Both the position numbers and the translations under genes were made by a program. A stretch of DNA of 64,000 bases from Planctomycetota bacterium (GTDB lineage: Bacteria > Planctomycetota > Phycisphaerae > Phycisphaerales > SM1A02), in assembly GCA_022574595.1 (NCBI GenBank), contig JACZRS010000006.1, positions 103,848 to 167,847 on the forward strand, read 5' to 3'. The notes below the pieces were generated by a model. That model was not told where the DNA came from and searched no databases. It saw only the letters and a program-made list of their open reading frames with translations. Every line of letters begins with the position of its first letter. The first letter of the stretch is position 1. Of the stretch, positions 1-64,000 are shown one piece after another.

Positions 1-23
1 TATGGCAATAATCCGGGGAGTTT

Positions 24-2816
24 TCACCAAGTAACCTCCACACTAAAGGAAGCGGACCCATTCTCATCAAGGATCACTTCATAATGTCCATCATCATCAA
101 TTTTGCTTAAATACGAAGGGATATTTGTAATGCTGGTTCCGCTTAAGTTCACAATAAGTTTAGCTCCTGCAGGTCCGGATAGATCAAATTCTCGCAGTAA
201 GTACGATCGGCCGTCCTGTATTACTGCACGTGGTTTTTCCCGAACAGAAACAACCACACCGTCACCCATTACATCATAGTTAAAGGTTGGGTATTTATTT
301 TCATCTAAGCTGTATCCGCGAAAACGCTGTGCGCCCGATTGGTATTCTTCCGGCCAAGGCTTGGGCAACTCATCGCCAACAATAAAGATAGGCCCTTTAG
401 GCGCCAACCAAGCTACACCTTGTTCGGGATTAGTATTAGTTCCGCCTCGCCCTCCCCAAACACCTTGCGCGCTAAGAAACTGCCCATCCCAAGCTACTGC
501 GAGCTTGCAGTTTTGGGCATCAAAGGCACAATGTAATTGCTCGGGAAAACCTACAGCTATCGCTCGTGAACCTACTTCTTCCATAAAAGTACGTAATACG
601 ACTGGTTCATCTGTAACTTCCAACATGAAACTTCCAGGGTCTATCAGTCCATCTGGCAGAGGCAAAAATTCACCTTGTGATAAGTACGCCCAAAGCGCAT
701 TTATCTGCGGGAGCGCGTTGGCATCGTAATACTGGTTATTTCCCGAATAGCCTTCAAAGAAAAATGTTGGCATGCGTGTATTTGAACGAATGAGCTTGGG
801 ATTCATTAGCCACTGCACAAAATACTCGTAGCGCAGACGCTCAGGCATAAACGCCAGATCAGGCCCGGGAAAGTCCGCAGCATCGTGGCCGGCAATTGAA
901 TGACATTGGATGCAGTTAAAACCGCCACTGCCCGCAAGCTTGCGCCCAATTGATGAATCTTCAATACTAACAATTGGATCCGGTGTGAAATGCCCCACAT
1001 CCCCCACATCCCCCACACCTGATGCACTCATAAACCAATCAGGAAAAGAACCTACATTTTCCTTACCAAACTGGGGCATTCGCACACCCATATATGGACG
1101 GGATATTGCTGCATCTTGCAAAATCCTGCGCAGCCAATCAGGATGTAACCTAGCACCCACATCACCTAGATCAGGAGGCAGTCGCCCTTCATCACCTAGA
1201 TCCACTTCACCTTGCACCCTGAAATACTGCGAAGTCGCAGGCTCTGGGCCACCAATTCCCTGGAAGGTATGGCAGGCAAGGCAGTTGAATCGATTCATGG
1301 CAGCTGCTAGTTCATCATGTGGAGCAACATTACTTAATTGTTCGGGTACGGTAAGTAGGTAGATGATGATGTTTTGTTTTTCAAATGATGCAAGTGCAAA
1401 TTCGGGTGCAACACCATTGCTGGTTTCTGCTAGGCAGCCTCCAGGTAGAGGTGTTGCTGCAATCGAATCAATCATCTTTTCAAATGATGGAACACTAAGT
1501 GTTGAAATTATTGCTGAACGGTTCGGCCCTAAGCTATGACAGTTAGCACATCCTTTATTAGCAAATATTTCTCGGCCACGCTTAACACGATTGTTATCTA
1601 TCACAAATGAGGCGTTGATTGAAGCGGTTGCATTTTTTCTGTCATTAGCAATTAAATAAGATGCAATTGCTTTGGATTCCAATTCATTTAATCTAAGCGA
1701 AGGCATCCGCCCACTAGGGCGAATCGAAACCGGATCAGCTAAAAATGTTGCGAGCTGATCTACATTTGTCTTAGCATCAAGTGGCCCTAGAAGCGTATAG
1801 GCTTGAGCAGGCTTCTGTCCAGGTTGATACCCACCTGGAAGCTTTTCGATCGGCTCTAGTGGGCCATGACAAGCAAAGCAACCAACTGAGTGATACATCA
1901 CCATTCCAGTATTTACCAGATCCGAATTTAAAGTAGCCTGTCCCCTTTTAATCGGTCCACCCATTGATACAAGATAGTGTTTTACGTCCTCAATTTCTTG
2001 CTTATCAAGATCGCTGTCATGAAAAAGCTTGGGCATTAGAACCTGGGCTTTTATTTTCTGTGGATCAGCGATCCAATTGCTAATCCACGAGGGCTTTGCT
2101 CTTGCGCCAATATTTCCCAGAATCGGAGCGGGGCTGACATCGAGAGACGATTGCAACTGCGCGTTACCACTTGCATGGCAAGCTACACAGCTGTACTTCT
2201 GCACCAATGAATAACCTCGAACAATTTCACTATTTAGAATCGCTTTGGTTGAAGATGGAAGCGGTAGTGGAACTATTGACCCTTCTGGCTTCCACAATGC
2301 CCGAAATCGTGCTGGTCCCGATGAATCTCTAGAAAACTCAAACGTAAAAGTAATAGGCCTTGCAGGCAAATATTGAATCGATGTAAGAACTACTCGGCTT
2401 TCACTGCCCGCATAATCTGATAACAGAGTTTTTCCATCTCGTGTAATTATCAATGATCCGCCTTGAATCTCAGCACCTATTTCAGCGCGGCGAACTGCAC
2501 CGGAACTAAATGTCACGATCAATTTTGATTTTGTTGGCCCCGATGCGAGCAATGCATCAAGTTGCTGATCTTCTTTAAGAGCAAAATCTGCCTTGAGCAA
2601 ATCGCGTTCTATTGTTACATTTCCAGAGGTTAGGATCGCTTTTACCTCGACTAATTGCGGGCTGGCTAATTGGCTTTCTATCCAACTGGAGTTTCCTTCT
2701 TCAAGCGGTCCGGTGGGTGCACTTCGAAGAATTGCTACTCCTACAACGATTGTGATCGTAAGACCAACAAACATTGCTATCCAAGAAAGAAAAGATGTTC
2801 GCTTTTTAGATTCCAT
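24..2816 (-). CDS. Membrane-anchored pentahaem cytochrome c protein
   Basis: The 930-residue product has one N-terminal membrane segment (about residues 9-31) and then a long exported part with five CxxCH haem-c attachment motifs, at Cys210 (CVACH), Cys313 (CFACH), Cys423 (CANCH), Cys512 (CLACH) and Cys635 (CIQCH). Each is followed by the Met/Pro-rich stretch typical of class I cytochrome c domains (for example the VLMPKLF and RMPSLRL segments). Residues around 605-615 carry a short GDV repeat encoded by three near-identical 9-bp units. The C-terminal 250 residues lack haem motifs and look like a beta-rich domain. Large planctomycete proteins with several cytochrome c domains are common, and their electron partners are mostly unknown. 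It lies 70 bp downstream of a sigma-like gene on the same strand and is probably co-transcribed. Function beyond electron transfer is inference. Confidence 0.85.
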   Translation of the reverse strand: MESKKRTSFLSWIAMFVGLTITIVVGVAILRSAPTGPLEEGNSSWIESQLASPQLVEVKAILTSGNVTIERDLLKADFALKEDQQLDALLASGPTKSKLIVTFSSGAVRRAEIGAEIQGGSLIITRDGKTLLSDYAGSESRVVLTSIQYLPARPITFTFEFSRDSSGPARFRALWKPEGSIVPLPLPSSTKAILNSEIVRGYSLVQKYSCVACHASGNAQLQSSLDVSPAPILGNIGARAKPSWISNWIADPQKIKAQVLMPKLFHDSDLDKQEIEDVKHYLVSMGGPIKRGQATLNSDLVNTGMVMYHSVGCFACHGPLEPIEKLPGGYQPGQKPAQAYTLLGPLDAKTNVDQLATFLADPVSIRPSGRMPSLRLNELESKAIASYLIANDRKNATASINASFVIDNNRVKRGREIFANKGCANCHSLGPNRSAIISTLSVPSFEKMIDSIAATPLPGGCLAETSNGVAPEFALASFEKQNIIIYLLTVPEQLSNVAPHDELAAAMNRFNCLACHTFQGIGGPEPATSQYFRVQGEVDLGDEGRLPPDLGDVGARLHPDWLRRILQDAAISRPYMGVRMPQFGKENVGSFPDWFMSASGVGDVGDVGHFTPDPIVSIEDSSIGRKLAGSGGFNCIQCHSIAGHDAADFPGPDLAFMPERLRYEYFVQWLMNPKLIRSNTRMPTFFFEGYSGNNQYYDANALPQINALWAYLSQGEFLPLPDGLIDPGSFMLEVTDEPVVLRTFMEEVGSRAIAVGFPEQLHCAFDAQNCKLAVAWDGQFLSAQGVWGGRGGTNTNPEQGVAWLAPKGPIFIVGDELPKPWPEEYQSGAQRFRGYSLDENKYPTFNYDVMGDGVVVSVREKPRAVIQDGRSYLLREFDLSGPAGAKLIVNLSGTSITNIPSYLSKIDDDGHYEVILDENGSASFSVEVTW

Positions 2817-2886
2817 TATTAAAAGAAACCTGGACTTTGACCTTGAAGTTATTTCTCAGTTGCTGTAACTCTGTTTGGACACTATG

Positions 2887-3459
2887 TTAAAGCTTGCCAG
2901 AGCTTTTTAACCACCACGAAAGTCCTGCGATGATAGCGGCAAGAATAAAAACCGTCGCGGCGACTCTGTAGAACCATTTCATTCTGCGTTTGCGGCGTTG
3001 ATCAGCTCGATAAAACTCCGGCACTTGGAGCGTCATTGAATAGCTAAGAAGAATTTGTCCAGCCTTGCCGAATTCTGTGCCTAATTTCTCTGTTAGCTCA
3101 GCCGTTGCATGATCTATATGACGCTCAGTAGCGATGGTAGAACAGTCCATGGCCTTGGACATATCCCTTAAGGGGATTTTGTATACATGCGTAAAAACCC
3201 AAGCTTCACGTTGCTGTGGTTCGAGGCTGGCCAGGGCCTGAGCAAGCTTTAAGGGAACTAGCTGGCAAGTAATGGCTCCGGACTTTATTTCACGGCTGCG
3301 CAGCACTGTTAGCCTGTCCATATGCGAATCATCCAGCTTTCGCAGGTCCAGCTGCGCGCTTACTACGGACTTGATAACCTTCACAGCAGCATTGGGATTG
3401 CCGGTTAACAGGGTGGCAAGGCGATAAACCCGCCTTTCGCAGGATTCGCGGTCAAGCAT
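2887..3459 (-). CDS. Sigma-70-like (ECF-type) protein with C-terminal membrane anchor
   Basis: The 190-residue protein resembles an extracytoplasmic-function sigma factor. Residues about 1-55 fit a weak region 2. Residues about 92-135 fit region 4, with the LxxLEPQQREAWVFTHVYKIPLRDMSKAM helix-turn-helix pattern split over its turn. Unusually, residues about 160-185 form a basic-flanked hydrophobic helix (RRKRRMKWFYR, then about 20 apolar residues), so the protein looks tethered to the membrane. Ordinary ECF sigma factors are soluble and end after region 4. It is followed by the pentahaem cytochrome gene, suggesting that it controls or responds to that respiratory component. No separate anti-sigma gene is adjacent. 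Homology to sigma factors is moderately sure and activity as a sigma factor is not shown. Confidence 0.65.
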   Translation of the reverse strand: MLDRESCERRVYRLATLLTGNPNAAVKVIKSVVSAQLDLRKLDDSHMDRLTVLRSREIKSGAITCQLVPLKLAQALASLEPQQREAWVFTHVYKIPLRDMSKAMDCSTIATERHIDHATAELTEKLGTEFGKAGQILLSYSMTLQVPEFYRADQRRKRRMKWFYRVAATVFILAAIIAGLSWWLKSSGKL

Positions 3460-3611
3460 GTACTCAGTGTAGGGCTTTGCCTGTGAGCATGGCCTTTTAA
3501 GGCTATTTTTTGCTTATATGCTGATCAGCCAGCAGTCGGAGCTATAGGTGCAGGCTATGGACTGCCGATACCTTCTCAGGCCCACAATACTCATTACTAG
3601 AGATATTCATA

Positions 3612-5123
3612 ATGCAGATTAGCTTCCGCAATCTTCGATCCTTTATTTTCACTTCATTTGTTCTGCTGACTGTTGCAGCCCAGGCAGTTGCGGACCTGCG
3701 GGATGATGTTTTACTTGCAATCAGAGTTGCAGATTTCCGTGATGCAACTGTGGGGGTTAGTGTTCGTGACGCTGAGTCTGGCTCTGAGCTGGTTTCCATT
3801 AACGCTGATGATCTAATGATCCCAGCTAGCAACCTCAAATTATTTACAACCGGTGCAGCTTTACATGTACTGGGTCCACAATTTGAGTTTAAGACTCAAC
3901 TGCTTTTAGATGGGGATAAGTTGATTGTTGTTAGTGATGGCGATCCTGGCTTTGGTGATCCACAATTACTTAGAATTATGGCGCACGATGGTATTACGGG
4001 GTATGATGTAGAACAGTTTATGGCGATTTGGGTCGATTCTGTGGTTGAAGCAGGGATCAAGGTAATTAGCGAGGTTGTGGTTGATGATCGTGTGTTTGAT
4101 CGAAATTTTATCCACCCGGATTGGCCTAAAGATCAGCTTGAACGACATTACTGTGCACAAGTCTCCGGGCTTAATTTCCATTTAAATGTGTTTTACTTTT
4201 ATCCAAGACTTTCAAATAAGGTGCGCCCAAATATCAACTATTATTTTCCCAAGGCACCCTGGCTTGAAATAATCAATCGTGGGACAACTCGCAGAGGACC
4301 TGATGAGCGTGACTCTGCCTGGGTATCACGCAAGCCTGGCACAAATGATCTTACATTTCATGGCAACGTCAAAGGTACTTACCGTAAGCCTGTACGAGTT
4401 ACTTGTAACAATATGCCTGATTTCTTTGCGCATCTGTTAATGGATCGTTTGCAGAAAGCAGGAGTACAGGTTTCTGCTGCTCGTACCATTATGTCGCATG
4501 AAACTAAAAGCCAGGGCCAACAAATTGGACCTGTTATTTTAACCCCTATTAGTACGGTTATTACCAGGTGTAATCGTGAATCGGTTAATCTATATGCGGA
4601 AGCTTTGCTGAAACGCGTGGGTCATGAAGTGACAAACGAACCGGGGTCGTGGGAGAACGGCACAGCAATCGTTCGCCACACTATACATAACAGACTAGGC
4701 AATCCTAACCTGGCGAAACAAATTCGCATTTCTGATGGTTCTGGTCTTAGCAGGGATAACAGAGTTGCAGCCCAAACAATGACAGCCTGGCTAAACACTT
4801 TCCATCATGATGAAATCGCAGGCGAAATGTTTATTAAGAGTATAGCAATTGCTGGAAGGGAAGGCACCGTAAGAAACCGCTTTCGTAATGAGGAGGATCT
4901 GCACGGTGCTGAAGTTCGCGCAAAGTCTGGCTATATAAACAATGTCAGTTGCCTTAGTGGTTACGTTACTATGCCTGATGGACAGCGCAAATCATTTAGC
5001 ATTCTTGTTAACGGATTGCGCGGCAATGATGCACTTAGCCACGCCAAGAAAATGCAGGAGCGAATTGTTTCTGCGATTGCGTGGAATATGGCTGGTGCTG
5101 TTGTTCAGATACAAAATAACTAG
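3612..5123 (+). CDS. dacB: D-alanyl-D-alanine carboxypeptidase/endopeptidase, PBP4 type (peptidase S13)
   Basis: The product is an exported 503-residue penicillin-binding protein. A signal peptide covers about residues 1-27, ending VAAQAVA. The three active-site motifs of S13 peptidases are present: SxxK as S73-N-L-K76, SxN as S324-V-N326, and KTG as the KSG variant K438-S-G440. Family members trim or cleave peptidoglycan cross-links in the periplasm, which implies that this organism makes peptidoglycan. The gene diverges from the sigma-like gene across a 150-bp intergenic region. It converges on the following FAD/Fe-S gene with only two bases between the stop codons, leaving no room for a separate terminator. 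Length is normal for the family. Confidence 0.9.
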   Translation: MQISFRNLRSFIFTSFVLLTVAAQAVADLRDDVLLAIRVADFRDATVGVSVRDAESGSELVSINADDLMIPASNLKLFTTGAALHVLGPQFEFKTQLLLDGDKLIVVSDGDPGFGDPQLLRIMAHDGITGYDVEQFMAIWVDSVVEAGIKVISEVVVDDRVFDRNFIHPDWPKDQLERHYCAQVSGLNFHLNVFYFYPRLSNKVRPNINYYFPKAPWLEIINRGTTRRGPDERDSAWVSRKPGTNDLTFHGNVKGTYRKPVRVTCNNMPDFFAHLLMDRLQKAGVQVSAARTIMSHETKSQGQQIGPVILTPISTVITRCNRESVNLYAEALLKRVGHEVTNEPGSWENGTAIVRHTIHNRLGNPNLAKQIRISDGSGLSRDNRVAAQTMTAWLNTFHHDEIAGEMFIKSIAIAGREGTVRNRFRNEEDLHGAEVRAKSGYINNVSCLSGYVTMPDGQRKSFSILVNGLRGNDALSHAKKMQERIVSAIAWNMAGAVVQIQNN

Positions 5124-5125
5124 TT

Positions 5126-8068
5126 TTAGATAGCCGACGCAATTAACTCAATTGGATGTAAGGCTATTCGATTGGTTGCATCCTTAATTTGATGCCGGCA
5201 ACTTGTTCCAGGCGCTAAGATGATGGCGTTTTCATTACTGCGCACTGCGGGCATTAGCGATAGCTCGCCAATTTGCATGGACAGATCATAATGTACTTTG
5301 GTATATCCAAACGCACCCGCCATGCCGCAGCAACCTGAATCTAGAACTTGTAAACGATTCCCTACTATGCGTTTCAAGAGATTCGTTGTAGATTCCATGC
5401 CCCATAAAGCTTTTTGATGGCAATGCCCATGTAGTAATACTGAATTATCATTTGCGTTATCACTGAAACTTAATTGATTAGGATGTTCATGCCATTCTGC
5501 TTCCAGGAAATCTTCAATCATGTAAGTTTGATCTGCCAATTTTTTGAGTACGTCTTGGTCGAGCGAAATATCCAAATCCAGCCAATCATCTTTGATGGCT
5601 GAAATGCAGCTTGGTTCGCAGCCCACGATTGCTATTGCGTTTTCTTCCTTAACGCATTGCAAAAGTTTGCTAGCAGTATTGCGGCATACATCCTGAGCTT
5701 GGCGAAGCAATCCCAAACTTATTTGTGCTCGACCGCAACAACCCAGCTTTGGTAAAACAACGCGGTAGCCAAATTTCTCCAGCACGTTTACTGCTGCAAT
5801 ACCAATTTGCGCTTCGCTATATGTAGTAAAACAATCGGGCAACAAAATAACTGTTGGTTGATCTTTACCTTTTGTTTCATTACTTCGCTTATCGAACCAT
5901 CTATAAAGAGATTTACTATTACGAGGCAAACTTCGGCGCGGATCAATTCCCAGTAACCACTTTACAATTGCGGCGGTTGGGGGCGTGCGATTTACAAGAT
6001 CGGCAACAGGCCACATCGCTGAACTTACCTGATTGATCGTTCGCACATTTCCAAACAAGCGCGTGCGCCAAGGAATGTGCTTGTTTGCAGCAAAACCTTG
6101 TGCGGTATATTCCGCTTTCAGCTTGGCAACATCCACATTACTTGGACATTCCGTCTTACAAGCTTTACACGAAAGACAAAGGTCCAAAGTCTTGATTGTT
6201 TGCTCATCGCTCCAATTAGGTGCTTGGCCATCGATCGACAGTTGACCGGTGATGGCTAATCTCAAAGCATTAGCGCGGCCTCTTGTGCTGTGACGCTCAT
6301 CAATTAGCGCTCTATATGAAGGGCACATTGTACTGCCATGCTGTTTGCGGCACATCCCAGCACCGTTACACATTTGCACTGCTGATGAAAAATCTCCCTC
6401 ATTGTCATAACGATAAAACGTCTTAATTTTTGGAACAACAGCAATTTTATCCTTAGGCTTAATTCGCAAAGATTCAGCCATTGATGGACCATCAACGATA
6501 TTACCCGGGTTCATAAGACCGCTTGGATCAAAGATATGTTTGATCGCTTTGAATGCTTTACAAATCTCTGGACCATAAAACTGCTCTAAAAGATGTGATC
6601 GAGCGCGTCCATCTCCATGTTCGCCCGAAAGAGCTCCATCATATCTTTTAACAAGATCGGTAATTTGCGATGCAATATTCTGCATCACTAAAACATCCTT
6701 AGGATCACTAAGGCAAATCAAGGGACGAATGTGCAGGCACCCTACTGAAGCGTGTGCGTAATACGCAGCTTCTGTGCCGTTATCTGCAACTATCTGCTTG
6801 AATTCTCTTATAAATTCAACTAATTTACTGGGATTAACAGCTGCATCTTCGACAAAGGTTAAGGGCTTGCGCTGGCCGGGCATTGCATATAACAACGGTT
6901 CGCCAGCTTTGCGCAGTTTCCAGGCATTTGCCATTATATCTTTATCAATATATGAAACAGAACTTCCGGGGGGATATTGTTTGCACAATGCTTCAAGTTG
7001 CTGCGATATTACTTTCTCGTTTTCCCCAAAATATTCAACATACAATACCGCTTGTGGTTGTTTACCCCCAATCGTTGGTAATAGATCTACATATCGAGAA
7101 TACTCAGTATTGCGCCTCGCCAATTTGATAATTAGCTCATCTATAAGTTCAACTGCTGCTGGGTTTGTCGATAGGATCCCGTTAACTACAGTTAACGCCT
7201 CATCAATACTATTAAACGCAATAATCGCCAAGCCCTTGGCCTTGGGAATATCCACGAGCTTTAGCTTTGCGTTTAGTGTAACTCCGAGCGTTCCTTCTGA
7301 GCCTGTAAACAAGTGCGCTAGATTAACTCGATCAAAGCTGCTGGCTGAGGATTGCTCAAACTGATCGAGCAATAAATCCAGGTTGTAGCCATTAACTCGT
7401 CTTAGTGTCTTTGGATAACGCGCCTTAATTACATCAACGATCGGTTTGATAATCTCAACTACTTGCTTTGTGTATTTAGCTACGACTTCATCTAGTTCGG
7501 ATGCACCCTCACTTAGCGATAACTTAGTACCATCTGCAAGCAACACCTCCAAGCCAACAACATTTTCAACTGTGCGCCCATAAAGAATCGAATACGCGCC
7601 TGCGGAATTGTTCCCGATCATTCCGCCAAGAGTTGCGTGGGTTGATGTCGCAACGTCTGGGCCGAACATTAAACCATGTGAACTAGCGGTAAGATTAAGA
7701 TTATCAAGCACTACACCCGGCTCAACGATCACTGTCTTATTGGCTGGATCGATTGAAATTATCTGCTGACAATACTTTGAGAAATCTATAACTACTGCAC
7801 GGTTGACAGCTTGACCTGCCAGGGAAGTTCCCCCGCCGCGAGGCAGGATCGCCAGCTTTTTCTGCCTGCAGAAATCAACAATTTGCTGCGCTTCATCTAC
7901 TTGCTTAGGTAATACCACACCGATGGGCTCAACCTGATAGATGCTGGCATCGGTAGCCCAGAGCATTCGATCGTGATGCCTAAACCGCACTTCACCTGAT
8001 ATTAAATTCTGCAATTCGTGCGCAACTGGATCTTCTGTTGAAACTACCTCAAGATGCACGTTGGCCAT
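5126..8068 (-). CDS. FAD-binding and 4Fe-4S fusion oxidoreductase (GlcD-GlcF / YdiJ-like 2-hydroxyacid dehydrogenase)
   Basis: This 980-residue fusion starts with a VAO-type FAD domain (PRGGGTSLAGQ pyrophosphate-binding loop near residue 75, then SxHATLGGMIGNNSAG). An FAD-oxidase C-terminal domain follows (GEHGDGRARS). Next comes a ferredoxin-like segment with CNGAGMC...MCPS and CLSCKACKTECP, and finally two cysteine-rich CCG domains (LGCCGRAQ and SGCCGMAG). This architecture occurs in enzymes that oxidise D-2-hydroxyacids such as glycolate, D-lactate or D-2-hydroxyglutarate and pass electrons to the respiratory chain. The exact substrate cannot be read from sequence. The next gene on this strand, encoding a TlpA-type thioredoxin, lies upstream. 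Confidence 0.85.
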   Translation of the reverse strand: MANVHLEVVSTEDPVAHELQNLISGEVRFRHHDRMLWATDASIYQVEPIGVVLPKQVDEAQQIVDFCRQKKLAILPRGGGTSLAGQAVNRAVVIDFSKYCQQIISIDPANKTVIVEPGVVLDNLNLTASSHGLMFGPDVATSTHATLGGMIGNNSAGAYSILYGRTVENVVGLEVLLADGTKLSLSEGASELDEVVAKYTKQVVEIIKPIVDVIKARYPKTLRRVNGYNLDLLLDQFEQSSASSFDRVNLAHLFTGSEGTLGVTLNAKLKLVDIPKAKGLAIIAFNSIDEALTVVNGILSTNPAAVELIDELIIKLARRNTEYSRYVDLLPTIGGKQPQAVLYVEYFGENEKVISQQLEALCKQYPPGSSVSYIDKDIMANAWKLRKAGEPLLYAMPGQRKPLTFVEDAAVNPSKLVEFIREFKQIVADNGTEAAYYAHASVGCLHIRPLICLSDPKDVLVMQNIASQITDLVKRYDGALSGEHGDGRARSHLLEQFYGPEICKAFKAIKHIFDPSGLMNPGNIVDGPSMAESLRIKPKDKIAVVPKIKTFYRYDNEGDFSSAVQMCNGAGMCRKQHGSTMCPSYRALIDERHSTRGRANALRLAITGQLSIDGQAPNWSDEQTIKTLDLCLSCKACKTECPSNVDVAKLKAEYTAQGFAANKHIPWRTRLFGNVRTINQVSSAMWPVADLVNRTPPTAAIVKWLLGIDPRRSLPRNSKSLYRWFDKRSNETKGKDQPTVILLPDCFTTYSEAQIGIAAVNVLEKFGYRVVLPKLGCCGRAQISLGLLRQAQDVCRNTASKLLQCVKEENAIAIVGCEPSCISAIKDDWLDLDISLDQDVLKKLADQTYMIEDFLEAEWHEHPNQLSFSDNANDNSVLLHGHCHQKALWGMESTTNLLKRIVGNRLQVLDSGCCGMAGAFGYTKVHYDLSMQIGELSLMPAVRSNENAIILAPGTSCRHQIKDATNRIALHPIELIASAI

Positions 8069-8089
8069 ACTAGGGTTATATCGAGATAG

Positions 8090-9394
8090 TTAATCTTCGT
8101 CAGCTTCAAGCGCTTTTATGGCTTCAGTTATACCATGCTTCATCATTTGCTCGTAATTGCCGCCGGCTCCTACATGTACTTCATGGACAATGCCATCGGA
8201 TCTGATGATTACCGTAGTTGGAATGCTCGTTACACCATAAGCTGTTGCGGTCTTATCTGTGTAGTCCATGGCGATTGGTAGAGTGAATCCTTGCTTCTTC
8301 CAAAAAGTGGTTGCGGCCTCGAGTTTTTCCTTAGGCGTATCCCCACGCTCCCATACATTTACTGTAAAGATTTTAACTGGAAGCTGTTCATCCTTGGCCC
8401 ACCTACCAACATTATGGAGTAGTGGTAGTGCCTGACGACACGGGACGCACCACGTTGCCCAGAAATCCAGCACAACAACTTGGCCGGCTAATTCTTCCAG
8501 ATTTACTTGCTGCCCCTGCGCTGTTTGCAAGTCAAAAGCAGGAGCGGCCTTGCCTTTTAAGCCACCTGCCGCCATTGCCCCACGGCCAATATCAGCTGGA
8601 TCCATCGGCTCTGGCGCTTGTGGCTGCGGCATCAACATCCCAAGCATATCCACAACTTGCCGATCGCCCTGATTAAATACTAAAGCATCACCCAGAGGCT
8701 CTTGAGGAATCTCATATTTGTAAGTATATGTTGTTACCTTCTTTGTGCCAGGTTGTACAAAATCTCCACCGGTTAACTCATGCACAATTTTTGTAATGAG
8801 TTTTTTCTTGGGATCAATATCCATTATCATTGAAGCAACAGCGCTTGAGAAAGTGATTCGCTGCACGTTTTTCTTATCAACTTTTAGATTTTCAACAGAA
8901 GATGGAAGTAAATCCGGAGTATCTGGGTAAAGCTGCATATACACATCTTTTAATTTAACTTCACCCCAAAATAACCCAATGTGCGGGTAGGGGAGTGACC
9001 GAAAATTCATAAATAGCGTCCAATATGGATTGTCTTCATACTCCTCTGTGTAATATGAATCCTCAGTATCTTTGTGTATGGCTGAAAAAACACCTTTGCT
9101 AAAGTAACAAGTTAAGCCGTCTAATTTAACTACACCTGACCCACTTTTTGTATAAGTAAACTCAGCTTCTTTTTCTTGTACCTGAGATTTTGTTTCACCC
9201 TCTACCACTTGCACTTTGAGCTTAGTCTTTACAATAATGGCTGGCTGCTTGCGGTAAGATGCGAGCAGCTCTTTAAAGGCTTTTTCTGCTGCGGGGTTTA
9301 CAGTAATTTCTGAATCACTTTGCGCAATAGAAGTATTGCCAAGCAGCAAAATCGCTAAGAGGCCTATCAAGCAAATTCTAAAATAATGTGTCAT
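8090..9394 (-). CDS. Exported TlpA/ResA-type thioredoxin with N-terminal lipoprotein-carrier-like domain
   Basis: The protein has a signal peptide, then a roughly 200-residue beta-rich domain reminiscent of LolA/DUF2092 folds, then a redoxin domain with the active-site motif WCVPC (W315 to C319) in a FWATWC context. Such proteins reduce or isomerise extracytoplasmic disulfides, often in cytochrome maturation. I chose the start at 9394 rather than the ATG at 9415. A GGAG ribosome-binding site lies nine bases before 9394 and would fall inside the coding region if 9415 were used. The signal peptide also begins directly at 9394. The neighbour at 9554-10753 is a paralogue with the same domain order, so the pair arose by duplication. 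Confidence 0.85.
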   Translation of the reverse strand: MTHYFRICLIGLLAILLLGNTSIAQSDSEITVNPAAEKAFKELLASYRKQPAIIVKTKLKVQVVEGETKSQVQEKEAEFTYTKSGSGVVKLDGLTCYFSKGVFSAIHKDTEDSYYTEEYEDNPYWTLFMNFRSLPYPHIGLFWGEVKLKDVYMQLYPDTPDLLPSSVENLKVDKKNVQRITFSSAVASMIMDIDPKKKLITKIVHELTGGDFVQPGTKKVTTYTYKYEIPQEPLGDALVFNQGDRQVVDMLGMLMPQPQAPEPMDPADIGRGAMAAGGLKGKAAPAFDLQTAQGQQVNLEELAGQVVVLDFWATWCVPCRQALPLLHNVGRWAKDEQLPVKIFTVNVWERGDTPKEKLEAATTFWKKQGFTLPIAMDYTDKTATAYGVTSIPTTVIIRSDGIVHEVHVGAGGNYEQMMKHGITEAIKALEADED

Positions 9395-9553
9395 GGCTCG
9401 AATCTCCGAAAACACCCAGTTACAATTGATTACGATTATGATATCTCATAAGTTCTGGCCATAGGTATTTGATACTTAAATAATATAAATAAGAGCCAGC
9501 ATTTTAGCCGGCCCCATGGGTAATCGTATGACTATTTCAGTCGTTAACGGCCA

Positions 9554-10753
9554 TTAGCCTGCTTCGGCCAGCGCTTTCATTACATCTCGTTTGAGTACTT
9601 CAGCCATATTGGGATTGAAACCGACATGTACAGCCACGATTCTCCCATCAGGTCCTATGACAACTGAATACGGAATTCCCCCCACCTCAAAGGCAGTTGC
9701 CACGGAATTGTCATAGTCCATCACGGTGGTCATGGTAAAGCGTCGCGATTTCCAGAATTGCTTGACAATTTCAAGCTTCTTCTGGTTTGTAGGTAGACGC
9801 TCACGAGTATCTACGGCAAATACTTCAATATCAAGGTTTTCCTTCTGCGCCCAATCTGAAAACTCCTGAAGCTTTGGAAGCCCTAGTCTGCATGGCCCGC
9901 ACCAAGTTGCCCAAAAGTCTAGGACAACCACTGATCCTCGCAACTGCTGCAAGTTTATGCTATCACCATCAAGAGTGGGCAAGTCAAACCCGGGCGCAAA
10001 ATCACCCACACCCAAGACCAGATCCTTAATTGTTGCAACGGCTTTGCGCTTGCTTGTATCTATCCCGATCTCTTGTTTCAGTGAGCTAAGAATCTTAGTT
10101 TTCATCTGGAGGGTTCGAAGCCCTCTTGGCCCTTGCATCTTAATCGACTTGATCAATTTGGTGTCATTGTCAACAAGTACACTGACGGTAGTGGTCTTAT
10201 CTTTGAGATTCAATTGAGCATATTTTGATCCGTCTTGGATTACCTGCTCAACATCAATTAATTCCAATTGCGGTAAAATACCAATCCCTAGAGCTTTTAT
10301 GTATTCTTTGGAATTCTTACCTGAACGCAAACCTAAATACGGAACCGGCAAATTATTTGGCTTTATTGTATTAAGCAAGTTTTTATTTAAGTTCATTTTA
10401 ACATACTTGCTTGCTAAAGATTTACGCCAAATGTAAACCTGATTACCCTTAGCTGCAAAAGTATGATCCTGCACACTAATTTGTGCATCAGTTCCTTTAC
10501 CTATCAACACATAAAAGTAATCTGTTCGGGGACCATTGCGCGATGGCCAGGTAACAGATATCGTGTCAACAATTGCGGGCGCATCCTTATAAACTTTTGC
10601 GATTTCTTTAACAAGAGCTTCAGCTTCAGCATTTGATCCCACAGTCATTGAAGCTGCAGCTTCAGCATTCGCTTGGATAATAAAAGGTAAAGCTGCAATC
10701 AAAGCTATCGCTACCAGCGTTGCTACTGAAAGAATTTTAATACTTGGCTTCAT
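9554..10753 (-). CDS. Exported TlpA/ResA-type thioredoxin, paralogue of the preceding gene
   Basis: A 399-residue protein with signal peptide (residues 1-30), an N-terminal beta-rich carrier-like domain and a C-terminal redoxin domain with the canonical WCGPC motif at residues 284-288. Domain order and linker resemble the 8090-9394 protein, but the two active-site dipeptides differ (GP here, VP there). The different dipeptides may give different redox potentials. A GGAG sequence eight bases before the ATG supports the start. The pair may act together in extracytoplasmic thiol handling, perhaps for the multihaem cytochrome at the window start. That link is inference. Confidence 0.85.
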   Translation of the reverse strand: MKPSIKILSVATLVAIALIAALPFIIQANAEAAASMTVGSNAEAEALVKEIAKVYKDAPAIVDTISVTWPSRNGPRTDYFYVLIGKGTDAQISVQDHTFAAKGNQVYIWRKSLASKYVKMNLNKNLLNTIKPNNLPVPYLGLRSGKNSKEYIKALGIGILPQLELIDVEQVIQDGSKYAQLNLKDKTTTVSVLVDNDTKLIKSIKMQGPRGLRTLQMKTKILSSLKQEIGIDTSKRKAVATIKDLVLGVGDFAPGFDLPTLDGDSINLQQLRGSVVVLDFWATWCGPCRLGLPKLQEFSDWAQKENLDIEVFAVDTRERLPTNQKKLEIVKQFWKSRRFTMTTVMDYDNSVATAFEVGGIPYSVVIGPDGRIVAVHVGFNPNMAEVLKRDVMKALAEAG

Positions 10754-10803
10754 CCGTTTGGCTCCAGTGAATTATCGTCTATGAAACACAGCTTATGGCT
10801 TGG

Positions 10804-11298
10804 TTATTCCACTCTAGCATGACTTAAGACTTTCTCTAACAGTGCAGTAATAGTTTCTTTACGTACCGGATGAACTAATTGACCTGCTATTTCAGCAAGT
10901 GGCCCCAGCACGAACGCCCTTTTGTGCATCCTGGGGTGCGGCAAAGTTAAGCCCTTTTGGTCAATTACTAGATCTTCATACATCAGCAAATCCAGATCCA
11001 GGAGTCTAGGCCCCCACCTCTTCTCCTTGGAGCGATCTCGACCATGCGAAATCTCAATTTCCAGCATCACTTTCAATAACTGTCCAGGTGATAGCGAGGT
11101 TACAAGCGAGGCGGCAGCGTTTAGATATCGGCCTTGGTTAGCTGCACCTTCAGGTTCAGTTTCAATCATCTCACTTATGCAAAGTACTTCAATATCTTTT
11201 GAAGCATTTAATGCTGCCAAAGCGGATTGCAGGTTGGATCGGCGGTTGCCGAGATTTGCTCCAAAGGCAATATAAGCGGTATTAGTTTTATCAGCCAT
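10804..11298 (-). CDS. folK: 2-amino-4-hydroxy-6-hydroxymethyldihydropteridine pyrophosphokinase
   Basis: Folate biosynthesis enzyme that transfers pyrophosphate from ATP to hydroxymethyl-dihydropterin in the cytoplasm. The 164 residues match the usual family length. Signature segments are visible: AFGANLGNRRSNLQ at the N-terminus and GPRLLDLDLLMY with HPRMHKRAFVLGPL in the catalytic half. The start ATG overlaps the stop of cinA by one base (TAATG), so translation is probably coupled. No other folate genes are nearby. Confidence 0.95.
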   Translation of the reverse strand: MADKTNTAYIAFGANLGNRRSNLQSALAALNASKDIEVLCISEMIETEPEGAANQGRYLNAAASLVTSLSPGQLLKVMLEIEISHGRDRSKEKRWGPRLLDLDLLMYEDLVIDQKGLTLPHPRMHKRAFVLGPLAEIAGQLVHPVRKETITALLEKVLSHARVE

Positions 11299-12596
11299 TA
11301 ATCACATTCATCCGTTAGTTGCCAAATCAAAGCCGTCATAGGATTCACATTCATCATTACAAAACGCAGCATTTGCAGAGCAGATTTGGCTGCTCGATCT
11401 CGGATCATCCCTCGATCACCTGTAAACCTAAAACCGCGCACAATTACCGGTTCATCATTTTCAGTTTGTTGCGCTATTGCGATATAAACTAAACCTACTG
11501 GTTTTTCCTTCGATCCACCTTCGGGGCCTGCAATTCCTGTGATTGCCAAACTATAATCCGCACCTGCTTTTTTAAGAGCGCCCTTGGCCATCGCTGAGGC
11601 AGTCTGCTTTGAGACCGCTCCATTACTATCAAGAATTTCTAGCGGCACTTCAAGACAATCCATTTTCAACTCATTTGTATATGTGATCCACCCACCACGG
11701 TAATAGCTGCTTGATCCACTAACATCGACGATCATTTTCCCTAGCAAGCCGCCGGTACATGACTCTGCTGTTGTCACTGTCTTGCCGACTTTTCGAAGTA
11801 GATCGCCAACTGAAGATGACAATGTATCTTCATCTCGACCGAATGTATAAGGCTCCCAGCTCTGTTCGACTAATAGCGCAGTCTCGTTTAATTCACGTTG
11901 GGCTTGATCTTTATTGCCATGCGCAATAATTCGTGCAGCCAACATCGAGCCACTTACAGTTGTTCCAACTAATGGCTTGCGATTTCGATCGGTTAATTCG
12001 CCTAATCGTTGGGCAGCCACAGATTCCCCAAGCCCATAGCTGTGAACCGTCATAGTAAGTAGTGATTGATCTTCATCAATTGAAGCGATGCTCGGCAGAA
12101 CGTGGTCAATGAACATTGGTTTCATTTCTGAGGGTGGGCCTGGCATAGCGAAAATTTGGCAATCACCCAGCTTGTCCGCAAGCCCCAAAGCTGTACCGTT
12201 TGGATTATCTAGAAAGCTAGCCGTTTCTGTCCTCAGAGCTTGCTTCAGATTTGATCGAGGCATCTTGGAACCGTACTTTGAAAACCACTTCTCAAGCCTC
12301 GTAACAGCGCTTGGATCACCGATCAGCGGTTTACCTGGCCATATGGCTTCACCCATAGCCTCGCGCGTCAAATCATCATCCGTTGGTCCTAGTCCACCTG
12401 TAAGAAGTAACACATCTACTTTTTCAGCAAGCCTTTTTATGGCCTGAGCAATTTGTGCTCGATCATCAGCAACTGTGCAATGCTCAATGGTTTGAATTGA
12501 GTGCGCTATGAGCTGATCACTAATCCACGCTGAATTAGAGTCTAGCGCTTGGCCAAGTACGATTTCATCGCCTATTGAAATGATTGCTGCACGCAT
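11298..12596 (-). CDS. cinA: CinA-family nicotinamide-nucleotide amidohydrolase/competence-damage protein
   Basis: The protein has the two CinA modules. The N-terminal MoCF-biosynthesis-like domain runs from MRAAIISIGDEIVLGQ through LLTGGLGPTDDDLTREA and MPGPPSEM. The C-terminal NMN deamidase domain contains TAESCTGGLLG, YRGGWITYTNE and AITGIAGPEGGSKEKPVGLVY. Full-length members hydrolyse NMN to nicotinic acid mononucleotide or ADP-ribose, and so recycle pyridine nucleotides. I prefer the ATG at 12596, because family proteins begin at MRAAIISIGDE. An in-frame ATG at 12608 would add only four residues. It ends in a one-base overlap with folK. Confidence 0.95.
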   Translation of the reverse strand: MRAAIISIGDEIVLGQALDSNSAWISDQLIAHSIQTIEHCTVADDRAQIAQAIKRLAEKVDVLLLTGGLGPTDDDLTREAMGEAIWPGKPLIGDPSAVTRLEKWFSKYGSKMPRSNLKQALRTETASFLDNPNGTALGLADKLGDCQIFAMPGPPSEMKPMFIDHVLPSIASIDEDQSLLTMTVHSYGLGESVAAQRLGELTDRNRKPLVGTTVSGSMLAARIIAHGNKDQAQRELNETALLVEQSWEPYTFGRDEDTLSSSVGDLLRKVGKTVTTAESCTGGLLGKMIVDVSGSSSYYRGGWITYTNELKMDCLEVPLEILDSNGAVSKQTASAMAKGALKKAGADYSLAITGIAGPEGGSKEKPVGLVYIAIAQQTENDEPVIVRGFRFTGDRGMIRDRAAKSALQMLRFVMMNVNPMTALIWQLTDECD

Positions 12597-12728
12597 AGAT
12601 ATGAACATATTAGCCCATGGATTGCCGATAGATAGAAGTGTGAATGATGGGCGGCAGTTATCTTCCGGAATTTGCGAGACCGCAGCGAAAATTAACTTTT
12701 CTGATTCTCTGGTTTATGGATAGTTTAT

Positions 12729-13385
12729 ATGAGCATAGCAGCTGAGATTAACGTTGGCGTAGAAGAGATTGTAGATGGAATTGTGATTCGACCTGTGGGC
12801 GTGATTGATATTCGTAATGCAGCAATGCTTAAGTCGCAGCTTGAGGTCGTGCAGAGCCGAAATCCTAATCGGCTTGTTGTTGATCTCACTGATGTACCAG
12901 AAATTGATAGCTCAGCGCTTGCTGTTTTAGTTGAAGCTATAGGCGTATCACGTCAAAGCAACGCTCTGTTGATTCTATGCGGGTTGCAAGAACGAGTAAG
13001 ATCACTTTTTGATATTACGCGGTTAAGCAATAAAATATTTACTATCGTTGATACTGTACAGCAAGCAAAAGCTATGAACAATCGACGTGCAGAGGTTCGG
13101 TTCAATCCCAAAGATCTTAAATGCGATATTGGCGAATTGATCGATATTTCAGCAGGGGGATTGAGATTGATAAGTAAGCGCAAGCTCAAAGGCACTGTAA
13201 CTTTGCGTTTGTGGAACGATGTGTCGGGATTAGTACTTCAGGCTGCTGTGGTATGGTCTAAAAAAATTAGAATGAGAAAACACGAATCCGGCCTTGAGTT
13301 TATTAATCTAAAATCGGACACCATGCGCGAACTTGCATTACTTGTAGCAACGGTTGCTTCGGCTAACAGCGTACTAGATACATAA
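12729..13385 (+). CDS. STAS-PilZ two-domain protein
   Basis: Residues about 5-110 form a STAS domain of anti-sigma-antagonist type, with the conserved region DLTDVPEIDSSALAVLVEA. Residues about 117-215 form a PilZ domain: the RxxxR element RRAEVR and the (D/N)xSxxG element DISAGG are both intact, so c-di-GMP binding is plausible. STAS proteins normally switch partners such as anti-sigma kinases, while PilZ domains report c-di-GMP. The fusion would couple second-messenger sensing to partner switching. The Ser at the usual phosphorylation position (DSSA) is present. No partner kinase is adjacent. Domain calls are confident and the role is inference. Confidence 0.8.
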   Translation: MSIAAEINVGVEEIVDGIVIRPVGVIDIRNAAMLKSQLEVVQSRNPNRLVVDLTDVPEIDSSALAVLVEAIGVSRQSNALLILCGLQERVRSLFDITRLSNKIFTIVDTVQQAKAMNNRRAEVRFNPKDLKCDIGELIDISAGGLRLISKRKLKGTVTLRLWNDVSGLVLQAAVVWSKKIRMRKHESGLEFINLKSDTMRELALLVATVASANSVLDT

Positions 13386-13404
13386 TCTACAAGTGGAAAG
13401 TAAT

Positions 13405-14304
13405 TCATACAACTTCAGCGATTTGATCCGCTAAAGCTTTAGCAGCTTCGGTTATTGGGGTCTTCCAATCATCATCACTTGCATTAAAGGCGTAAATGAC
13501 AGATCGGCTTGCGGTTATTAGTGCGCCTTTACCATCCGCAGAAAAACATGGACGGATATCGTCTACGGTTCCACCCTGTGCACCAAAGCCTGGAACCAGA
13601 AAGATCTGCTGAGGCATTAGCTCGCGCAATGCAGCTAGCTCCCGAGGTTTGGTAGCCCCTACAACTGCGCCCAGGGAGCTATATCCACAATCGCCTATTG
13701 AATCTGTTCCAATCTCCGCAACCATCGAAGCGACTCGCTGAGCAACTGTTTCACCACTTACAAGTTCTTGAGATTGAAGGTGGTCGGAGCTTGGGTTTGA
13801 TGTTCTTACCAAGCAAAATGCACCGCATCCATTTCGCAGGAAAGGCTCAATTCCATCTCTGCCAAAGTAACTGTTTATGGTTATCCAATCGCTACTCTGT
13901 TGTGACTGTTCAAACGCGGCAGCCGCATAGTGATCTGCGGATATGCCGATATCACCACGCTTGGCATCGAGGATGACTTGCAGACTTTGTTGCTTGGCGT
14001 GGCTGATTAGTTGCTCGAGTGCTTTTACGCCGAGGTGGCCATATCGCTCAAAACATGCCGATTGGAATTTCACACAAGGGACAATTCCAGCCACAGCTTC
14101 CAATATCCCTTGAGTGAAGGAAGTAATAGCACTTATAGCTGCTTGAAAGTTATTGCTAGAAGGAGTTAAGCAAGCAGGCAATCGCTCTAAAACGGGATCT
14201 ATACCCACACACACTGGTGAACCAATGCTGGAAATAGCAGCCAGGAGTCGATCCGCAGCATGACTTGGTGTTTGCGTGGCATTTGCTGAATTAGGGGCTG
14301 ACAT
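13405..14304 (-). CDS. pyrF: Orotidine-5'-phosphate decarboxylase (subfamily 2)
   Basis: Converts OMP to UMP in pyrimidine synthesis. The 299-residue length and the motif LDAKRGDIG (catalytic Asp-Lys-Asp region), followed by SADHYA, mark the longer subfamily 2 enzymes. The N-terminal VCVGIDP and the C-terminal LVPGFGAQGG phosphate-binding loop are intact. It diverges from the DUF971 gene across 116 bp and converges on the STAS-PilZ gene with about 20 bp between stops. Confidence 0.95.
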   Translation of the reverse strand: MSAPNSANATQTPSHAADRLLAAISSIGSPVCVGIDPVLERLPACLTPSSNNFQAAISAITSFTQGILEAVAGIVPCVKFQSACFERYGHLGVKALEQLISHAKQQSLQVILDAKRGDIGISADHYAAAAFEQSQQSSDWITINSYFGRDGIEPFLRNGCGAFCLVRTSNPSSDHLQSQELVSGETVAQRVASMVAEIGTDSIGDCGYSSLGAVVGATKPRELAALRELMPQQIFLVPGFGAQGGTVDDIRPCFSADGKGALITASRSVIYAFNASDDDWKTPITEAAKALADQIAEVV

Positions 14305-14420
14305 TGTTATATTGGCTCGTTAGGACCCCCTCAAATCTTCAACTAGCAGGTATTTATAGCCAAAGGAGCTATCAAAGCGAGTCTATGTGAGCCGCCCAAT
14401 AACAACGATACAATGTTCTC

Positions 14421-14774
14421 ATGAACGATGCACCTGCACATTTGGATCTGGTTAAGGATCGTGGCCTTACCATCAAGTGGACCGACGGCTCAGAATGCTT
14501 TTTTTCAATTGGCTATCTTCGGAAAATGTCTCCCTCTGCGGAAGCTCGTGAATTGCGCAAACAAATGAGCGAGAATCCCCTTACCGTACTTCCTGCCAGC
14601 TTCAACAGTAACCAGCCTCTAACTGCATTGGGAGCTGAACTAGTTGGTAATTACGCAATCCGCATTGAGTTTTCCGATGGCCACAACACTGGCATATATA
14701 CCTGGGAATACTTAAAGGAAATTTACCAGCCAGCTGAAACTAAAACACTCGCAAACGATGGAGCGGAAACGTGA
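14421..14774 (+). CDS. DUF971 protein (gamma-butyrobetaine hydroxylase-like N-terminal domain)
   Basis: A 117-residue single-domain protein. It shows the DUF971 pattern: an early IKWTDGSECFFSIGYLR segment, then LTALGAELVGNYAIRIEFSDGHNTGIYTWEYL. The final SDGHxTGIYTWEYL box is the hallmark of this domain, which also occurs fused to gamma-butyrobetaine hydroxylases and to ApbC/Mrp-type ATPases. Stand-alone members have no assigned reaction. It overlaps the next gene by four bases (GTGA), so the two are translationally coupled. Confidence 0.85.
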   Translation: MNDAPAHLDLVKDRGLTIKWTDGSECFFSIGYLRKMSPSAEARELRKQMSENPLTVLPASFNSNQPLTALGAELVGNYAIRIEFSDGHNTGIYTWEYLKEIYQPAETKTLANDGAET

Positions 14775-15286
14775 GCCAAAGTCGAGTGATATCTGATCAA
14801 ATCGATATGGCTGAGCGATCAAATCCATTTGATCTTAGTCCATATTCAATAGCGCACGATAAGCCCTTCCTTTGCGATCTAACGGTTGATGATCAAGCTG
14901 TTAGTGAAATGATCCCGCATGTAATCAATACAGAGTACGTTCGTTGGCTGGATAAAGCAGCAGAGTTGCACTCAGACAGTTTGGGATATTCCCGCCAAGG
15001 CATGCTTGACGATGGCTTTATGTGGTTTGTTGTCCGACATGAAATAGACTACTTAGCTGAAGCCTGGCCGGGCGATGATCTGGTTGTAATTACCTGGGTC
15101 AGGGATATGCAGCGAGTTAAGTCGTGGAGGGAATATGTGGTTGTGCGACCTAACGATGAAGCGATAATCTGTAAGGCTGCTACTCTTTGGGTACTAGTTG
15201 ACCTAAACAGTCGTAAGCCCAAACGAATTTCACTAGAGATGGCTGAGCAGTTTTCACCACTAGAAATTACAAAGGTCAAACGCTGA
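14771..15286 (+). CDS. Acyl-CoA/acyl-ACP thioesterase, hotdog fold
   Basis: A 171-residue YbgC/4-hydroxybenzoyl-CoA-type thioesterase. The family pattern is visible: an N-terminal beta-strand, then HVINTEYVRWLDKAAELHSDSLG (with the start of the catalytic helix), FVVRHEIDYLAEAWPGDDL and a C-terminal LVDLNSRKPKRI strand. The start is a GTG overlapping the DUF971 stop. The stop overlaps the ATG of the glycosyltransferase by one base (TGATG), so the three genes form one tightly coupled unit. The substrate is unknown. Confidence 0.8.
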   Translation: MSQSRVISDQIDMAERSNPFDLSPYSIAHDKPFLCDLTVDDQAVSEMIPHVINTEYVRWLDKAAELHSDSLGYSRQGMLDDGFMWFVVRHEIDYLAEAWPGDDLVVITWVRDMQRVKSWREYVVVRPNDEAIICKAATLWVLVDLNSRKPKRISLEMAEQFSPLEITKVKR

Positions 15287-16377
15287 TGCACGTGGTAATG
15301 ATCATCGATAGCGAGCGCCTAGTGCATGAAAAAGACATGCTAAGAGACATAGCACAGGGTTTTATTGCTAAGGAAATAGAGGTTTCCTGGGTTGTTCCGG
15401 AGGATTTAGAAACTGAAGATTTCCAATACATAGATACCGATCTTCAGCTAGCTAATCAAATAGAGATACCAATGGCTGTTGGGCCTTGGCTTCGTAAAGC
15501 CCGGGTCAGTCGCTTAAGCAACGCATTTTCCGGATCAATGCCTGATGTTATATATCTTGTTGGAAAAGAAACTTGGCGGGTGGGGTTTGATCTCGCCCAA
15601 GCTTTAGATATACAGGTTGCTATTGATGTCTGGTCTATGGATTTGATCAAATCGCTGCCACAAGGGCGCTCTGCAACAAATGTAGGTGCGTACATTGCTT
15701 GCACAAATGAATTAGCAAAAGCCATTAAGCGAAGGCGTATTGATCGTGCATTAGTTAATACGGTTGCGTTTGGGGTTGACATACCTGATAAAGCCCGCAA
15801 TGTTCTTGAGGATCCATCTGAATCAATCGCAATTGCAATAATGGGGTCAGGCAAAGATATCGCAGCGTATAAAGCATTGCTATCAGGATTAGCACGAGTA
15901 ACTAGAGAGTTTTCACAATTGCATATCTGCCTGGAACTGCGTGGACCTCACGAGCATGATATTTGGCGTTATGCACAACGACTGGAATTGTTAGGCTTCA
16001 TCTCGGCTATTCGTGATGCATCTCACCACGCAGAAGCTGTTGTAGGATGCGATGTACTGGTAATTCCCGAAAGGTATGGGGATATTAGATCTCTGATGCT
16101 AAAAGCCATGGGTTATTGTGTGCCGATTGTGGCTAGCCAGGATCGTGCTCTTGATATGCTGGTAGCAGATGAAAATGCGATTATTATTGATTCCCCATCA
16201 ACAGAACAATGGTCAAAGCACTTAACTAGATTGCTATCACACCCCGATCTTGCAAGGCAGTTGGGCCAGGCAGGGCGCAAGAGTGTTGCTGAGTCGTTTG
16301 GGGCTAAGCGTCAAATCGAAGGATTGCTGGAAACCTTCCAAAAAGTCCTTAGCGGGGACGCATATTCCTTTGCCTAA
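15286..16377 (+). CDS. Glycosyltransferase, GT4-like fold
   Basis: The 363-residue protein has the two-domain GT-B layout. The C-terminal half has the group-1 pattern LMLKAMGYCVPIVAS, followed by a NAIIIDSP segment and a helix ending in AESFGAKRQIEGLLETF. The N-terminal domain diverges strongly from well-known members. It is the last gene of the coupled DUF971-thioesterase set. A strong terminator lies about 115 bp downstream. Acceptor and donor sugar cannot be inferred. Confidence 0.75.
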   Translation: MHVVMIIDSERLVHEKDMLRDIAQGFIAKEIEVSWVVPEDLETEDFQYIDTDLQLANQIEIPMAVGPWLRKARVSRLSNAFSGSMPDVIYLVGKETWRVGFDLAQALDIQVAIDVWSMDLIKSLPQGRSATNVGAYIACTNELAKAIKRRRIDRALVNTVAFGVDIPDKARNVLEDPSESIAIAIMGSGKDIAAYKALLSGLARVTREFSQLHICLELRGPHEHDIWRYAQRLELLGFISAIRDASHHAEAVVGCDVLVIPERYGDIRSLMLKAMGYCVPIVASQDRALDMLVADENAIIIDSPSTEQWSKHLTRLLSHPDLARQLGQAGRKSVAESFGAKRQIEGLLETFQKVLSGDAYSFA

Positions 16378-16803
16378 AAAGGCTCTAACGCTGGTTTATG
16401 TGCTGATTTAGCTAAATTGTTACAAAAAATAGAGATCCGGAGGGCACGAATCCGAGTATTTTAAGTAGTGAAACGACATCTTTCTCCCCTCCGCCCCGCT
16501 GTGGCATTTGCTTCAGCGGGGTTTTTTGTGCCTCGAGATTGTGCCTATCTTGATTCTCGCTATTTCAATAGGGAAAAACTTACCTAAGCCTAAAGTGAAC
16601 ATTGATCCTGCTCAGTACGTCTTACTAATAGCAAATCATTTCCTGATGCCTCAAAAAGGCCATCAATCAGACAGATTTAGGCCCATTCACTTGATAACGC
16701 ACTATTGCGTTGTAGGCCTACAAAGAACATGCTTGTAGCAAATCGCTGATTGATCTCCACTTCTTTGCCTCAAGAGCCATCACAGCTTATGAAGGAGTAT
16801 CAA
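16378..16803 (+). other. Intergenic region between the glycosyltransferase and first small lipoprotein
   Basis: This 426-bp gap contains a rho-independent terminator at 16494-16527 and the ribosome-binding site of the next gene (AAGGAG at about 16791-16796). I found no convincing tRNA, conserved RNA or further coding region in the remainder. A short independent transcript ending at the terminator cannot be excluded. Confidence 0.5.
16494..16527 (+). terminator. Rho-independent terminator after the glycosyltransferase unit
   Basis: An 8-bp perfect stem (CCCCGCTG at 16494-16501 with CAGCGGGG at 16514-16521), a 12-nt loop and six consecutive T at 16522-16527. Confidence 0.9.
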
Positions 16804-17028
16804 ATGAAACTGTTGCGAGTAATAGGAATCAGCCTGGGTTTGGCTGTTTTTGTATCATTGTGCGCGTGCAAAGATGATCCAAAAGGCCTTAGACAGAATC
16901 AGAACCCACCTCAGCCAGTCCCAGGACCAAATACTGGCTTTGTAACTGACCCGCAGGATAGCAATTCAAATACAAATACACTGCAAGAGGACCCATCCAA
17001 AACTGATACAGCACCGGAAGGGTCCTAA
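16804..17028 (+). CDS. Small secreted lipoprotein
   Basis: A 74-residue protein starting MKLLRVIGISLGL. It has a hydrophobic signal segment and a lipobox LCAC, so the mature protein should begin at the second Cys. The mature part is short, Pro/Asn/Gln-rich and probably disordered. AAGGAG is placed well before the ATG at 16804. A longer frame from 16750 lacks such a site and would put charged residues before the signal peptide. It resembles the next gene in size and layout but not in detailed sequence. Function unknown. Confidence 0.65.
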   Translation: MKLLRVIGISLGLAVFVSLCACKDDPKGLRQNQNPPQPVPGPNTGFVTDPQDSNSNTNTLQEDPSKTDTAPEGS

Positions 17029-17153
17029 ATAGGAATAGATCAATAGCCGGAATCGGATAATTGTGGATGAAACTCCTAAGCAGCCTCCGATTGTGTATAG
17101 TTATGTGTCCGGCCGTACTTGATGCGGCCACAGTAATAGAAGGAATCAATGCC

Positions 17154-17372
17154 ATGAAGAAATGTGTGATGTTTACCAGCGTTGCTCTAGTGTTAGCAGC
17201 GGTATTAATGAGTTGTTCTGAAACATCAGATACACTGACCTCAGAAGAGCGTGCAATGTCCGAAGGCCGCAGAGACGCTCAAGAGACTCGAAGGCCGCCC
17301 GGACCCGCTGATGCATCAATGATACAGGACGCGTCCACTCGCACCCGTAGTGATGACGGCGGCGATGACTAA
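17154..17372 (+). CDS. Small secreted lipoprotein
   Basis: A 72-residue protein starting MKKCVMFTSVALVLAAVLM with lipobox LMSC. The mature part is highly charged (Arg/Asp/Glu-rich, ending DDGGDD) and probably unstructured. An AGAAGGA site precedes the ATG at 17154. The frame is open upstream to 17061, but no good start is supported there. It is followed 66 bp later by a terminator. Function unknown. Confidence 0.65.
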   Translation: MKKCVMFTSVALVLAAVLMSCSETSDTLTSEERAMSEGRRDAQETRRPPGPADASMIQDASTRTRSDDGGDD

Positions 17373-17438
17373 ATTCTGATAGTTGTCAAGCGGTTTGCCT
17401 GAGTGTACTGAAACAAGCCAATAAATGTACCAAACAGG

Positions 17439-17489
17439 CATAGGCACTTGCTGCTGCAAACTGCAGCCCTAGTGCCTATGTCTTTTTTT
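17439..17489 (+). terminator. Rho-independent terminator after the second small lipoprotein
   Basis: A 10-bp perfect outer stem (CATAGGCACT at 17439-17448 with AGTGCCTATG at 17471-17480), a nested GCTGC/GCAGC stem, and a run of seven T at 17483-17489. Confidence 0.9.
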
Positions 17490-17581
17490 GACTTTTTGAC
17501 TTTTTGACAATTGAAAGTTGATACTAGAGGGCGATTTGAAGGTATTAGGCTGCAATCAATAGCATTTCTAATTAGATAATG

Positions 17582-17615
17582 AAAACCGCCGATCGGACAA
17601 AGTCGCAATCGGCGG
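17582..17615 (-). terminator. Probable terminator for the aminotransferase transcript
   Basis: CCGCCGAT (17586-17593) pairs with ATCGGCGG (17608-17615), and on the minus strand the stem is followed by TTTTC. It lies about 210 bp beyond the stop of the minus-strand aminotransferase. The rest of the 17373-17828 gap shows no gene. Confidence 0.6.
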
Positions 17616-17828
17616 CGGGTGGATGGTAATGTAAGTCACTCTGCTGGCTACACCTTACGCGTAACCTAACAGTGTACATATCTAATATGACGAATTAGTT
17701 GGCAAGCAGCAACCTTTTTCTTGCAGGTTTAGTAAAGAATCTTCATGTGATATCGGACTTGGTAAGCTGATAGCTCTTTAGCTTAAATACAGGCTAATAG
17801 AGCAGCTTTTATATACCCCAAACTATAC

Positions 17829-18992
17829 TCAAGCCTTCATAAGACCTCTAAGCACCTCAAGGCCTCGCTCAAGGGTTCGATCTTCCACTGCATAGCTCAG
17901 CCGAAAATGCGTGTCCCTAGAGCTAAAAACACAGCCCGGGATGAGCAAGACATTGTTCTCTATGGCCCGCTCCACGAATCCAGTCGCAGTTTCCTCTAAT
18001 ATCTCAGGTACTTCTACAAAGGCGTAAAACGCACCGCCTGGATGGACAATCGAAGCGATCCCATCAAACGCCTGCTCAACCATATCACGCTTCCGCTGGT
18101 AGGCCTTGACCTGCTCCCGCATATCAACCTCAAATGCCCCGACAACCCCTGCCTGGGCCATAGATGGCGCACAGACAAATGTATATTGCTGAAGCTTCTG
18201 CATCTGGTCAATGATTACTTTGGGGCCAGCTGCATAACCCAGCCTCCAACCCGTACAGCCATAGGTCTTGCCATAGCCTCGGATCAATATCATATTCTGT
18301 GAATACCTGGCCGGACTAGGACATCGCCCATCTTCCTTAGCATCGGAATATGTAAACTCATCATAAATCTCATCCGAAACGATTAACACACCTCGCCGTT
18401 CACATAGCTCCGCAAGCTCTTGCATTTCCTGGTTACTAAGCACCACCCCACTGGGATTGCTTGGAGAATTTAAGAGCACGAACTTGGTTCGATCTGTGAT
18501 TAACGGCTCAACCCGCTGAGCAGTCATCCGAAAATCCGGATAGGTATTACAAAGTTTGGCTGTCGCACCAGCCATAGTTGCCATTGCTGGATAAACTACA
18601 AAATACGGATCGGGAATGATCACCTCATCACCAGGATTCAGCATTGCCAGGCAAGACAGAAATAGCCCACCATTGGTACCTGAGGTAATGATTAAACCCA
18701 ATTCATCAGAAGGCGTTTCCCATACAACATCTTCAAGTAATCGTTGAGATACGACTCGACGAAGTTCAGGAATCCCCTGCGTTAACGTATAACCGTTGCG
18801 GTCCGAGTTGATAGCGTTGATAGCTGCCTGCTTGATCGAATCAGGTACAGGAAAGTTCGGCTGACCAATCGAAAAATTAATAGGATCGCGCAGCTTAGCC
18901 CCAAGCTCAAAAACCTTGCGAATACCAGAAATATCAAGTTCCCGCGCCCGAGCGCTAATCACATCATCATAGTTGGTGGTCGTCATAGTCAT
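17829..18992 (-). CDS. PLP-dependent aminotransferase, class I (aspartate aminotransferase-like)
   Basis: A fold-type I aminotransferase of about 387 residues. Motifs: FSIGQPNFPVPD near the N-terminus, TSGTNGGLFL cofactor phosphate-contact segment, NSPSNPSGVVL, SDEIYDEFTY (Asp that binds the pyridine nitrogen) and GYGKTYGCTGWRLGY with the Schiff-base Lys. It ends with FRLSYA carrying the substrate-carboxylate Arg. These features fit subgroup I-gamma aspartate/alanine-type enzymes. Likely starts are the ATGs at 18992 or 18986, and a TTG at 18998 is less likely. The gene forms the left border of an accessory, repeat-rich region. Confidence 0.85.
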   Translation of the reverse strand: MTMTTTNYDDVISARARELDISGIRKVFELGAKLRDPINFSIGQPNFPVPDSIKQAAINAINSDRNGYTLTQGIPELRRVVSQRLLEDVVWETPSDELGLIITSGTNGGLFLSCLAMLNPGDEVIIPDPYFVVYPAMATMAGATAKLCNTYPDFRMTAQRVEPLITDRTKFVLLNSPSNPSGVVLSNQEMQELAELCERRGVLIVSDEIYDEFTYSDAKEDGRCPSPARYSQNMILIRGYGKTYGCTGWRLGYAAGPKVIIDQMQKLQQYTFVCAPSMAQAGVVGAFEVDMREQVKAYQRKRDMVEQAFDGIASIVHPGGAFYAFVEVPEILEETATGFVERAIENNVLLIPGCVFSSRDTHFRLSYAVEDRTLERGLEVLRGLMKA

Positions 18993-19114
18993 AATCAAAA
19001 CATACCCACTTAATCTTAGCAGGCCCAGAATAGTCAGGATTGTTCGTGTCCTTCGATCGGGATGGCATCAAGATAGCTGCCCCCTTATAGCTGATAGCTA
19101 TTCCCATCTCTTCC

Positions 19115-19146
19115 CTGACTCCTGACTCCTGACTCCTGACACCTGA
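19115..19146. repeat. Tandem heptamer repeat (CTGACTC)n
   Basis: Three perfect copies of CTGACTC, a fourth with one change (CTGACAC), and a partial fifth. The same words recur at about 20226-20245 and, inverted, at 23278-23295, 23409-23422 and 23451-23461, always in non-conserved spacers. Confidence 0.8.
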
Positions 19147-19171
19147 AACCTTCTTAACTAGTGCCCAGTAC

Positions 19172-19588
19172 CTACGGCTTCAGCTTCTCTTCTTTCAGCA
19201 GAACGATCAACGCTTCCAGTCGATATAAACGCCACCTTACAGCATCCGGAATCATATCTACCATATCTGCCATCTCAGTTGGACACACCATGTCCGCCCG
19301 CTTGATAAACGCATTACCTGCTGCACACAAATACTTATCTAATCGCTTATCAAATAATTTTAACGCACATTGCCCTAAACCATCAGCACTGCTCGGCACA
19401 CGGTCTTCATTTGGCGGCTGAATAATATCCCGCATGGTTGAACTCATCATTCTAAGTTCAGGTAAACAACCCAGCGCTTCTGTGAGATCGTTAATTTCAT
19501 CTATTATATCAAGCAGTGCCGAACAAGGCACTCGAACACTCGGCGTTGAATTCGTCTTTTTCTTGCGTTTTTTCTTTGTCTTAGCCAT
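19172..19588 (-). CDS. Unknown small protein with lysine-rich N-terminus
   Basis: A 138-residue protein with no family I recognise. It begins MAKTKKKRKKKT, a basic tail, followed by a predicted alpha-helical region with several Cys (SALLDIIDEINDL..., CALKLFDKRLDKYLC, CPTEMADMVDMIPDAV) and a final amphipathic helix rich in Leu and Lys. I chose the ATG at 19588, which has an AAGGGG stretch upstream. The frame is open to 19639. It lies in a repeat-flanked set of minus-strand small genes and may be lineage specific. Confidence 0.5.
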   Translation of the reverse strand: MAKTKKKRKKKTNSTPSVRVPCSALLDIIDEINDLTEALGCLPELRMMSSTMRDIIQPPNEDRVPSSADGLGQCALKLFDKRLDKYLCAAGNAFIKRADMVCPTEMADMVDMIPDAVRWRLYRLEALIVLLKEEKLKP

Positions 19589-19631
19589 TACTTTGCCCCT
19601 TGTGATTTTGTGGGATACCCTCGGAATACTG

Positions 19632-19743
19632 ACCCTCACCCAACCCTCTCCCAGCGGGAGAGGGCTATCAGACTCCCCTCTACTTTCGGGAGAGGGCTAT
19701 CTTGCTCCCCTCTCCTTCTGGGAGAGGGGTTGGGGGTGAGGGT
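19632..19743. repeat. Dispersed palindromic repeat cluster, (G)GGAGAGGG type
   Basis: Four blocks of C/T-rich and G/A-rich sequence form nested inverted repeats. The outer arms, ACCCTCACCCAACCCTCTCC at 19632-19651 and the complementary block at 19720-19743, are nearly perfect. An inner pair flanks GCTATC spacers. The same words recur at 62662-62723, showing a mobile or amplified element. It could also act as a bidirectional transcription barrier. Confidence 0.8.
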
Positions 19744-19763
19744 TCTTTACTTCTTATTGATGC

Positions 19764-20276
19764 TTACGACCGGATTGCTTCTTCTGCAATTGCCGGGTCA
19801 TTGAAGCGGGCGTAGGCCAGAACAATTTTCCAATCAAGCACCGGCACAAGTTGGCGCATTAACAGGTTCACCCAACGATGCATGCCGCGCGGGTCGGGAT
19901 ACCTTTGGATCAATGCGGCCATACATTGCTTTAGACGATCAGGCGTGCAATTCTTGATTGGAAGCAAAGCTGCTCGGAGAAGTGGATCGATTTCAAGTAA
20001 TGAGTGCCAATAGATGTTGAGGTATTTGCCGATTGATATTGATGCTTGGCGCACGCTAAGCCCTGTCAGTTGTTTACACAGGGCTTCGCGTCCCTCTGAG
20101 TAAGTTATACCGATCCCCCTTGTCCCGGATACGCCTGTCCCGATTCCATCGGGAGCCTCTTGCGTACTCATAAATACTTGCGATAGAGGGTCTTGTGTTT
20201 CTTCTATCCCTTCTCTTATCCCCACTGACTCCTGAAACCTGACGGCTGATACCTTTCCTGATCCTATACTAGTCAT
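19764..20276 (-). CDS. Unknown small protein whose N-terminal part contains repeat-derived sequence
   Basis: A 170-residue protein with no recognised family. The start at 20276 (MTSIGSG) is supported by AAAGGAG seven bases upstream. An in-frame ATG at 20306 has no such site. Codons about 20-70 overlap two repeats found elsewhere in non-coding DNA: the CTGACTCCTGA word and a TCCCGAT...ATCGGGA palindrome. The conserved-looking part is therefore the C-terminal 100 residues, a helical, Trp/Leu-rich region (KYLNIYWHSLLEIDPLLRAAL, MHRWVNLLMRQLVPVLDWK). A GC-rich hairpin at 20308-20336 sits in its leader. Function unknown. Confidence 0.5.
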   Translation of the reverse strand: MTSIGSGKVSAVRFQESVGIREGIEETQDPLSQVFMSTQEAPDGIGTGVSGTRGIGITYSEGREALCKQLTGLSVRQASISIGKYLNIYWHSLLEIDPLLRAALLPIKNCTPDRLKQCMAALIQRYPDPRGMHRWVNLLMRQLVPVLDWKIVLAYARFNDPAIAEEAIRS

Positions 20277-20307
20277 GATCGGACTCCTTTCGTGAGTTCG
20301 GTCCACG

Positions 20308-20336
20308 CCCCCGGCTGCTTCAACAGCGCGGGGGCA
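20308..20336. promoter_or_regulatory. GC-rich hairpin between the RHH gene and the 170-residue gene
   Basis: GCCCCCGGCTG pairs with CAGCGCGGGGGC with a single bulge. On the plus strand it is followed by AATTTTA. On the minus strand it lies in the leader of the 170-residue gene, so it may be an attenuator, an mRNA stabiliser or the end of the RHH transcript. Confidence 0.45.
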
Positions 20337-20410
20337 ATTTTATGTTAGTCAGCAACAGTTGCTTACTACTAGTATATAACAATAGTATGTTTTGCTAGCA
20401 TGTCAAGGGA

Positions 20411-20590
20411 CTATGAGCGTTTTTTCCTTTTTTCTATTCGCTCGGCATAACTGTTGATTGCCTCCCGAATGAACTCAGCGTTAGACAAATCCGCTTTTTT
20501 CGCTGCTGCATCCAAACGCTTCTTTTCCACAGGAGATAGAAGAATATTTATTTGCTTAGTTCGTTTGGGCGTCGGATCAAAGATGTTCAT
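20411..20590 (-). CDS. Ribbon-helix-helix (CopG/Arc-type) DNA-binding protein
   Basis: A 59-residue protein read from ATG at 20590 to TAG at 20411. Its sequence begins MNIFDPTPKRTKQINILLSP and continues with VEKKRLDAAAKKADLSNAEF and IREAINSYAERIEKRKKRS. It has a beta-strand with alternating polar residues (KQINILLS), helix A (VEKKRLDAAAKKA), a LSNAEF turn and helix B (IREAINSYAER), the standard RHH arrangement. Such proteins repress their own promoter or serve as antitoxins or accessory-element regulators. No toxin gene is recognisable beside it. It faces away from the DUF2806-like gene and could regulate that divergent promoter. Confidence 0.75.
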   Translation of the reverse strand: MNIFDPTPKRTKQINILLSPVEKKRLDAAAKKADLSNAEFIREAINSYAERIEKRKKRS

Positions 20591-20733
20591 GCCAGCATTG
20601 TATCTGTAATAAAGGAATCGTGACTATTCCGCTTGAAATCCGCCTTGCATAAAAAGACGCCTCTTCCCTAATCTTTACCTTTTCTGTCTGGAGATGGATA
20701 CAAATCTAGCAAATATACATATAATCAATAGCC

Positions 20734-21609
20734 ATGTCTGAAGGCACATCTATTATTAACCTAGGTGAGCTTGCGAAACCCGCAATTGTACTGGTCGAAA
20801 AGATATCCGACGCAGTTGGTGGAATTTTCAAACCTGTCCAAATCAAGAGAGTTGCTAATGCAGAAGCTGCTGCAGCATTGATCCAAGCAAAGTCTGAAAT
20901 AAAAATCACGGATCTACATCAGCGAGCGGTATATCGGTTTTTCAATGAAGAAGGGAAGAAACAGGAAAATATAGAGTCGATTACGGCTAAAGCGATTCCT
21001 CAGCTTGAAGATACGTCGCAACCAGAAAAGCTGGATGATGATTGGATTACAAATTTCTTTGACAAATGCAGGATAGTGTCTGATGATGACATGCAAGACT
21101 TGTGGTCACGTATTCTCGCTGGTGAGAGCAATACTCCTGGGACGTACTCCAAACGTACAGTCAACTTTATCGAATCACTTGACAAAGAAGATGCCACGCT
21201 CTTTTCTAAACTATGTAATTGTATATGGAAATTCAATAATGATGAAGTACCGCTTGTCTATGACGTAACACATAGCATCTACAAAGACGCAGGGATCAAT
21301 TTCTTGGGGCTAATGCATCTCGATACTATTGGCCTTGTGAAATATAGTCCTATGGGAATTGGCCTCACGAAGCAGCCTAAGCTTATTCGTGCGTTTTATT
21401 GCAACGAACCGTTGTTACTCGAACTAAACAAGGATCAAGACAACGATTTTGAAGTAGGGTCCGTGATACTCACTAAGATCGGTGCCGAGCTTGCACCGAT
21501 TTGTGGAACGAAATCGCAGCCGGAGTTTGTCGAATACATATTAAACTGTTGGATGCGCAAAGGTTACAAAATTGCTTCTCCGTATCCTCGGGAGAATTCA
21601 AAGAGGTGA
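20734..21609 (+). CDS. DUF2806-like protein of unknown function
   Basis: A 291-residue soluble protein. The central part (DDDWITNFFDKCRIVSDDDMQDLWSRILAGESNTPGTYSKRTVNFIESLDKED, read as short blocks) matches the pattern I associate with DUF2806: a helix, an aromatic-rich turn, then DExQxLWxxILAGExxxPGxxSxRTxxFLxxL. The C-terminal half is mixed alpha/beta with an ILTKIGAEL segment that resembles a winged-helix end. The reaction is unknown. It lies divergently from an RHH protein and upstream of a Ser/Thr kinase on the same strand, with a palindromic repeat between. Family assignment is from memory of the motif and should be treated as moderate. Confidence 0.6.
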   Translation: MSEGTSIINLGELAKPAIVLVEKISDAVGGIFKPVQIKRVANAEAAAALIQAKSEIKITDLHQRAVYRFFNEEGKKQENIESITAKAIPQLEDTSQPEKLDDDWITNFFDKCRIVSDDDMQDLWSRILAGESNTPGTYSKRTVNFIESLDKEDATLFSKLCNCIWKFNNDEVPLVYDVTHSIYKDAGINFLGLMHLDTIGLVKYSPMGIGLTKQPKLIRAFYCNEPLLLELNKDQDNDFEVGSVILTKIGAELAPICGTKSQPEFVEYILNCWMRKGYKIASPYPRENSKR

Positions 21610-21613
21610 ACGA

Positions 21614-21628
21614 AGGTGTCTGACACCT
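21614..21628. repeat. Palindrome AGGTGTCTGACACCT
   Basis: A perfect inverted repeat around a single central base, in the spacer between the DUF2806-like gene and the kinase. The half-site AGGTGTCAGG recurs at 23200-23225, 23255-23276 and 43188-43210. The rest of the 171-bp spacer shows no gene. Confidence 0.7.
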
Positions 21629-21780
21629 ATTCCGATCTTTAGGTATTCAATGTCCGGATTGTTGGAAAAAGACCACATTGACACAGATTTCATAGGCGAT
21701 CCTAATGGGCACATGCTTATCGATCACATCGTTCCTATTATGTGAGGTATAATCGCAGCACACAGTATTAGGAGTTTAGA

Positions 21781-23178
21781 ATGACTCGAACAGCAGACCA
21801 AACTATTGAGACAAAGAAAAACCCATGGGAATACCGTTGGACGATCTTGGAGAAACTAAACAAAGGTGGACAGGGTCATACGTATATTGTCAAAGATAAT
21901 CAAAACGGTCCTAATGCTGTTCTAAAGGAACTGCGCAACAACAAGAGCGAACAAGCCCGCGGGCGAATGGCTATTGAGGTCATACACTTAAAAGCTTTGC
22001 ATATGGCGGGAGCCAAAGTTCCACAAGTCATCGACGGAAACTCGAATGAGTATGAGAATCCTAACGTTAAATTATATTTCGTAATGGAACTAGTGAGCGG
22101 AGATGAACTAGCCAAGGTCGTTACTGAGAATGACGGGCTATCTCTAGAGAGTTCACTTGCAATAGCATGCGAATTATGCAAGACGATCGAGATTGGAATA
22201 GCTGAAGGCATTCATCACCGTGATCTCAAACCGGAGAATATAATTGTTAGTTCTCTTGAACCTGCCGACATCGTAATAGTTGACTACGGGCTGTCATTTA
22301 ATGAAGAGGAAGAGACAGAGCTGACTAAGCATAGCGAGACTATTGAAAGTCCATTCCTAACTCTCCCCGAACGCAGAATACCGGGCGGCAATAGGCGCGA
22401 TCCACGATCCGATCTAGCTGCTATTTGCGGAGTTCTATTCTACTGTATAACTGTACAGAAACCTGCACTCTTGGAACCGCCTCCACATCGCCGACCTGGC
22501 GGTTCCGTGCAAGAAAAAGTGAATGACAAGGCACAAGTGCAGGCACTTGAAGCACTTCTTGATCGAGGTCTCGCGCCAGACCTCGATGATCGATTTCAGA
22601 ATGTTGCCGAACTTGTTGGGAGATTGGAGGGAGTTGCTAAGCCACGAGTTCAAGAGTCTAGCTTGAATCCAACAGAATTCGCTCAGCAGGTAGGCAAAAA
22701 GATTCTAAAATTAGATCGTACATCGCAAATTTCAAAGTTTGCTGAGTGTGCTCATCCTGTGATGACAGCAATTAAAAAGGAATTTCAGCAATGGCAAAGA
22801 GTGATTGATCCGTTTGAGGTAACTCCTACCAATATGAATAACAAACTTGCAAGTGCATTAACAAATCCAAAAGATGTTGAAGAGGTTGCAGTGTCTCCTT
22901 TTCGGTTTGATCTAAAGCACAAGGTGCGCCCGTTCATCCGCGCCGTTGTTTACAACATATACGCCAATGGTTCGGAATGTGGCTTATTTCGCGTTTCACT
23001 TGCCAGTACAGCGCTAAATCCTCAACAAAATACATTTGTTAAAGTAGGCGAGTGGGAGAATGTGTACTGGTGGAATGGTCTTGCAGTTCCTGATACTCAA
23101 ATTGCGATGGATGACTTCAAAGCCAGTCTTATCAAAGAGATCGCTCTGGTGGAAGAATCAATCATACAGGGTCATTAA
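21781..23178 (+). CDS. Hanks-type serine/threonine protein kinase with novel C-terminal domain
   Basis: Residues about 20-285 are a protein kinase domain: glycine-rich loop LNKGGQGHTY (26-35), Lys49 in AVLKE, HRD with D148 in HHRDLKPEN, the magnesium-binding D168 in a DYG variant of DFG, and PERR in place of APE. All catalytic residues are present, so it should be active. Residues about 285-465 have no family I recognise: a helical part, then a beta-rich region with many aromatic residues (GEWENVYWWNGL), plausibly a sensor or target-binding module. There is no membrane segment, unlike most planctomycete kinases, so it is cytoplasmic. GGAG six bases upstream supports the start. The adjacent DUF2806-like gene may be its partner or substrate. 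Confidence 0.85.
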   Translation: MTRTADQTIETKKNPWEYRWTILEKLNKGGQGHTYIVKDNQNGPNAVLKELRNNKSEQARGRMAIEVIHLKALHMAGAKVPQVIDGNSNEYENPNVKLYFVMELVSGDELAKVVTENDGLSLESSLAIACELCKTIEIGIAEGIHHRDLKPENIIVSSLEPADIVIVDYGLSFNEEEETELTKHSETIESPFLTLPERRIPGGNRRDPRSDLAAICGVLFYCITVQKPALLEPPPHRRPGGSVQEKVNDKAQVQALEALLDRGLAPDLDDRFQNVAELVGRLEGVAKPRVQESSLNPTEFAQQVGKKILKLDRTSQISKFAECAHPVMTAIKKEFQQWQRVIDPFEVTPTNMNNKLASALTNPKDVEEVAVSPFRFDLKHKVRPFIRAVVYNIYANGSECGLFRVSLASTALNPQQNTFVKVGEWENVYWWNGLAVPDTQIAMDDFKASLIKEIALVEESIIQGH

Positions 23179-23199
23179 GAAGACCCATGCAAAATGATT

Positions 23200-23276
23200 G
23201 GGGTAGGAGAAGCTGTCAGGATGATTTGTTTTGTTCTTGGGAGATCGGCTACACGGGGGTAGGAAAAGGTGTCAGG
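23200..23276. repeat. Two copies of the GGGGTAGGARAAGSTGTCAGG dispersed repeat
   Basis: Copies at 23200-23225 and 23255-23276 share GGGGTAGGA, two variable bases, AAG and TGTCAGG. An inverted third copy lies at 43188-43210 and a palindromic version at 21614-21628. Words of this kind often flank REP-associated transposases, but no transposase is present here. Confidence 0.7.
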
Positions 23277-23344
23277 CATCAGGAGTCAGGTTTCAGGGGG
23301 GAGAGATGAAAACGCCAAAACGGGGATAAGAGAAGAATAAGAAA

Positions 23345-23757
23345 GCGCGGCGTCATCCAAAAAAAATCTCCGTGCCTCTGTGTCTCCGTGGTTCAAATAT
23401 TGAGAAGGCATCAGGAGTCAGGTTGCTCGGAATCCGCCTATGGCGGGACTCAGGAGTCAGGGGGGATAAGAATAAAAAAAACTCCGTGTTTCAAAATCTT
23501 CTCCGCGCCTCTGTGTCTCCGTGGTGAAATGAATAAAATTCTCCGTGGCTCTCCGTGATCTCCGTGTTGAAAAATCTTCTCCGTGTCTCCGTGGTGAAAA
23601 GAATAAAAAACTCCGTGGCCCTCCGTGTTCTCCGTGTTGAAAAATCTTCTGCTGTTTTATGACGCGACCAACGGTCGCGGCTTTACACAAAAAAATTCAC
23701 CGTGTTGAAAAATCTTCTGCTGTTTTATGACGCGGCCAACGGCCGCGGCTTTATGGT
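23345..23757. repeat. Array of CTCCGTG/TCTCCGTGGTGAAA dispersed repeats with two paired hairpins
   Basis: At least five irregular copies of a unit built from CTCCGTG words (TCTGTGTCTCCGTGGTGAAA, CTCCGTGTTGAAAAATCTTC) occupy a 400-bp stretch without genes. On the minus strand they read as TTETQRRGEDF-like peptides, a known sign of this repeat in environmental genomes and not of a protein. The last two units each end in a TCTGCTGTTTTATGACGC block followed by a hairpin (GCGACC-AAC-GGTCGC near 23661 and GCGGCC-AAC-GGCCGC near 23731) and CGGCTTTA. Confidence 0.85.
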
Positions 23758-23778
23758 TTAGCCCCCAAGACTCACACC

Positions 23779-23965
23779 TCAAGACTCACCCCTGGCGTTA
23801 GCCAAAATAAGCTGAATTAAGCCGGGATTAGGCTCTGGAACCAGAATTAAGGGATTTTTAGTGCGATTAAGCTTGGCGTCTAGAACCGCGGTTTTTGGGC
23901 GAAAATCGGCGAGCGCAGCGGCCATGATTTGGATGTCGCAGTTGGGGAAATGCTCGATTAGTAAC
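23779..23965 (-). pseudogene. Remnant of the CoaB domain of phosphopantothenoylcysteine synthetase (CoaBC)
   Basis: About 62 codons encode a sequence that aligns with the middle of CoaB: EHFPNCDIQIMAAALADFRP, then KTAVLDAKLNRTKN and LILVPEPNPGLIQLIL. The matching feature is the FPxxDIxIMAAAVADYRP block followed by a Lys-rich turn and LxLVPxPDI. The rest of the 400-residue enzyme, including the nucleotide-binding and CoaC parts, is missing on both sides. It is truncated upstream by the small basic protein gene and downstream by a stop and a repeat array. It is a gene fragment left by a deletion or partial duplication. Confidence 0.75.
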
Positions 23966-23974
23966 CCTTGAAGG

Positions 23975-24235
23975 CTAGCTGTCTTTAGTCTCTTCAGTAG
24001 TTGCAGTGGTGTCGGCGCCTTCACCTTCAGCAGTTTCTTCGCCCTCTTCCTTGGCCTTCTTCTTCTTGGTTGTTACGGCTCGATTGGCGACCTTGGGAAG
24101 ATTCAGCGGTGAATCATCATCAAACTTGAAGAGATCTTCTTCTGTAAGACGGGTAATACGCTCAGCACGCGTAAGTACATTGCGGTGTTCGTTTAGTGCC
24201 CCGGCCTGTGTTTTTAGACTTCTATGCATACTCAT
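23975..24235 (-). CDS. Small basic protein of the planctomycete/chlamydia/verrucomicrobia type
   Basis: An 86-residue protein starting MSMHRSLKTQAGALNEHRNV, then LTRAERITRLTEEDLFKFDD and LPKVANRAVTTKKKKAKEEG. The first 60 residues fit the small basic protein family (TIGR04137 type), which is restricted mainly to the PVC superphylum. Its conserved blocks are the N-terminal SLK, HRNVLTRAERI and DSPLxLPKV. The C-terminal tail is unusual: after a KKKK stretch it becomes acidic and Thr/Glu-rich (EGEETAEGEGADTTATTEET). A ribosome-linked role has been suggested for the family but is not established. Confidence 0.8.
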   Translation of the reverse strand: MSMHRSLKTQAGALNEHRNVLTRAERITRLTEEDLFKFDDDSPLNLPKVANRAVTTKKKKAKEEGEETAEGEGADTTATTEETKDS

Positions 24236-24266
24236 GAAATTAGCTCTTCCTCAAAGCTAGCTGACT

Positions 24267-25130
24267 TCAGCCATCATATCGTTCAGGATAGTAGCTCAGA
24301 TCATCACGCGAGTTTACATGCAGGTTCCATTTTCTTGTAACAGCCTTTAGACGGCTTTTAAGCCAGATTATTTCAGCTGAATTACTCCCACCACGCCGAT
24401 AGCCCGGCAGAAAGAACACTTGATATTGATTCATTCGGCCCGGTTTTACTATATAAGCTCTGAGCTGCTCATCCCTGCAGAACTGAGCGAGCTTTCGGGC
24501 GTTTTCCCTTGTAGTGTGGATCAAAATGTAGTAGTTGTAGCCTTCCTGGCGAGGATCAGATTCAATTTCCCCCCACTCACTACTAGCAGACGAATTCTCA
24601 AATCCTGCTGTTTTGGTTGCTGAATCATTGAATGTAGAAGTATCAGCATAGCCCTCACCGCCACCCATAATTATTGGTTGAGAATCCTGGCCCATTGGAT
24701 CTTGCGCGATGATTGGGGAACCGCCATCTCTGTTAAGTGGACCAAAGTCACCAAACTCGCGTTCTTTGTCCTGGCCCCCTCTTAGATGACCAAAGATGAA
24801 AGTGCCAATTATTACAACAAAGACCGCTGCGATGGTCAGGAAGATATAGCCAATCGGGACTCGCAAAGAGCGACCAGGGCTAAGCCACCTAAAACCATCA
24901 CTCGAAGAAGCAGCAACTGTTGTAGCCTCTTGTTCTTCAGTAAGTTTTGACTTTGGTTCGGGTTGCTGTATCGGCTCTTGCGACTCTAGCTGCGGTTGTG
25001 GTTCTTTTTCTGGTTTAGGTTTTAGGCCAGGAGGTTGAACAGATTTGCCTACAGCACGCGGAGAAATGTCCTTCATGAACAACTCATACAGAGCAGGATC
25101 GGAACGTCTCTTTTTTCCTATTCGCAGCAT
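24267..25130 (-). CDS. Single-pass membrane protein with SPOR-like C-terminal domain
   Basis: A 287-residue protein. The cytoplasmic part (residues 1-120) is Pro/Gln/Glu-rich and probably disordered. A membrane helix follows (IGYIFLTIAAVFVVIIGTFIFG). The exported part ends in a roughly 75-residue alpha/beta unit (YNYYILIHTTRENARKLAQFC, LRAYIVKPGRMNQYQVFFLP) that looks like a SPOR/peptidoglycan-binding fold. The start at 25130 has GAGG upstream and avoids overlapping acpS, while a start at 25196 would overlap it. It may localise to the septum or wall, by analogy only. Confidence 0.65.
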   Translation of the reverse strand: MLRIGKKRRSDPALYELFMKDISPRAVGKSVQPPGLKPKPEKEPQPQLESQEPIQQPEPKSKLTEEQEATTVAASSSDGFRWLSPGRSLRVPIGYIFLTIAAVFVVIIGTFIFGHLRGGQDKEREFGDFGPLNRDGGSPIIAQDPMGQDSQPIIMGGGEGYADTSTFNDSATKTAGFENSSASSEWGEIESDPRQEGYNYYILIHTTRENARKLAQFCRDEQLRAYIVKPGRMNQYQVFFLPGYRRGGSNSAEIIWLKSRLKAVTRKWNLHVNSRDDLSYYPERYDG

Positions 25131-25161
25131 AGCCAGCCTCAATCGATTTCCCAAAGTATCA

Positions 25162-25548
25162 CTAATCGCCACAACCAATAACACTGGCGATAGCAACCTT
25201 ATCGGTGTGACTGAGGCTTAAGTTCCAAGAAACAATGCCAAGCTTTTGGGCAATCTCAGCGCATCGGCCAGAAATCGCTATTTGAGGCTGCCCTGAGGGT
25301 TCTCTTAATACGTCAATATCGCGCCAGGAAATACCGTCTCTCCAGCCTGTACCTATAACCTTAAGTACAGCTTCCTTTGCTGCAAAACGAGCTGCGTAGC
25401 GCTCAGCTCGACTTTTTCGGCCAGATTCTGCATACTTTCTCTCGCCATCAGTAAAGCAGCGAGTAATAAAACGCTCGCCATGAGCTTCCAGTAGCTCTGA
25501 GATTCTACTGATCTCGACAATGTCAATACCGTGCCCGATGATGCGCAT
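25162..25548 (-). CDS. acpS: Holo-[acyl-carrier-protein] synthase
   Basis: Transfers the phosphopantetheine arm of CoA to apo-ACP. The 128-residue product starts MRIIGHGIDIVEI, with the Mg-binding Asp in GIDIVE. RYAARFAAKEAVLKVIGTG carries the catalytic Glu/Lys pair. Length matches trimeric AcpS enzymes. The frame is open to 25629, but the extra 27 residues show no family similarity, so I use 25548. It diverges from moaB. Confidence 0.95.
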   Translation of the reverse strand: MRIIGHGIDIVEISRISELLEAHGERFITRCFTDGERKYAESGRKSRAERYAARFAAKEAVLKVIGTGWRDGISWRDIDVLREPSGQPQIAISGRCAEIAQKLGIVSWNLSLSHTDKVAIASVIGCGD

Positions 25549-25604
25549 GTTGTATATCGTATCGTCCCTGAGAAAATGCGAAACCAGTTTGGACTTAAAA
25601 GCTG

Positions 25605-26141
25605 ATGTCAGTAACCGATCATGAATCATCTGCCAAGGAACATACTCGCTCTCACCCGGTCGGCTGCGCTATTTTGACAATATCCGATACTCGAACAAAA
25701 GAGACAGATATAGGCGGCCCGCTTGCAGCGGAGTTGCTTATCGAGTCTGGGCATCTTGTGGTAGATCATCGTTTGGTTAAAGACGAACCGCAAGCAATCA
25801 CTGACCAAATACGGAAGTGGATTGCTGACCAGCAGATTAGTGTGATCCTCACAACAGGCGGAACAGGTATCGCGCCAAGAGACACAACCATCGAAGCCGT
25901 ACGCAATCTTCTTACAGCTGAGCTTGAAGGCTTTGGCGAGCTTTTTCGTATGCTCAGCTATCAGCAAATCGGTTCGGCTGCGATGCTAAGTCGAGCCATC
26001 GCTGGCCTAGTTGCAAGTAACACTGATGCAGGCAATGACACATTCATCTTTGCAATCCCCGGCTCACCCAATGCGGTAAAGCTGGCAGTAGAAAAACTCA
26101 TAGCACCACAACTCGGCCATCTAGTCTGGCAAAGACGTTAA
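25605..26141 (+). CDS. moaB: Molybdenum cofactor biosynthesis protein, MoaB/MogA family
   Basis: The 178-residue protein has the MPT-binding fold: VGCAILTISDTRTKETDIGG at the N-terminus, LTTGGTGIAPRDTTIEAV (the GGTG nucleotide-binding motif) in the middle, and FAIPGSPNAVKLAVEKL at the end. Family members adenylate molybdopterin before Mo insertion. moaE lies about 850 bp downstream on the same strand, but an opposite-strand gene separates them. The moaB stop is two bases from that gene's stop. Confidence 0.9.
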   Translation: MSVTDHESSAKEHTRSHPVGCAILTISDTRTKETDIGGPLAAELLIESGHLVVDHRLVKDEPQAITDQIRKWIADQQISVILTTGGTGIAPRDTTIEAVRNLLTAELEGFGELFRMLSYQQIGSAAMLSRAIAGLVASNTDAGNDTFIFAIPGSPNAVKLAVEKLIAPQLGHLVWQRR

Positions 26142-26143
26142 CC

Positions 26144-26920
26144 TCAATTCAAATGTTGTCTTACAAGGGTTGACCAGGAATTTGCGGTTTGTGCTATACC
26201 TGTCCAGGGATCCTGCCATTGACGAGCATCAATTACGATAGGTTTTAAGTAACCGTTGACAGATATCGCAACTTGATATTGCACAATATCCAGCTGGGAG
26301 CCTTGGGATTCGCAGATAGGTGCGCGCATTCCACTTGTCAGCAAGTCACATAATCGAATCGAAACGATCTGCTCTGCGTTTTTGTGTATAGCGTTAGCGG
26401 GATCACTTTTATTACTCAGCCAAGCTGCGGGATCTATGCCTATGCCGATGTACTGCCAATTTGAAACTGGTACGGAGTGATCTGCTATTTGGATGCCGAA
26501 CTTTGCTGCGTGTTCTGCAATTGCTGCAATCACAGCTTGCAGCTCTACTTCATCATCATCATTTGCTGAAGGAAACTCCATACTCACTGGGCAGCGCTCA
26601 AGATCGCTGGCTAGTTCGATTGCTGCCTTAGTTGCATCCACCGCTCGATCAACGTTTGAAGTCTCTACAAAATGAGCAGGCGGTATCCAAAGATCAATAC
26701 CGCTTGCCGCAATCTCCCACCGCCTCAACTTGACCGCTAGATCGCGCCTGGCAGAATTATCCAAATCGCGTGGGCGAAGCCCAGGCTGAGTAGCACTTAA
26801 CTGCACGAAACGAAATCCCAGTGAAGCCAGGCGATCTAGAGCTATCCTTGGATCATCGCCCAATGATTCCAGAGTAGGCGCAAGACATGAACCGCAGCAT
26901 ATGTCATTCACTCCTTGCAT
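26144..26920 (-). CDS. Sugar phosphate isomerase/epimerase-like TIM-barrel protein (AP endonuclease family 2 fold)
   Basis: A 258-residue barrel. The N-terminal ALDRLASLGFRFVQLSATQPGLRPRDL, a central IDLWIPPAHF with a possible metal His, and DRAVDATKAAIELASDL are typical of xylose isomerase-like TIM barrels. The usual Glu and His metal ligands are only partly recognisable (MEFPS and DHS segments), so catalysis is uncertain. It is encoded divergently from moaE, with a 67-bp gap if moaE starts at its GTG. Confidence 0.65.
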   Translation of the reverse strand: MQGVNDICCGSCLAPTLESLGDDPRIALDRLASLGFRFVQLSATQPGLRPRDLDNSARRDLAVKLRRWEIAASGIDLWIPPAHFVETSNVDRAVDATKAAIELASDLERCPVSMEFPSANDDDEVELQAVIAAIAEHAAKFGIQIADHSVPVSNWQYIGIGIDPAAWLSNKSDPANAIHKNAEQIVSIRLCDLLTSGMRAPICESQGSQLDIVQYQVAISVNGYLKPIVIDARQWQDPWTGIAQTANSWSTLVRQHLN

Positions 26921-26987
26921 TATAGAAACCTCAAATTGCTCATTTTGTTCTCCGACGCAACTTACAATACGAGCCTACGATGATCTC

Positions 26988-27443
26988 GTGACGAATAGTG
27001 AACCAATTATAGATGTCAAGCTGGTCAATCATCCGGTGAGTGTATCGGCAATTGAACCTTTTCCAGCCCAAGCTGGAACTGAATGTATATTCCTGGGACG
27101 AACACGCAGTGAAACTCACCCAGACCATGGAAAACTTGTGAGGCTTGAATATGAAGTTTACACTACCATGGCTGTCCATCAATTGCGAGATTTGGCGCAG
27201 CAATCGATTAATCAATTTGATTGTCTTGCAGTTAGAATCCACCACTCACTTGGAACTATACAAATAGGCGAAGCAAGTGTATTGGTGCAGGTTGCATGTG
27301 GTCATCGCGACAAATCATTCGAAGCCTGCCGCTTTCTAATTGACCAACTTAAACAAGTTGTTCCTATCTGGAAGTGCGAAATTTGGGAAGATGGTTTTAC
27401 ATGGTCTGAATCTGCTACCGAAGTAAAGAAGGGTATTAGTTAA
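26988..27443 (+). CDS. moaE: Molybdopterin synthase catalytic subunit
   Basis: Inserts sulfur into precursor Z with MoaD. Conserved segments are FLGRTRS, LEYEVYTTMA, VRIHHSLGTIQIGEASVLVQV, HRDKSFEACRFLIDQLK and VPIWKCEIW with the catalytic Lys. I favour the GTG at 26988 because the family starts near this point. The longer frame from 26901 would overlap the divergent gene and has no family support. No moaD is adjacent. The stop overlaps the ATG of the next gene (TAATG). Confidence 0.9.
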   Translation: MTNSEPIIDVKLVNHPVSVSAIEPFPAQAGTECIFLGRTRSETHPDHGKLVRLEYEVYTTMAVHQLRDLAQQSINQFDCLAVRIHHSLGTIQIGEASVLVQVACGHRDKSFEACRFLIDQLKQVVPIWKCEIWEDGFTWSESATEVKKGIS

Positions 27444-28072
27444 TGCAGAGTCTACATAAGTTATGCAACATGGTTTACTGGCTTGCGCTAGCGCTCTGGC
27501 TAGGCGCGCTTATGTCAGCAGGCATTGCAGCAGGTAGTACCTTTAGTGTGCTAACTAAAATGGATATTTCGATCGCACGTTACTCGGAGTTTGTGCCTAA
27601 TGAAACTGCGGTTCCCAAAGCGCATGAGAATCTAGCTGCTGGTCACGTGCTTGAGCCCGTATTCTGGATTACTCATGCGGTTCAGTTTATAACAATTCCA
27701 TTAGTAATACTAACACTAGCTGCGCAGCTGCTATTTTTCAGACAACAGAAGAACATCTTCTCAAATCTAATAAGAACTGTTTGCATAATTATTGCAGCGT
27801 GTTTGTTTGCCTATCAAACGTTTGCATTATCCCTTCCTATGAATCAAGATATGCGCGCTTACTGGGAAGCTGCAGCGGAAGGCGATATTCAAACCGCTTT
27901 GTTCCATAGAAGTGAACTGCGTTCACGCCACGAAACTGCTACAATAATCCTTTTATCCACGCTTTCTCTAGTTGTAATTGCTACCGCCGCCTCTGCGGCT
28001 GCGATGACTCCATTAACTGTAAAGAAAAGTGAGCCAATTTTACAAACTCCACAACTTGCGGGAAATAAATGA
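27443..28072 (+). CDS. Four-helix integral membrane protein, DUF4149-like
   Basis: A 209-residue membrane protein with about four transmembrane segments: MVYWLALALWLGALMSAGIAAG, a second at about 75-95, a third at about 115-135 and a fourth at about 175-195. The N-terminal LALALWLGALM pattern followed by a polar loop resembles DUF4149. It is translationally coupled to moaE in front and to nth behind (ATGA overlap). Function unknown. Confidence 0.65.
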   Translation: MQSLHKLCNMVYWLALALWLGALMSAGIAAGSTFSVLTKMDISIARYSEFVPNETAVPKAHENLAAGHVLEPVFWITHAVQFITIPLVILTLAAQLLFFRQQKNIFSNLIRTVCIIIAACLFAYQTFALSLPMNQDMRAYWEAAAEGDIQTALFHRSELRSRHETATIILLSTLSLVVIATAASAAAMTPLTVKKSEPILQTPQLAGNK

Positions 28073-28770
28073 CAGCTACAATAAAACGACAGAGCCCAAC
28101 CAGCAAAGCTGATTTTGATCTGCCAAGCAAAACCAAAGTACAAAAAGATCGAGCCAAGCGGATCTACGATGCCCTGGAGAAATGCTATCCCGATGCACAC
28201 TGTGAGCTTGATTATACCAACCCACATGAATTATTAATAGCGACCATACTCTCAGCACAAACTACTGATGTTAACGTAAACAAAGCTACACCCAAGCTAT
28301 TCGCTGCTTTCAAAACCCCGGAAGATTATGCAGCAACTACGCCTGAGAATATTGAACCGTTCGTAAGATCGCTAGGCTTCTTTCGCAATAAGGCCGAAGC
28401 TGTCCAAAGCTCAATGAGCGCGATTGCAAACAACTTTGACAGCAAAGTTCCACAAACTATGGATGAACTACTAACTCTTAGAGGAGTCGCAAGAAAAACT
28501 GCAAACGTAGTATTAGGTAATGCGTTTAATGTTAACGTGGGAGTAGTCGTTGATACGCATGTATTGCGGCTAAGTAAGCGCTTCGCCTTAACTAAGCACG
28601 AAGATGTAAAGAAAATCGAACTAGACCTCATGGCCTTGTTTGCAAGGCCTAACTGGACCATGCTAAGTCACCTGCTGATTTGGCATGGGCGAAGAGCGTG
28701 TAAAGCCCGAAGCGCCTTATGTGCGGAAGATGCGCTTTGCAAAAAATACTGTTCTAACGCAAAGAATTAG
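28069..28770 (+). CDS. nth: Endonuclease III (DNA glycosylase/AP lyase)
   Basis: Base-excision repair enzyme that removes oxidised pyrimidines. The helix-hairpin-helix LLTLRGVARKTANVVL carries the catalytic Lys, and VDTHVLRLSKRF carries the catalytic Asp. The C-terminal iron-sulfur motif is unusual. Endonuclease III normally has C-x6-C-x2-C-x5-C, but here (28699-28752) it reads C-x6-C-x5-C-x3-C. The cluster may still form with altered loop spacing, or may be weakened. The gene overlaps the preceding membrane-protein gene by four bases and stops four bases before the convergent gene. Confidence 0.9.
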   Translation: MTATIKRQSPTSKADFDLPSKTKVQKDRAKRIYDALEKCYPDAHCELDYTNPHELLIATILSAQTTDVNVNKATPKLFAAFKTPEDYAATTPENIEPFVRSLGFFRNKAEAVQSSMSAIANNFDSKVPQTMDELLTLRGVARKTANVVLGNAFNVNVGVVVDTHVLRLSKRFALTKHEDVKKIELDLMALFARPNWTMLSHLLIWHGRRACKARSALCAEDALCKKYCSNAKN

Positions 28771-28774
28771 ATTG

Positions 28775-30313
28775 CTATTTACTTAGCGCGATCGCTTCAG
28801 CCATATATTCAATTGTGCCGAAGCCGCCGAATTCGCTTACATATGTTACTTCCCCCCCCTTAAGTTTAGGGAAGATATATCGAACAGGCCCTTCCAAACG
28901 AAGCTGATCTTTCGCAAAGGCAGTTCCCGATGCATTGATTTCTAAGACTGTAATCCCTCTATCGTGACCGATCCAAATGTCGCCATCAACTGCGGTTAAG
29001 CAATAAAACTTTGCTTGATTGGGATCTTTGTAAATCTGCTCTTTATCGCCAATATATATAACAACTGACATGCTATCGTTTGTGATCGCTGCTGATGCTA
29101 AAGTTGTATTTACCATTCTAGACGGATCAGTTAATACATACTGGGTGTCCGGGGGATCATCGACGAACGTTACATGGTTTTCGTGATCGTAAAGCCAAGT
29201 GCCGCCCAAGCCTAAAGCCATAGTGTGTCTGCCATCGGACATAGCATATAGCAAATTGCTCGGCTCACGATGGCTCGAAAGAAACTCATCGCCAGGGCCT
29301 TCGAGCGAATCATTAATCCGATAAACGCTTCTGCCAAACGAACCTGCAATCGCAATATAATTATCATCAATCTGATCAACATCGCGCGCGCCAATAATGT
29401 CTAAATGCAGCGGATCTACAAGTGCGCCATCAACAATCGCATAACTCGATATACGAAAATCACCAACGATCCATAAGCGACCTGAAAATACGCGTATGTT
29501 CTGCACTATGCCTTCAACAGCAATAGTGGCTTTTTGTGTATCAACCTCGCGGATGTTTGATGTCATTAATCCTATTAGTTGTCCGGTTGTGGTTTTGCGC
29601 GAAAAAACAAATCCCCCTGGTATTCCAAATTCTTCTGGCAACAAAAACAAATCGCTTGCTGACCCAACATACTTACCATCAACTAGGCGATAAGCTCTTC
29701 TGCCGATACAAGCAATAGGCCCATCTGTACCAACAACAACGTGACTAACATCCCTATCCCCCATTTCCCCCTTATCGCCAATGTCCGCAAGCATGATCTT
29801 CCCATCAGAAACTCGCATCACGCCGTTTGGACTTGACACATATAACTCCCCACCTGCAACACTCAATCTTTGCGGCGAAACCCCAAGTTGATCAGCGGAT
29901 AATTTTCTTACAATCTTCGGAGTACGAAGATATGAACAATCAACTTCTACAAGAGAATCTCCTTCAAGCACAATATGAAGACTCGACCCATCAAAAACCA
30001 TATCTGTTGCTGGTCCAGTTTCGCCAATCTGACCTAATGCCGTGGAGCTGATCAATTCGCCGGAGCTTGCGTCAATTATCAGTAGTGTTGACCCAAAGGT
30101 TTGATACCAAATATCATCAGCAACAATGGTCTTATAATGTGTCCCCCCGGCATGGTGCGTAACTCTTAGTGCTTGAACCGCTTCTATGGACTCGACTGTT
30201 TGGTTCAAAACAGCGCATCCACTGCCTAGAACAGCCATCAAGACTGCTGCGAGGAGTTGGCCAGTGAATTTCATAGATTGGAACATGCTCCAAGTGTATC
30301 GACGAATCGCCAT
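28775..30313 (-). CDS. Secreted beta-propeller-like lipoprotein
   Basis: A 512-residue lipoprotein. The N-terminal hydrophobic segment ends in lipobox LGSGC. The mature part consists of repeated 40-50 residue beta units with D/G-rich turns (LLIIDASSGELIS, LYVSSPNGVMRVSDGK, IWIGHDRGITVLEI), like a propeller of WD/YVTN type. ATGs at 30313, 30286 and 30274 are all possible. The one at 30274 (MKFTGQLLAAVL) gives the most standard signal peptide. No catalytic motif was recognised. Function unknown. Confidence 0.65.
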   Translation of the reverse strand: MAIRRYTWSMFQSMKFTGQLLAAVLMAVLGSGCAVLNQTVESIEAVQALRVTHHAGGTHYKTIVADDIWYQTFGSTLLIIDASSGELISSTALGQIGETGPATDMVFDGSSLHIVLEGDSLVEVDCSYLRTPKIVRKLSADQLGVSPQRLSVAGGELYVSSPNGVMRVSDGKIMLADIGDKGEMGDRDVSHVVVGTDGPIACIGRRAYRLVDGKYVGSASDLFLLPEEFGIPGGFVFSRKTTTGQLIGLMTSNIREVDTQKATIAVEGIVQNIRVFSGRLWIVGDFRISSYAIVDGALVDPLHLDIIGARDVDQIDDNYIAIAGSFGRSVYRINDSLEGPGDEFLSSHREPSNLLYAMSDGRHTMALGLGGTWLYDHENHVTFVDDPPDTQYVLTDPSRMVNTTLASAAITNDSMSVVIYIGDKEQIYKDPNQAKFYCLTAVDGDIWIGHDRGITVLEINASGTAFAKDQLRLEGPVRYIFPKLKGGEVTYVSEFGGFGTIEYMAEAIALSK

Positions 30314-30403
30314 AAGTCATACCCAGCTCCCTTTGCACTTTCATTTAGTCCGCTACACTACTTTCACAGATAAAGCCGTTAAGAAATAGGGCAAGAATAG
30401 ATT

Positions 30404-31087
30404 ATGGATCAACTATTGCTAGATGGCGTTCACGATGGCCAAACGATTACCGCAATCGAGGTCGTTACAAAAGATCCGCTGCTTAGGCGCATTAAGATTG
30501 GTCGTAAGACTCTAGCAACTCTGCCGCTTGATGATGTTGAGGCAATCGGTATTGCCAAAGGTGAAGTTGTTACAAATGAGCTTGCATCAGCATTAGAGCA
30601 AGCTGTGATGAGGTTGCATATTCGCAAAACTGCTCATAAGTTAATAAAACGACGGGCTTTTTCTCGTGGTGAGCTGATTAAAAAACTTCAAACAACCTGT
30701 AGCAACTCACTCTTAATTGAAACGGTTGTAGACGATCTTTGCAATAAAGGTGCAATTGATGATGAGGCTTATGGGCGCAATATTGCAATTTCGCTAACTC
30801 AACGTGGTCCAATTTCCCAATCCCAACTCAAACAAAAACTATGTGCTCGCCACATCAATCCAGACTTAGCCCAACAAATAGCAGACCAAACATTGGCCGA
30901 AAACGATCCGGTTGAAGCTGCGGTTACATTTGCGCGAAAACGAATTAAAACAATGCATTCTAAACCCCAGATAGTAATTACTCGCAGGTTGTGGGGTGCT
31001 TTATCTCGGCGTGGATTTGATTCGGAAACTATTAGAATTGTTATGAATAAAGTAGGGCTTGACATAGCTGAAGATATAGATAGCTAA
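30404..31087 (+). CDS. recX: Regulatory protein RecX
   Basis: Modulates RecA filament growth. The 227-residue protein has the three tandem helical repeats of RecX (ALEQAVMRLHIRKTAHKLIKRRAFSRGELIKKL, VVDDLCNKGAIDDEAYGRNIA and a last unit ending LSRRGFDSETIRIVM). It carries about 65 extra N-terminal residues with a beta-rich pattern, as in other planctomycete and actinobacterial members. recA is not in the window. Confidence 0.85.
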   Translation: MDQLLLDGVHDGQTITAIEVVTKDPLLRRIKIGRKTLATLPLDDVEAIGIAKGEVVTNELASALEQAVMRLHIRKTAHKLIKRRAFSRGELIKKLQTTCSNSLLIETVVDDLCNKGAIDDEAYGRNIAISLTQRGPISQSQLKQKLCARHINPDLAQQIADQTLAENDPVEAAVTFARKRIKTMHSKPQIVITRRLWGALSRRGFDSETIRIVMNKVGLDIAEDIDS

Positions 31088-31114
31088 ATTATAATTACAA
31101 AGTGGATTATTTCA

Positions 31115-31972
31115 ATGAACCATAAAATTAAAATTTGTGTTGTGAATATTATTGTTGTTTGCCTTTTCTCAATAGTTGGCTGCGAATCATCATCGAATGG
31201 TGCAGCCCAAGATGACGCGAAGCCGCAAGCGGCAACTCAACCAATTGACAATAAAACTGATCCATTCGTAGCGTCTATAGATAAAATTTACGATTCGCTT
31301 CTTAAAGAAATAATTACAAGCAAAGGACTTGTGCGCTACGATTTGCTTTCAAAGCAACAATACAAAGACAAACTAAACGCAATTGCAGCAGGTTACGCAT
31401 TAGTAGCACTTAAGGGCAGCCAAAACGCTCAGCTTGCAATCCTCTGCAACGCCTACAACGTACACGTACTTAAGCAAGTCATTGATCGCTTCGATGAGGA
31501 AAAACACAATAGCGTCAAAGATATCTCAGGCTTCTTTAACCGAACCAAATTTATTGTCGCACAAATCGAGATGACCTTGGATGATATTGAAAATAAATAC
31601 GTTCGCCCCAAAAGCGATCCTCGAATTCATGCAGCATTAGTATGTGCTGCTTACGGCTGCCCCCCACTTCGAAATGAACCATATACAGCTGAGAAACTCG
31701 ATGACCAATTAGATTCACAGTGCAGAACCTGGATCAACGACAAATCCAAGTTCAAAATAAAGGATCAAGAGCTGGGAATCAGCAAGATCATGAAGTGGTA
31801 TAAGAAGGATTTTAGTCTCAAACCTTATGAAAACGCTGTGGATTTCGTGAGGCAGTTCGCAAACCAAGACACCGAGCTTGGCAAATTTCTTGCCTCAAAA
31901 GCAAACAACCAGGTAGAAACCTTCTATATGGATTACAATTGGAACCTCAATAAAGCGCAAATCCCAAACTAA
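31115..31972 (+). CDS. DUF547 lipoprotein
   Basis: Lipoprotein of 285 residues (signal segment, lipobox IVGC near residue 23). The body matches DUF547: an LVRYDLL segment, then NAYNVHVLKQVIDR, DIENKYVRP and AALVCAAYGCPPLRNEPYTAEKLDDQLD. The conserved NAYN and CPPLR blocks are complete. DUF547 proteins are exported and of unknown function. It lies between recX and cdsA on the same strand with short gaps. Confidence 0.85.
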   Translation: MNHKIKICVVNIIVVCLFSIVGCESSSNGAAQDDAKPQAATQPIDNKTDPFVASIDKIYDSLLKEIITSKGLVRYDLLSKQQYKDKLNAIAAGYALVALKGSQNAQLAILCNAYNVHVLKQVIDRFDEEKHNSVKDISGFFNRTKFIVAQIEMTLDDIENKYVRPKSDPRIHAALVCAAYGCPPLRNEPYTAEKLDDQLDSQCRTWINDKSKFKIKDQELGISKIMKWYKKDFSLKPYENAVDFVRQFANQDTELGKFLASKANNQVETFYMDYNWNLNKAQIPN

Positions 31973-32004
31973 ACCTTTAATAATTAAATCAATTTAACAA
32001 CGCT

Positions 32005-32946
32005 TTGCTAAAATACAGATTAATCACCGGCCCAATCCTGATCATCTTGTTCTTACTACTAGTTTGGGCGGATGATCATCTTGATCGTGTGCAGTTAAAC
32101 GAGTTCTTTCAAAGTTTATTCCTTGGCAAAGAGAACCCGCCACGCGGATTGTTGCTCTTTGTCCTTGCCCTGGCGGTAGCTCCGCTTGCAGCAAAGGAAT
32201 TATCCGCAATTTTCAGAGCGAGCGGAATCGCTTCACGCACCTGGATTACAAGCGTGGCTGCGATGCTCGGCTTAATTCTTAGCTACTCCATACCTACACA
32301 AACAGCAACATCACCCGGCACTGGAACCACAGCTTCCATCGCAATTCTCTCAACAGGAATAATCATCGTATTTCTCTTCTCACTAATAACCTTCTCAAGA
32401 CAACAAAATGTCCAAGGTGTAGTCGCAGCGGCGGGTGCAGTTGTCTTTGCCATGGTTTATCTCGGACTGATGCTCGGCTTTTTCCTGGCCTTGCGACGAG
32501 ATCATTCCGCATGGCTAATCGTCGGCGTAATTTTTACAACCAAAGCCTGTGATACCGGGGCTTACTTCACAGGTAGATTAATAGGCAAGCACAAAATGAT
32601 CCCCTGGCTCAGCCCGGGCAAAACCTGGGAAGGGCTGGCTGGCGGCCTCATCACATCCGCTTTGGTCGGCATGGGGTTGGCAATGGCAAGTAGCTGGCTA
32701 ACCGAGCCTTACGACCATATACCCTGGTGGATAGGAATCATTGGCGGAATCATCTTCGGTGCCTTCGGCCAACTCGGCGATCTTATTATGAGCCTGTTTA
32801 AGCGAGATGCGGGAATTAAGGATTCATCAACCATATTGCCCGGCTTGGGAGGCATACTCGATGTGCTGGACTCTCCACTATTAGTCGCTCCCATAGCCTA
32901 TTGGTTCTTTGAAGTGGCTTTAATCGATCCAGGGTCTATTGTATAA
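32005..32946 (+). CDS. cdsA: Phosphatidate cytidylyltransferase
   Basis: Makes CDP-diacylglycerol, the precursor of phosphatidylglycerol and phosphatidylethanolamine. It has several membrane helices and the C-terminal signature: SPGKTWEGLAGG, then GQLGDLIMSLFKRDAGIKDSS and PGLGGILDVLDSPLL, the DRxDS-like catalytic region in its KRDAGIKD form. The only usable start is TTG at 32005. An in-frame TAA lies at 31981-31983, and no ATG or GTG occurs between it and the first conserved helix. No clear Shine-Dalgarno sequence precedes it. Confidence 0.9.
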   Translation: MLKYRLITGPILIILFLLLVWADDHLDRVQLNEFFQSLFLGKENPPRGLLLFVLALAVAPLAAKELSAIFRASGIASRTWITSVAAMLGLILSYSIPTQTATSPGTGTTASIAILSTGIIIVFLFSLITFSRQQNVQGVVAAAGAVVFAMVYLGLMLGFFLALRRDHSAWLIVGVIFTTKACDTGAYFTGRLIGKHKMIPWLSPGKTWEGLAGGLITSALVGMGLAMASSWLTEPYDHIPWWIGIIGGIIFGAFGQLGDLIMSLFKRDAGIKDSSTILPGLGGILDVLDSPLLVAPIAYWFFEVALIDPGSIV

Positions 32947-33009
32947 CGACCCGCAAATGCCAAATACGACCTGAATGTCGCATTATGCGGCTTTTGCTGT
33001 TACACTTAA

Positions 33010-33783
33010 ATGGAGATATTGGTGCAGCTTATGAATTTAACGGAAAATCTGCTCGTCCTGTACCGCGTTGAGCGCCAGGTGCGGGGTCTGCGCACTCGGC
33101 TGGTTTCAGCTGAACGCTACTTAAACGCTCAAATAAAGCAGATTGATGAGCTAAATGCTCAAATCAAAGAAGCTCAGAATCGAAAACTCCAGCTTAATGC
33201 CACCGTCGCCAATCTTGAAGTCCAAGGCAAAAGCGTGGATGAGCGAACCGAGAAGCTCAGAGAAGAACTCAATTCCGCCCAAACCAATAAACAGTACACC
33301 GCTATTCTCACTGAACTGAATACCGTAAAGCTCGAACGCGGCCAATTCGATGATCGCATGATCGAAGACCTTGAGCAAGTCGATCGCATAACCGAACAAA
33401 TCGCAGAACTTAATGCCCAAGTAGCTGAGCGAAAGAAAGTCCAAAAGGTCGCACAAGCAAAACTCGATGAACGCCAGGAAGAAGTTGGCGATCGACTAGC
33501 CGAACTGGAAACCGAGCGCGAAGCAGCCGCAGCCGACATCCCTGGAACTGATCTTCAAATCTTCGAAGAACTCGCAGACAACTACGATGGCGAAGCCATG
33601 GCCGAGGTTGGAGAGGTCAGCAAAAAACACCGCGAGTACGCATGTGGTGCTTGTAACCTCCAAATGCCGTTCGAAAACTTCTCCCAACTAATGAGCGGCA
33701 CCGAATCCCTAATCCGCTGCGGCGCCTGCACAAGAATCCTATACCTACAAGAAGAAATGCGCGGCTCCTACGCTAAGAAGTAA
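33010..33783 (+). CDS. C4-type zinc-ribbon coiled-coil protein (CdsZ/DUF164-like)
   Basis: A 257-residue protein with a long antiparallel coiled coil (residues about 20-185, rich in Gln, Glu, Lys and Leu heptads) and a C-terminal zinc ribbon with Cys pairs in YACGACNLQM and IRCGACTRILY. This is the architecture of the family that includes FlgZ (HP0958) and CdsZ; CdsZ is linked to division and cell-wall control in some bacteria. An alternative start is the ATG at 33031. It is followed by a convergent gene. Confidence 0.8.
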   Translation: MEILVQLMNLTENLLVLYRVERQVRGLRTRLVSAERYLNAQIKQIDELNAQIKEAQNRKLQLNATVANLEVQGKSVDERTEKLREELNSAQTNKQYTAILTELNTVKLERGQFDDRMIEDLEQVDRITEQIAELNAQVAERKKVQKVAQAKLDERQEEVGDRLAELETEREAAAADIPGTDLQIFEELADNYDGEAMAEVGEVSKKHREYACGACNLQMPFENFSQLMSGTESLIRCGACTRILYLQEEMRGSYAKK

Positions 33784-33829
33784 GAACATTCCGCCCTTTC
33801 CTAAGACCAACCTCAATGCCACTCCATCC

Positions 33830-34474
33830 TCAAGATTCTGGATTGCGTTCGCGATAAGCCTCCCAACATTCTTCCCAACTCAAAGATTCATCACTATCTG
33901 CGTCTGATGTAGTAGTTTCATCTTGTAAATTCACTCCACTTTGACGCGCGCATATTTGGCATGCACGAGCAAAACACCTCTCGGCTCTACCAAGAACTCG
34001 GCCAGTCTCGCGATACGTCCTTCGACTGGCTACTGAAATAACGGTCACATTTAGCAATGCTCCTATGAAAAACCCAAGGATCCAGAATAAAAGGCCTACC
34101 CATCCCAATCCCCAAAATACTACTCCCATTGGAAGAAAGATTCGAATCAACTCAGGAACATAATTGTAAAATCTCAATAATGAAACTAATACAGGAATGA
34201 CAAAATAGGTCCATGACGTCAATAGTGTTATACCCAGAAGACCACCGGCGCTCATGGCCGCCACAATCACCCAGGGTTCCCAATTGGCCAAGAACACTAC
34301 GCAGAAACCTGCTGCGTAGGCGATCACCTCAGGGATATTGTCGAGAGCTTCGCAGGTTCTCAGTACATAATGAGCGTCTTTTCCTTGCCCACGATTCCCA
34401 ATGCGCGCCATTAACGTGAATGCTTCTTCGATCGGAATATCAATTTGTCGGCCCCGTGGTGTCTTGAAACTCAT
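33830..34474 (-). CDS. Unknown integral membrane protein
   Basis: A 214-residue protein with three to four membrane segments between residues about 50 and 145. A Trp/Gly-rich core (VVFWGLGWVGLLFWILGFFIGALL) is its most distinctive part. The cytoplasmic C-terminus is Arg- and Cys-rich (CFARACQICARQSG), followed by an acidic tail. AGAGGA about ten bases upstream supports the ATG at 34474 over one at 34498. No family recognised. Confidence 0.6.
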   Translation of the reverse strand: MSFKTPRGRQIDIPIEEAFTLMARIGNRGQGKDAHYVLRTCEALDNIPEVIAYAAGFCVVFLANWEPWVIVAAMSAGGLLGITLLTSWTYFVIPVLVSLLRFYNYVPELIRIFLPMGVVFWGLGWVGLLFWILGFFIGALLNVTVISVASRRTYRETGRVLGRAERCFARACQICARQSGVNLQDETTTSDADSDESLSWEECWEAYRERNPES

Positions 34475-34531
34475 CAGAATCAATCCTCTGGTAAGCATCG
34501 CTAAGTAACGTCGAAATGCATTTGTTTGTGC

Positions 34532-35398
34532 TTATTTGGTGCTTGTAATCTCTGCGCTAATAGCATCGCCAATAATAGCTGGCCAAGGCATAATTCCTAG
34601 GTGAATTGTCTCCAGCGCATAAATGAGAGAGCAAAAACCAATCGCAAATGCCAGTCCAGGTTGTTTGATGAGACTAAAATGTGCCTCGGAGACCATGAAT
34701 GGTGAATCGTAGGTTTCTGTATTCTCATCTTTGTTATTGACAAATGGAAGTCCAACAACATCTTCACCTGCAATTATTAGATCTGGAGGATTTTCGTCCG
34801 GAATTTCATATCCGTTTAACGCAGCACACACCTGAAGGCCTGTAAGTGGATTTGTACTACCTGATTGCCTGACATGCCTCGATATGATAGCTGTGAAGAA
34901 TGGGTTGCAGATACGCGGCCAATGCTTCCTGCCTATAGGTCGAAGATGATTCATAACTATGTATGGATCAATTGCCTTCGTCACGTCTATGGCTTCTCGT
35001 CTCTCCACCAGCGACTTCGCCTTAGCTACCTGCTTAATAGCCGTGTCAAAGGTCTCTTTCTTGCCCGAAAGTATCAAAGTATTTTTAGCCTCGATATATG
35101 CATATGCAGCATCAATGGGAATATTTTCTCGTTGTGCAAATGCTTCGTTATCAATCATCCGCAATGTGGGAAAACGCTCACGATTGTAAATAATAATATC
35201 ATCTCCGGCCTTATCACCATCAGCAGCGACGAGATAACCACGACATACACCGTATTTCGATGGAAGCGCTCGCCGGAGCGTCTTGCAGATCGCGATCTCA
35301 AATTCAGGACCGTGCTCAAAATTGTGCTCTGTAGCTATTTCATCAAGATATGTAGTAAATCGATCCGCGATTGTCTTGATGTAATTATCGTATTTCAT
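34532..35398 (-). CDS. DUF6602-like protein with nuclease-like fold
   Basis: A 288-residue protein. The N-terminal half shows a core also seen in DUF6602 proteins: a helical start, LPSKYGVCRGYLVAADG, then GDDIIIYNRERFPTLRMID and IPIDAAYAYIEAKNTL. The order Asp (in GDDIIIYN), then Glu and Lys (in YIEAKNTL) is what PD-(D/E)xK nucleases show, so a restriction-like active site is possible. The remainder is mixed alpha/beta without further motifs. It sits beside a decayed methyltransferase copy and may have come with an insertion. A role in defence is inference. Confidence 0.6.
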   Translation of the reverse strand: MKYDNYIKTIADRFTTYLDEIATEHNFEHGPEFEIAICKTLRRALPSKYGVCRGYLVAADGDKAGDDIIIYNRERFPTLRMIDNEAFAQRENIPIDAAYAYIEAKNTLILSGKKETFDTAIKQVAKAKSLVERREAIDVTKAIDPYIVMNHLRPIGRKHWPRICNPFFTAIISRHVRQSGSTNPLTGLQVCAALNGYEIPDENPPDLIIAGEDVVGLPFVNNKDENTETYDSPFMVSEAHFSLIKQPGLAFAIGFCSLIYALETIHLGIMPWPAIIGDAISAEITSTK

Positions 35399-35491
35399 TG
35401 CCTGCCCAAAAATAAAAAGATTGATCCGTATTATTTACGAAACATTTTAATTCAATCAGAATAGGATACCCTGATCTCCCTGCACCAGCTT

Positions 35492-35680
35492 CATTCCGCC
35501 TTGCGGGCCACAACATACAATTTGTTTTATATCGCACGGCCTTCTATCCAGCTATTAATGCTGCCTGCTAATCACGTGTTGTCTTCGCCGTTCTTTGTAC
35601 GGTGGGAGAAACTTGCTGTGCGGATGCGTTGCATGCCGGCCCTTTCTAGATAAGCGACAGAATACTCTTGAGTTTATGTT
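35492..35680 (-). pseudogene. Decayed 3' fragment of a methyltransferase paralogous to 36486-37472
   Basis: Read on the minus strand, about 60 codons align with the C-terminus of the methyltransferase at 36486-37472. GMQRIRTASFSHRTKNGEDN, a stop, a degraded middle, then IEGRAI, a second stop, and NKLYVVARKAE before the final TGA. Two in-frame stops and loss of the upstream 270 codons make it a clear pseudogene. No other part of the gene remains. The 35399-35491 sequence before it shows nothing recognisable. Confidence 0.85.
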
Positions 35681-35704
35681 CTTAGCACTTTTGTAGGTGC
35701 GAAG

Positions 35705-36358
35705 TTATTTTGCAGCAGCCTCGATGGCAACGATCATTTCTATGGTATCTCCCAAAAGTCCGGATTCTGGATTTTTTGGATCGAGAAACTTGGTCATGCC
35801 GTAGTCTGAACGTTTGAATGTGAATCGGACTTCGAAACCAACGACATCGGATCTGCGTACTTTGCCTGTGCGGATATCGAGCAATTTCGCTTCGATTGTA
35901 TTAGTCTTTCCATGGAGAGTAAGCTCGCCGGTGAGGCTATAGACACCATCGCCAAGTGGTTTGATGCTTGTCGAAGTAAATGTAGCTTCGGGGTATTGGC
36001 GATCATTGAAGAAATTAGCACCTTTGATAAACCCATCGCGACCGGTGTTGTGGGTATCTACCGAGGCGATCGGAACCGTGAAGGTCATGGAGGAGTTTTC
36101 GATGTGGTCTTTATCGAAATTGATTGAGCCTTTGATATCATTAAATCGACTATAGAAGTTGGTGACTCCGTGACGGATCTTAAAGAGGACATTACTGTGA
36201 TCTGAATCTGCCACATATTCACGAGTGGTTGCTGTGGCTGTGTCTTGGGCAGTCGCTCGTGTTTGGGCATTCGAGTTGGTCGAGTTCCAACCAGCAAGGG
36301 CTAAGGTGGTAGTGAGCAGTACTACAAAGGCTTCTGATATTTTAAGTACGTTTTGCAA
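35705..36358 (-). CDS. YceI-family periplasmic lipid-binding-like protein
   Basis: An exported protein with signal peptide and a YceI beta-barrel: YVADSDHSNVLFKIRHGVTNFYSRF, DTHNTGRDGFIKGANFF, YPEATFTSTSI and the final FTFKRSDYGMTKF all match the family. YceI proteins bind isoprenoids or fatty acids in the periplasm. The start is TTG at 36358, chosen because AAGGAG lies eight bases upstream and the signal peptide then starts cleanly. A longer reading from 36421 adds 21 residues with a basic stretch and no ribosome-binding site. Confidence 0.85.
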   Translation of the reverse strand: MQNVLKISEAFVVLLTTTLALAGWNSTNSNAQTRATAQDTATATTREYVADSDHSNVLFKIRHGVTNFYSRFNDIKGSINFDKDHIENSSMTFTVPIASVDTHNTGRDGFIKGANFFNDRQYPEATFTSTSIKPLGDGVYSLTGELTLHGKTNTIEAKLLDIRTGKVRRSDVVGFEVRFTFKRSDYGMTKFLDPKNPESGLLGDTIEMIVAIEAAAK

Positions 36359-36485
36359 GTTAATTCTCCTTTGAACTCTGTTCTTGTAAGATCGTAAGTT
36401 GCCATTACTTCGCCACGGCAATATACAATACCAATCTAGTCGAATTTATGCTTTAATCTAATTAGGGATCATTTCCGTATTGTAT

Positions 36486-37472
36486 TCACTCCGCCTTGCG
36501 CGCCACTATATACAGATTATCTGATAGAGCGCGGCCTTCGATCCCTTTGTTTATATTGCCTAAGAACCCCGTATTGTCTTTGCCGTTCTTTGAGCGGTGT
36601 GAGAAGCTTGCGGTTCGGATGGGTTGCATGCCCACGCTTTCTACTAGTACACGCAAACTCTTTGGGCTGAAATTGTATAAATGCCAGGGAAAACCGAAGC
36701 AGTGATATTCACCATTGCGGAAGCCTAATTTGCTTCTTAATGTTTTTAGGCGATTTGATAGGCCGCGATGGTTTGGCACATGTGCAAAGAAGTACCCGCC
36801 CGGCTTTAAGATTCGTTTACAATGATTCATAACATCGGATAAGTTGTAAACATGCTCAAGCACATCCCAGATTACTACAGCATGGTAAGAACAGTCCGCA
36901 ATTGCTGCGTCTTCAATTGTTGTTGCGCGCAGGCCTTGTATATTAAGATCTTCAACCCCTACGCGTACCGAGTCCAATGAAACATCAATCCCATCACACT
37001 CGTAACCCGCTTCGCGCGCCAGCATTACAAAGAAACCCACATGACAGCCAACATCAATAATCGAATCGCCAATCTTTAAATATTGCTTAGCAAGCTGCAC
37101 CTTGAGATTGCTAACTACAAAGGTGCGATCGCGTTTGCTTTCCCAATCACTGCGATTGAAGTTTTTAAACTCACGAGTATCAAGATGCGCGCCCGGCTCC
37201 TGATACGCCTGTATAAGACTTTCCTGCGTCATGCGCGGCGAAGCATACACAAGATCACTAACCGGATCGTGAAAATATCCAATACCGTAACAATCGCGCA
37301 GCACTAATCGCTCTTTCCCTGATTCGCCGAAGGGATTTTCCGCATCTTCAAGTTTGCCGCGCCAACCACGACACTCTACATAATCACCAGAATAAAACGG
37401 AGGCGTTGTTTTAATCTCTTGCGCTTCGCCTTTGGTTTGAGTTTCAATATTGCCCTCAACTGTCTGGGTCAT
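36486..37472 (-). CDS. Class I SAM-dependent methyltransferase
   Basis: A 328-residue enzyme. The SAM-binding loop is IIDVGCHVGFFVMLAREAGYECDGIDVS (motif I), followed by DYH-like motif II in SYHAVVIWDVLEHV and a core ending with HVPNHRGL. An N-terminal 100-residue extension contains a possible substrate domain (DPVSDLVYASPRM). The architecture resembles methyltransferases of small molecules or polysaccharides. A degenerate copy of its 3' end lies at 35492-35680. Substrate unknown. Confidence 0.8.
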   Translation of the reverse strand: MTQTVEGNIETQTKGEAQEIKTTPPFYSGDYVECRGWRGKLEDAENPFGESGKERLVLRDCYGIGYFHDPVSDLVYASPRMTQESLIQAYQEPGAHLDTREFKNFNRSDWESKRDRTFVVSNLKVQLAKQYLKIGDSIIDVGCHVGFFVMLAREAGYECDGIDVSLDSVRVGVEDLNIQGLRATTIEDAAIADCSYHAVVIWDVLEHVYNLSDVMNHCKRILKPGGYFFAHVPNHRGLSNRLKTLRSKLGFRNGEYHCFGFPWHLYNFSPKSLRVLVESVGMQPIRTASFSHRSKNGKDNTGFLGNINKGIEGRALSDNLYIVARKAE

Positions 37473-37526
37473 GTATCAATATCCAATGGTTTCTAAGCCA
37501 GCTTACTGCTTTTAGCTTGGGAAAGT

Positions 37527-37904
37527 TTATTCTTCAATCTTTGATGAAGTTTTATCCGCAGTGGGGATTGTGCTTCCACATTCCGGGCAGTGGTCCGCCT
37601 TTAAACTCTTTAATAGATAGCCGCAGTTTAGACATTCATGACGGAATGTTGGCACGATCCACTTTGCAATTCGATGGCTGGAGAACACAAGCAGTATTCC
37701 CGGCACCCACAATCCAAGTGTGAGCGCAAGCCAATTGAATCCGTTATCGAAAAATGTCAATAGTCCAATATTTTGCCACGGATTGGATAAAACCAAGAGT
37801 GTCATGAGTGGATAGAAACCTGAGATCAGCATCAGTACTGCTAGAACACGCAGCCCGACTAGTACTACGTAGCGCAGACTCCTGATTCTATTTAGCTCCA
37901 CCAT
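37527..37904 (-). CDS. Small membrane protein with C-terminal zinc ribbon
   Basis: A 125-residue protein with two membrane helices (about 12-35 and 55-75) and a C-terminal ribbon CLNCGYLLKSL followed by CPECGS. The CxxCGY...CPECG pattern after membrane segments is very common in planctomycetes. The cytoplasmic zinc ribbon probably mediates protein contact. Function unknown. Confidence 0.7.
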   Translation of the reverse strand: MVELNRIRSLRYVVLVGLRVLAVLMLISGFYPLMTLLVLSNPWQNIGLLTFFDNGFNWLALTLGLWVPGILLVFSSHRIAKWIVPTFRHECLNCGYLLKSLKADHCPECGSTIPTADKTSSKIEE

Positions 37905-37947
37905 TTAATACTCATGAAACAACAATAATAATAATTTGAAAACACTA

Positions 37948-38445
37948 TCACTTATTCGGAAACAAATCGTGCTGATTAGGTAAATGCTTTGTGCGCTCTC
38001 TTAATTGGTTAAGTTCGTGAGCGAATTCCTCTAATGTTCTAAAGTCGTGGTATTCACTGGCGAATCGGATATAGGCTATCTGGTCAATATCGCGAAGTTT
38101 ATCTGCAACGAGTTCGCCTAATGCTGTGCTCGGAACTTCACGTTCGTACTTGCGGTGTATTTCTTCCTCGACTTGTTGCGCGAGTCGAACTTTGATGGCT
38201 TCGGGAATTGGGCGTTTGCCACATGCTGCTTGCACTCCCGCCAGAACTTTTTGCAAGTCAAACGGTGTGCGCGTGCCGTCCTTCTTGACCACAGCAAGGC
38301 GAGCGGTCTTTTCGATGCGTTCATAAGTTGTGTAGCGGCGTGAGCAAGAGACGCATTCACGCCTTCTACGAATAGCACACCCGCCATCACAAGCTCTGGA
38401 ATCGATTACCTTGTCATTATCCTCAGCACAAAAAGGGCAAATCAC
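37948..38445 (-). CDS. nrdR: Transcriptional repressor NrdR
   Basis: Represses ribonucleotide reductase genes in response to ATP/dATP levels. It has the N-terminal zinc ribbon (CPFC near residue 3, CxRRRECVSC later) followed by the ATP-cone (RLAVVKKDGTRTPFDLQKVLAGVQAACGKRPI). The start is GTG at 38445 with AGGAGG seven bases before it. The longer frame from 38541 would place 32 unrelated residues before the zinc ribbon. No nrd gene is in the window. Confidence 0.9.
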   Translation of the reverse strand: MICPFCAEDNDKVIDSRACDGGCAIRRRRECVSCSRRYTTYERIEKTARLAVVKKDGTRTPFDLQKVLAGVQAACGKRPIPEAIKVRLAQQVEEEIHRKYEREVPSTALGELVADKLRDIDQIAYIRFASEYHDFRTLEEFAHELNQLRERTKHLPNQHDLFPNK

Positions 38446-38639
38446 GAACAGTCCTCCTGGGTGGCCCTCCCAATATCTTGGTGGGTACAGGCCTAAATAG
38501 ACTACCGCTCGTATGTTCTGGCAGTTGAGCCTCAAGGTCAACTAGAAACATCAGCCGAGGCCATATTTATCTAGCTGACTGCTGATGGTTGATAGCTAAC
38601 GGCTTTCCTGCTCATGGCAACGCCCCATTTAGGCCGACA

Positions 38640-38667
38640 TTGACTGCGTCATTAGCTGGGTTATCCT
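38640..38667 (+). promoter_or_regulatory. Candidate sigma-70 promoter of the thrS leader
   Basis: TTGACT (38640-38645), 16-bp spacer, TATCCT (38662-38667). Initiation about seven bases downstream would start the transcript near 38674, only a few bases before the leader peptide ATG at 38681. The leader peptide would then be translated from a nearly leaderless end. No Shine-Dalgarno sequence precedes that ATG. Prediction only. Confidence 0.5.
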
Positions 38668-38680
38668 TAGATCACAAAAC

Positions 38681-38737
38681 ATGAACAATTACGCTTCCAC
38701 GACAACGACGACCGCTACGAACACCCTTAGAGGGTGA
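38681..38737 (+). CDS. Threonine-rich leader peptide of the thrS attenuator
   Basis: An 18-codon frame, MNNYASTTTTTATNTLRG, with seven Thr codons (ACG, ACA, ACG, ACG, ACC in a row, then ACG and ACC) and a TGA stop at 38735-38737. It lies upstream of threonyl-tRNA synthetase. Its Thr codons (38699-38713) fall on the 5' arm of a long hairpin, and its stop lies in the 3' half. This matches the logic of amino-acid leader peptides such as thrL and pheL, in which ribosome stalling at scarce-amino-acid codons decides the downstream fold. Confidence 0.8.
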   Translation: MNNYASTTTTTATNTLRG

Positions 38738-38760
38738 TGGCCGTCTCGTGGGATCTTTTT
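38697..38760 (+). promoter_or_regulatory. Long hairpin overlapping the leader peptide (region 1:2 of an attenuator)
   Basis: Three stacked stems: CCACGA (38697-38702) with TCGTGG (38746-38751), GACGACC (38707-38713) with GGCCGTC (38739-38745, one mismatch), and CACCC (38722-38726) with GGGTG (38732-38736), closed by a TTAGA loop. GATC and five T follow. In an attenuator this would be the pause hairpin. With its T-run it may also terminate weakly. Confidence 0.75.
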
Positions 38761-38774
38761 ATTGATTGCGACGG

Positions 38775-38799
38775 GCGCGGCCGATGGTCGTGCTTTTTT
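38775..38799 (+). terminator. Terminator hairpin (region 3:4) in the thrS leader
   Basis: GCGCGGCC (38775-38782) pairs over eight bases, with two G-T wobbles, with GGTCGTGC (38786-38793) around a GAT loop, followed by six T (38794-38799) and ATTTT. No plus-strand gene precedes it except the leader peptide, so it must act on the thrS transcript. GCGGCC (38777-38782) can instead pair with GGCCGT (38739-38744), giving an antiterminator that excludes the terminator. Confidence 0.85.
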
Positions 38800-38838
38800 A
38801 TTTTATTACACTCTGATGAACTGTTAAGGAACATCATC

Positions 38839-40923
38839 ATGCCTCGCATAACTTTGCCGGATAATAGCGTTCGTGAATTTGATAAGCCTGTGACTGCTGC
38901 GGAAGTAGCTGCGGATATCGGTGCAGGTCTTGCGAAGGCTGTTATTGGCGCGAAGATTGATGGTGAACTTTGCGATTCAGCTACACTAATTACTAACGAT
39001 GTGGAAATAGAACTCATCACCGCAATCGACCGCAAAGCTGGCGAATCAACTGAAGATGCGCTGTTTCTTCTCAGGCATAGCTGCGCGCATGTTATGGCCG
39101 AGGCGATTTGTAAAATCATCCCGGGTGTTGAGCTGGTTTACGGCCCCCCACTTGAAACCGGTTTTTATTACGACATTGCTGTACCGGAAGGGAGGCCGCT
39201 TAGCACTGATGATTTCGAAGCGATCGAAGCTGAGATGGCGAAGATCATCAAGGAGGATCGGCCGTTTAAGCGTTACGAGCTTGCTGTTGAAGAGGGTATG
39301 AACAAACTCAAAAGTGAGGGCAGCAAATATAAGATCGATAATGCCGAGCGCGCAATCGAAGCTGGTTCGGATGAGCTGAGTTGGTACGCAACTGGTGAGC
39401 CGGGTGAAGCTTGGGAAGATTTATGTAAAGGGCCGCACGTTCCCAGCACTGGTCGTATTGGCGCTTTTAAAATTATGAGTTTGGCATCCAGCTATTGGCA
39501 TGGTGATGCGGATTCGGATCGGCTTACCCGTGTTTATGGAATCGCTTTTGCAGACAAAAAACAACTTGCTAAGCACCTTAACCATCTTGAAGAAGCCAAG
39601 AAGCGCGACCACCGTGTGCTTGGCAAGAAATTGCAGCTGTTTCACATTGATGAAGCGGTCGGCCAAGGGTTGGTTTTGTGGACACCTAATGGTGCAGTGA
39701 TTCGCAACGAGCTTCAGAACTTCATCGGAGCTGAGCTTCGCAAGCAAGGCTATCACGATGTGTATTGCCCTCACATTGGCAAGCTCGAGCTTTACAAGAC
39801 CAGCGGCCATTTCCCCTATTACTCAGAGAGTCAGTTCGTTCCGATTATGGATCGCGATTTTCTAAAGAAAGCTGCCGATGATGGTTGCTCGTGTTCGGAG
39901 CTAGCGAATCTGATGGCTTCGGGTGATATTGAAGGCTATTTGCTAAAGCCTATGAACTGCCCGCACCACATTAAGATTTACTCAAGTCAACCACGTAGCT
40001 ATCGCGATCTTCCCGTGCGCTTAAGCGAGTTTGGCACGGTTTATCGCTGGGAAAAATCAGGTGAGCTTAGCGGAATGATTCGAGTGCGCAGTTTTACTGT
40101 GGATGATGCACATCTATTTTGCCGTGAAGATCAGATTGCTGAAGAATTAAATGGCTGTTTGAGCTTGGTGAAGATGGTATTTCAAACTTTAGGACTGAAT
40201 GACTTTCGTGTGCGTGTCGGGCTGCGCGATCCTGATTCGAGCAAATATGTTGGTAAGAGCGAAGATTGGGACAAAGCTGAAAAGGCTTGTCGTGAAGCGG
40301 CCAAGAGTTTGGGTACACATGTTACAGAAGAACCGGGTGAAGCTGCGTTTTATGGGCCGAAGATTGATTTCATTGTGCGCGATGTGATTGGGCGCGAATG
40401 GCAGCTCGGTACCGTTCAGGTGGACTACAACCTGCCCAAACGTTTTGAGTTGTCATATACAGGGTCCGACAACCAACAGCATCGGCCTGTGATGATCCAT
40501 CGAGCCCCATTTGGATCTATGGAGCGGTTTGTTGGCGTTTTGATCGAACACTTCGCAGGAGCATTCCCGACTTGGCTAGCGCCCGAGCAGGTTCGCGTGC
40601 TACCCATTAGCGAGAAGTCAGCCGATTATGGCAATAGTGTCCTAAAGGCTCTTCGAGACAAAGACATCCGAGCGACTATTGACCACTCAAATGAGCGTAT
40701 TCAGGCCAAGATTAAAGTAGCTTCAGAAATGAAAGTGCCTTATTTGCTGGTGGTTGGTCCAAGCGATCAACAAGACCAAGTAGTGTCTATCAGGGCTCGT
40801 GGATTGCGCCAGAACTTGGGGACCCTGCCTGTTAATACCTTCGTAGAGGGTGTTTGCAGTGAGATTAGCTCTCGTGGTAAGCAGACTATCATCTCAGAGC
40901 ATTTCCAGGCAGTTGAGGCTTAG
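38839..40923 (+). CDS. thrS: Threonyl-tRNA synthetase
   Basis: A class II synthetase of 694 residues. TGS domain at the start (ITLPDNSVREFDKPVTAAEVA), then the editing domain with HSCAHVMAEA and the Zn-binding FKIMSLASSYWHGD. The catalytic core has motif 2 in the FGTVYRWEKSGEL segment and the zinc ligand region PMNCPHH. RAPFGSMERFVGVLIEHFAG is motif 3, and LPVNTFVEGV ends the anticodon-binding domain. I use the ATG at 38839 with AAGGA eight bases upstream, as the TGS domain starts there. The frame is open to 38734 but would run through the leader hairpin. It is probably controlled by the upstream threonine attenuator. Confidence 0.97.
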   Translation: MPRITLPDNSVREFDKPVTAAEVAADIGAGLAKAVIGAKIDGELCDSATLITNDVEIELITAIDRKAGESTEDALFLLRHSCAHVMAEAICKIIPGVELVYGPPLETGFYYDIAVPEGRPLSTDDFEAIEAEMAKIIKEDRPFKRYELAVEEGMNKLKSEGSKYKIDNAERAIEAGSDELSWYATGEPGEAWEDLCKGPHVPSTGRIGAFKIMSLASSYWHGDADSDRLTRVYGIAFADKKQLAKHLNHLEEAKKRDHRVLGKKLQLFHIDEAVGQGLVLWTPNGAVIRNELQNFIGAELRKQGYHDVYCPHIGKLELYKTSGHFPYYSESQFVPIMDRDFLKKAADDGCSCSELANLMASGDIEGYLLKPMNCPHHIKIYSSQPRSYRDLPVRLSEFGTVYRWEKSGELSGMIRVRSFTVDDAHLFCREDQIAEELNGCLSLVKMVFQTLGLNDFRVRVGLRDPDSSKYVGKSEDWDKAEKACREAAKSLGTHVTEEPGEAAFYGPKIDFIVRDVIGREWQLGTVQVDYNLPKRFELSYTGSDNQQHRPVMIHRAPFGSMERFVGVLIEHFAGAFPTWLAPEQVRVLPISEKSADYGNSVLKALRDKDIRATIDHSNERIQAKIKVASEMKVPYLLVVGPSDQQDQVVSIRARGLRQNLGTLPVNTFVEGVCSEISSRGKQTIISEHFQAVEA

Positions 40924-41258
40924 CTGCTTATTTAGAGTTAAACCAGTGAGAAAAGACGCTTAGAAATAGCGAATCATGCAATAATGATTTGCCCCTTGGC
41001 CGATAGGAAGGTAATGTATTGGCCAGAGCCGTATGTTTGCGGCTCTGTGGAATAAGATGTCGCCGCCATAATGCAGCGACATTGGAGTATTGATGCTACA
41101 GCTACGACAGCACACATCTCAACTGCGCAGGATTGCCTAGGGCATGCCCCTCAATACTGCTAAGATCACCAAGTTAACAACATGTATTACCGCCGCCTTC
41201 GGCTGGGCACCGGTCGTATGTCAACATCTACCAGCCGAATAAATAGAGGATTTAAACC
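40924..41258 (+). ncRNA. Candidate structured RNA leader of infC
   Basis: The 335-bp thrS-infC spacer contains successive perfect helices without T-runs. AGAGCCG (41025-41031) pairs with CGGCTCT (41040-41046), ATGTCGC (41057-41063) with GCGACAT (41076-41082) and AGTATTGA (41086-41093) with TCAATACT (41151-41158). The last encloses a 57-nt domain with a GGGCATGCCC palindrome. This looks like a folded 5' leader rather than a terminator, and would fit the known habit of infC/rpmI/rplT operons to carry regulatory leaders. I do not recognise an established family. Confidence 0.45.
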
Positions 41259-41993
41259 ATAGCACGCAGACGATTTCTTCGCCCTGATAGGGCACCAACC
41301 GGACCACGTGTAAACGACCGCATACGAATCAGTCCGGTCAGACTTATTAATGAAAACGACGAAATGCTAGGCGTCATCGAGATCGAAGAGGCCAGGCGTC
41401 TTGCACGGGAAGCCGAACTCGATCTTGTTGAGGTTTCTTCTACTTCTACTCCTCCGGTAGTACGGATCATGGACTTTGGAAAGTGGAAGTATGAGCAGTC
41501 CAAAAAGGACCGTGCCAACAAGGCGAAATCCAAAGGCACTGAGCTAAAGGAAATTCGTATGGGACGATCAATGAAGATTGATCCCCACGATATCGAAATC
41601 CGCTTGGATCAAGCACGCCGCTTTCTAATGGAAGGACACAAGGTTCAGATTGTTCAGAACTTCCGTGGCCGAGAAATGATGCACAGACAGCGTGGCCATG
41701 ATCGTATGAAAGATATCATTGATTCTCTATCTGATGTGGGAAAGGTCGAGACCTCGCCGCGCTTTGCGGGTAGGCGCATGACAATGATCATCGCACCGGA
41801 TCGAGCAAAGATTCAGCGCATTAAGGGTCAACAGGAAGCTAATAAACAAACCGCCGACAAACCTGCTGCTGATGGTGACAAAGTTGATGTTTCAAAGCCA
41901 AAAAAGGCCCAAGCAAGTAGTCCACCAGTTCCAAGTAATGCAGAGACTAAAGTTGCTGAGACACCTACTCCAGTAGAACACGCGGACGCATAG
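41259..41993 (+). CDS. infC: Translation initiation factor IF-3, starting at ATA
   Basis: The frame encodes a 244-residue IF-3. N-domain: RVNDRIRISPVRLINENDEMLGV, then EEARRLAREAELDLVEVSS. C-domain: GTELKEIRMGRSMKIDPHDI and the rest to KIQRIK. The first ATG (41364) is 35 codons inside the conserved N-domain, and an in-frame TAA sits at 41253-41255. No ATG, GTG or TTG lies between. The only sensible start is ATA at 41259, with GAGG nine bases upstream. Non-AUG starts let IF-3 discriminate against its own mRNA. A 55-residue Ala/Lys/Pro-rich tail beyond the usual end is an extra. Confidence 0.92.
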   Translation: MARRRFLRPDRAPTGPRVNDRIRISPVRLINENDEMLGVIEIEEARRLAREAELDLVEVSSTSTPPVVRIMDFGKWKYEQSKKDRANKAKSKGTELKEIRMGRSMKIDPHDIEIRLDQARRFLMEGHKVQIVQNFRGREMMHRQRGHDRMKDIIDSLSDVGKVETSPRFAGRRMTMIIAPDRAKIQRIKGQQEANKQTADKPAADGDKVDVSKPKKAQASSPPVPSNAETKVAETPTPVEHADA

Positions 41994-42217
41994 CTTAAAT
42001 AGATCCTGCGAAAATCACCCAAAGGCTCAATTGCCTAAGCGCTATCAATATATTTATAGAAATTCCGCGATACTTTATGGAACATTGGTAACTGAAGCCT
42101 GTCTATTCCGATAGAAGGTATGTCGATGGAGATTGGGGGGAACATCCTTTTTTCCAGCCGCATAATGAATGCGCAGGTTTCGCGCCTGCTTTAAGGGTTT
42201 CTTGGCCGGTGGTAACG

Positions 42218-42994
42218 ATGGATCGCTTTGCAGTAATTTCTGATATTCATGGCAATTTGCACGCATTAGAAGCTGTTTTTGCGCGAATCGGTAAACTGGA
42301 TGTACAGGGAATTATCTGCTTAGGCGACATCGTGGGATATGGGCCTTTCCCCAGCAGATGCATTGACCTTGTAATTAAGCACTGCACAAGCGTCATTCAA
42401 GGTAACCACGATGAAGCGGTAATCAACGAGCAATGCGAAGCAGGCTTTAACGGACCGGCAAAAGAAGCAGTCGCATGGACACGCAGCGTACTCGGCCCAT
42501 TACACCTCGATGCCCTTTCTCGCTTAAAAACAACTGACCACCCACATGCATCTGTAATGTGTATTCACGCCTGCCCTGTTGAAATGATAACTGATTATGT
42601 GCACGATGCGCGCATGGCCGCGCTGGCCTTTGACGGTGTTGATAGATCAATTTGCCTGCTAGGCCACACACATGTACCCATGATTTTTGAGGCACCGCGC
42701 AAGACTCTTGAAGATGGTTCAATCGTATCAATAGAACCGCACGAATTGATTTCCTATGTACCGCGCAATGAAGCAAGTGTTTCGTTAGATAGTCAGAAAC
42801 GATATATCTGTAATCCAGGCTCAGTCGGCCAACCACGCGATGCCGACCCCCGTGCCAGCTTTGCAATTCTCGATCTTGCAGCCAACACATTCACAGTACA
42901 CCGCGAAGAATACGACATCGCAGCAGTGCAACTAGCAACCCAAAATGTCGGCTTACCCACAATCCTCGCAGAACGATTAGCCGTGGGCGCCTAA
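42218..42994 (+). CDS. Metallophosphoesterase (calcineurin-like, YfcE/DUF-type phosphatase)
   Basis: A 258-residue two-metal phosphoesterase. Motifs: AVISDIHGNLHALEAV (DxH), CLGDIVGYGPFP (GDxxxxG), QGNHDEAVI (GNHD), a HACP His, LLGHTHVPMIF (GHTH) and CNPGSVGQPRD. All metal ligands are present. Related proteins cleave diadenosine polyphosphates or other phosphoesters. The ATG at 42218 is used, and an upstream GTG at 42209 would add three residues. The spacer from infC (224 bp) shows no clear feature. Confidence 0.85.
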   Translation: MDRFAVISDIHGNLHALEAVFARIGKLDVQGIICLGDIVGYGPFPSRCIDLVIKHCTSVIQGNHDEAVINEQCEAGFNGPAKEAVAWTRSVLGPLHLDALSRLKTTDHPHASVMCIHACPVEMITDYVHDARMAALAFDGVDRSICLLGHTHVPMIFEAPRKTLEDGSIVSIEPHELISYVPRNEASVSLDSQKRYICNPGSVGQPRDADPRASFAILDLAANTFTVHREEYDIAAVQLATQNVGLPTILAERLAVGA

Positions 42995-43020
42995 CTAGAC
43001 TCTTATAATCTTTTACAAGT

Positions 43021-43156
43021 GGCACGGGCGTCTCGCCCGTGCATAGATCTATTCCTTGGTGCCACTGGTTCCGGCTTTGCGAAACCAGTGTCTTAGAGCG
43101 ATAATTTACAAATATAAGACACGGGTTTCCGCTCCGCGTGAACCCGTGGCACCACC
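43021..43156. repeat. Cluster of palindromic dispersed repeats
   Basis: In the 333-bp gap before the secreted protein there are three inverted repeats. GCACGGGCG-TCT-CGCCCGTGC lies near 43023. CACTGGTTCCGGC...GAAACCAGTG lies near 43061-43092. ACGGGTTTCCGC...GAACCCGTGGCACC lies near 43123-43153, with TGGCACC/GGTGCCA words flanking. Such GC-rich palindromes are commonly multicopy in environmental genomes. Together they may form a strong fold. Confidence 0.75.
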
Positions 43157-43187
43157 ATAGCCTAATTACTAGTGGTTGTTTAAATAT

Positions 43188-43210
43188 ATCATCCTGACAC
43201 CTATTTCCCC
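43188..43210. repeat. Inverted copy of the GGTGTCAGGATGAT dispersed repeat
   Basis: ATCATCCTGACACCTATTTC and CCC: on the minus strand it reads GGGGAAATAGGTGTCAGGAT, matching the copy at 23200-23225 in GGGG, GTCAGGATGAT and spacing. Confidence 0.7.
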
Positions 43211-43267
43211 ACTGAGGTATTGTATAGATCCAGGTAGTTGAAATTTATTCCCTAATCTGTACTTCTG

Positions 43268-43276
43268 TGGTATAAT
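43268..43276 (+). promoter_or_regulatory. Extended -10 promoter of the secreted beta-helix gene
   Basis: TGGTATAAT is a perfect TGnTATAAT extended -10 element, about 50 bp before the start codon at 43328. No strong -35 is visible, which is usual for extended -10 promoters. Confidence 0.6.
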
Positions 43277-43327
43277 ATGCTCAACTCTGGATGAGTAGAA
43301 AAATCGCCAGTGTGAAGGAGGCCAACC

Positions 43328-44902
43328 ATGTGGCTTAACCATCATAATTTGAATCGTGTATGTGCAGGCCTGGCAATAATTGTTGTGACAGGAACCGGCC
43401 ATGCGGGATCAATTCTTTATGTCGATGACGATGCTCCAGCAGCAGGAGATGGCGCCAGTTGGAATACTGCGTTTAGATTCCTCGCTGATGCCCTAACAGT
43501 CGCAGATGATCCAAAGAGCAATGTCAGCGAAATCCGTGTAGGTCAAGGAACCTATCTGCCGGATAGAGATGAAACTCAACCAGATGGATCCGGCGATCGC
43601 GAGGCAATATTTCGGCTTATAAACAGCATTGTGTTAATGGGCGGATATGCAGGCCTCGGTGCACCTGATCCCGATGCTCGAAATATCGAACTTTACGAAA
43701 CGATTTTATCTGGCGATCTACTCGGTAATGATGAGCCTGATTTTATCAATAACGATGAGAATAGTTATCACGTCGTAATAGGTAACTCTTTAGACGCGAC
43801 CTCAATATTCGATGGTTTTACAATTTCCGGAGGTAACGCCGATTCCACATACGGACAGGGCGGAGGAATGTCTAACGTCTTTTGTTACGCGACAATTGCC
43901 AATTGCACATTCAAATCAAACACAGCAACCAATGGTGGCGGGATGTATAATTTATTTGCTGATCCTATAATAACAAATTGCGCTTTTACGCGAAATAGTG
44001 CAATTGAAATCCAGGACGGTATCAACCGAGGTGGCGGAATTTACAATTTTATAAGCAGTCCCAAAATAACTAACTGCGTTTTCAACGGCAACTATGTTGA
44101 TTGGTGGGGTGCTGCAATATCCAACGGCAATGGCAGTAATCCAGCTATCACTAACTGCTTGTTTAGTGGCAATATCGCATGTGTGGATTCTGGTGGAATA
44201 CATAATGTGGAGGATAGCAATCCCACGATCAGCAACTGTACCTTTGCATCAAATGAATCACTTTATGTTGGCGCTGTAACTAACGGACCAGGTTGTACCC
44301 CTAGCATTTTTAATTGCATTATCTGGGACAATCAAGGAATTGTCGGACAAATCGCCGGCAACCCTGCTAATGTTGCCTATAGCTGCGTCCAGGACGGTTA
44401 CGATGGAATATCGAATATCGATGCCGATCCGATGTTTGTGCGCAATCCCGATCCCGGCCCTGATATGGTATGGGGTACGGAGGATGATGATTATGGCGAT
44501 CTGCGTTTGATGCCAGGTTCGCCTTGCATTGATGCGGGCAACAACTGGGGCATACCCATTGATGCAGATGACTTCGACCAAGATGGCAATAAAGCGGAGT
44601 TGTTCCCCGTCGATCTGGCCGGCAGTCCGCGCTTTAACGCTGATGAAGCTGACTTCGATCCCGGCTGCGGTACTCCTGTGGTTATCGACATGGGAGTGTA
44701 CGAGTATCAGTTCGATCCGGTTAAGCAGATCATCTTTGCTGATATCGACGGTGATGGTGCTGTAGGAATATCTGATTTGATAGCGTTATTGGCGTCTTGG
44801 GGTGATAGCCCAGGCAATTGCCTGGCTGATCTGGACATCAATGGAAACGTCGGAACTGTTGATCTGCTGGCACTTTTCGCAAACTGGGGATCGGGCGGGT
44901 AG
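43328..44902 (+). CDS. Secreted parallel beta-helix protein with dockerin-like tail
   Basis: A 524-residue exported protein. A signal peptide (about 1-27) is followed by ILYVDDDAPAAGDGASWNTA, the start common to planctomycete right-handed beta-helix proteins. Repeated units then contain ITNCxFxxN (for example IANCTFKSN, ITNCAFTRN, ITNCVFNGN, ITNCLFSGN, ISNCTFASN). The C-terminus is a dockerin-like pair: DIDGDGAVGISDLIALLASW and DLDINGNVGTVDLLALFANW. Calcium-binding Asp/Asn positions are kept. Beta-helix proteins of this sort may bind or cut polysaccharide, but no catalytic triad is recognisable. AAGGAGG before the ATG supports the start. Confidence 0.8.
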   Translation: MWLNHHNLNRVCAGLAIIVVTGTGHAGSILYVDDDAPAAGDGASWNTAFRFLADALTVADDPKSNVSEIRVGQGTYLPDRDETQPDGSGDREAIFRLINSIVLMGGYAGLGAPDPDARNIELYETILSGDLLGNDEPDFINNDENSYHVVIGNSLDATSIFDGFTISGGNADSTYGQGGGMSNVFCYATIANCTFKSNTATNGGGMYNLFADPIITNCAFTRNSAIEIQDGINRGGGIYNFISSPKITNCVFNGNYVDWWGAAISNGNGSNPAITNCLFSGNIACVDSGGIHNVEDSNPTISNCTFASNESLYVGAVTNGPGCTPSIFNCIIWDNQGIVGQIAGNPANVAYSCVQDGYDGISNIDADPMFVRNPDPGPDMVWGTEDDDYGDLRLMPGSPCIDAGNNWGIPIDADDFDQDGNKAELFPVDLAGSPRFNADEADFDPGCGTPVVIDMGVYEYQFDPVKQIIFADIDGDGAVGISDLIALLASWGDSPGNCLADLDINGNVGTVDLLALFANWGSGG

Positions 44903-44996
44903 AGATAGATCCTGACGCGAGCAATCCCGATGGGGTCGGGACGGCTTTATGCTCATCCCCCCATGGCTCATGGTGCATGCCTCATCCCTTCCCGAC

Positions 44997-45032
44997 CCGG
45001 ACCTTCACAAAGCTTCAGGTCCGGCTTGTTCT
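44997..45032 (+). terminator. Probable terminator after the beta-helix gene
   Basis: CCGGACCT (44997-45004) pairs perfectly with AGGTCCGG (45017-45024), followed by CTTGTTCT. The preceding spacer also holds TCCCGAT...GTCGGGA and GCTGATGGCTGATCGCTGAT words seen in other spacers. Confidence 0.5.
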
Positions 45033-45062
45033 AGCTGATGGCTGATCGCTGATCGCTTCCTC

Positions 45063-46553
45063 TTACACCTCAATGCTTTTCCAGCCGCCGTGTAGGAAGC
45101 GTGCAAGGAAGAGCAATGCTCTGATACTTAGCTCTCCAGATAAACCGATCCATATACCGGTAAGCCCCCATTGCAGATATACGCCGAAGAACCATGCCAC
45201 GGGTAGGCGAATTGCGTAGCTTGAAACGGTCGTAATCAAGAAGGTCCATCGCGTATCTCCTACACCCCTTAGTCCCTGGCGAATAACCAGATTTATGGCA
45301 AAGAAAACCTGGACACTACCACCTATTAGAAGTATTGGTGGTGTTTCTTTCAGGTGAAGTTCATCTGAGCTTATTATCCTCGTCAGCATTTCTCCGCCGA
45401 AGATGAACACCAAACCAAATAGCCCCATCATTACCGAAGCGATCACTGTGCATATCACGATTGAGCGCTGCGCCATTTGCGGATTGTTCGCCCCAAGAAA
45501 TTGGCCCGCCAAGGTTCCCGCAGCAGTGCCAATGGCAAAGCCGGGCAGGAAACTGAACGCTTCCCAACGTATGGCAATTATGTGAGCACCTTGCAGACCA
45601 TCTATTGTTAAACCATTCTCGCCTGCAGCCTTTGCGATCATTCCTATAAATATCAACACAAAAAGATTTGCCAGCCACATCATCAGGCTGTCAAAGAAGC
45701 CCGGCAAACCCACGCGAATCAAACGCCTTGTAATCGGGCGATTTAACTTTAAATCAACGAGCGAAAGCTTCAGATCTTTAACACCGCGAAAAGCAACCCA
45801 AAGCGTTAAGATCGCGCCAAGACAATAGCAAATAGAAGTACCTGCTGCTATGCCGACTAACCCCATATCAAATGTAAATGGATTTTCGATCATAGTTTTC
45901 CCGATGGTAAAATCTACTCCCGAAAGCGCCCAGGAAACTACAAGATTCACTGCATTCACAGCAATGGCAATAATAGAAGGCAGCATGGTTTCGCCCGCGC
46001 CATAAAGGCACATCGCACCAACGAGCATGACCCCAGCTGCCGGTAGGGAAACCGCAATCACATGAGTATATTGGATCAGCAGTTGAGTTACTTGCTCACT
46101 AAGTTGACAAACCTGCGCTAAAGGACCAATGCCAAACCACATTGTTGCACCAACTACTACTCCCCATAAAGCGCTTAGCATTAGCGCTTGTCCCAATGCA
46201 TAGTGCGCTTCCTGGCGATTTCCTGACCCCATTGCGCGAGCTATTATGGCTTGGCCACCTATCCCTAATCCGGTCATTGCTATTAGAATAAACCATGTAA
46301 CATAAGAACCCACACCAATAGCATCCATCGCAGCTTTAGCTGATTCCCCCTCCAAGCGGCCTGAAAGCATCAAATCGACCATCCCTACACATGCCTGCAT
46401 TGTCTGCTGAACCAGTACAGGCATTGCAACAATCCATATTGATGCATATATAGATTTGCCCGCAAGTCTGCCTGAGCGAATCTCGCCTTGATTAGAAGCG
46501 CCTTGGCTGCTGGATGCTGATTCTGTTTCAGATTTTGGTGGGTTAGGATTCAA
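45063..46553 (-). CDS. MATE-family multidrug/Na+ efflux transporter
   Basis: A 496-residue membrane protein with about twelve helices and two homologous halves. Features of the NorM/DinF group are the segment SIWIVAMPVLVQQTMQACVGMVDLMLSGRL, the repeated small-residue helices GLGIGGQAIIARAMGSG and PGFAIGTAAGTLAGQFLGA, and GLWIG-like ends. MATE proteins extrude cationic compounds using Na+ or H+. The 30-residue Ser-rich cytoplasmic start is unusual but not unknown. Confidence 0.85.
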   Translation of the reverse strand: MNPNPPKSETESASSSQGASNQGEIRSGRLAGKSIYASIWIVAMPVLVQQTMQACVGMVDLMLSGRLEGESAKAAMDAIGVGSYVTWFILIAMTGLGIGGQAIIARAMGSGNRQEAHYALGQALMLSALWGVVVGATMWFGIGPLAQVCQLSEQVTQLLIQYTHVIAVSLPAAGVMLVGAMCLYGAGETMLPSIIAIAVNAVNLVVSWALSGVDFTIGKTMIENPFTFDMGLVGIAAGTSICYCLGAILTLWVAFRGVKDLKLSLVDLKLNRPITRRLIRVGLPGFFDSLMMWLANLFVLIFIGMIAKAAGENGLTIDGLQGAHIIAIRWEAFSFLPGFAIGTAAGTLAGQFLGANNPQMAQRSIVICTVIASVMMGLFGLVFIFGGEMLTRIISSDELHLKETPPILLIGGSVQVFFAINLVIRQGLRGVGDTRWTFLITTVSSYAIRLPVAWFFGVYLQWGLTGIWIGLSGELSIRALLFLARFLHGGWKSIEV

Positions 46554-46585
46554 AGCGGGCGATTGTAGCAGCCCCTGCGAAAAAT

Positions 46586-47620
46586 TTATGGATCTACTAA
46601 AACCTTTAGCATCCCACTTTGGCTTGCAGCCTTGAGAACCGCAGGACCATCTGCCAGGCTCATTCTCTTACCTATTAAACTTACGACATCGATCTCATTT
46701 CTTTCAATCATTGCTAGTGCCTGGCTCATTGGGCCTGATCTCGACCCCAGCAGAGTAATTTCGTTGATAACAATTGGCGACAGATCAAGACCAGTAATCA
46801 CATTTGATTGGTCCGCCAAGAGAGTTTTAAGCACAATTGTTCCCCTTGGGCGCACAAGCTGCATTGCAAGCTCAAGGCCAGCAGGTGCACCCGTACATTC
46901 AACAACAATGTCTTGATCTGCACGTCTACCAATGTCATCAATATGTCGGTGCTTAACCCCCCACTTTTCACAGATAGCTAATTTCTCAGAGTATCTACCT
47001 ATCAAGCGCACAGATGCGTTGAGCTTTGCCATGACCTGAACTGTCAGCAAACCCAAAGGTCCATCGCCAAGAACAGTAATGTACGGCCGACCCTCAATTG
47101 TCAGTTGTCTCGCAACTTGTATTGCAGATGCTAAAGCATGAATAAATACTGCATGGTCGTTATCGACTGTATCAGGAACAGCTAATAAATTGCTGGTAGG
47201 CAATACAAGTGCATCCGCCAGGCACCCATCCCTACCTTTTCTTCCTAATACTGTTCTGTCCCGGCAATGAGCTTTAAGTCCAGCCATACACATATCGCAT
47301 TTACCACAAACCGCATCGATACTTCCGACAACACGTTTACCGATCAATTCGGGCTGAGAATCACCATTGATTGATTCAACATATCCCACAAATTCGTGCC
47401 CGAGCGTTCCCTCAAACGAAAACAGCCCGCTACAGATTTGCAGATCCGTAGCACTAACTGCTGCTTTTGCTGTACGCAAGACAGCTTCACCAGGTGCTGG
47501 TTCGGGGAGTTGGTAATTTGATTCAAGCTTCGCTACATCCCCGTCAAAGCGCAGTGCACGTATAGTCTTCCCTGAACTTGTGCTGGATTGATTTGGTGTA
47601 GTATCAGCCGTCTGTTTCAT
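46586..47620 (-). CDS. Zinc-dependent medium-chain alcohol dehydrogenase-like protein
   Basis: The product is an MDR-type dehydrogenase of about 345 residues. Catalytic-zinc segment GHEFVGYVE, structural-zinc Cys set C-x2-C-x2-C-x7-C in the VCGKCDMCMAGLKAHC block, and Rossmann loop VLGDGPLGLLTVQ. Conserved residues suggest NAD(P)-linked oxidation of an alcohol or polyol. The start is unclear. Frames are open to 47701, which would overlap the HEAT gene by 98 bp, and ATGs at 47638, 47635 and 47620 are available without clear ribosome-binding sites. I use 47620, which overlaps the HEAT gene by 17 bp. Confidence 0.75.
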   Translation of the reverse strand: MKQTADTTPNQSSTSSGKTIRALRFDGDVAKLESNYQLPEPAPGEAVLRTAKAAVSATDLQICSGLFSFEGTLGHEFVGYVESINGDSQPELIGKRVVGSIDAVCGKCDMCMAGLKAHCRDRTVLGRKGRDGCLADALVLPTSNLLAVPDTVDNDHAVFIHALASAIQVARQLTIEGRPYITVLGDGPLGLLTVQVMAKLNASVRLIGRYSEKLAICEKWGVKHRHIDDIGRRADQDIVVECTGAPAGLELAMQLVRPRGTIVLKTLLADQSNVITGLDLSPIVINEITLLGSRSGPMSQALAMIERNEIDVVSLIGKRMSLADGPAVLKAASQSGMLKVLVDP

Positions 47621-48473
47621 CTGCACTGGGCTCATCATCGTCTTGGTAAGTTTTTCGTTTTGATTCAGATAGGGATCCAACCGGTGGCGCTGGCTTTTCA
47701 AAAGACGGAGTAGACCAAAATGTTAATCGCTCAATCCATGTTTCATCACGTTGGTAGGTTGGATATAGATACTCTTTTCGATCTGCAAATGGGTCTTGGG
47801 CTGACTCGTACCATTGATACCAGTCGCTCACAATAAGACCAAACGATTGACTGGTCAAAATCTTGAGTGATCGACGGGCAGCTATATTTATTTCAAGCTC
47901 ACGAAAATCAAGCGCACTTATCAACCCATGAAAGACACGATCTTCGGGATATTGCCCAAGAGCAATCGCTGCCGCAACGCGTACATCGGAATGCTCATCA
48001 TCCTTTGCTAAGGTTTTAAGCAAAGGTGGCACGGCAATCGGATTGTGAATTCGCTGCAAAGCTTTTGCAGCTTCCCACCTAACCTGAATATTCTCATGCT
48101 CAAGCAAGATCGCAATAAGAATTGCATCATCGGTTTGGCCATGCCTGCCTAGGGCTGTTAATGCAGCTGCAAGGGCTAATGGGTTGCGCTCATTACGGAC
48201 CTTATCTCGATATATAGATAAGTATTTATCACCACCACCAAATGGTGCATTGGATATTAAAACCGTACCCCTGCGCCTCCTATCAGGATCATGTGGATCG
48301 ATCATCATCTCCGCAGCTTCGAATGGTGTCTTAGCCACAAGATCGCTTGTAAGTGCATCAAGATCATCACCGATGGTGCTACACCCTGATGAGAAAACAC
48401 ACATGGCAAATGCACTACTCACTAATAGCATGCTGCAAAACCGCATCTGTATTGATGTTAAATATGCACTCAT
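47604..48473 (-). CDS. HEAT-repeat lipoprotein
   Basis: A 289-residue lipoprotein (hydrophobic signal, lipobox SSGC near residue 31). Residues about 80-210 contain four HEAT-like helical repeats (LAAALTALGRHG, VRWEAAKALQRI, VRVAAAIALGQYP, INIAARRSLKIL), a scaffold for protein contacts. The C-terminal part is polar and acidic. AGGAG six bases upstream confirms the start. It overlaps the alcohol dehydrogenase, so the two are co-transcribed. Confidence 0.7.
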   Translation of the reverse strand: MSAYLTSIQMRFCSMLLVSSAFAMCVFSSGCSTIGDDLDALTSDLVAKTPFEAAEMMIDPHDPDRRRRGTVLISNAPFGGGDKYLSIYRDKVRNERNPLALAAALTALGRHGQTDDAILIAILLEHENIQVRWEAAKALQRIHNPIAVPPLLKTLAKDDEHSDVRVAAAIALGQYPEDRVFHGLISALDFRELEINIAARRSLKILTSQSFGLIVSDWYQWYESAQDPFADRKEYLYPTYQRDETWIERLTFWSTPSFEKPAPPVGSLSESKRKTYQDDDEPSADETDG

Positions 48474-48684
48474 AGATAGCTCCTGCCCCTAAGGGGACCC
48501 ATCCATTGTACGCGATCGGCAAGAACTTGGCATTTTCGCCAATGAACAGGCATTACCCAATAAGAATCAGCTTCCTCAAGGTAGTTTTACCAGGAAAGTC
48601 CTAATTTATATAAATAGCCAGAGCAAGCTCAAACTGATCCTCAAGCTACTTGGCTAATGATCGGTAAGATATGTATACTATACC

Positions 48685-49254
48685 TTACCCCCAATTACCA
48701 AGGAGAAGCAACAAATCACTTGTGTTCACCGTACAATTACCATCCAAATCTGCGGGGCACACATTGCAACTAGTACATTTCCCCCAATTGCCTAGCAATA
48801 TCAATAGATCAGTTGTATTGACAATACCATCACCATTTACATCGCCGGCAACCGGTGCAGGGATAATTGACAAATTGCTGTTACTAATATCCTGATAATC
48901 CTTACCGCTATTATCCATAATAACTCGTACACGCACTTGATTTGAAACCGCATCAGGAATTGTCCAGTTATAAGTATGGATACTGCCGACTGCACCACTA
49001 CCCGGTGGCAAGTTTGTAGCGATTGCAATCCAAGGACCACCAACTCCAGTTACTGAATATGCCACATCCCAATTCAAGAGATTATGTGATATCATTATGT
49101 GCCACTGGATCGTATAGACAGAACCAACTTCAAGCTGTTGACCTCCGTTAGGAGCGTCAAGTACCACATGCGCTTTAACGGGATCAGCCATAAATAAAGA
49201 GATACCTAACACAAGCCCGATGCATTTAGAGAACAATAGTTTTTGCAAACGCAT
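48685..49254 (-). CDS. Secreted small protein with Ig-like domain and dockerin-like tail
   Basis: A 189-residue exported protein. Signal peptide about 1-27, then an Ig/fibronectin-like domain of the Kre9/KNH type (APNGGQQLEVGSVYTIQW, then TYNWTIPD). The C-terminus has two dockerin-like repeats, DVNGDGIVNTTDLLILLGNW and DLDGNCTVNTSDLLLLLGNW. They are joined by a GKCTSCNVCPA linker and end exactly at NWG. The start at 49254 has AGGAGA six bases upstream, while a longer frame from 49293 adds no signal peptide residues. Confidence 0.75.
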   Translation of the reverse strand: MRLQKLLFSKCIGLVLGISLFMADPVKAHVVLDAPNGGQQLEVGSVYTIQWHIMISHNLLNWDVAYSVTGVGGPWIAIATNLPPGSGAVGSIHTYNWTIPDAVSNQVRVRVIMDNSGKDYQDISNSNLSIIPAPVAGDVNGDGIVNTTDLLILLGNWGKCTSCNVCPADLDGNCTVNTSDLLLLLGNWG

Positions 49255-49451
49255 GGTTTTCTCCTGGCCCCTCTTTTTGAGGTGTTCGCTCATTCATATA
49301 GCTATTTTCATAGCGTTATGCAGCTATCTCACTCTCAAAAAGTCCTCAGAGGTCTCTTTTTTTCACGATTGTATTAAAAAATCGCAGATTAGCCCAGCAT
49401 ACCCACACCCCCTGTGATTGCTTGTTAGTCAATGAAATGTGAATTTTCTAT

Positions 49452-49709
49452 TTATTTAGAGATCGTACTTTCCTGCACAAGTTCGAGCTTAGGCTCAACC
49501 CCCTGAGGCATAGCGTTTAGGGATTCTCTTGCTGCATCAACAACAAAGGCATGTACCCCAAACGTAGCTGCAACAGAATCTAATGACCCCTCAACCAGAA
49601 ATTTCTTGCCCAGCGGATGACTCGTAGCTTGCTCTTTTAGTTTGGCGATCTCACTTGCTGTTACCTGATATTTTCCCATAAATCTGCTCGTTCGGTTGTT
49701 TTCAGTCAT
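49452..49709 (-). CDS. Small protein of unknown function
   Basis: An 85-residue helical protein starting MTENNRTSRFMGKYQVTASE. It is rich in Ala, Glu and Val (KLKEQATSHPLGKKFLVEGS, SVAATFGVHAFVVDAARESL). No family recognised. It lies between the dockerin-tailed protein and the HMG-CoA lyase-type gene and diverges from the latter. No clear ribosome-binding site. Confidence 0.5.
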   Translation of the reverse strand: MTENNRTSRFMGKYQVTASEIAKLKEQATSHPLGKKFLVEGSLDSVAATFGVHAFVVDAARESLNAMPQGVEPKLELVQESTISK

Positions 49710-49872
49710 TGTGGGTACTCACATTTAGGGTATCGAGCGTGGTAAGATAGCCCGCAACTATCTCTCTTGAGAACCGGCTGTCAAGTGCTATGGTGTTGCT
49801 AATGTGCAGGATGTACCGCTATCGTCTTTACAGGGGGTTTTTCTGGGGATTCTTATTAGTTATGAGGTAAAT

Positions 49873-50904
49873 ATGAGCCTTCCTGAATCAGTTGTTTTAT
49901 GCGAATGTTGGGCCCGAGATGGGCTGCAATCCATCCCCAAGGTTATATCGACCGATCAGAAGGTTGAGATGATCAATCGAGTAATCGCATCTGGCGTAAA
50001 AAAGCTCGAAGTTACAAGTTTTTCAAATCCCAAATTGCTCTCACAATTCGCTGATTGCGTGCAGGTTCTTAAGGCTATAGATCGCCGACCCGAGGTGACG
50101 TATGTCGTATTGATGCCTAACGAAAAGGGATTCGATCGATTTGAAGAATGCCAACGACAGGGACACGGCGCTGATGAGATAATCCTGATGATCTCCGCAA
50201 GTGAAGAGCACAACAACGTGAACTTCAGAATGAAGCACGATGAGGCTAAGCGCTCGCACGCATCAATTATGAGCCAGGCAATTGATCTAGGCGTAAAAGT
50301 CATCGGATGTACCGGCACGGTTTATGGATGCGCAATTGCGGGCGATGTGCCGATGGAAAAAGTAATTGACATTACACGTTTTTATATAGAACACGGCGCA
50401 AGCACAATAATGCTAGGCGATACGACTGGTGCAGCCAATCCCTTACAAGTGAAACAGCGCATCGGTCAACTCCAAGCAGAGTTCCCACAAGCTCAGTTTA
50501 TTGCCCATTTTCACGATACAAGGGGTAACGGCATCGTAAATTCCATCGCAGCTTTGGAGATGGGGCTGCGCTACGTTGACACATCACTTGGCGCAATAGG
50601 CGGACAGCCCGCAACAAGTGCCAACAAATACCAATTCGGCTTTACGGGCAATACTTGCACAGAAGATCTAGTTTGCTTATTAGAAGAGATGAATATCCAT
50701 ACCGGAATTGAAATTAATAAAATGCTTGAAAACGGCAAGAGAGCAGAACAAATCATCGGACAACGTTTGCGCTCGAACGTGTTGCGTAGCGGTCCCGTGA
50801 ATCACCAACCCAAAGAATTCGAGGTATATACCAAGTTGCCTCAGGCCAAGGCAGTATCTCAAGCGGAATCTCAAGCCGGAACACATTTATCGCAGCCTGT
50901 TTAG
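49873..50904 (+). CDS. Hydroxymethylglutaryl-CoA lyase-type HMGL/aldolase enzyme
   Basis: A 343-residue TIM barrel of the DRE-TIM family. CECWARDGLQSIPK carries the family's RDGxQ motif, KLEVTSFSNPKLLSQFAD matches HMG-CoA lyases (EVTSFVSPKWVPQMAD type), LGDTTGAANP holds a catalytic Asp/Thr set, FIAHFHDTRGNGI supplies the metal-binding His-x-His and GAIGGQPATSANK completes the active site. It could be HMG-CoA lyase (leucine catabolism) or a related acyl-CoA lyase. The start at 49873 has GAGGT just upstream. The frame is open to 49804 but without a better site. Confidence 0.85.
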   Translation: MSLPESVVLCECWARDGLQSIPKVISTDQKVEMINRVIASGVKKLEVTSFSNPKLLSQFADCVQVLKAIDRRPEVTYVVLMPNEKGFDRFEECQRQGHGADEIILMISASEEHNNVNFRMKHDEAKRSHASIMSQAIDLGVKVIGCTGTVYGCAIAGDVPMEKVIDITRFYIEHGASTIMLGDTTGAANPLQVKQRIGQLQAEFPQAQFIAHFHDTRGNGIVNSIAALEMGLRYVDTSLGAIGGQPATSANKYQFGFTGNTCTEDLVCLLEEMNIHTGIEINKMLENGKRAEQIIGQRLRSNVLRSGPVNHQPKEFEVYTKLPQAKAVSQAESQAGTHLSQPV

Positions 50905-51290
50905 TTACATATCCGTTTGACAAACATTTTAAGATATCGTTGCATTAATGACAAATCACGAGTTAATCTTATGCAGTCGGTGTATTACCCTGGCTTGCTC
51001 AAGACGCCTTGACATACACTTTTTCGAGCATTGAAGTTTCTCATCCGGTAAAGCGAGATGCGCTTCTGGCTGTTGAGCGAATGATGGTTCATGCTGGACA
51101 CTCGCTATCGCCCCTAAGTTGCAGCAAACACCTAACAAATGCAATTGCAGCACAATGAAAACCCTTGTTTCACTGCCCTATGGCTATTTTTTGCCATATG
51201 AAGATCAATTGACCCTTAAGAAATGATCGTGAATGCTTGATTTGTGGATCAATTTATGCGATTATCTTGTCTGCAACTCAAAGGATAATC
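50905..51290. other. Intergenic region before the Rrf2 regulator
   Basis: This 386-bp gap has a possible promoter (TTGACA at about 50937) and a small hairpin at about 51179-51200 (TATGGC...GCCATA). Short reading frames with scattered Cys are present on both strands, but none has convincing support. I see no known RNA gene. Confidence 0.4.
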
Positions 51291-51842
51291 ATGTTATCGA
51301 CAACCGCTGAATATGCTCTGCGCATCATGATCCATCTTGCCGAAGCCAACGGCGAACAGCTCACTAGCGAAGAAATTTCTATAGCAACCAAGGTGCCTGG
51401 CGATTACACCGTTAAAGTACTTCAATGGTTGGGGAAAGAAGGTCTAGTTCTAGGTCATAGAGGTAGGCGCGGCGGTTTCAGGCTTGATTGCAATCCTAAA
51501 AAAATAACCCTGCTTGATGTTGTAAACGTCATTGATCCGCTTGAGCGGATTTCCCAATGTCCACTAGGTCGAGAGGCACACAATAGTGCTTTATGCCCAT
51601 TGCATAAACGCATCGATGAAGTGATTGCGATGCTTCAAGATACCCTTGGGGGTATGACACTTACTAGTGTTATTGACGGTACACCCGGGCCAACTCTCTG
51701 CCCACCTGAAGATGTTGCTATCACCGTTTCTGCTAAGCGTTCAAAGTTACCAAAACGTAAAGTTCAAGCCAAGAAAACCACAAGCAGAAAAAAAACTACT
51801 TCGCGCAAAAAGACTAAAATGAATACTGTCCGCACACGATAG
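51291..51842 (+). CDS. Rrf2-family transcriptional regulator with lysine-rich tail
   Basis: A 183-residue regulator. The first 140 residues form the winged-helix Rrf2 domain (LSTTAEYALRIMIHLAEANG, SEEISIATKVPGDYTVKVLQ, GHRGRRGGFRLDCN). The loop that binds Fe-S clusters in IscR/NsrR has two Cys here (QCPLGREAHNSALCPLH), 12 residues apart, so cluster binding is possible but not certain. The tail is strongly basic, KTTSRKKTTSRKKTK, like histone H1 tails. AAGGA upstream fixes the start. Adjacent genes suggest control of iron transport or Fe-S proteins. Confidence 0.85.
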   Translation: MLSTTAEYALRIMIHLAEANGEQLTSEEISIATKVPGDYTVKVLQWLGKEGLVLGHRGRRGGFRLDCNPKKITLLDVVNVIDPLERISQCPLGREAHNSALCPLHKRIDEVIAMLQDTLGGMTLTSVIDGTPGPTLCPPEDVAITVSAKRSKLPKRKVQAKKTTSRKKTTSRKKTKMNTVRTR

Positions 51843-51984
51843 GTCGCCTTTTATTCTCAATTCTTTATTAGTTTAATTGTGAACTACCAGTGCGCTGCAA
51901 AGCGGTTGGTATTTTACGGATAGTTCGATCTCCGAGCTGCGCCACTTCACTGCCAAGTTTGAACCTGTGTAGATGTTTCAATAA

Positions 51985-52761
51985 TTACAAAGTCAAACCA
52001 CCTATGCCGCTAAGCATCATACCAAGCACATAAGACATCCCTGCTGCTAGTGCGCCTATTCCAAGAGTTTCCAAACCCGCAATGAGCCAGTGCTGCTCAA
52101 CGAATCGTCCCTTTATTGTGCCAACAGCAAAGAACGCCAAGCCAGTAAGTATGACGCTCCACACAAATGCCTTTGATGTTTCTATTTCTGCACCTACCTG
52201 TAACAGGTAAGCTAATAACGGAACTAAGCCGACTATCACAAATGCCCCGAAAGTTGTAATTGCAGCTCGAAGCGGCGACGGGCCGTGTAGCGCTAAACCA
52301 AGTTCTTCTCGGAGCATTGTGTCGACCCATTGATCAGGATCAGATGTAATAATTTCAACTGCACGATCAAGGTCTTTACCAGAGAATCCCTTATCAGCAA
52401 ATATTTGCCTGATTTCCTCGCGTTCACCTTCGGGGATGGTTGCAATGTGATGTTCTTCCTGCCTGCGCGCGCGGTTCAGGAGTTGTCGCTCAGCTCGTGT
52501 GCCCAGGAAATTCCCTGCTCCCATGCTAAATCCATCAGCTATGAGGTTCGCTACCCCAAGAATAACTGCGATCTTTGCAGACCAGCCTGCGCCTTCTACT
52601 GCACATACAACTGCAAAGGTAGTAACAGTGCCATCAATCGCACCATAAATGAAATCACGCAGATAGCTATGCTTAGCTGGAGCTTTAAGACGCTGCTGTA
52701 TTGCATCAGGCGTGTGGTCTGCGGCTAGTTCGGTTGAATGTTTACTAGTATTGGAAGCCAT
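51985..52761 (-). CDS. VIT1/CCC1-family iron/manganese transporter
   Basis: A 258-residue membrane protein with five helices and a cytosolic helical insert. Motifs: SYLRDFIYGAIDGTVTTFAVV, ILGVANLIADGFSMGAGNFLG and EREEIRQIFADKGFSGKDLDRAV in the metal-binding domain (Glu-rich). Relatives move Fe2+ or Mn2+ out of the cytoplasm. It is convergent with the Rrf2 gene. Confidence 0.9.
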   Translation of the reverse strand: MASNTSKHSTELAADHTPDAIQQRLKAPAKHSYLRDFIYGAIDGTVTTFAVVCAVEGAGWSAKIAVILGVANLIADGFSMGAGNFLGTRAERQLLNRARRQEEHHIATIPEGEREEIRQIFADKGFSGKDLDRAVEIITSDPDQWVDTMLREELGLALHGPSPLRAAITTFGAFVIVGLVPLLAYLLQVGAEIETSKAFVWSVILTGLAFFAVGTIKGRFVEQHWLIAGLETLGIGALAAGMSYVLGMMLSGIGGLTL

Positions 52762-52908
52762 GGCAGTCTCCTAGATTTTGCCACTTACTGCACGAATAGG
52801 TAGCCAGATGCTATCACGATCGGTTGATACAAGCTCTGTGCGTTATGTTTAAGTGTAAACGTTGATCCGCTGCTTTGTTTTGAGCAACGGGCTAATATTA
52901 AAAACTAA

Positions 52909-53595
52909 ATGAGCGATGAAAAAGACATGTCACGGCGGGAGTTACTTCGTGGCCGATTCCTCGCAGGAATCGTCGGCGCTGTTTCTGAGGTTATAACAAA
53001 TCGGCTTGATGCGCTTAAAAATCTCGATGATCGAGAAGAGATACCCCAAAAGAGCATTGCGCCGCCAGAGATAATAAAACAAGAAAGTATTGTTGCTCGC
53101 AGTAAGCTCAAGCGTGCATTTCCAGTTCATCGCCCGCCGGGTGCTGTTGATGAGCCGACGTTTCTAGCCGAATGCACACGTTGTGGAGATTGCATAAATG
53201 CCTGTCCACACGATGCGATAATTCTTGCACCCGATCGCTTTGGCGAAGCCGCCGGTACGCCGATGATCGCTCCCGCAGATGCACCATGTCATATGTGTGA
53301 GGATTTTCCTTGTATTGCTGTTTGTGAGCCAGGCGTACTAACACATGATGTGCCGAAAGTTATGGGCAATGCGCGCATTGAGCCGTTTCATTGTCTTGCA
53401 CATAACGGAAGTATTTGCACGGATTGTTTTGATGCGTGTCCAGTGCCTGATGCGTTACTATTAAATGAAGGTCTGCCAGAAATTATAGATGACAAATGTA
53501 CAGGCTGCGGCGTTTGCCACAATGTATGTCCTGCACCCTCAAATGCCATTCTAATAACGCCATTGCCTGAGCGACCAGCTCGCACTATATCGTGA
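52909..53595 (+). CDS. Polyferredoxin of the NapF/MauM type
   Basis: A 228-residue protein with an N-terminal SRRELLRGR stretch that looks like a Tat-like or NapF start and no clear cleavage site. It contains several Cys clusters: CTRCGDCINACP, CHMCEDFPCIAVC, CTDCFDACP and CTGCGVCHNVCP, sufficient for up to four 4Fe-4S clusters. NapF-like proteins help assemble cytoplasmic iron-sulfur or molybdenum enzymes. It follows the divergent VIT transporter at 147 bp and may belong to an iron-linked group. Confidence 0.8.
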   Translation: MSDEKDMSRRELLRGRFLAGIVGAVSEVITNRLDALKNLDDREEIPQKSIAPPEIIKQESIVARSKLKRAFPVHRPPGAVDEPTFLAECTRCGDCINACPHDAIILAPDRFGEAAGTPMIAPADAPCHMCEDFPCIAVCEPGVLTHDVPKVMGNARIEPFHCLAHNGSICTDCFDACPVPDALLLNEGLPEIIDDKCTGCGVCHNVCPAPSNAILITPLPERPARTIS

Positions 53596-53607
53596 TCCTC
53601 AAAAACA

Positions 53608-53659
53608 CATCAAGCCACGCAAATCGTTTAATTACGACTCAAGCGGCTCGATGCTTTTT
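53608..53659. terminator. Bidirectional terminator between the ferredoxin gene and the metal efflux operon
   Basis: CATCAAGCC (53608-53616) pairs with GGCTCGATG (53645-53653) with one mismatch. Five T follow on the plus strand (53655-53659), and on the minus strand TGTTTTTG follows. Confidence 0.7.
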
Positions 53660-53712
53660 AAGTATGGAAGCGAACTAGATTGTTGGCTCCTACTTTTAAC
53701 TACATTTAACCA

Positions 53713-54672
53713 TCAATTGCCACGATCACCACCCTTGCCATCAGCTTTTTCCTTACCATCGCCATCCGCATGTTTTGCTTTCCATGCTGTGTCGATCATA
53801 GCGATGTACTTCGCAGGTTCCTTGTTAAACTTAGCCACACAACCCTTGCAGCAGAATCGCACAAGCCGATTGCCCGCAATAACCTCTACAGGTTCACCCA
53901 TTGAACCCAATTCTCCGCCAGCTACAACACAAGTATTAAGAGGATAATTCTTACGCTGCTTTTTGACGATGGCATTGTCAATCTTCTTCAAATACTTAGC
54001 CGCATCTTTCTTAAAGTCTTTGATACAGCCAGTGCAGCAAAGGCGCACAAGGCGATTGTTATAAACATATTCAGTAATTTCGCCCTTTACGAGCGTTTCA
54101 TCGGAAATGATGCATTTGTCAAGTGGATAGTAGTGTACTTGCTGCTTAATAAGTTGCTTGTCGATCTTCGCGAAGCCTTCCTTTACGTTAACTTCGAATT
54201 TGCCGATGCAGCCAGCACAGCAGAATCTTACTTCTCGACCTTCGTAAGTTTTAATAATCGGATCACCCATCGCTCCGAGCTTGGCACCAGAGATGGGGCA
54301 AGTTGCGAGTGTGTAAAGATCACTCTTTACTTTCTTGGCCGGCTTTGATGTTGGCGCAGCTTTCTTAGGTCTGGACTTTGGCTTATCTTGGGTAACTCGA
54401 GCACTCAGCGATGTCAAGACGAAATTATCTTTGCGAGCATCATCCCAGCCAGCAAATCTCTTTTTACACCCGCCACAGCAAAAACCTATTTTCTTATTTG
54501 AATAGATTGTGAAAGTTTCACCATCGATGGCCTTGCCAGTAAATGGACAATCAGTATTGATCGCTTTATCTACCGCTTGGGCATTGGCGTTCAAAGCAAT
54601 CGCTGAACTGGCCAGCACTGAAACGCAACATAGCGCTAGTGCAGTCACAAAACTAAACGGTTTACGAAACAT
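53713..54672 (-). CDS. Exported protein with four TRASH-like metal-binding domains
   Basis: A 319-residue protein with signal peptide (1-32). It has four repeats of a C-x(22-26)-CCxxC unit: C42 with C65/C66/C69, C125 with C151/C152/C155, C187 with C212/C213/C216, and C248 with C274/C275/C278. Each has the YHS/TRASH look (CPxxG..., RFCCxGC). Linkers between repeats 1 and 2 are Lys/Pro-rich. The C-terminal tail is Lys/Gly/Asp-rich. TRASH domains bind Cu or other soft metals. It is last in the efflux operon, three bases after cusA, and may buffer or deliver metal to the adaptor. The metal is inference. Confidence 0.75.
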   Translation of the reverse strand: MFRKPFSFVTALALCCVSVLASSAIALNANAQAVDKAINTDCPFTGKAIDGETFTIYSNKKIGFCCGGCKKRFAGWDDARKDNFVLTSLSARVTQDKPKSRPKKAAPTSKPAKKVKSDLYTLATCPISGAKLGAMGDPIIKTYEGREVRFCCAGCIGKFEVNVKEGFAKIDKQLIKQQVHYYPLDKCIISDETLVKGEITEYVYNNRLVRLCCTGCIKDFKKDAAKYLKKIDNAIVKKQRKNYPLNTCVVAGGELGSMGEPVEVIAGNRLVRFCCKGCVAKFNKEPAKYIAMIDTAWKAKHADGDGKEKADGKGGDRGN

Positions 54673-54675
54673 GAT

Positions 54676-57600
54676 TCAGACTCCTTTTGACAGTATGTCA
54701 GATAGTTTAGCAAAATAAAGCCGAGCCTCCTGCACAAAGCAATAAAGTATCGGCACTACAAATAACGTTAATAAGGCCCCTACCATTCCACCAAAACTGG
54801 GAATTGCCATGGGAATCATAATGTCAGCACCTCGACCTGTTGATGTCAGCACAGGCAATAACGCCAAAATAGTCGTTGCAGTGGTCATAAGACACGCTCT
54901 GGCTCTGCGTTTTCCAGCTGCAAGCGTGGCTGAGCGGATTTCTTCGACTGTTTTGGGCTTTTTCTCGGCAAATGATTGCTGTAAGAATGTTGCCAGCACC
55001 ACCCCGTTATCCGTGGCAATTCCAAACAATGCCAGGAAACCCACCCATACCGCAACCGAAAGGTTGATTGGATGAACTTGGAACAAATCTCGCAAATTAG
55101 TTCCCAAAATATTCATATCAAGAAACCACGGTTGGCTATATAGCCAAATCAACACAAACCCACCACTCCAAGCTAAGAACACGCCGCTAAAAACGATAAA
55201 CGTCGTGACAACCGAGCGGAATTGGAAGTAGAGAATCAAGAATATGACAATAAGTGCCAGCGGCAACACAATGCTAAGGCGCTTGGCTGCACGAACCTGA
55301 TTTTCATAGGCTCCCGCAAAACGATAACTAACGCCTTCGGGTATTACTAATTCACCAGAATCGATCTTAGATTTAAGATATTCCTGTGCATCCTCAACTA
55401 CATCAACTTCCGCGTAGCCCGGTTTTTTATCTAGTAGCACATACCCAACAAGGAACGTATCTTCACTTTTGATCATCTGCGGGCCTCGGACATAATTGAT
55501 CGTTGCTAATTCCTTAAGTGGAATCTGGCGTTTATCCATTGCTGGAACGAGTATGTCGCCTAAGGTTTCAATCTGATCTCGAAGTTCGCGCATGTATCTG
55601 ACGCGCACCGGATATCTTTCGCGCCCTTCGACGGTTGCGGTAAGTTGCTTCCCGCCAATCGCTACTTCTATCACTTCCTGCACATTTCGAACGCTGATTC
55701 CGTAACGTGCAATACGTTGGCGATCAATATCGATCTCAAGATAGGGTTTTCCCACAATTCGATCTGCAAAGACAGCTCTGGGTTCAATTGACGGCACTTC
55801 CTTGAGTAGTCGTTCCAATTCGAGGCCGAACTTTTCTATGGATTCAAGGTCCGGTCCAAAGACTTTCACACCCATAGGCGCGCGAAATCCACTTTGAAGC
55901 ATGACTATTCGTGTTTCAATCGGCTGAAGTTTTGGGGCGGAAGTTGAACCGAGGATTTCCGCAGCTTTGACGATTTCATTCCAAATATCATCAGGTGATC
56001 TAATGTGATCACGCCACTGCCTGAATGGGCGACCCTTCGAATCTTCAATCAGCTCACCTTTTTTATCCCGAACAAACTCATCAGAACTCCTGTCGTATTG
56101 ATAATTCCGACGCTTGCCATCTTGATCAACGATGTATTCTGACTTATAAGTTATTACAGTCTCGACCATGGAAATTGGGGCTGGATCAAGCGGAGTTTCA
56201 GCTCGGCCAATCTTACCAACCGCATCTTCAACTTCTGGAATCGCAGCTATCGCCATATCGATCTTTTGAAGAGAGTCAAACGATTCACCTATCGATGCAT
56301 GCAACATGGTTGTCGGCATGTATAAGAACGAGCCTTCATCTAACGATGGCATGAACTCTTTACCCAGACCAGGAACTGCATGCGATATTTGTACCGCAAC
56401 GCTGCTTGATCTCACGAACTTAGGCATCCACCCAAATGTCTTGTCAAATCCCTGCCAAGCTGTAAAACCGGCTATCAACAATACCAATGGAGCGCACAGG
56501 GACATCAATTTATTGCGAAGTGTCCACGCCAACATTACTGGAAACAGAATTTTAAATATGTAGAAAAAGCCCAATAGCGAACCGATCAATCCGCCCACAA
56601 AGAAGATGTTGCGGAAGAATCCAGCTTGCGGACCTAATGGTTCCCATATATTTGAAAGTATAAACAATACAATTAGTACTGCGATGAAATTCACCGACCA
56701 ACTGAGCGGACGGTGAACCTTCTCGGGAATCCATGGCTTGGCAAAATAATACATCCCAAACAGTGCAATGATAAGTCCGCCAAGCGCACTAAACATTATT
56801 GCAGCAACTAAGCCCGCCACAAACAGCATAACCCCAACTATTCTGCGGATTAAGGCAAATGGGATTCTCCAGGCAAATAACATGTGGGCAATAGGTGGCA
56901 GCACGGTAAGTGCAATAATTACTGATGCGATCAGCGCAAAGGTTTTCGTGTACGCCAAAGGCTTGAATAACTTGCCCTCAGCCGCTTCCATGGTAAATAC
57001 CGGCAAGAAGCTGACGACGGTTGTAAGCACAGCTGTTAGTACCGCACTGCCCACTTCGGTGCTGGCGCGATATATTACCTCTAACTTATTATCACCCGGC
57101 AAAGCTTCATCCAGCCGTTTAAGCATGTTCTCGCATACGACAATGCCCATATCCACGATGGTGCCGACGGCGATTGCAATACCAGATAACGCGACAATGT
57201 TTGCATCGACCTTAAATACTTTCATTCCGATGAACGTGCCCAGCACAGCCAGGGGGAGCATTGCGGATATAAGCAAACTACTTCGCAAATGCATTACCAT
57301 CAGCACAACCACAATGATGGTGATTAATACTTCTTCATTTAGGGCTGAATTAAGTGTGCCAAGCGTTTCATAGATTAAACTAGATCGATCATAAAACGGG
57401 ACAATTGTTATTTGAGTTTCCGTACCATCCGCTAGAGTTTTCGAGGGCAGTCCCGGGGCAATCTCCACAATTTTCGCTTTGACGTTTTTAATAACGCGAA
57501 GAGGATTGTCACCATAACGAACAACAACCACACCCCCCACCGCTTCAGCGCCGCCTTTATCCAATGCGCCACGCCGTAAGGCTGGCCCTATTGATACATG

Positions 57601-58458
57601 TGCTAAGTCCCTCAGAAATACAGGCGTATTGTTATGCGCGTGAACCGCAATATTTTCAATATCTTCAAGCGATTCGATAAGCCCTAAGCCGCGAACTATG
57701 TATTCCGCTTTGTTTACCTCGATGGTTCGTGCGCCTACATCTATATTGCTGTTGCGCACCGCACTAAAGATCTGTGTTAGCGTTACGCCATAAGCCCGCA
57801 TCGCGTCAGGGTCAACATCAATCTGATATTCCTTAACGTATCCTCCGACTGATGCAACTTCCGCTACACCATCAGCGGATAAAAGTGCATAACGAACGAT
57901 CCAGTCCTGAGCGCTGCGAAGTTCGTGTAGATCCCATCCTCCCGTAGGATTCCCTTGTGGATCGCGTCCCTCCAAGGTATACCAAAACACCTGGCCCAGC
58001 GCAGTGGCATCAGGTCCAAGCGCAGGCGCAACGCCAGTGGGTAATGTCCCGCGCGGCAAACTATTGAGCTTCTCCAAGATGCGTGTGCGCGACCAATAAA
58101 ACTCAACATCATCATTGAATATGACATAGATCGACGAAAACCCAAAGACCGAGTAGCTTCGAATACTCTTAACCCCCGGTACCCCAAGCATTGCCACGGT
58201 TAACGGATAACTAATCTGATCATCAATATCCTGTGGTGATCTGCCTGGCCATTTGGTAAATACTATCTGCTGATTTTCCCCGATATCAGGAATGGCATCT
58301 ACGGGGATAGGACTTCGAGGTATACCTCCAAGATCCCAATCAAAGGGCGCAACCATCGCTCCCCAGCCGATGATTAGAACCATCATCAGAAGTACAACTA
58401 ATTTTTGCTCTAAGCAAAACCGAATCAGGCTTGATAGTGGTGAGGTCTTTTCGTTCAA
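54676..58458 (-). CDS. cusA: Heavy-metal RND efflux pump, CusA/CzcA family
   Basis: A 1260-residue inner-membrane RND pump, about 200 residues longer than E. coli CusA. It has the usual twelve helices and two large periplasmic loops, with the pump signatures FTKWPGRSPQDIDDQISYPL, GVAEVASVGGYVKEYQID, MVMHLRSSLLISAML and FMPSLDEGSFLYMPTTMLHA. An extra stretch lies within the second half. It exports Cu+/Ag+ or divalent cations through the adaptor and outer-membrane channel. The start overlaps the stop of the adaptor gene by four bases. The exact metal cannot be read. Confidence 0.9.
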   Translation of the reverse strand: MNEKTSPLSSLIRFCLEQKLVVLLMMVLIIGWGAMVAPFDWDLGGIPRSPIPVDAIPDIGENQQIVFTKWPGRSPQDIDDQISYPLTVAMLGVPGVKSIRSYSVFGFSSIYVIFNDDVEFYWSRTRILEKLNSLPRGTLPTGVAPALGPDATALGQVFWYTLEGRDPQGNPTGGWDLHELRSAQDWIVRYALLSADGVAEVASVGGYVKEYQIDVDPDAMRAYGVTLTQIFSAVRNSNIDVGARTIEVNKAEYIVRGLGLIESLEDIENIAVHAHNNTPVFLRDLAHVSIGPALRRGALDKGGAEAVGGVVVVRYGDNPLRVIKNVKAKIVEIAPGLPSKTLADGTETQITIVPFYDRSSLIYETLGTLNSALNEEVLITIIVVVLMVMHLRSSLLISAMLPLAVLGTFIGMKVFKVDANIVALSGIAIAVGTIVDMGIVVCENMLKRLDEALPGDNKLEVIYRASTEVGSAVLTAVLTTVVSFLPVFTMEAAEGKLFKPLAYTKTFALIASVIIALTVLPPIAHMLFAWRIPFALIRRIVGVMLFVAGLVAAIMFSALGGLIIALFGMYYFAKPWIPEKVHRPLSWSVNFIAVLIVLFILSNIWEPLGPQAGFFRNIFFVGGLIGSLLGFFYIFKILFPVMLAWTLRNKLMSLCAPLVLLIAGFTAWQGFDKTFGWMPKFVRSSSVAVQISHAVPGLGKEFMPSLDEGSFLYMPTTMLHASIGESFDSLQKIDMAIAAIPEVEDAVGKIGRAETPLDPAPISMVETVITYKSEYIVDQDGKRRNYQYDRSSDEFVRDKKGELIEDSKGRPFRQWRDHIRSPDDIWNEIVKAAEILGSTSAPKLQPIETRIVMLQSGFRAPMGVKVFGPDLESIEKFGLELERLLKEVPSIEPRAVFADRIVGKPYLEIDIDRQRIARYGISVRNVQEVIEVAIGGKQLTATVEGRERYPVRVRYMRELRDQIETLGDILVPAMDKRQIPLKELATINYVRGPQMIKSEDTFLVGYVLLDKKPGYAEVDVVEDAQEYLKSKIDSGELVIPEGVSYRFAGAYENQVRAAKRLSIVLPLALIVIFLILYFQFRSVVTTFIVFSGVFLAWSGGFVLIWLYSQPWFLDMNILGTNLRDLFQVHPINLSVAVWVGFLALFGIATDNGVVLATFLQQSFAEKKPKTVEEIRSATLAAGKRRARACLMTTATTILALLPVLTSTGRGADIMIPMAIPSFGGMVGALLTLFVVPILYCFVQEARLYFAKLSDILSKGV

Positions 58459-60407
58459 TTCTCACCTGCCTTGGTATTCTCTATTTCACGTGCAGCAAAT
58501 TCATTCTTAACTTCGCCGCAGCGGAGCATCATACTTCCAAAGTATGGATTGTTAATTTCGCTTTTTTGCGCTAGCCAAGTCGCACCTTTATCATCAAACG
58601 CCATGGGGCAATATGTTTGGTAGTAAGTGCTATCACCAACATGCCCAAATATCTCCTCTAGATCAAGGATCGCTTTTGAGTATGTTTCAAATAAGCTGCG
58701 GGCTTTTTCAAGTTCAGTTATGTGATTAATATGCTCTGAATCGGTTCGCAAACTCTTCTCGATTCTGCGATACTTGCCAAGGGATTCGCCTTTTAAGCCT
58801 TTTACTTCAACGGAATCAAGCGATTGGTGAATCTGCCTGGCACCAGCTTGAAACTTCTCCAGATCATCAGTTGCGAGAGCTTCTTGAGCTAAAAAATAAG
58901 CATCATAAACAGGCTTTAAGCCTTGCAGAAAAATTTCAGGGGCTGCTACTTGCTCTTGCTGAATATCCTCTTTAGGAACTGACATCATGCTTGGCTTAGC
59001 AAGAATCTGCATTGCACTATCAACCTTAAACGCGCCATAACTAACAACCTCCTCACCCTCAGCTAATCCCTCAACAACTATATAAAGATCCCCTGCCCGT
59101 GGCCCAAGCACAACTTCACGACCTTCAAAGGTTGGCTGCTCCCTGTCTGGTACTTTCACATAAACAACGGCGCGTTTGCCGGTGATTAGTGGCACGCTTG
59201 CGGGAATTACCAAGGGCGGAATAAGATCTTCTTTATTTGGTACGTATCCAATATCTTCAATTGGTACCAATGGCATCTCGCAAATATCACACTCACCCTC
59301 ACTATCGGAAATAACCTCAGGGTGCATTGGACATATCCATTTGCCTGCTAATTCATCGGTAACTACTAAGCCGAAACCTGCTATTTCCGATTGAACGACC
59401 GCTCGAACAAACATGCCCGGCTTGAGTTGACCTTTACTATTATCAACATTTACTCTGACGCGCACTGTTCGTGTTGCTGCGTTAACAATTGGATCTATAA
59501 ACGCAATTGTCCCTGTAAACTCTTGCCCAGGTAGCGACTGGGTCGTAAACGTTACGTCTTGGGCATACCTGATCCAAGTTAGCTGCGATTCATAAGCTTC
59601 TAGCTCAACCCACAGCTTTGATAAATCTGCTACTTTATAAAGTTCCTCGCCTGTTTTTACATATTTCCCTTCAACTGCTTTCTTGTTGATTACCACGCCA
59701 CTGATAGGCGAATAGATAGTTAACCTCTCGATGGGCTTTTCAGTTTGCTCCAGGCCTTTTACTTGCTGATCAGTCAATCCCCAAAGCCGGAGCTTTTCCC
59801 TAGCTGCATCAAGTTGTTGCTGTGCGATTGATCTGAGCAAATCGCCCGAGCCTCGTCCTTGCTGAACAGATAAGAGCGCTTCTTTTAGCTCTACATGAGC
59901 AGTAATCAAATCCGGGCTATAAATCGAAGCAAGATGATCACCCTTATTAACTACTACACCAGTATAATCAACAAACAAACGCTCCAGCCTGCCCGGAAAG
60001 TATGCCGCAACTGTTGCTATGCGCGTTTCATCATAATTGATCGTCCCAAACAAACGCACAGTCTGAGTGGGAAACATGCGCTCAACCACAGTTGTCTGAA
60101 TATCCGCCAGCTTCATGGCAGTCGCCGTCATCACAAGCTCACGAGGATTGTCATCACCAATAGATCCTACTTCAATGAGTTCCATTCCACAGATAGGGCA
60201 TCTATCATCTTTATTTGGCATGCGAATATTTGGATGCATAGAGCAGGTGTATTCGACCGACTTTTCTACAATTTGCTTGGCATCAGGCGCAAACCAGAAT
60301 CCAAATTTAATGCCAACAACAAACGCAAGAAATATCATGATCATCGCGACTAATGCGCCACTTGATTTACCCAGCATTTTAAGAATATCTATTTTGAAGT
60401 CGCTCAT
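58455..60407 (-). CDS. cusB: RND metal efflux adaptor (CusB type) with two heavy-metal-binding domains and DUF3347
   Basis: A 650-residue periplasmic adaptor. After a membrane anchor it carries a heavy-metal-binding domain (CSMHPNIRMP then CPICGMELIE). The barrel-sandwich and beta-barrel follow (YSPISGVVINKKAVEGKYVK, FIDPIVNAATRTVRVRVNV). A second, slightly altered, heavy-metal domain is inserted late in the barrel region (CPMHPEVISD, CDICEMPLVP). The C-terminal 170 residues are DUF3347-like helices. Two metal-binding modules plus DUF3347 in one chain is more than the basic adaptor. It overlaps cusC by four bases. Confidence 0.9.
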   Translation of the reverse strand: MSDFKIDILKMLGKSSGALVAMIMIFLAFVVGIKFGFWFAPDAKQIVEKSVEYTCSMHPNIRMPNKDDRCPICGMELIEVGSIGDDNPRELVMTATAMKLADIQTTVVERMFPTQTVRLFGTINYDETRIATVAAYFPGRLERLFVDYTGVVVNKGDHLASIYSPDLITAHVELKEALLSVQQGRGSGDLLRSIAQQQLDAAREKLRLWGLTDQQVKGLEQTEKPIERLTIYSPISGVVINKKAVEGKYVKTGEELYKVADLSKLWVELEAYESQLTWIRYAQDVTFTTQSLPGQEFTGTIAFIDPIVNAATRTVRVRVNVDNSKGQLKPGMFVRAVVQSEIAGFGLVVTDELAGKWICPMHPEVISDSEGECDICEMPLVPIEDIGYVPNKEDLIPPLVIPASVPLITGKRAVVYVKVPDREQPTFEGREVVLGPRAGDLYIVVEGLAEGEEVVSYGAFKVDSAMQILAKPSMMSVPKEDIQQEQVAAPEIFLQGLKPVYDAYFLAQEALATDDLEKFQAGARQIHQSLDSVEVKGLKGESLGKYRRIEKSLRTDSEHINHITELEKARSLFETYSKAILDLEEIFGHVGDSTYYQTYCPMAFDDKGATWLAQKSEINNPYFGSMMLRCGEVKNEFAAREIENTKAGEN

Positions 60408-61834
60408 CGATCATCCTCCATTTCTGTACTAATTGCTGATCCGTCTACCGGTCCCGCAATAAACATCTCAATCTTGGCTAAAGCAATAGCTGCATCGCTT
60501 TTGGCTCGGCGCTGGACAAGTTCAAATTCCAACAATTCGCGTTCAGTATCTAACAAATCTAAAAAACTGGACTTTGCGGTTTCATAACTTCTTAATGTTG
60601 AAGTTAGCGATTCACGAGCCTTGGGAATCAAAGTTTCGCGGTAAAGAGTGATTTTGCGCCGCGCATCTCGATAGTCGTACATTGCTCTCTCGAGTTCTGC
60701 GAGTAATAAGTTTTCCTGATGCTGTTTTTGTGACGCAGTTGCTAGCCTGCGATTGACTGCTTGGCGAACCTCAGCTTCATATTTATCATTCCAGATAGGT
60801 AGATTAATGGAGATAGCTGCGATAAACGCATCATCACCACTTTCCGCAATAGAAGAATTCATTGCTTGGCCCGTCAATATGTAATCCGCCATGACAGTAA
60901 CATCTGGATACGCGCTTTTTCGGGCAAGCTTCATTGCGTGGCGCTGCTTTTCGATCTCGTGCGCTAATGCGGAAAGCTGCGGATTATCACGCACCAAAGC
61001 TGCGCGCAATTTATCTTCATCAAGTGTGATGTCTTCATCATCAATATTTTCAGGCCAGGGCGCAAGCGCATGGGATGGACGATTCATTGCCGCGTTTAGC
61101 TTTGCAGCTAGTGGGTGGCGCAGGTCTTTCAGCTGTTTAAGTCTATCTTCGAGTTTTCCAAGTTGCACCTGAATCCTGATCAAATCGGGATGCGATGCAG
61201 CAGCTACGCGATATTTCGCCGAGGCGATACGCTCAAATTGACTAAGTAGCTGCAAGTTTTCTTGCGTTATTGAAACCGCACTGCGAAGATAATATAGTTC
61301 GTAATACGCCTGCTTAACCTGCCAAATCAACATTAACGACGCTGCCTGGAAACGCTGAAACTCTGCATCGGCAGCCTCGGCAGCAATATCACCTTTAAGC
61401 TCCAGCTTGCCAAACCAAGGAAACATCTGACCTACCGAAACACGATGTTGTTGCGGCCCAACTCGTGTTTCAACTTCATTTAGAAAGTAGCCATAAGTAA
61501 GGCGTGGGTCTGGAAGCGTTGTTACTTGTGGCACTTTTTCTAATGCTGCATTCCACCGATAAAATGCAGCTTCGATCTGGGCATTATTATTTAGTGCATA
61601 CTGCAAACAAACAGACAACGAACTGGATTCAGTAATCTCTGCCTGGTTACTTGCACGCTTAGCAATAAAACCTCTTGCCCGCATTTGAGCAGCATTTTCC
61701 GAGTCTAAGCGAGATGTGAAATCGCTAAGCCTCTGCACATCCGACTCGATGCTATCAAGTGGAGATATGCAGCCGCCTAAGATGCTAAATAAAGCCAGTA
61801 CAATCAAACCAGCGCTGAATTGAAAGCGCAACAT
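60404..61834 (-). CDS. cusC: TolC-family outer-membrane efflux channel lipoprotein (CusC type)
   Basis: A 476-residue outer-membrane factor. The signal peptide ends in lipobox LGGC at about residue 22, so it is lipid-anchored. The body has the two long helical OEP repeats with LTYGYFLNEVETRVGPQQHRVS, then AAYELYYLRSAV-like helices and AISINLPIWNDKYEAEV. It completes the tripartite pump. Promoter probably lies in the 61835-61938 spacer or before the preceding Cys-rich gene. Confidence 0.88.
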   Translation of the reverse strand: MLRFQFSAGLIVLALFSILGGCISPLDSIESDVQRLSDFTSRLDSENAAQMRARGFIAKRASNQAEITESSSLSVCLQYALNNNAQIEAAFYRWNAALEKVPQVTTLPDPRLTYGYFLNEVETRVGPQQHRVSVGQMFPWFGKLELKGDIAAEAADAEFQRFQAASLMLIWQVKQAYYELYYLRSAVSITQENLQLLSQFERIASAKYRVAAASHPDLIRIQVQLGKLEDRLKQLKDLRHPLAAKLNAAMNRPSHALAPWPENIDDEDITLDEDKLRAALVRDNPQLSALAHEIEKQRHAMKLARKSAYPDVTVMADYILTGQAMNSSIAESGDDAFIAAISINLPIWNDKYEAEVRQAVNRRLATASQKQHQENLLLAELERAMYDYRDARRKITLYRETLIPKARESLTSTLRSYETAKSSFLDLLDTERELLEFELVQRRAKSDAAIALAKIEMFIAGPVDGSAISTEMEDDR

Positions 61835-61938
61835 GAAACACTCCTGTGGTAATAGCTGAAGCTTTTTAGCACAAACGCAATATCAGCAACGATCGCTGAT
61901 TCGTTAAGCGCAGACTATCTCTAGGGAAGTTGAGATAT

Positions 61939-62325
61939 TCAGCTCAGCCAAACGCACAGGGTGGCTTGTTTGTGAGTGTTTGATCGGAAGTAGCCGATCG
62001 ATCGGCTTGTTAAAGCCGGGTGACAAGCAGTTACGCTTTTTATTGTTATCGCAGCGGCCAAGATAGCAGCCGGTGCGATTACTTGGGAAGTTTGGTTTCG
62101 AGGGGTAGCGGGTGCCGGTGTATTTTGATTGCTGTTTACAAGACAGCCGCATGACATCGCCTCATTCATCCCACAAGATGCAGCCATATCCCCACAGCAG
62201 CATCCGCCATGAGCATCCATTACCATCGTTCCAACGGAAGGCCCGCAGTCAGAATCGACACTAACAGCCGCCAGCGAAAGTGGCTGGACTGCGAGCAACA
62301 GGATGGTTAGCAGACGAATAAACAT
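61939..62325 (-). CDS. Small exported Cys/Met-rich protein at the head of the metal efflux operon
   Basis: A 128-residue protein with signal peptide (1-20). A central block holds MVMDAHGGCCCGDMAASCGM and NEAMSCGC, giving a dense set of Cys, Met and His suited to binding Cu+ or another soft metal. The C-terminal half includes another hydrophobic stretch (AAILAAAITI). It is transcribed in the same direction as cusCBA, 104 bp upstream, so it may be the first gene of that operon or share its regulation. No family recognised. Confidence 0.6.
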   Translation of the reverse strand: MFIRLLTILLLAVQPLSLAAVSVDSDCGPSVGTMVMDAHGGCCCGDMAASCGMNEAMSCGCLVNSNQNTPAPATPRNQTSQVIAPAAILAAAITIKSVTACHPALTSRSIGYFRSNTHKQATLCVWLS

Positions 62326-62501
62326 AGGATCAATAACTAAGTACGCTTATCATCGGACACAGTTCCTACTGGGTCAACACCTAATCCATAAGAGTTTCTT
62401 CCATATATTTGTAATTTTAGCCATAAATCGCCTGCGAAGAACAAATTATAGGCACTTATGGGCCGAGATAGCAATCCACTATATTGATATCCTTTTCAAA
62501 T

Positions 62502-62600
62502 ATGCGTATCGGATTTGATCTTGGCGCAACCAAAATCGATGCAATTGCCCTCGATTCAAACGGAAATGAAACGGCCCAGCAGGATTATAGGCTGGCAATT
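62502..62600 (+). pseudogene. N-terminal remnant of a ROK-family sugar kinase
   Basis: The start MRIGFDLGATKIDAIALDSN and the next dozen residues (GNETAQQDYRLA) match the ATP-binding N-terminus of ROK kinases (MxIGxDLGxTKIxxxxLD). After about 33 codons the similarity stops and the frame enters a palindromic repeat (62662-62723), ending at 62696. The rest of the roughly 300-residue enzyme is missing. Confidence 0.75.
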
Positions 62601-62661
62601 CAAATTCTAAGTAAACAAACAACGCCAGACCCGAGAGGGTGGATTCTTCTCTTTTCATACT

Positions 62662-62723
62662 CCCTCTCCTCCCGGGAGAGGGTTGGGTCTCCATAGGCGA
62701 CTCGCCTGAGGCGAGGTGAGGGT
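62662..62723. repeat. Palindromic repeat of the GGGAGAGGG type, second copy
   Basis: CCCTCTCCTCCCGGGAGAGG (62662-62681) is self-complementary, followed by GTTGGGTCTCC and a second palindrome TCGCCTGAGGCGA (62702-62714) and GTGAGGGTCTT. It shares words with 19632-19743 and truncates the ROK fragment. Confidence 0.75.
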
Positions 62724-62800
62724 CTTTTCTCTTCCGCATAGTCAAGCCCTGCGGCTAAACATAACTCATCGCAAACGGCTCATCCCTAATGCCTTCCCCA

Positions 62801-64000
62801 TCACCCCCAATTCGCAAACAAAATCAGCAAATCGCTCGTACTCACGTTGCAATCGCCATCAAGATCCGCAGGACAATCGTTGCAATCAGGGCATGTCCCC
62901 CAGTTAGCGAAAAGGAGAAGAAGATCATTTGTGCTGATCACGCCGTCGAGGTTCAGATCTCCAGGTGTTACCAAGTCATCAATTAATCTTTGAACAGCTG
63001 CTTGAACGTTGATGCGCGTCCAACTTTCAGGAGGCAGGCCAATGATCGGATCGCCTGTTTGAAAGAGAATCTCCTCAAGCTCAAACGGATCGAGTGTATC
63101 TATTTCGCCAATAGCGTCAAGAAACTGCCTCAGAATTGCAATCGATGCTGCCACCATTGGAGTTGAAGCAGAAGTTCCTCCAGTAGTACCATACCCTCCA
63201 CCCATTTCTGTTGTATTTATCCATCCCCCGCCATCAACATCCCCCCCAGTAGCAAATAACTTAACAAGTTCGTTGTAATTAGAATAATTAGCAACAGTAT
63301 CATCTTTTTTTGTTGCTGCGACCGGTATCGCGTTTGAAAGACATGCCGGGGCATCGATTCCTTCAGAACTTCCGCCGTTCCCAGCGGCGATGACCGTACC
63401 AATACCTACCTCAAGGGCAAGATTGATGCCGTTGAAGATTGTTATAAATGCATTGCGACCATCGCAATGACCGTCTGTGTAAATAATGAAATAACCAATG
63501 CTGATGGAGATCACTGAGATGTTGTACTGCTCTGAATTGTCTACTGCCCAATTGATAGCTCGACGAATATCAACTGGCGTTACGCCTCCACTCGAGCACT
63601 CCTCGAACACCTTCAAAGCCACCAGACTGGCCCCCGGAGCGATCCCTGAAATACCACCGCTGGCGGCCGCACATCCCCCGATATGAGTCCCGTGACCGTT
63701 GCAGTCTGTGATGTCGCAATCAACTACACAAGGACTGATGCCAGGCTGCAAACAGTTGATATTGCAACCGACGATGTTCCTGCCCGCCAAATCTGGATGA
63801 GAGAAGTCGATTCCAGTGTCTATGATCGCGATCGTCTGGCCCGCACCTGTAAGAGGAACTCCAGCGGCCTCGATTTCCTAAGCCTCAACAGCATGCACGA
63901 TATCAATGACATCCTCCAGCAAGGTGTGGAACCGAGGCACGTTGGATCCTAGCCCTTGTACTCGCGGATGACCTGCAAGGCGGAATACTTCCTCTTGTGA
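62801..64000 (-). pseudogene. Subtilisin-like (S8) protease with dockerin-like tail, interrupted by an in-frame TAG
   Basis: The frame encodes a subtilase: the catalytic Asp in AIIDTGIDFSHPDL, the His in DCNGHGTHIGGC, the Asn oxyanion region in VIAAAGNGG and the Ser in GGTSASTPMVAAS. The C-terminus has a dockerin-like pair (GDLNLDGVISTNDLLLLFAN and DLDGDCNVSTSDLLILFANW) ending at NWG. An in-frame TAG at 63878-63880 lies about 20 codons before the catalytic Asp, and the same frame is open upstream to the window edge (a segment with HTLLEDVIDIVHAVEA before the stop). No ATG or GTG lies between the stop and the Asp motif; the first ATG (63790) is after it. The gene is probably inactivated, unless the stop is read through. 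The 5' part is outside the window. Confidence 0.75.

What the first reader, a model, noticed from the sequence alone, without database searches (positions are those of the whole stretch)
41253..41370. infC starts at an AUA codon
The IF-3 N-domain is encoded from about 41262, but no ATG, GTG or TTG occurs between the in-frame TAA (41253-41255) and the ATG at 41364 inside the conserved domain. GAGG lies nine bases before ATA at 41259. Established knowledge: infC in E. coli starts at AUU, which lets IF-3 repress its own translation. AUA would be another member of this device.
Basis: partly seen in the sequence, partly recalled or inferred. Interest (0 to 1): 0.55.

Follow-up and report, generated by a model that had tools for sequence, protein, structure and literature searches.

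The report
infC starting at an AUA codon
[quoted passage not shown] just upstream lies a conserved RNA fold that matched no known RNA family.

Summary
The one infC found in this genome (41259-41993, +) has an in-frame TAA at 41253-41255, no ATG/GTG/TTG before 41364, and a Shine-Dalgarno GAGGA at 41246-41250 before ATA at 41259. ATG 41364 lies inside the IF3 N-domain. In the relatives read, the aligned codon is AUC, AUU or AUA in 138 of 140 distinct loci (ATG once, CTG once) and in 31 of 31 called in a second draw. Coding constraint starts right after this codon; the stop just upstream is shared with the nearest relatives. AUA needs six changes on the IF3 tree, at least four firmly. AUA as infC start is already shown by ribosome profiling in S. 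aureus (PMC13009471), AUU/AUC in other bacteria: a new member of a known kind. Feedback by IF3 is inferred, not shown. Unexpected: a conserved H-type pseudoknot directly 5' of the infC Shine-Dalgarno in part of the relatives, supported by shuffles, later-drawn leaders, paired changes and one blind model hit, with no Rfam match in what was searched.

The parts
41259..41993 (+). infC (IF3), read from AUA at 41259 to the stop
   Evidence: IF3_N E 1.5e-27 and IF3_C E 2.8e-27; only IF3_N match found in the genome; the best three solved IF3 chains match from residue 16 or 18 to 181-182
41259..41261 (+). AUA start codon
   Evidence: aligned to AUC/AUU/AUA in 138 of 140 distinct loci, window included
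41246..41250 (+). Shine-Dalgarno GAGGA
   Evidence: complementary to the genome's own 16S 3' end GGATCACCTCCTT; SD-type codon conserved at -4 in 104 aligned loci
41253..41255 (+). in-frame TAA that excludes an upstream start
   Evidence: TGA at the same place in L032-L034
41189..41214 (+). leader hairpin H1 (arms 41189-41197 and 41206-41214; in the window 7 pairs around a 2x2 internal loop)
   Evidence: H1 pair changes
41198..41205 (+). H1 loop, 5' strand of pseudoknot helix H2
41232..41239 (+). 3' strand of pseudoknot helix H2, six bases before GAGGA
   Evidence: similar geometry in relatives

Best explanation
infC of this planctomycete is translated from AUA at 41259, with GAGGA as Shine-Dalgarno. 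AUA (like the AUC and AUU of its relatives) pairs with initiator tRNA at only two positions, so the start is inefficient and is rejected by IF3 (general knowledge). When IF3 is abundant it represses its own synthesis; when it is scarce the start is used more: a negative feedback loop. Shown here: the anatomy, the conservation of a non-AUG start, and the repeated interchange AUC/AUU/AUA with AUG almost absent. Inferred from other bacteria: the feedback. In this family a conserved pseudoknot just 5' of the SD probably adds a second control on ribosome access; its ligand, if any, is unknown.
For: No canonical codon can start the gene without losing part of the N-domain. Aligned codon: ATC 117, ATT 14, ATA 7, CTG 1, ATG 1 of 140 distinct loci (with L187 set from CTG to ATC); later draw: ATC 25, ATT 6 of 31 called. 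68 of 140 have no ATG/GTG/TTG at all between the upstream stop and domain residue 18. SD pairing of -5 or better at 137 of 141 ATH codons at -16..-20, against 24 of 121 other in-frame ATH and 19 of 116 in-frame ATG/GTG/TTG. Codon-wise conservation starts at the codon after ATH, with in-frame stops at -2 and -5 in 17 of 104 each. As a contrast, the codon aligned to Met1 of rplT is ATG in 30 of 30 loci (read by alignment, without the SD rule). AUA is 7 of 137 AUH starts (6 of them certain: the ATA of L012 ties with an ATT two codons on) against 22 of 1790 Ile codons in the gene bodies (Fisher p 0.003, rows not independent), fitting a codon not read as Ile. AUA placements need 6 changes on the tree, at least 4 forced by strong branches. 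Published: S. aureus infC starts at AUA by Ribo-Ret (PMC13009471, passages); E. coli ATT with IF3 feedback and Streptomyces ATC (PMC5472188, passages); Listeria ATT (PMC13068326, passage).
Against: No protein or ribosome data for this organism. 72 of 140 loci do have some in-frame canonical codon between stop and domain. A cruder rule (strongest SD of seven start codons, no position prior) gave ATH for 126 of 140, with 6 ATG, 5 CTG, 3 GTG; five of the six ATG calls are a Met 7 codons before the anchor, inside the conserved N-terminus. L171 has switched to ATG, so the non-AUG start is dispensable. The feedback was seen tested in no planctomycete in the papers found.
Confidence: 0.85

Rival explanations
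1. Translation starts at ATG 41364 and makes an IF3 that lacks the beginning of its N-domain.
For: It is the first canonical start in frame.
Against: It lies inside IF3_N; the upstream codons are conserved codon by codon in relatives; there is a good SD at the ATH place and on average a weak one at in-frame canonical codons of the leaders.
Confidence: 0.04
2. Sequencing or assembly error made the upstream stop or the ATA.
For: The genome is a draft in 31 contigs.
Against: The nearest relatives have a stop at the same place, and the relatives' ATC is just as non-canonical as ATA; AUA recurs in several places of the tree.
Confidence: 0.03
3. The start is non-AUG only to keep IF3 low (weak fixed start), with no feedback by IF3.
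For: Non-canonical starts of three other genes gave about 10%, at most 30%, of AUG in S. aureus reporters (PMC13009471, passages).
Against: The feedback is established for infC in E. coli (PMC5472188, passages), and conservation of AUH in this very gene is what feedback predicts.
Confidence: 0.15
4. The leader pseudoknot, not the start codon, is the main control of infC here (for example an r-protein or IF3 binding site); the AUH start is a relic.
For: Conserved pseudoknot in many leaders of the family.
Against: AUH is kept in other families of the order and is called in 35 of 54 loci outside it, where the pseudoknot is rare or not enriched.
Confidence: 0.1

Closest known systems
E. coli infC (AUU start, IF3 feedback)
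   Same: essential IF3 gene, non-AUG start with third-position mismatch, SD present
   Different: AUA instead of AUU; E. coli infC is clustered with rpmI-rplT (PMC10931766, passage), here rplT lies on another contig
Staphylococcus aureus infC (AUA start mapped by Ribo-Ret, PMC13009471)
   Same: the same gene with the same start codon
   Different: another phylum; mapped by experiment there, by comparison here; extended SD there, GAGGA here
Streptomyces infC (ATC start, PMC5472188)
   Same: AUH start of infC, ATC as in most relatives of the window
   Different: ATA in the window; no IF3 data here
E. coli bL20 pseudoknot operator and B. subtilis L20 leader (PMC10931766, passages)
   Same: RNA structure in the infC-rpmI-rplT region, in B. 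subtilis upstream of infC
   Different: here upstream of infC with rplT elsewhere; 0 of 30 rplT leaders score 30 or more; no Rfam match

Membership tests
infC with IF3-discriminated near-cognate start | gene encodes IF3 with both domains | tested here: met
infC with IF3-discriminated near-cognate start | no AUG/GUG/UUG available at the true N-terminus | tested here: met
infC with IF3-discriminated near-cognate start | AUU/AUC/AUA/CUG preceded by SD and conserved | tested here: met
infC with IF3-discriminated near-cognate start | synthesis falls as IF3 rises, lost with AUG | not testable with these tools
   needs reporters
L20-controlled infC leader or bL20 pseudoknot operator | match to an Rfam family | tested here: not met
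   no match in the window at gathering; in 12 relatives at E up to 2 one unrelated hit, P13, E 1
L20-controlled infC leader or bL20 pseudoknot operator | infC in one operon with rplT, or the same element before rplT | tested here: not met
   rplT on contig C19, infC on C25; no L20 in 107 planctomycete infC loci with flanks of up to about 1.5 kb; 0 of 30 rplT leaders score 30 or more. rpmI leaders were not tested
L20-controlled infC leader or bL20 pseudoknot operator | binding of L20 to the RNA | not testable with these tools
   needs binding assays

The most novel reading that the evidence does not exclude
The infC leaders of this planctomycete family carry an H-type pseudoknot directly 5' of the SD for which my searches (Rfam; papers) gave no description. 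With the near-cognate start it forms a two-part control of IF3: the RNA fold gates ribosome access (perhaps with IF3 or a ribosomal protein as ligand) and the codon gates initiation, in a lineage where infC no longer lies beside rplT.
Probability: 0.5. Interest if true: 0.55.

Novelty: new member of a known kind. Interest (0 to 1): 0.35.

Why it matters
It shows by comparison, in a group for which I found no start-site data, that the rare-start device of infC is kept while the codon itself drifts among AUC, AUU and AUA and almost never becomes AUG. A gene finder limited to ATG, GTG and TTG would place this start wrongly (inference; PMC5472188, passages, reports this for Streptomyces). The leader pseudoknot, if confirmed, would be a new candidate regulator of an essential initiation factor.

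Tried and rejected
Ordinary folding of 41180-41330 gave no unusual stability (z 0.19); it cannot see pseudoknots. Promoter and terminator scans gave chance-level hits. Rfam gave nothing for the window and one chance-level hit in 12 relatives.

The L20 operator idea was tested and not supported. My rpmI finder found nothing, its motif being too narrow; an L35-like ORF does precede rplT in L259 (label recalled), so rpmI leaders were not tested.

H1 as a terminator of thrS was considered. It would not explain the complementarity of its loop to the strand before the SD; of 90 loci with at least 800 bases upstream, thrS was found upstream in the same direction in 56.

Model R1 also hit places that are not infC leaders: G009 (genes that read like his genes, label recalled), G041, G037 and two in G043 (judged for the last two genomes by contig alone); I take these as chance. 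27 of 37 genomes had no match at all. The pseudoknot is not enriched outside the order (2 of 48 at 30 or more, shuffles 2.6%) nor common in families f2, f5, f6.

Full report
Observation. The sequence is as described: TAA 41253-41255, ACC, ATA 41259, and no ATG, GTG or TTG in frame before 41364. GAGG is at 41246-41249. The frame read from ATA gives 244 residues with IF3_N at residues 18-86 and IF3_C at 95-180. It is the only IF3_N match found in the genome. The best three solved IF3 chains align from residue 16 or 18, so a start at 41364 would cut into the N-domain. The genome's own 16S ends in the usual anti-SD (the locus matches RF00177). Alone, the SD-ATA pair is not striking: 5.6% of about 1120 ATA trinucleotides in the window do as well.

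Comparison with relatives. infC loci came. All 59 matching genomes were read, but only a part of the 241 matching genomes, whose list was cut short. The named loci (best 80 of 103) are planctomycete by their titles; that they belong to the same order was not checked. After setting aside 21 actinobacterial loci (L091-L111), 168 sequences, window included, gave 142 distinct ones (exact repeats removed, near-copies kept); two without an upstream stop (L089, L153) were dropped. Of the 140 left, 94 are from G-handle genomes, window included, and 46 are named. 68 have no canonical start codon between the upstream in-frame stop and domain residue 18, and 72 have at least one. Choosing the SD-bearing codon nearest the consensus place out of seven start codons gives ATC 117, ATT 14, ATA 7, CTG 1 (L030), ATG 1 (L171) (L187 corrected from CTG to ATC). 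In L012 the ATA ties with an ATT two codons on. The cruder rule 'strongest SD wins' gives ATC 104, ATT 17, ATA 5, ATG 6, CTG 5, GTG 3. A second draw of 40 loci had 8 repeats and one without a call (L313: an ATC with SD -7.4 is there, but it lies closer to the domain than my range allowed); the other 31 are ATC 25 and ATT 6. One more locus, L319, found through the RNA model, starts at ATC.

Is this the start? Across 104 loci with the codon at -17 or -18, first- and second-position conservation begins at the codon after ATH. Upstream mainly the SD codon at -4 stands out, and in-frame stops are found at -2 and -5 in 17 of 104 each. SD pairing of -5 or better is found at 137 of 141 ATH codons at -16..-20, but at 24 of 121 other in-frame ATH and 19 of 116 in-frame canonical codons. 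An in-frame stop lies at most 3 codons before the called ATH in 18 of 126. As a contrast, the codon aligned to Met1 of rplT is ATG in 30 of 30 loci, 30 of the 35 matching genomes.

AUA itself. The window's nearest relatives (82% identity, L032) have ATC. AUA placements need 6 changes on the IF3 tree, with at least 4 forced by strong branches (138 of 140 rows, L012 and L130 too short; quick tree, many weak branches; gains and losses are not told apart). AUA is commoner at the start (7 of 137) than among Ile codons of the gene bodies (22 of 1790), as expected if it is not read by isoleucine tRNA; the rows are related, so the p value of 0.003 is only a guide. Outside the order, 54 of 56 sampled genomes were read (one had no match, one only fragments). 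Strongest-SD calls were ATT 14, ATC 13, ATA 8, CTG 4, ATG 4, GTG 3, TTG 3, none 5; these use the cruder rule, and the ATA of L206 is doubtful. So AUH is the commonest class in that sample (35 of 54) and AUA is not rare in it.

What is known. IF3 feedback through AUU in E. coli and the ATC start in Streptomyces are stated in PMC5472188 (passages). S. aureus infC starts at AUA by ribosome profiling (PMC13009471, passages). Listeria infC uses ATT (PMC13068326, passage). Searches for planctomycete infC starts or leaders (of which I saw listings and the starts of abstracts; one search listed 15 of 69) showed no title that treats them; PMC2864571, a survey of structured RNAs, does not mention infC (term search). 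The finding is therefore a new member of a known kind; the feedback is inferred.

A conserved leader fold. Comparing leaders suggested a hairpin H1 whose loop pairs (H2) with a strand just before the SD. A scanner over 100 bases before the start gave scores of 33 or more in 22.9% of 140 leaders, 0.9% of 1400 shuffles and 1.2% of 334 other windows of the same loci. After clustering it was 22 of 117, against 55 of 4680 shuffles and 156 of 4639 half-swapped leaders. In the leaders drawn later, 10 of 31 reach 30 against 42 of 1860 shuffles, and 4 of 31 reach 33 against 14 of 1860. Some of these resemble earlier leaders or each other; among 18 that do not, 5 reach 30 (58 of 1800 shuffles) and 3 reach 33 (27 of 1800). 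Paired changes: in the window's group 6 of 15 pairs change on both sides, 81.4% of cells paired against 24-59% when slid. Against it there: the H2 core is nearly invariant, the slide by +3 has almost the same covariation score (0.180 against 0.185), and 113 of 500 shuffles reach the count of pair types. In a second subgroup of 7 it is 6 of 14 pairs (24 of 500 shuffles reach this), 89.7% of cells paired against 33-51% when slid, covariation score reached by 0 of 500 shuffles, pair types by 417 of 500. Both structures were derived from members of these alignments, which favours them. A covariance model of the window's group with H2 only, searched in 37 genomes, matched in 10 (in each genome at most 128 first-look candidates were scored, in the window's genome 128 of 754). 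The best six matches lie at infC leaders, four of them in the model's own set. Of the other two, one is G022. The other, G010, is a genome in which the protein search had found no infC: its infC is cut off by the contig end, starts at ATC, and its leader has the fold with another H2 sequence (score 39). In the window's genome the infC leader is the only match among the candidates scored.

Limits of the fold. In the window H1 is imperfect and the score is 35. At 30 or more the fold is seen in 22 of 57 leaders of the window's family, 4 of 6 of f4 and 21 of 46 named relatives, but in 3 of 31 of f2, 1 of 22 of f6, 0 of 8 of f5 and 0 of 1 of f3; outside the order it is not enriched. Ordinary folding shows nothing unusual. 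No Rfam family matches in what was searched. It does not reach 30 before rplT in any of 30 loci, and none of 107 planctomycete infC loci has L20 within its flanks, while 21 of 21 actinobacterial ones do. Its ligand and function are unknown; gating of ribosome access is my inference.

Noticed in passing
41189-41239: Conserved H-type pseudoknot in infC leaders of the window's family, directly 5' of the SD; no Rfam match in what was searched.
   Followed up: yes
L259 (G000:C19) and window 41259-41993: infC is separated from rplT: rplT with an L35-like ORF before it lies on another contig; in the window thrS precedes infC and a phosphoesterase gene follows.
   Followed up: partly
41805-41993: IF3 has a C-terminal tail of about 60 residues, rich in Lys, Ala and Pro, beyond the part matched by most solved IF3 chains (residue 182).
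   Followed up: no
L030 and L171: Two relatives left the AUH class: L030 appears to start at CTG, L171 at ATG with a strong SD.
   Followed up: partly
L091-L111: Micrococcaceae relatives have L20 near infC, and their IF3 appears to start near 'ISEPRINER', probably at ATT/ATC.
   Followed up: no
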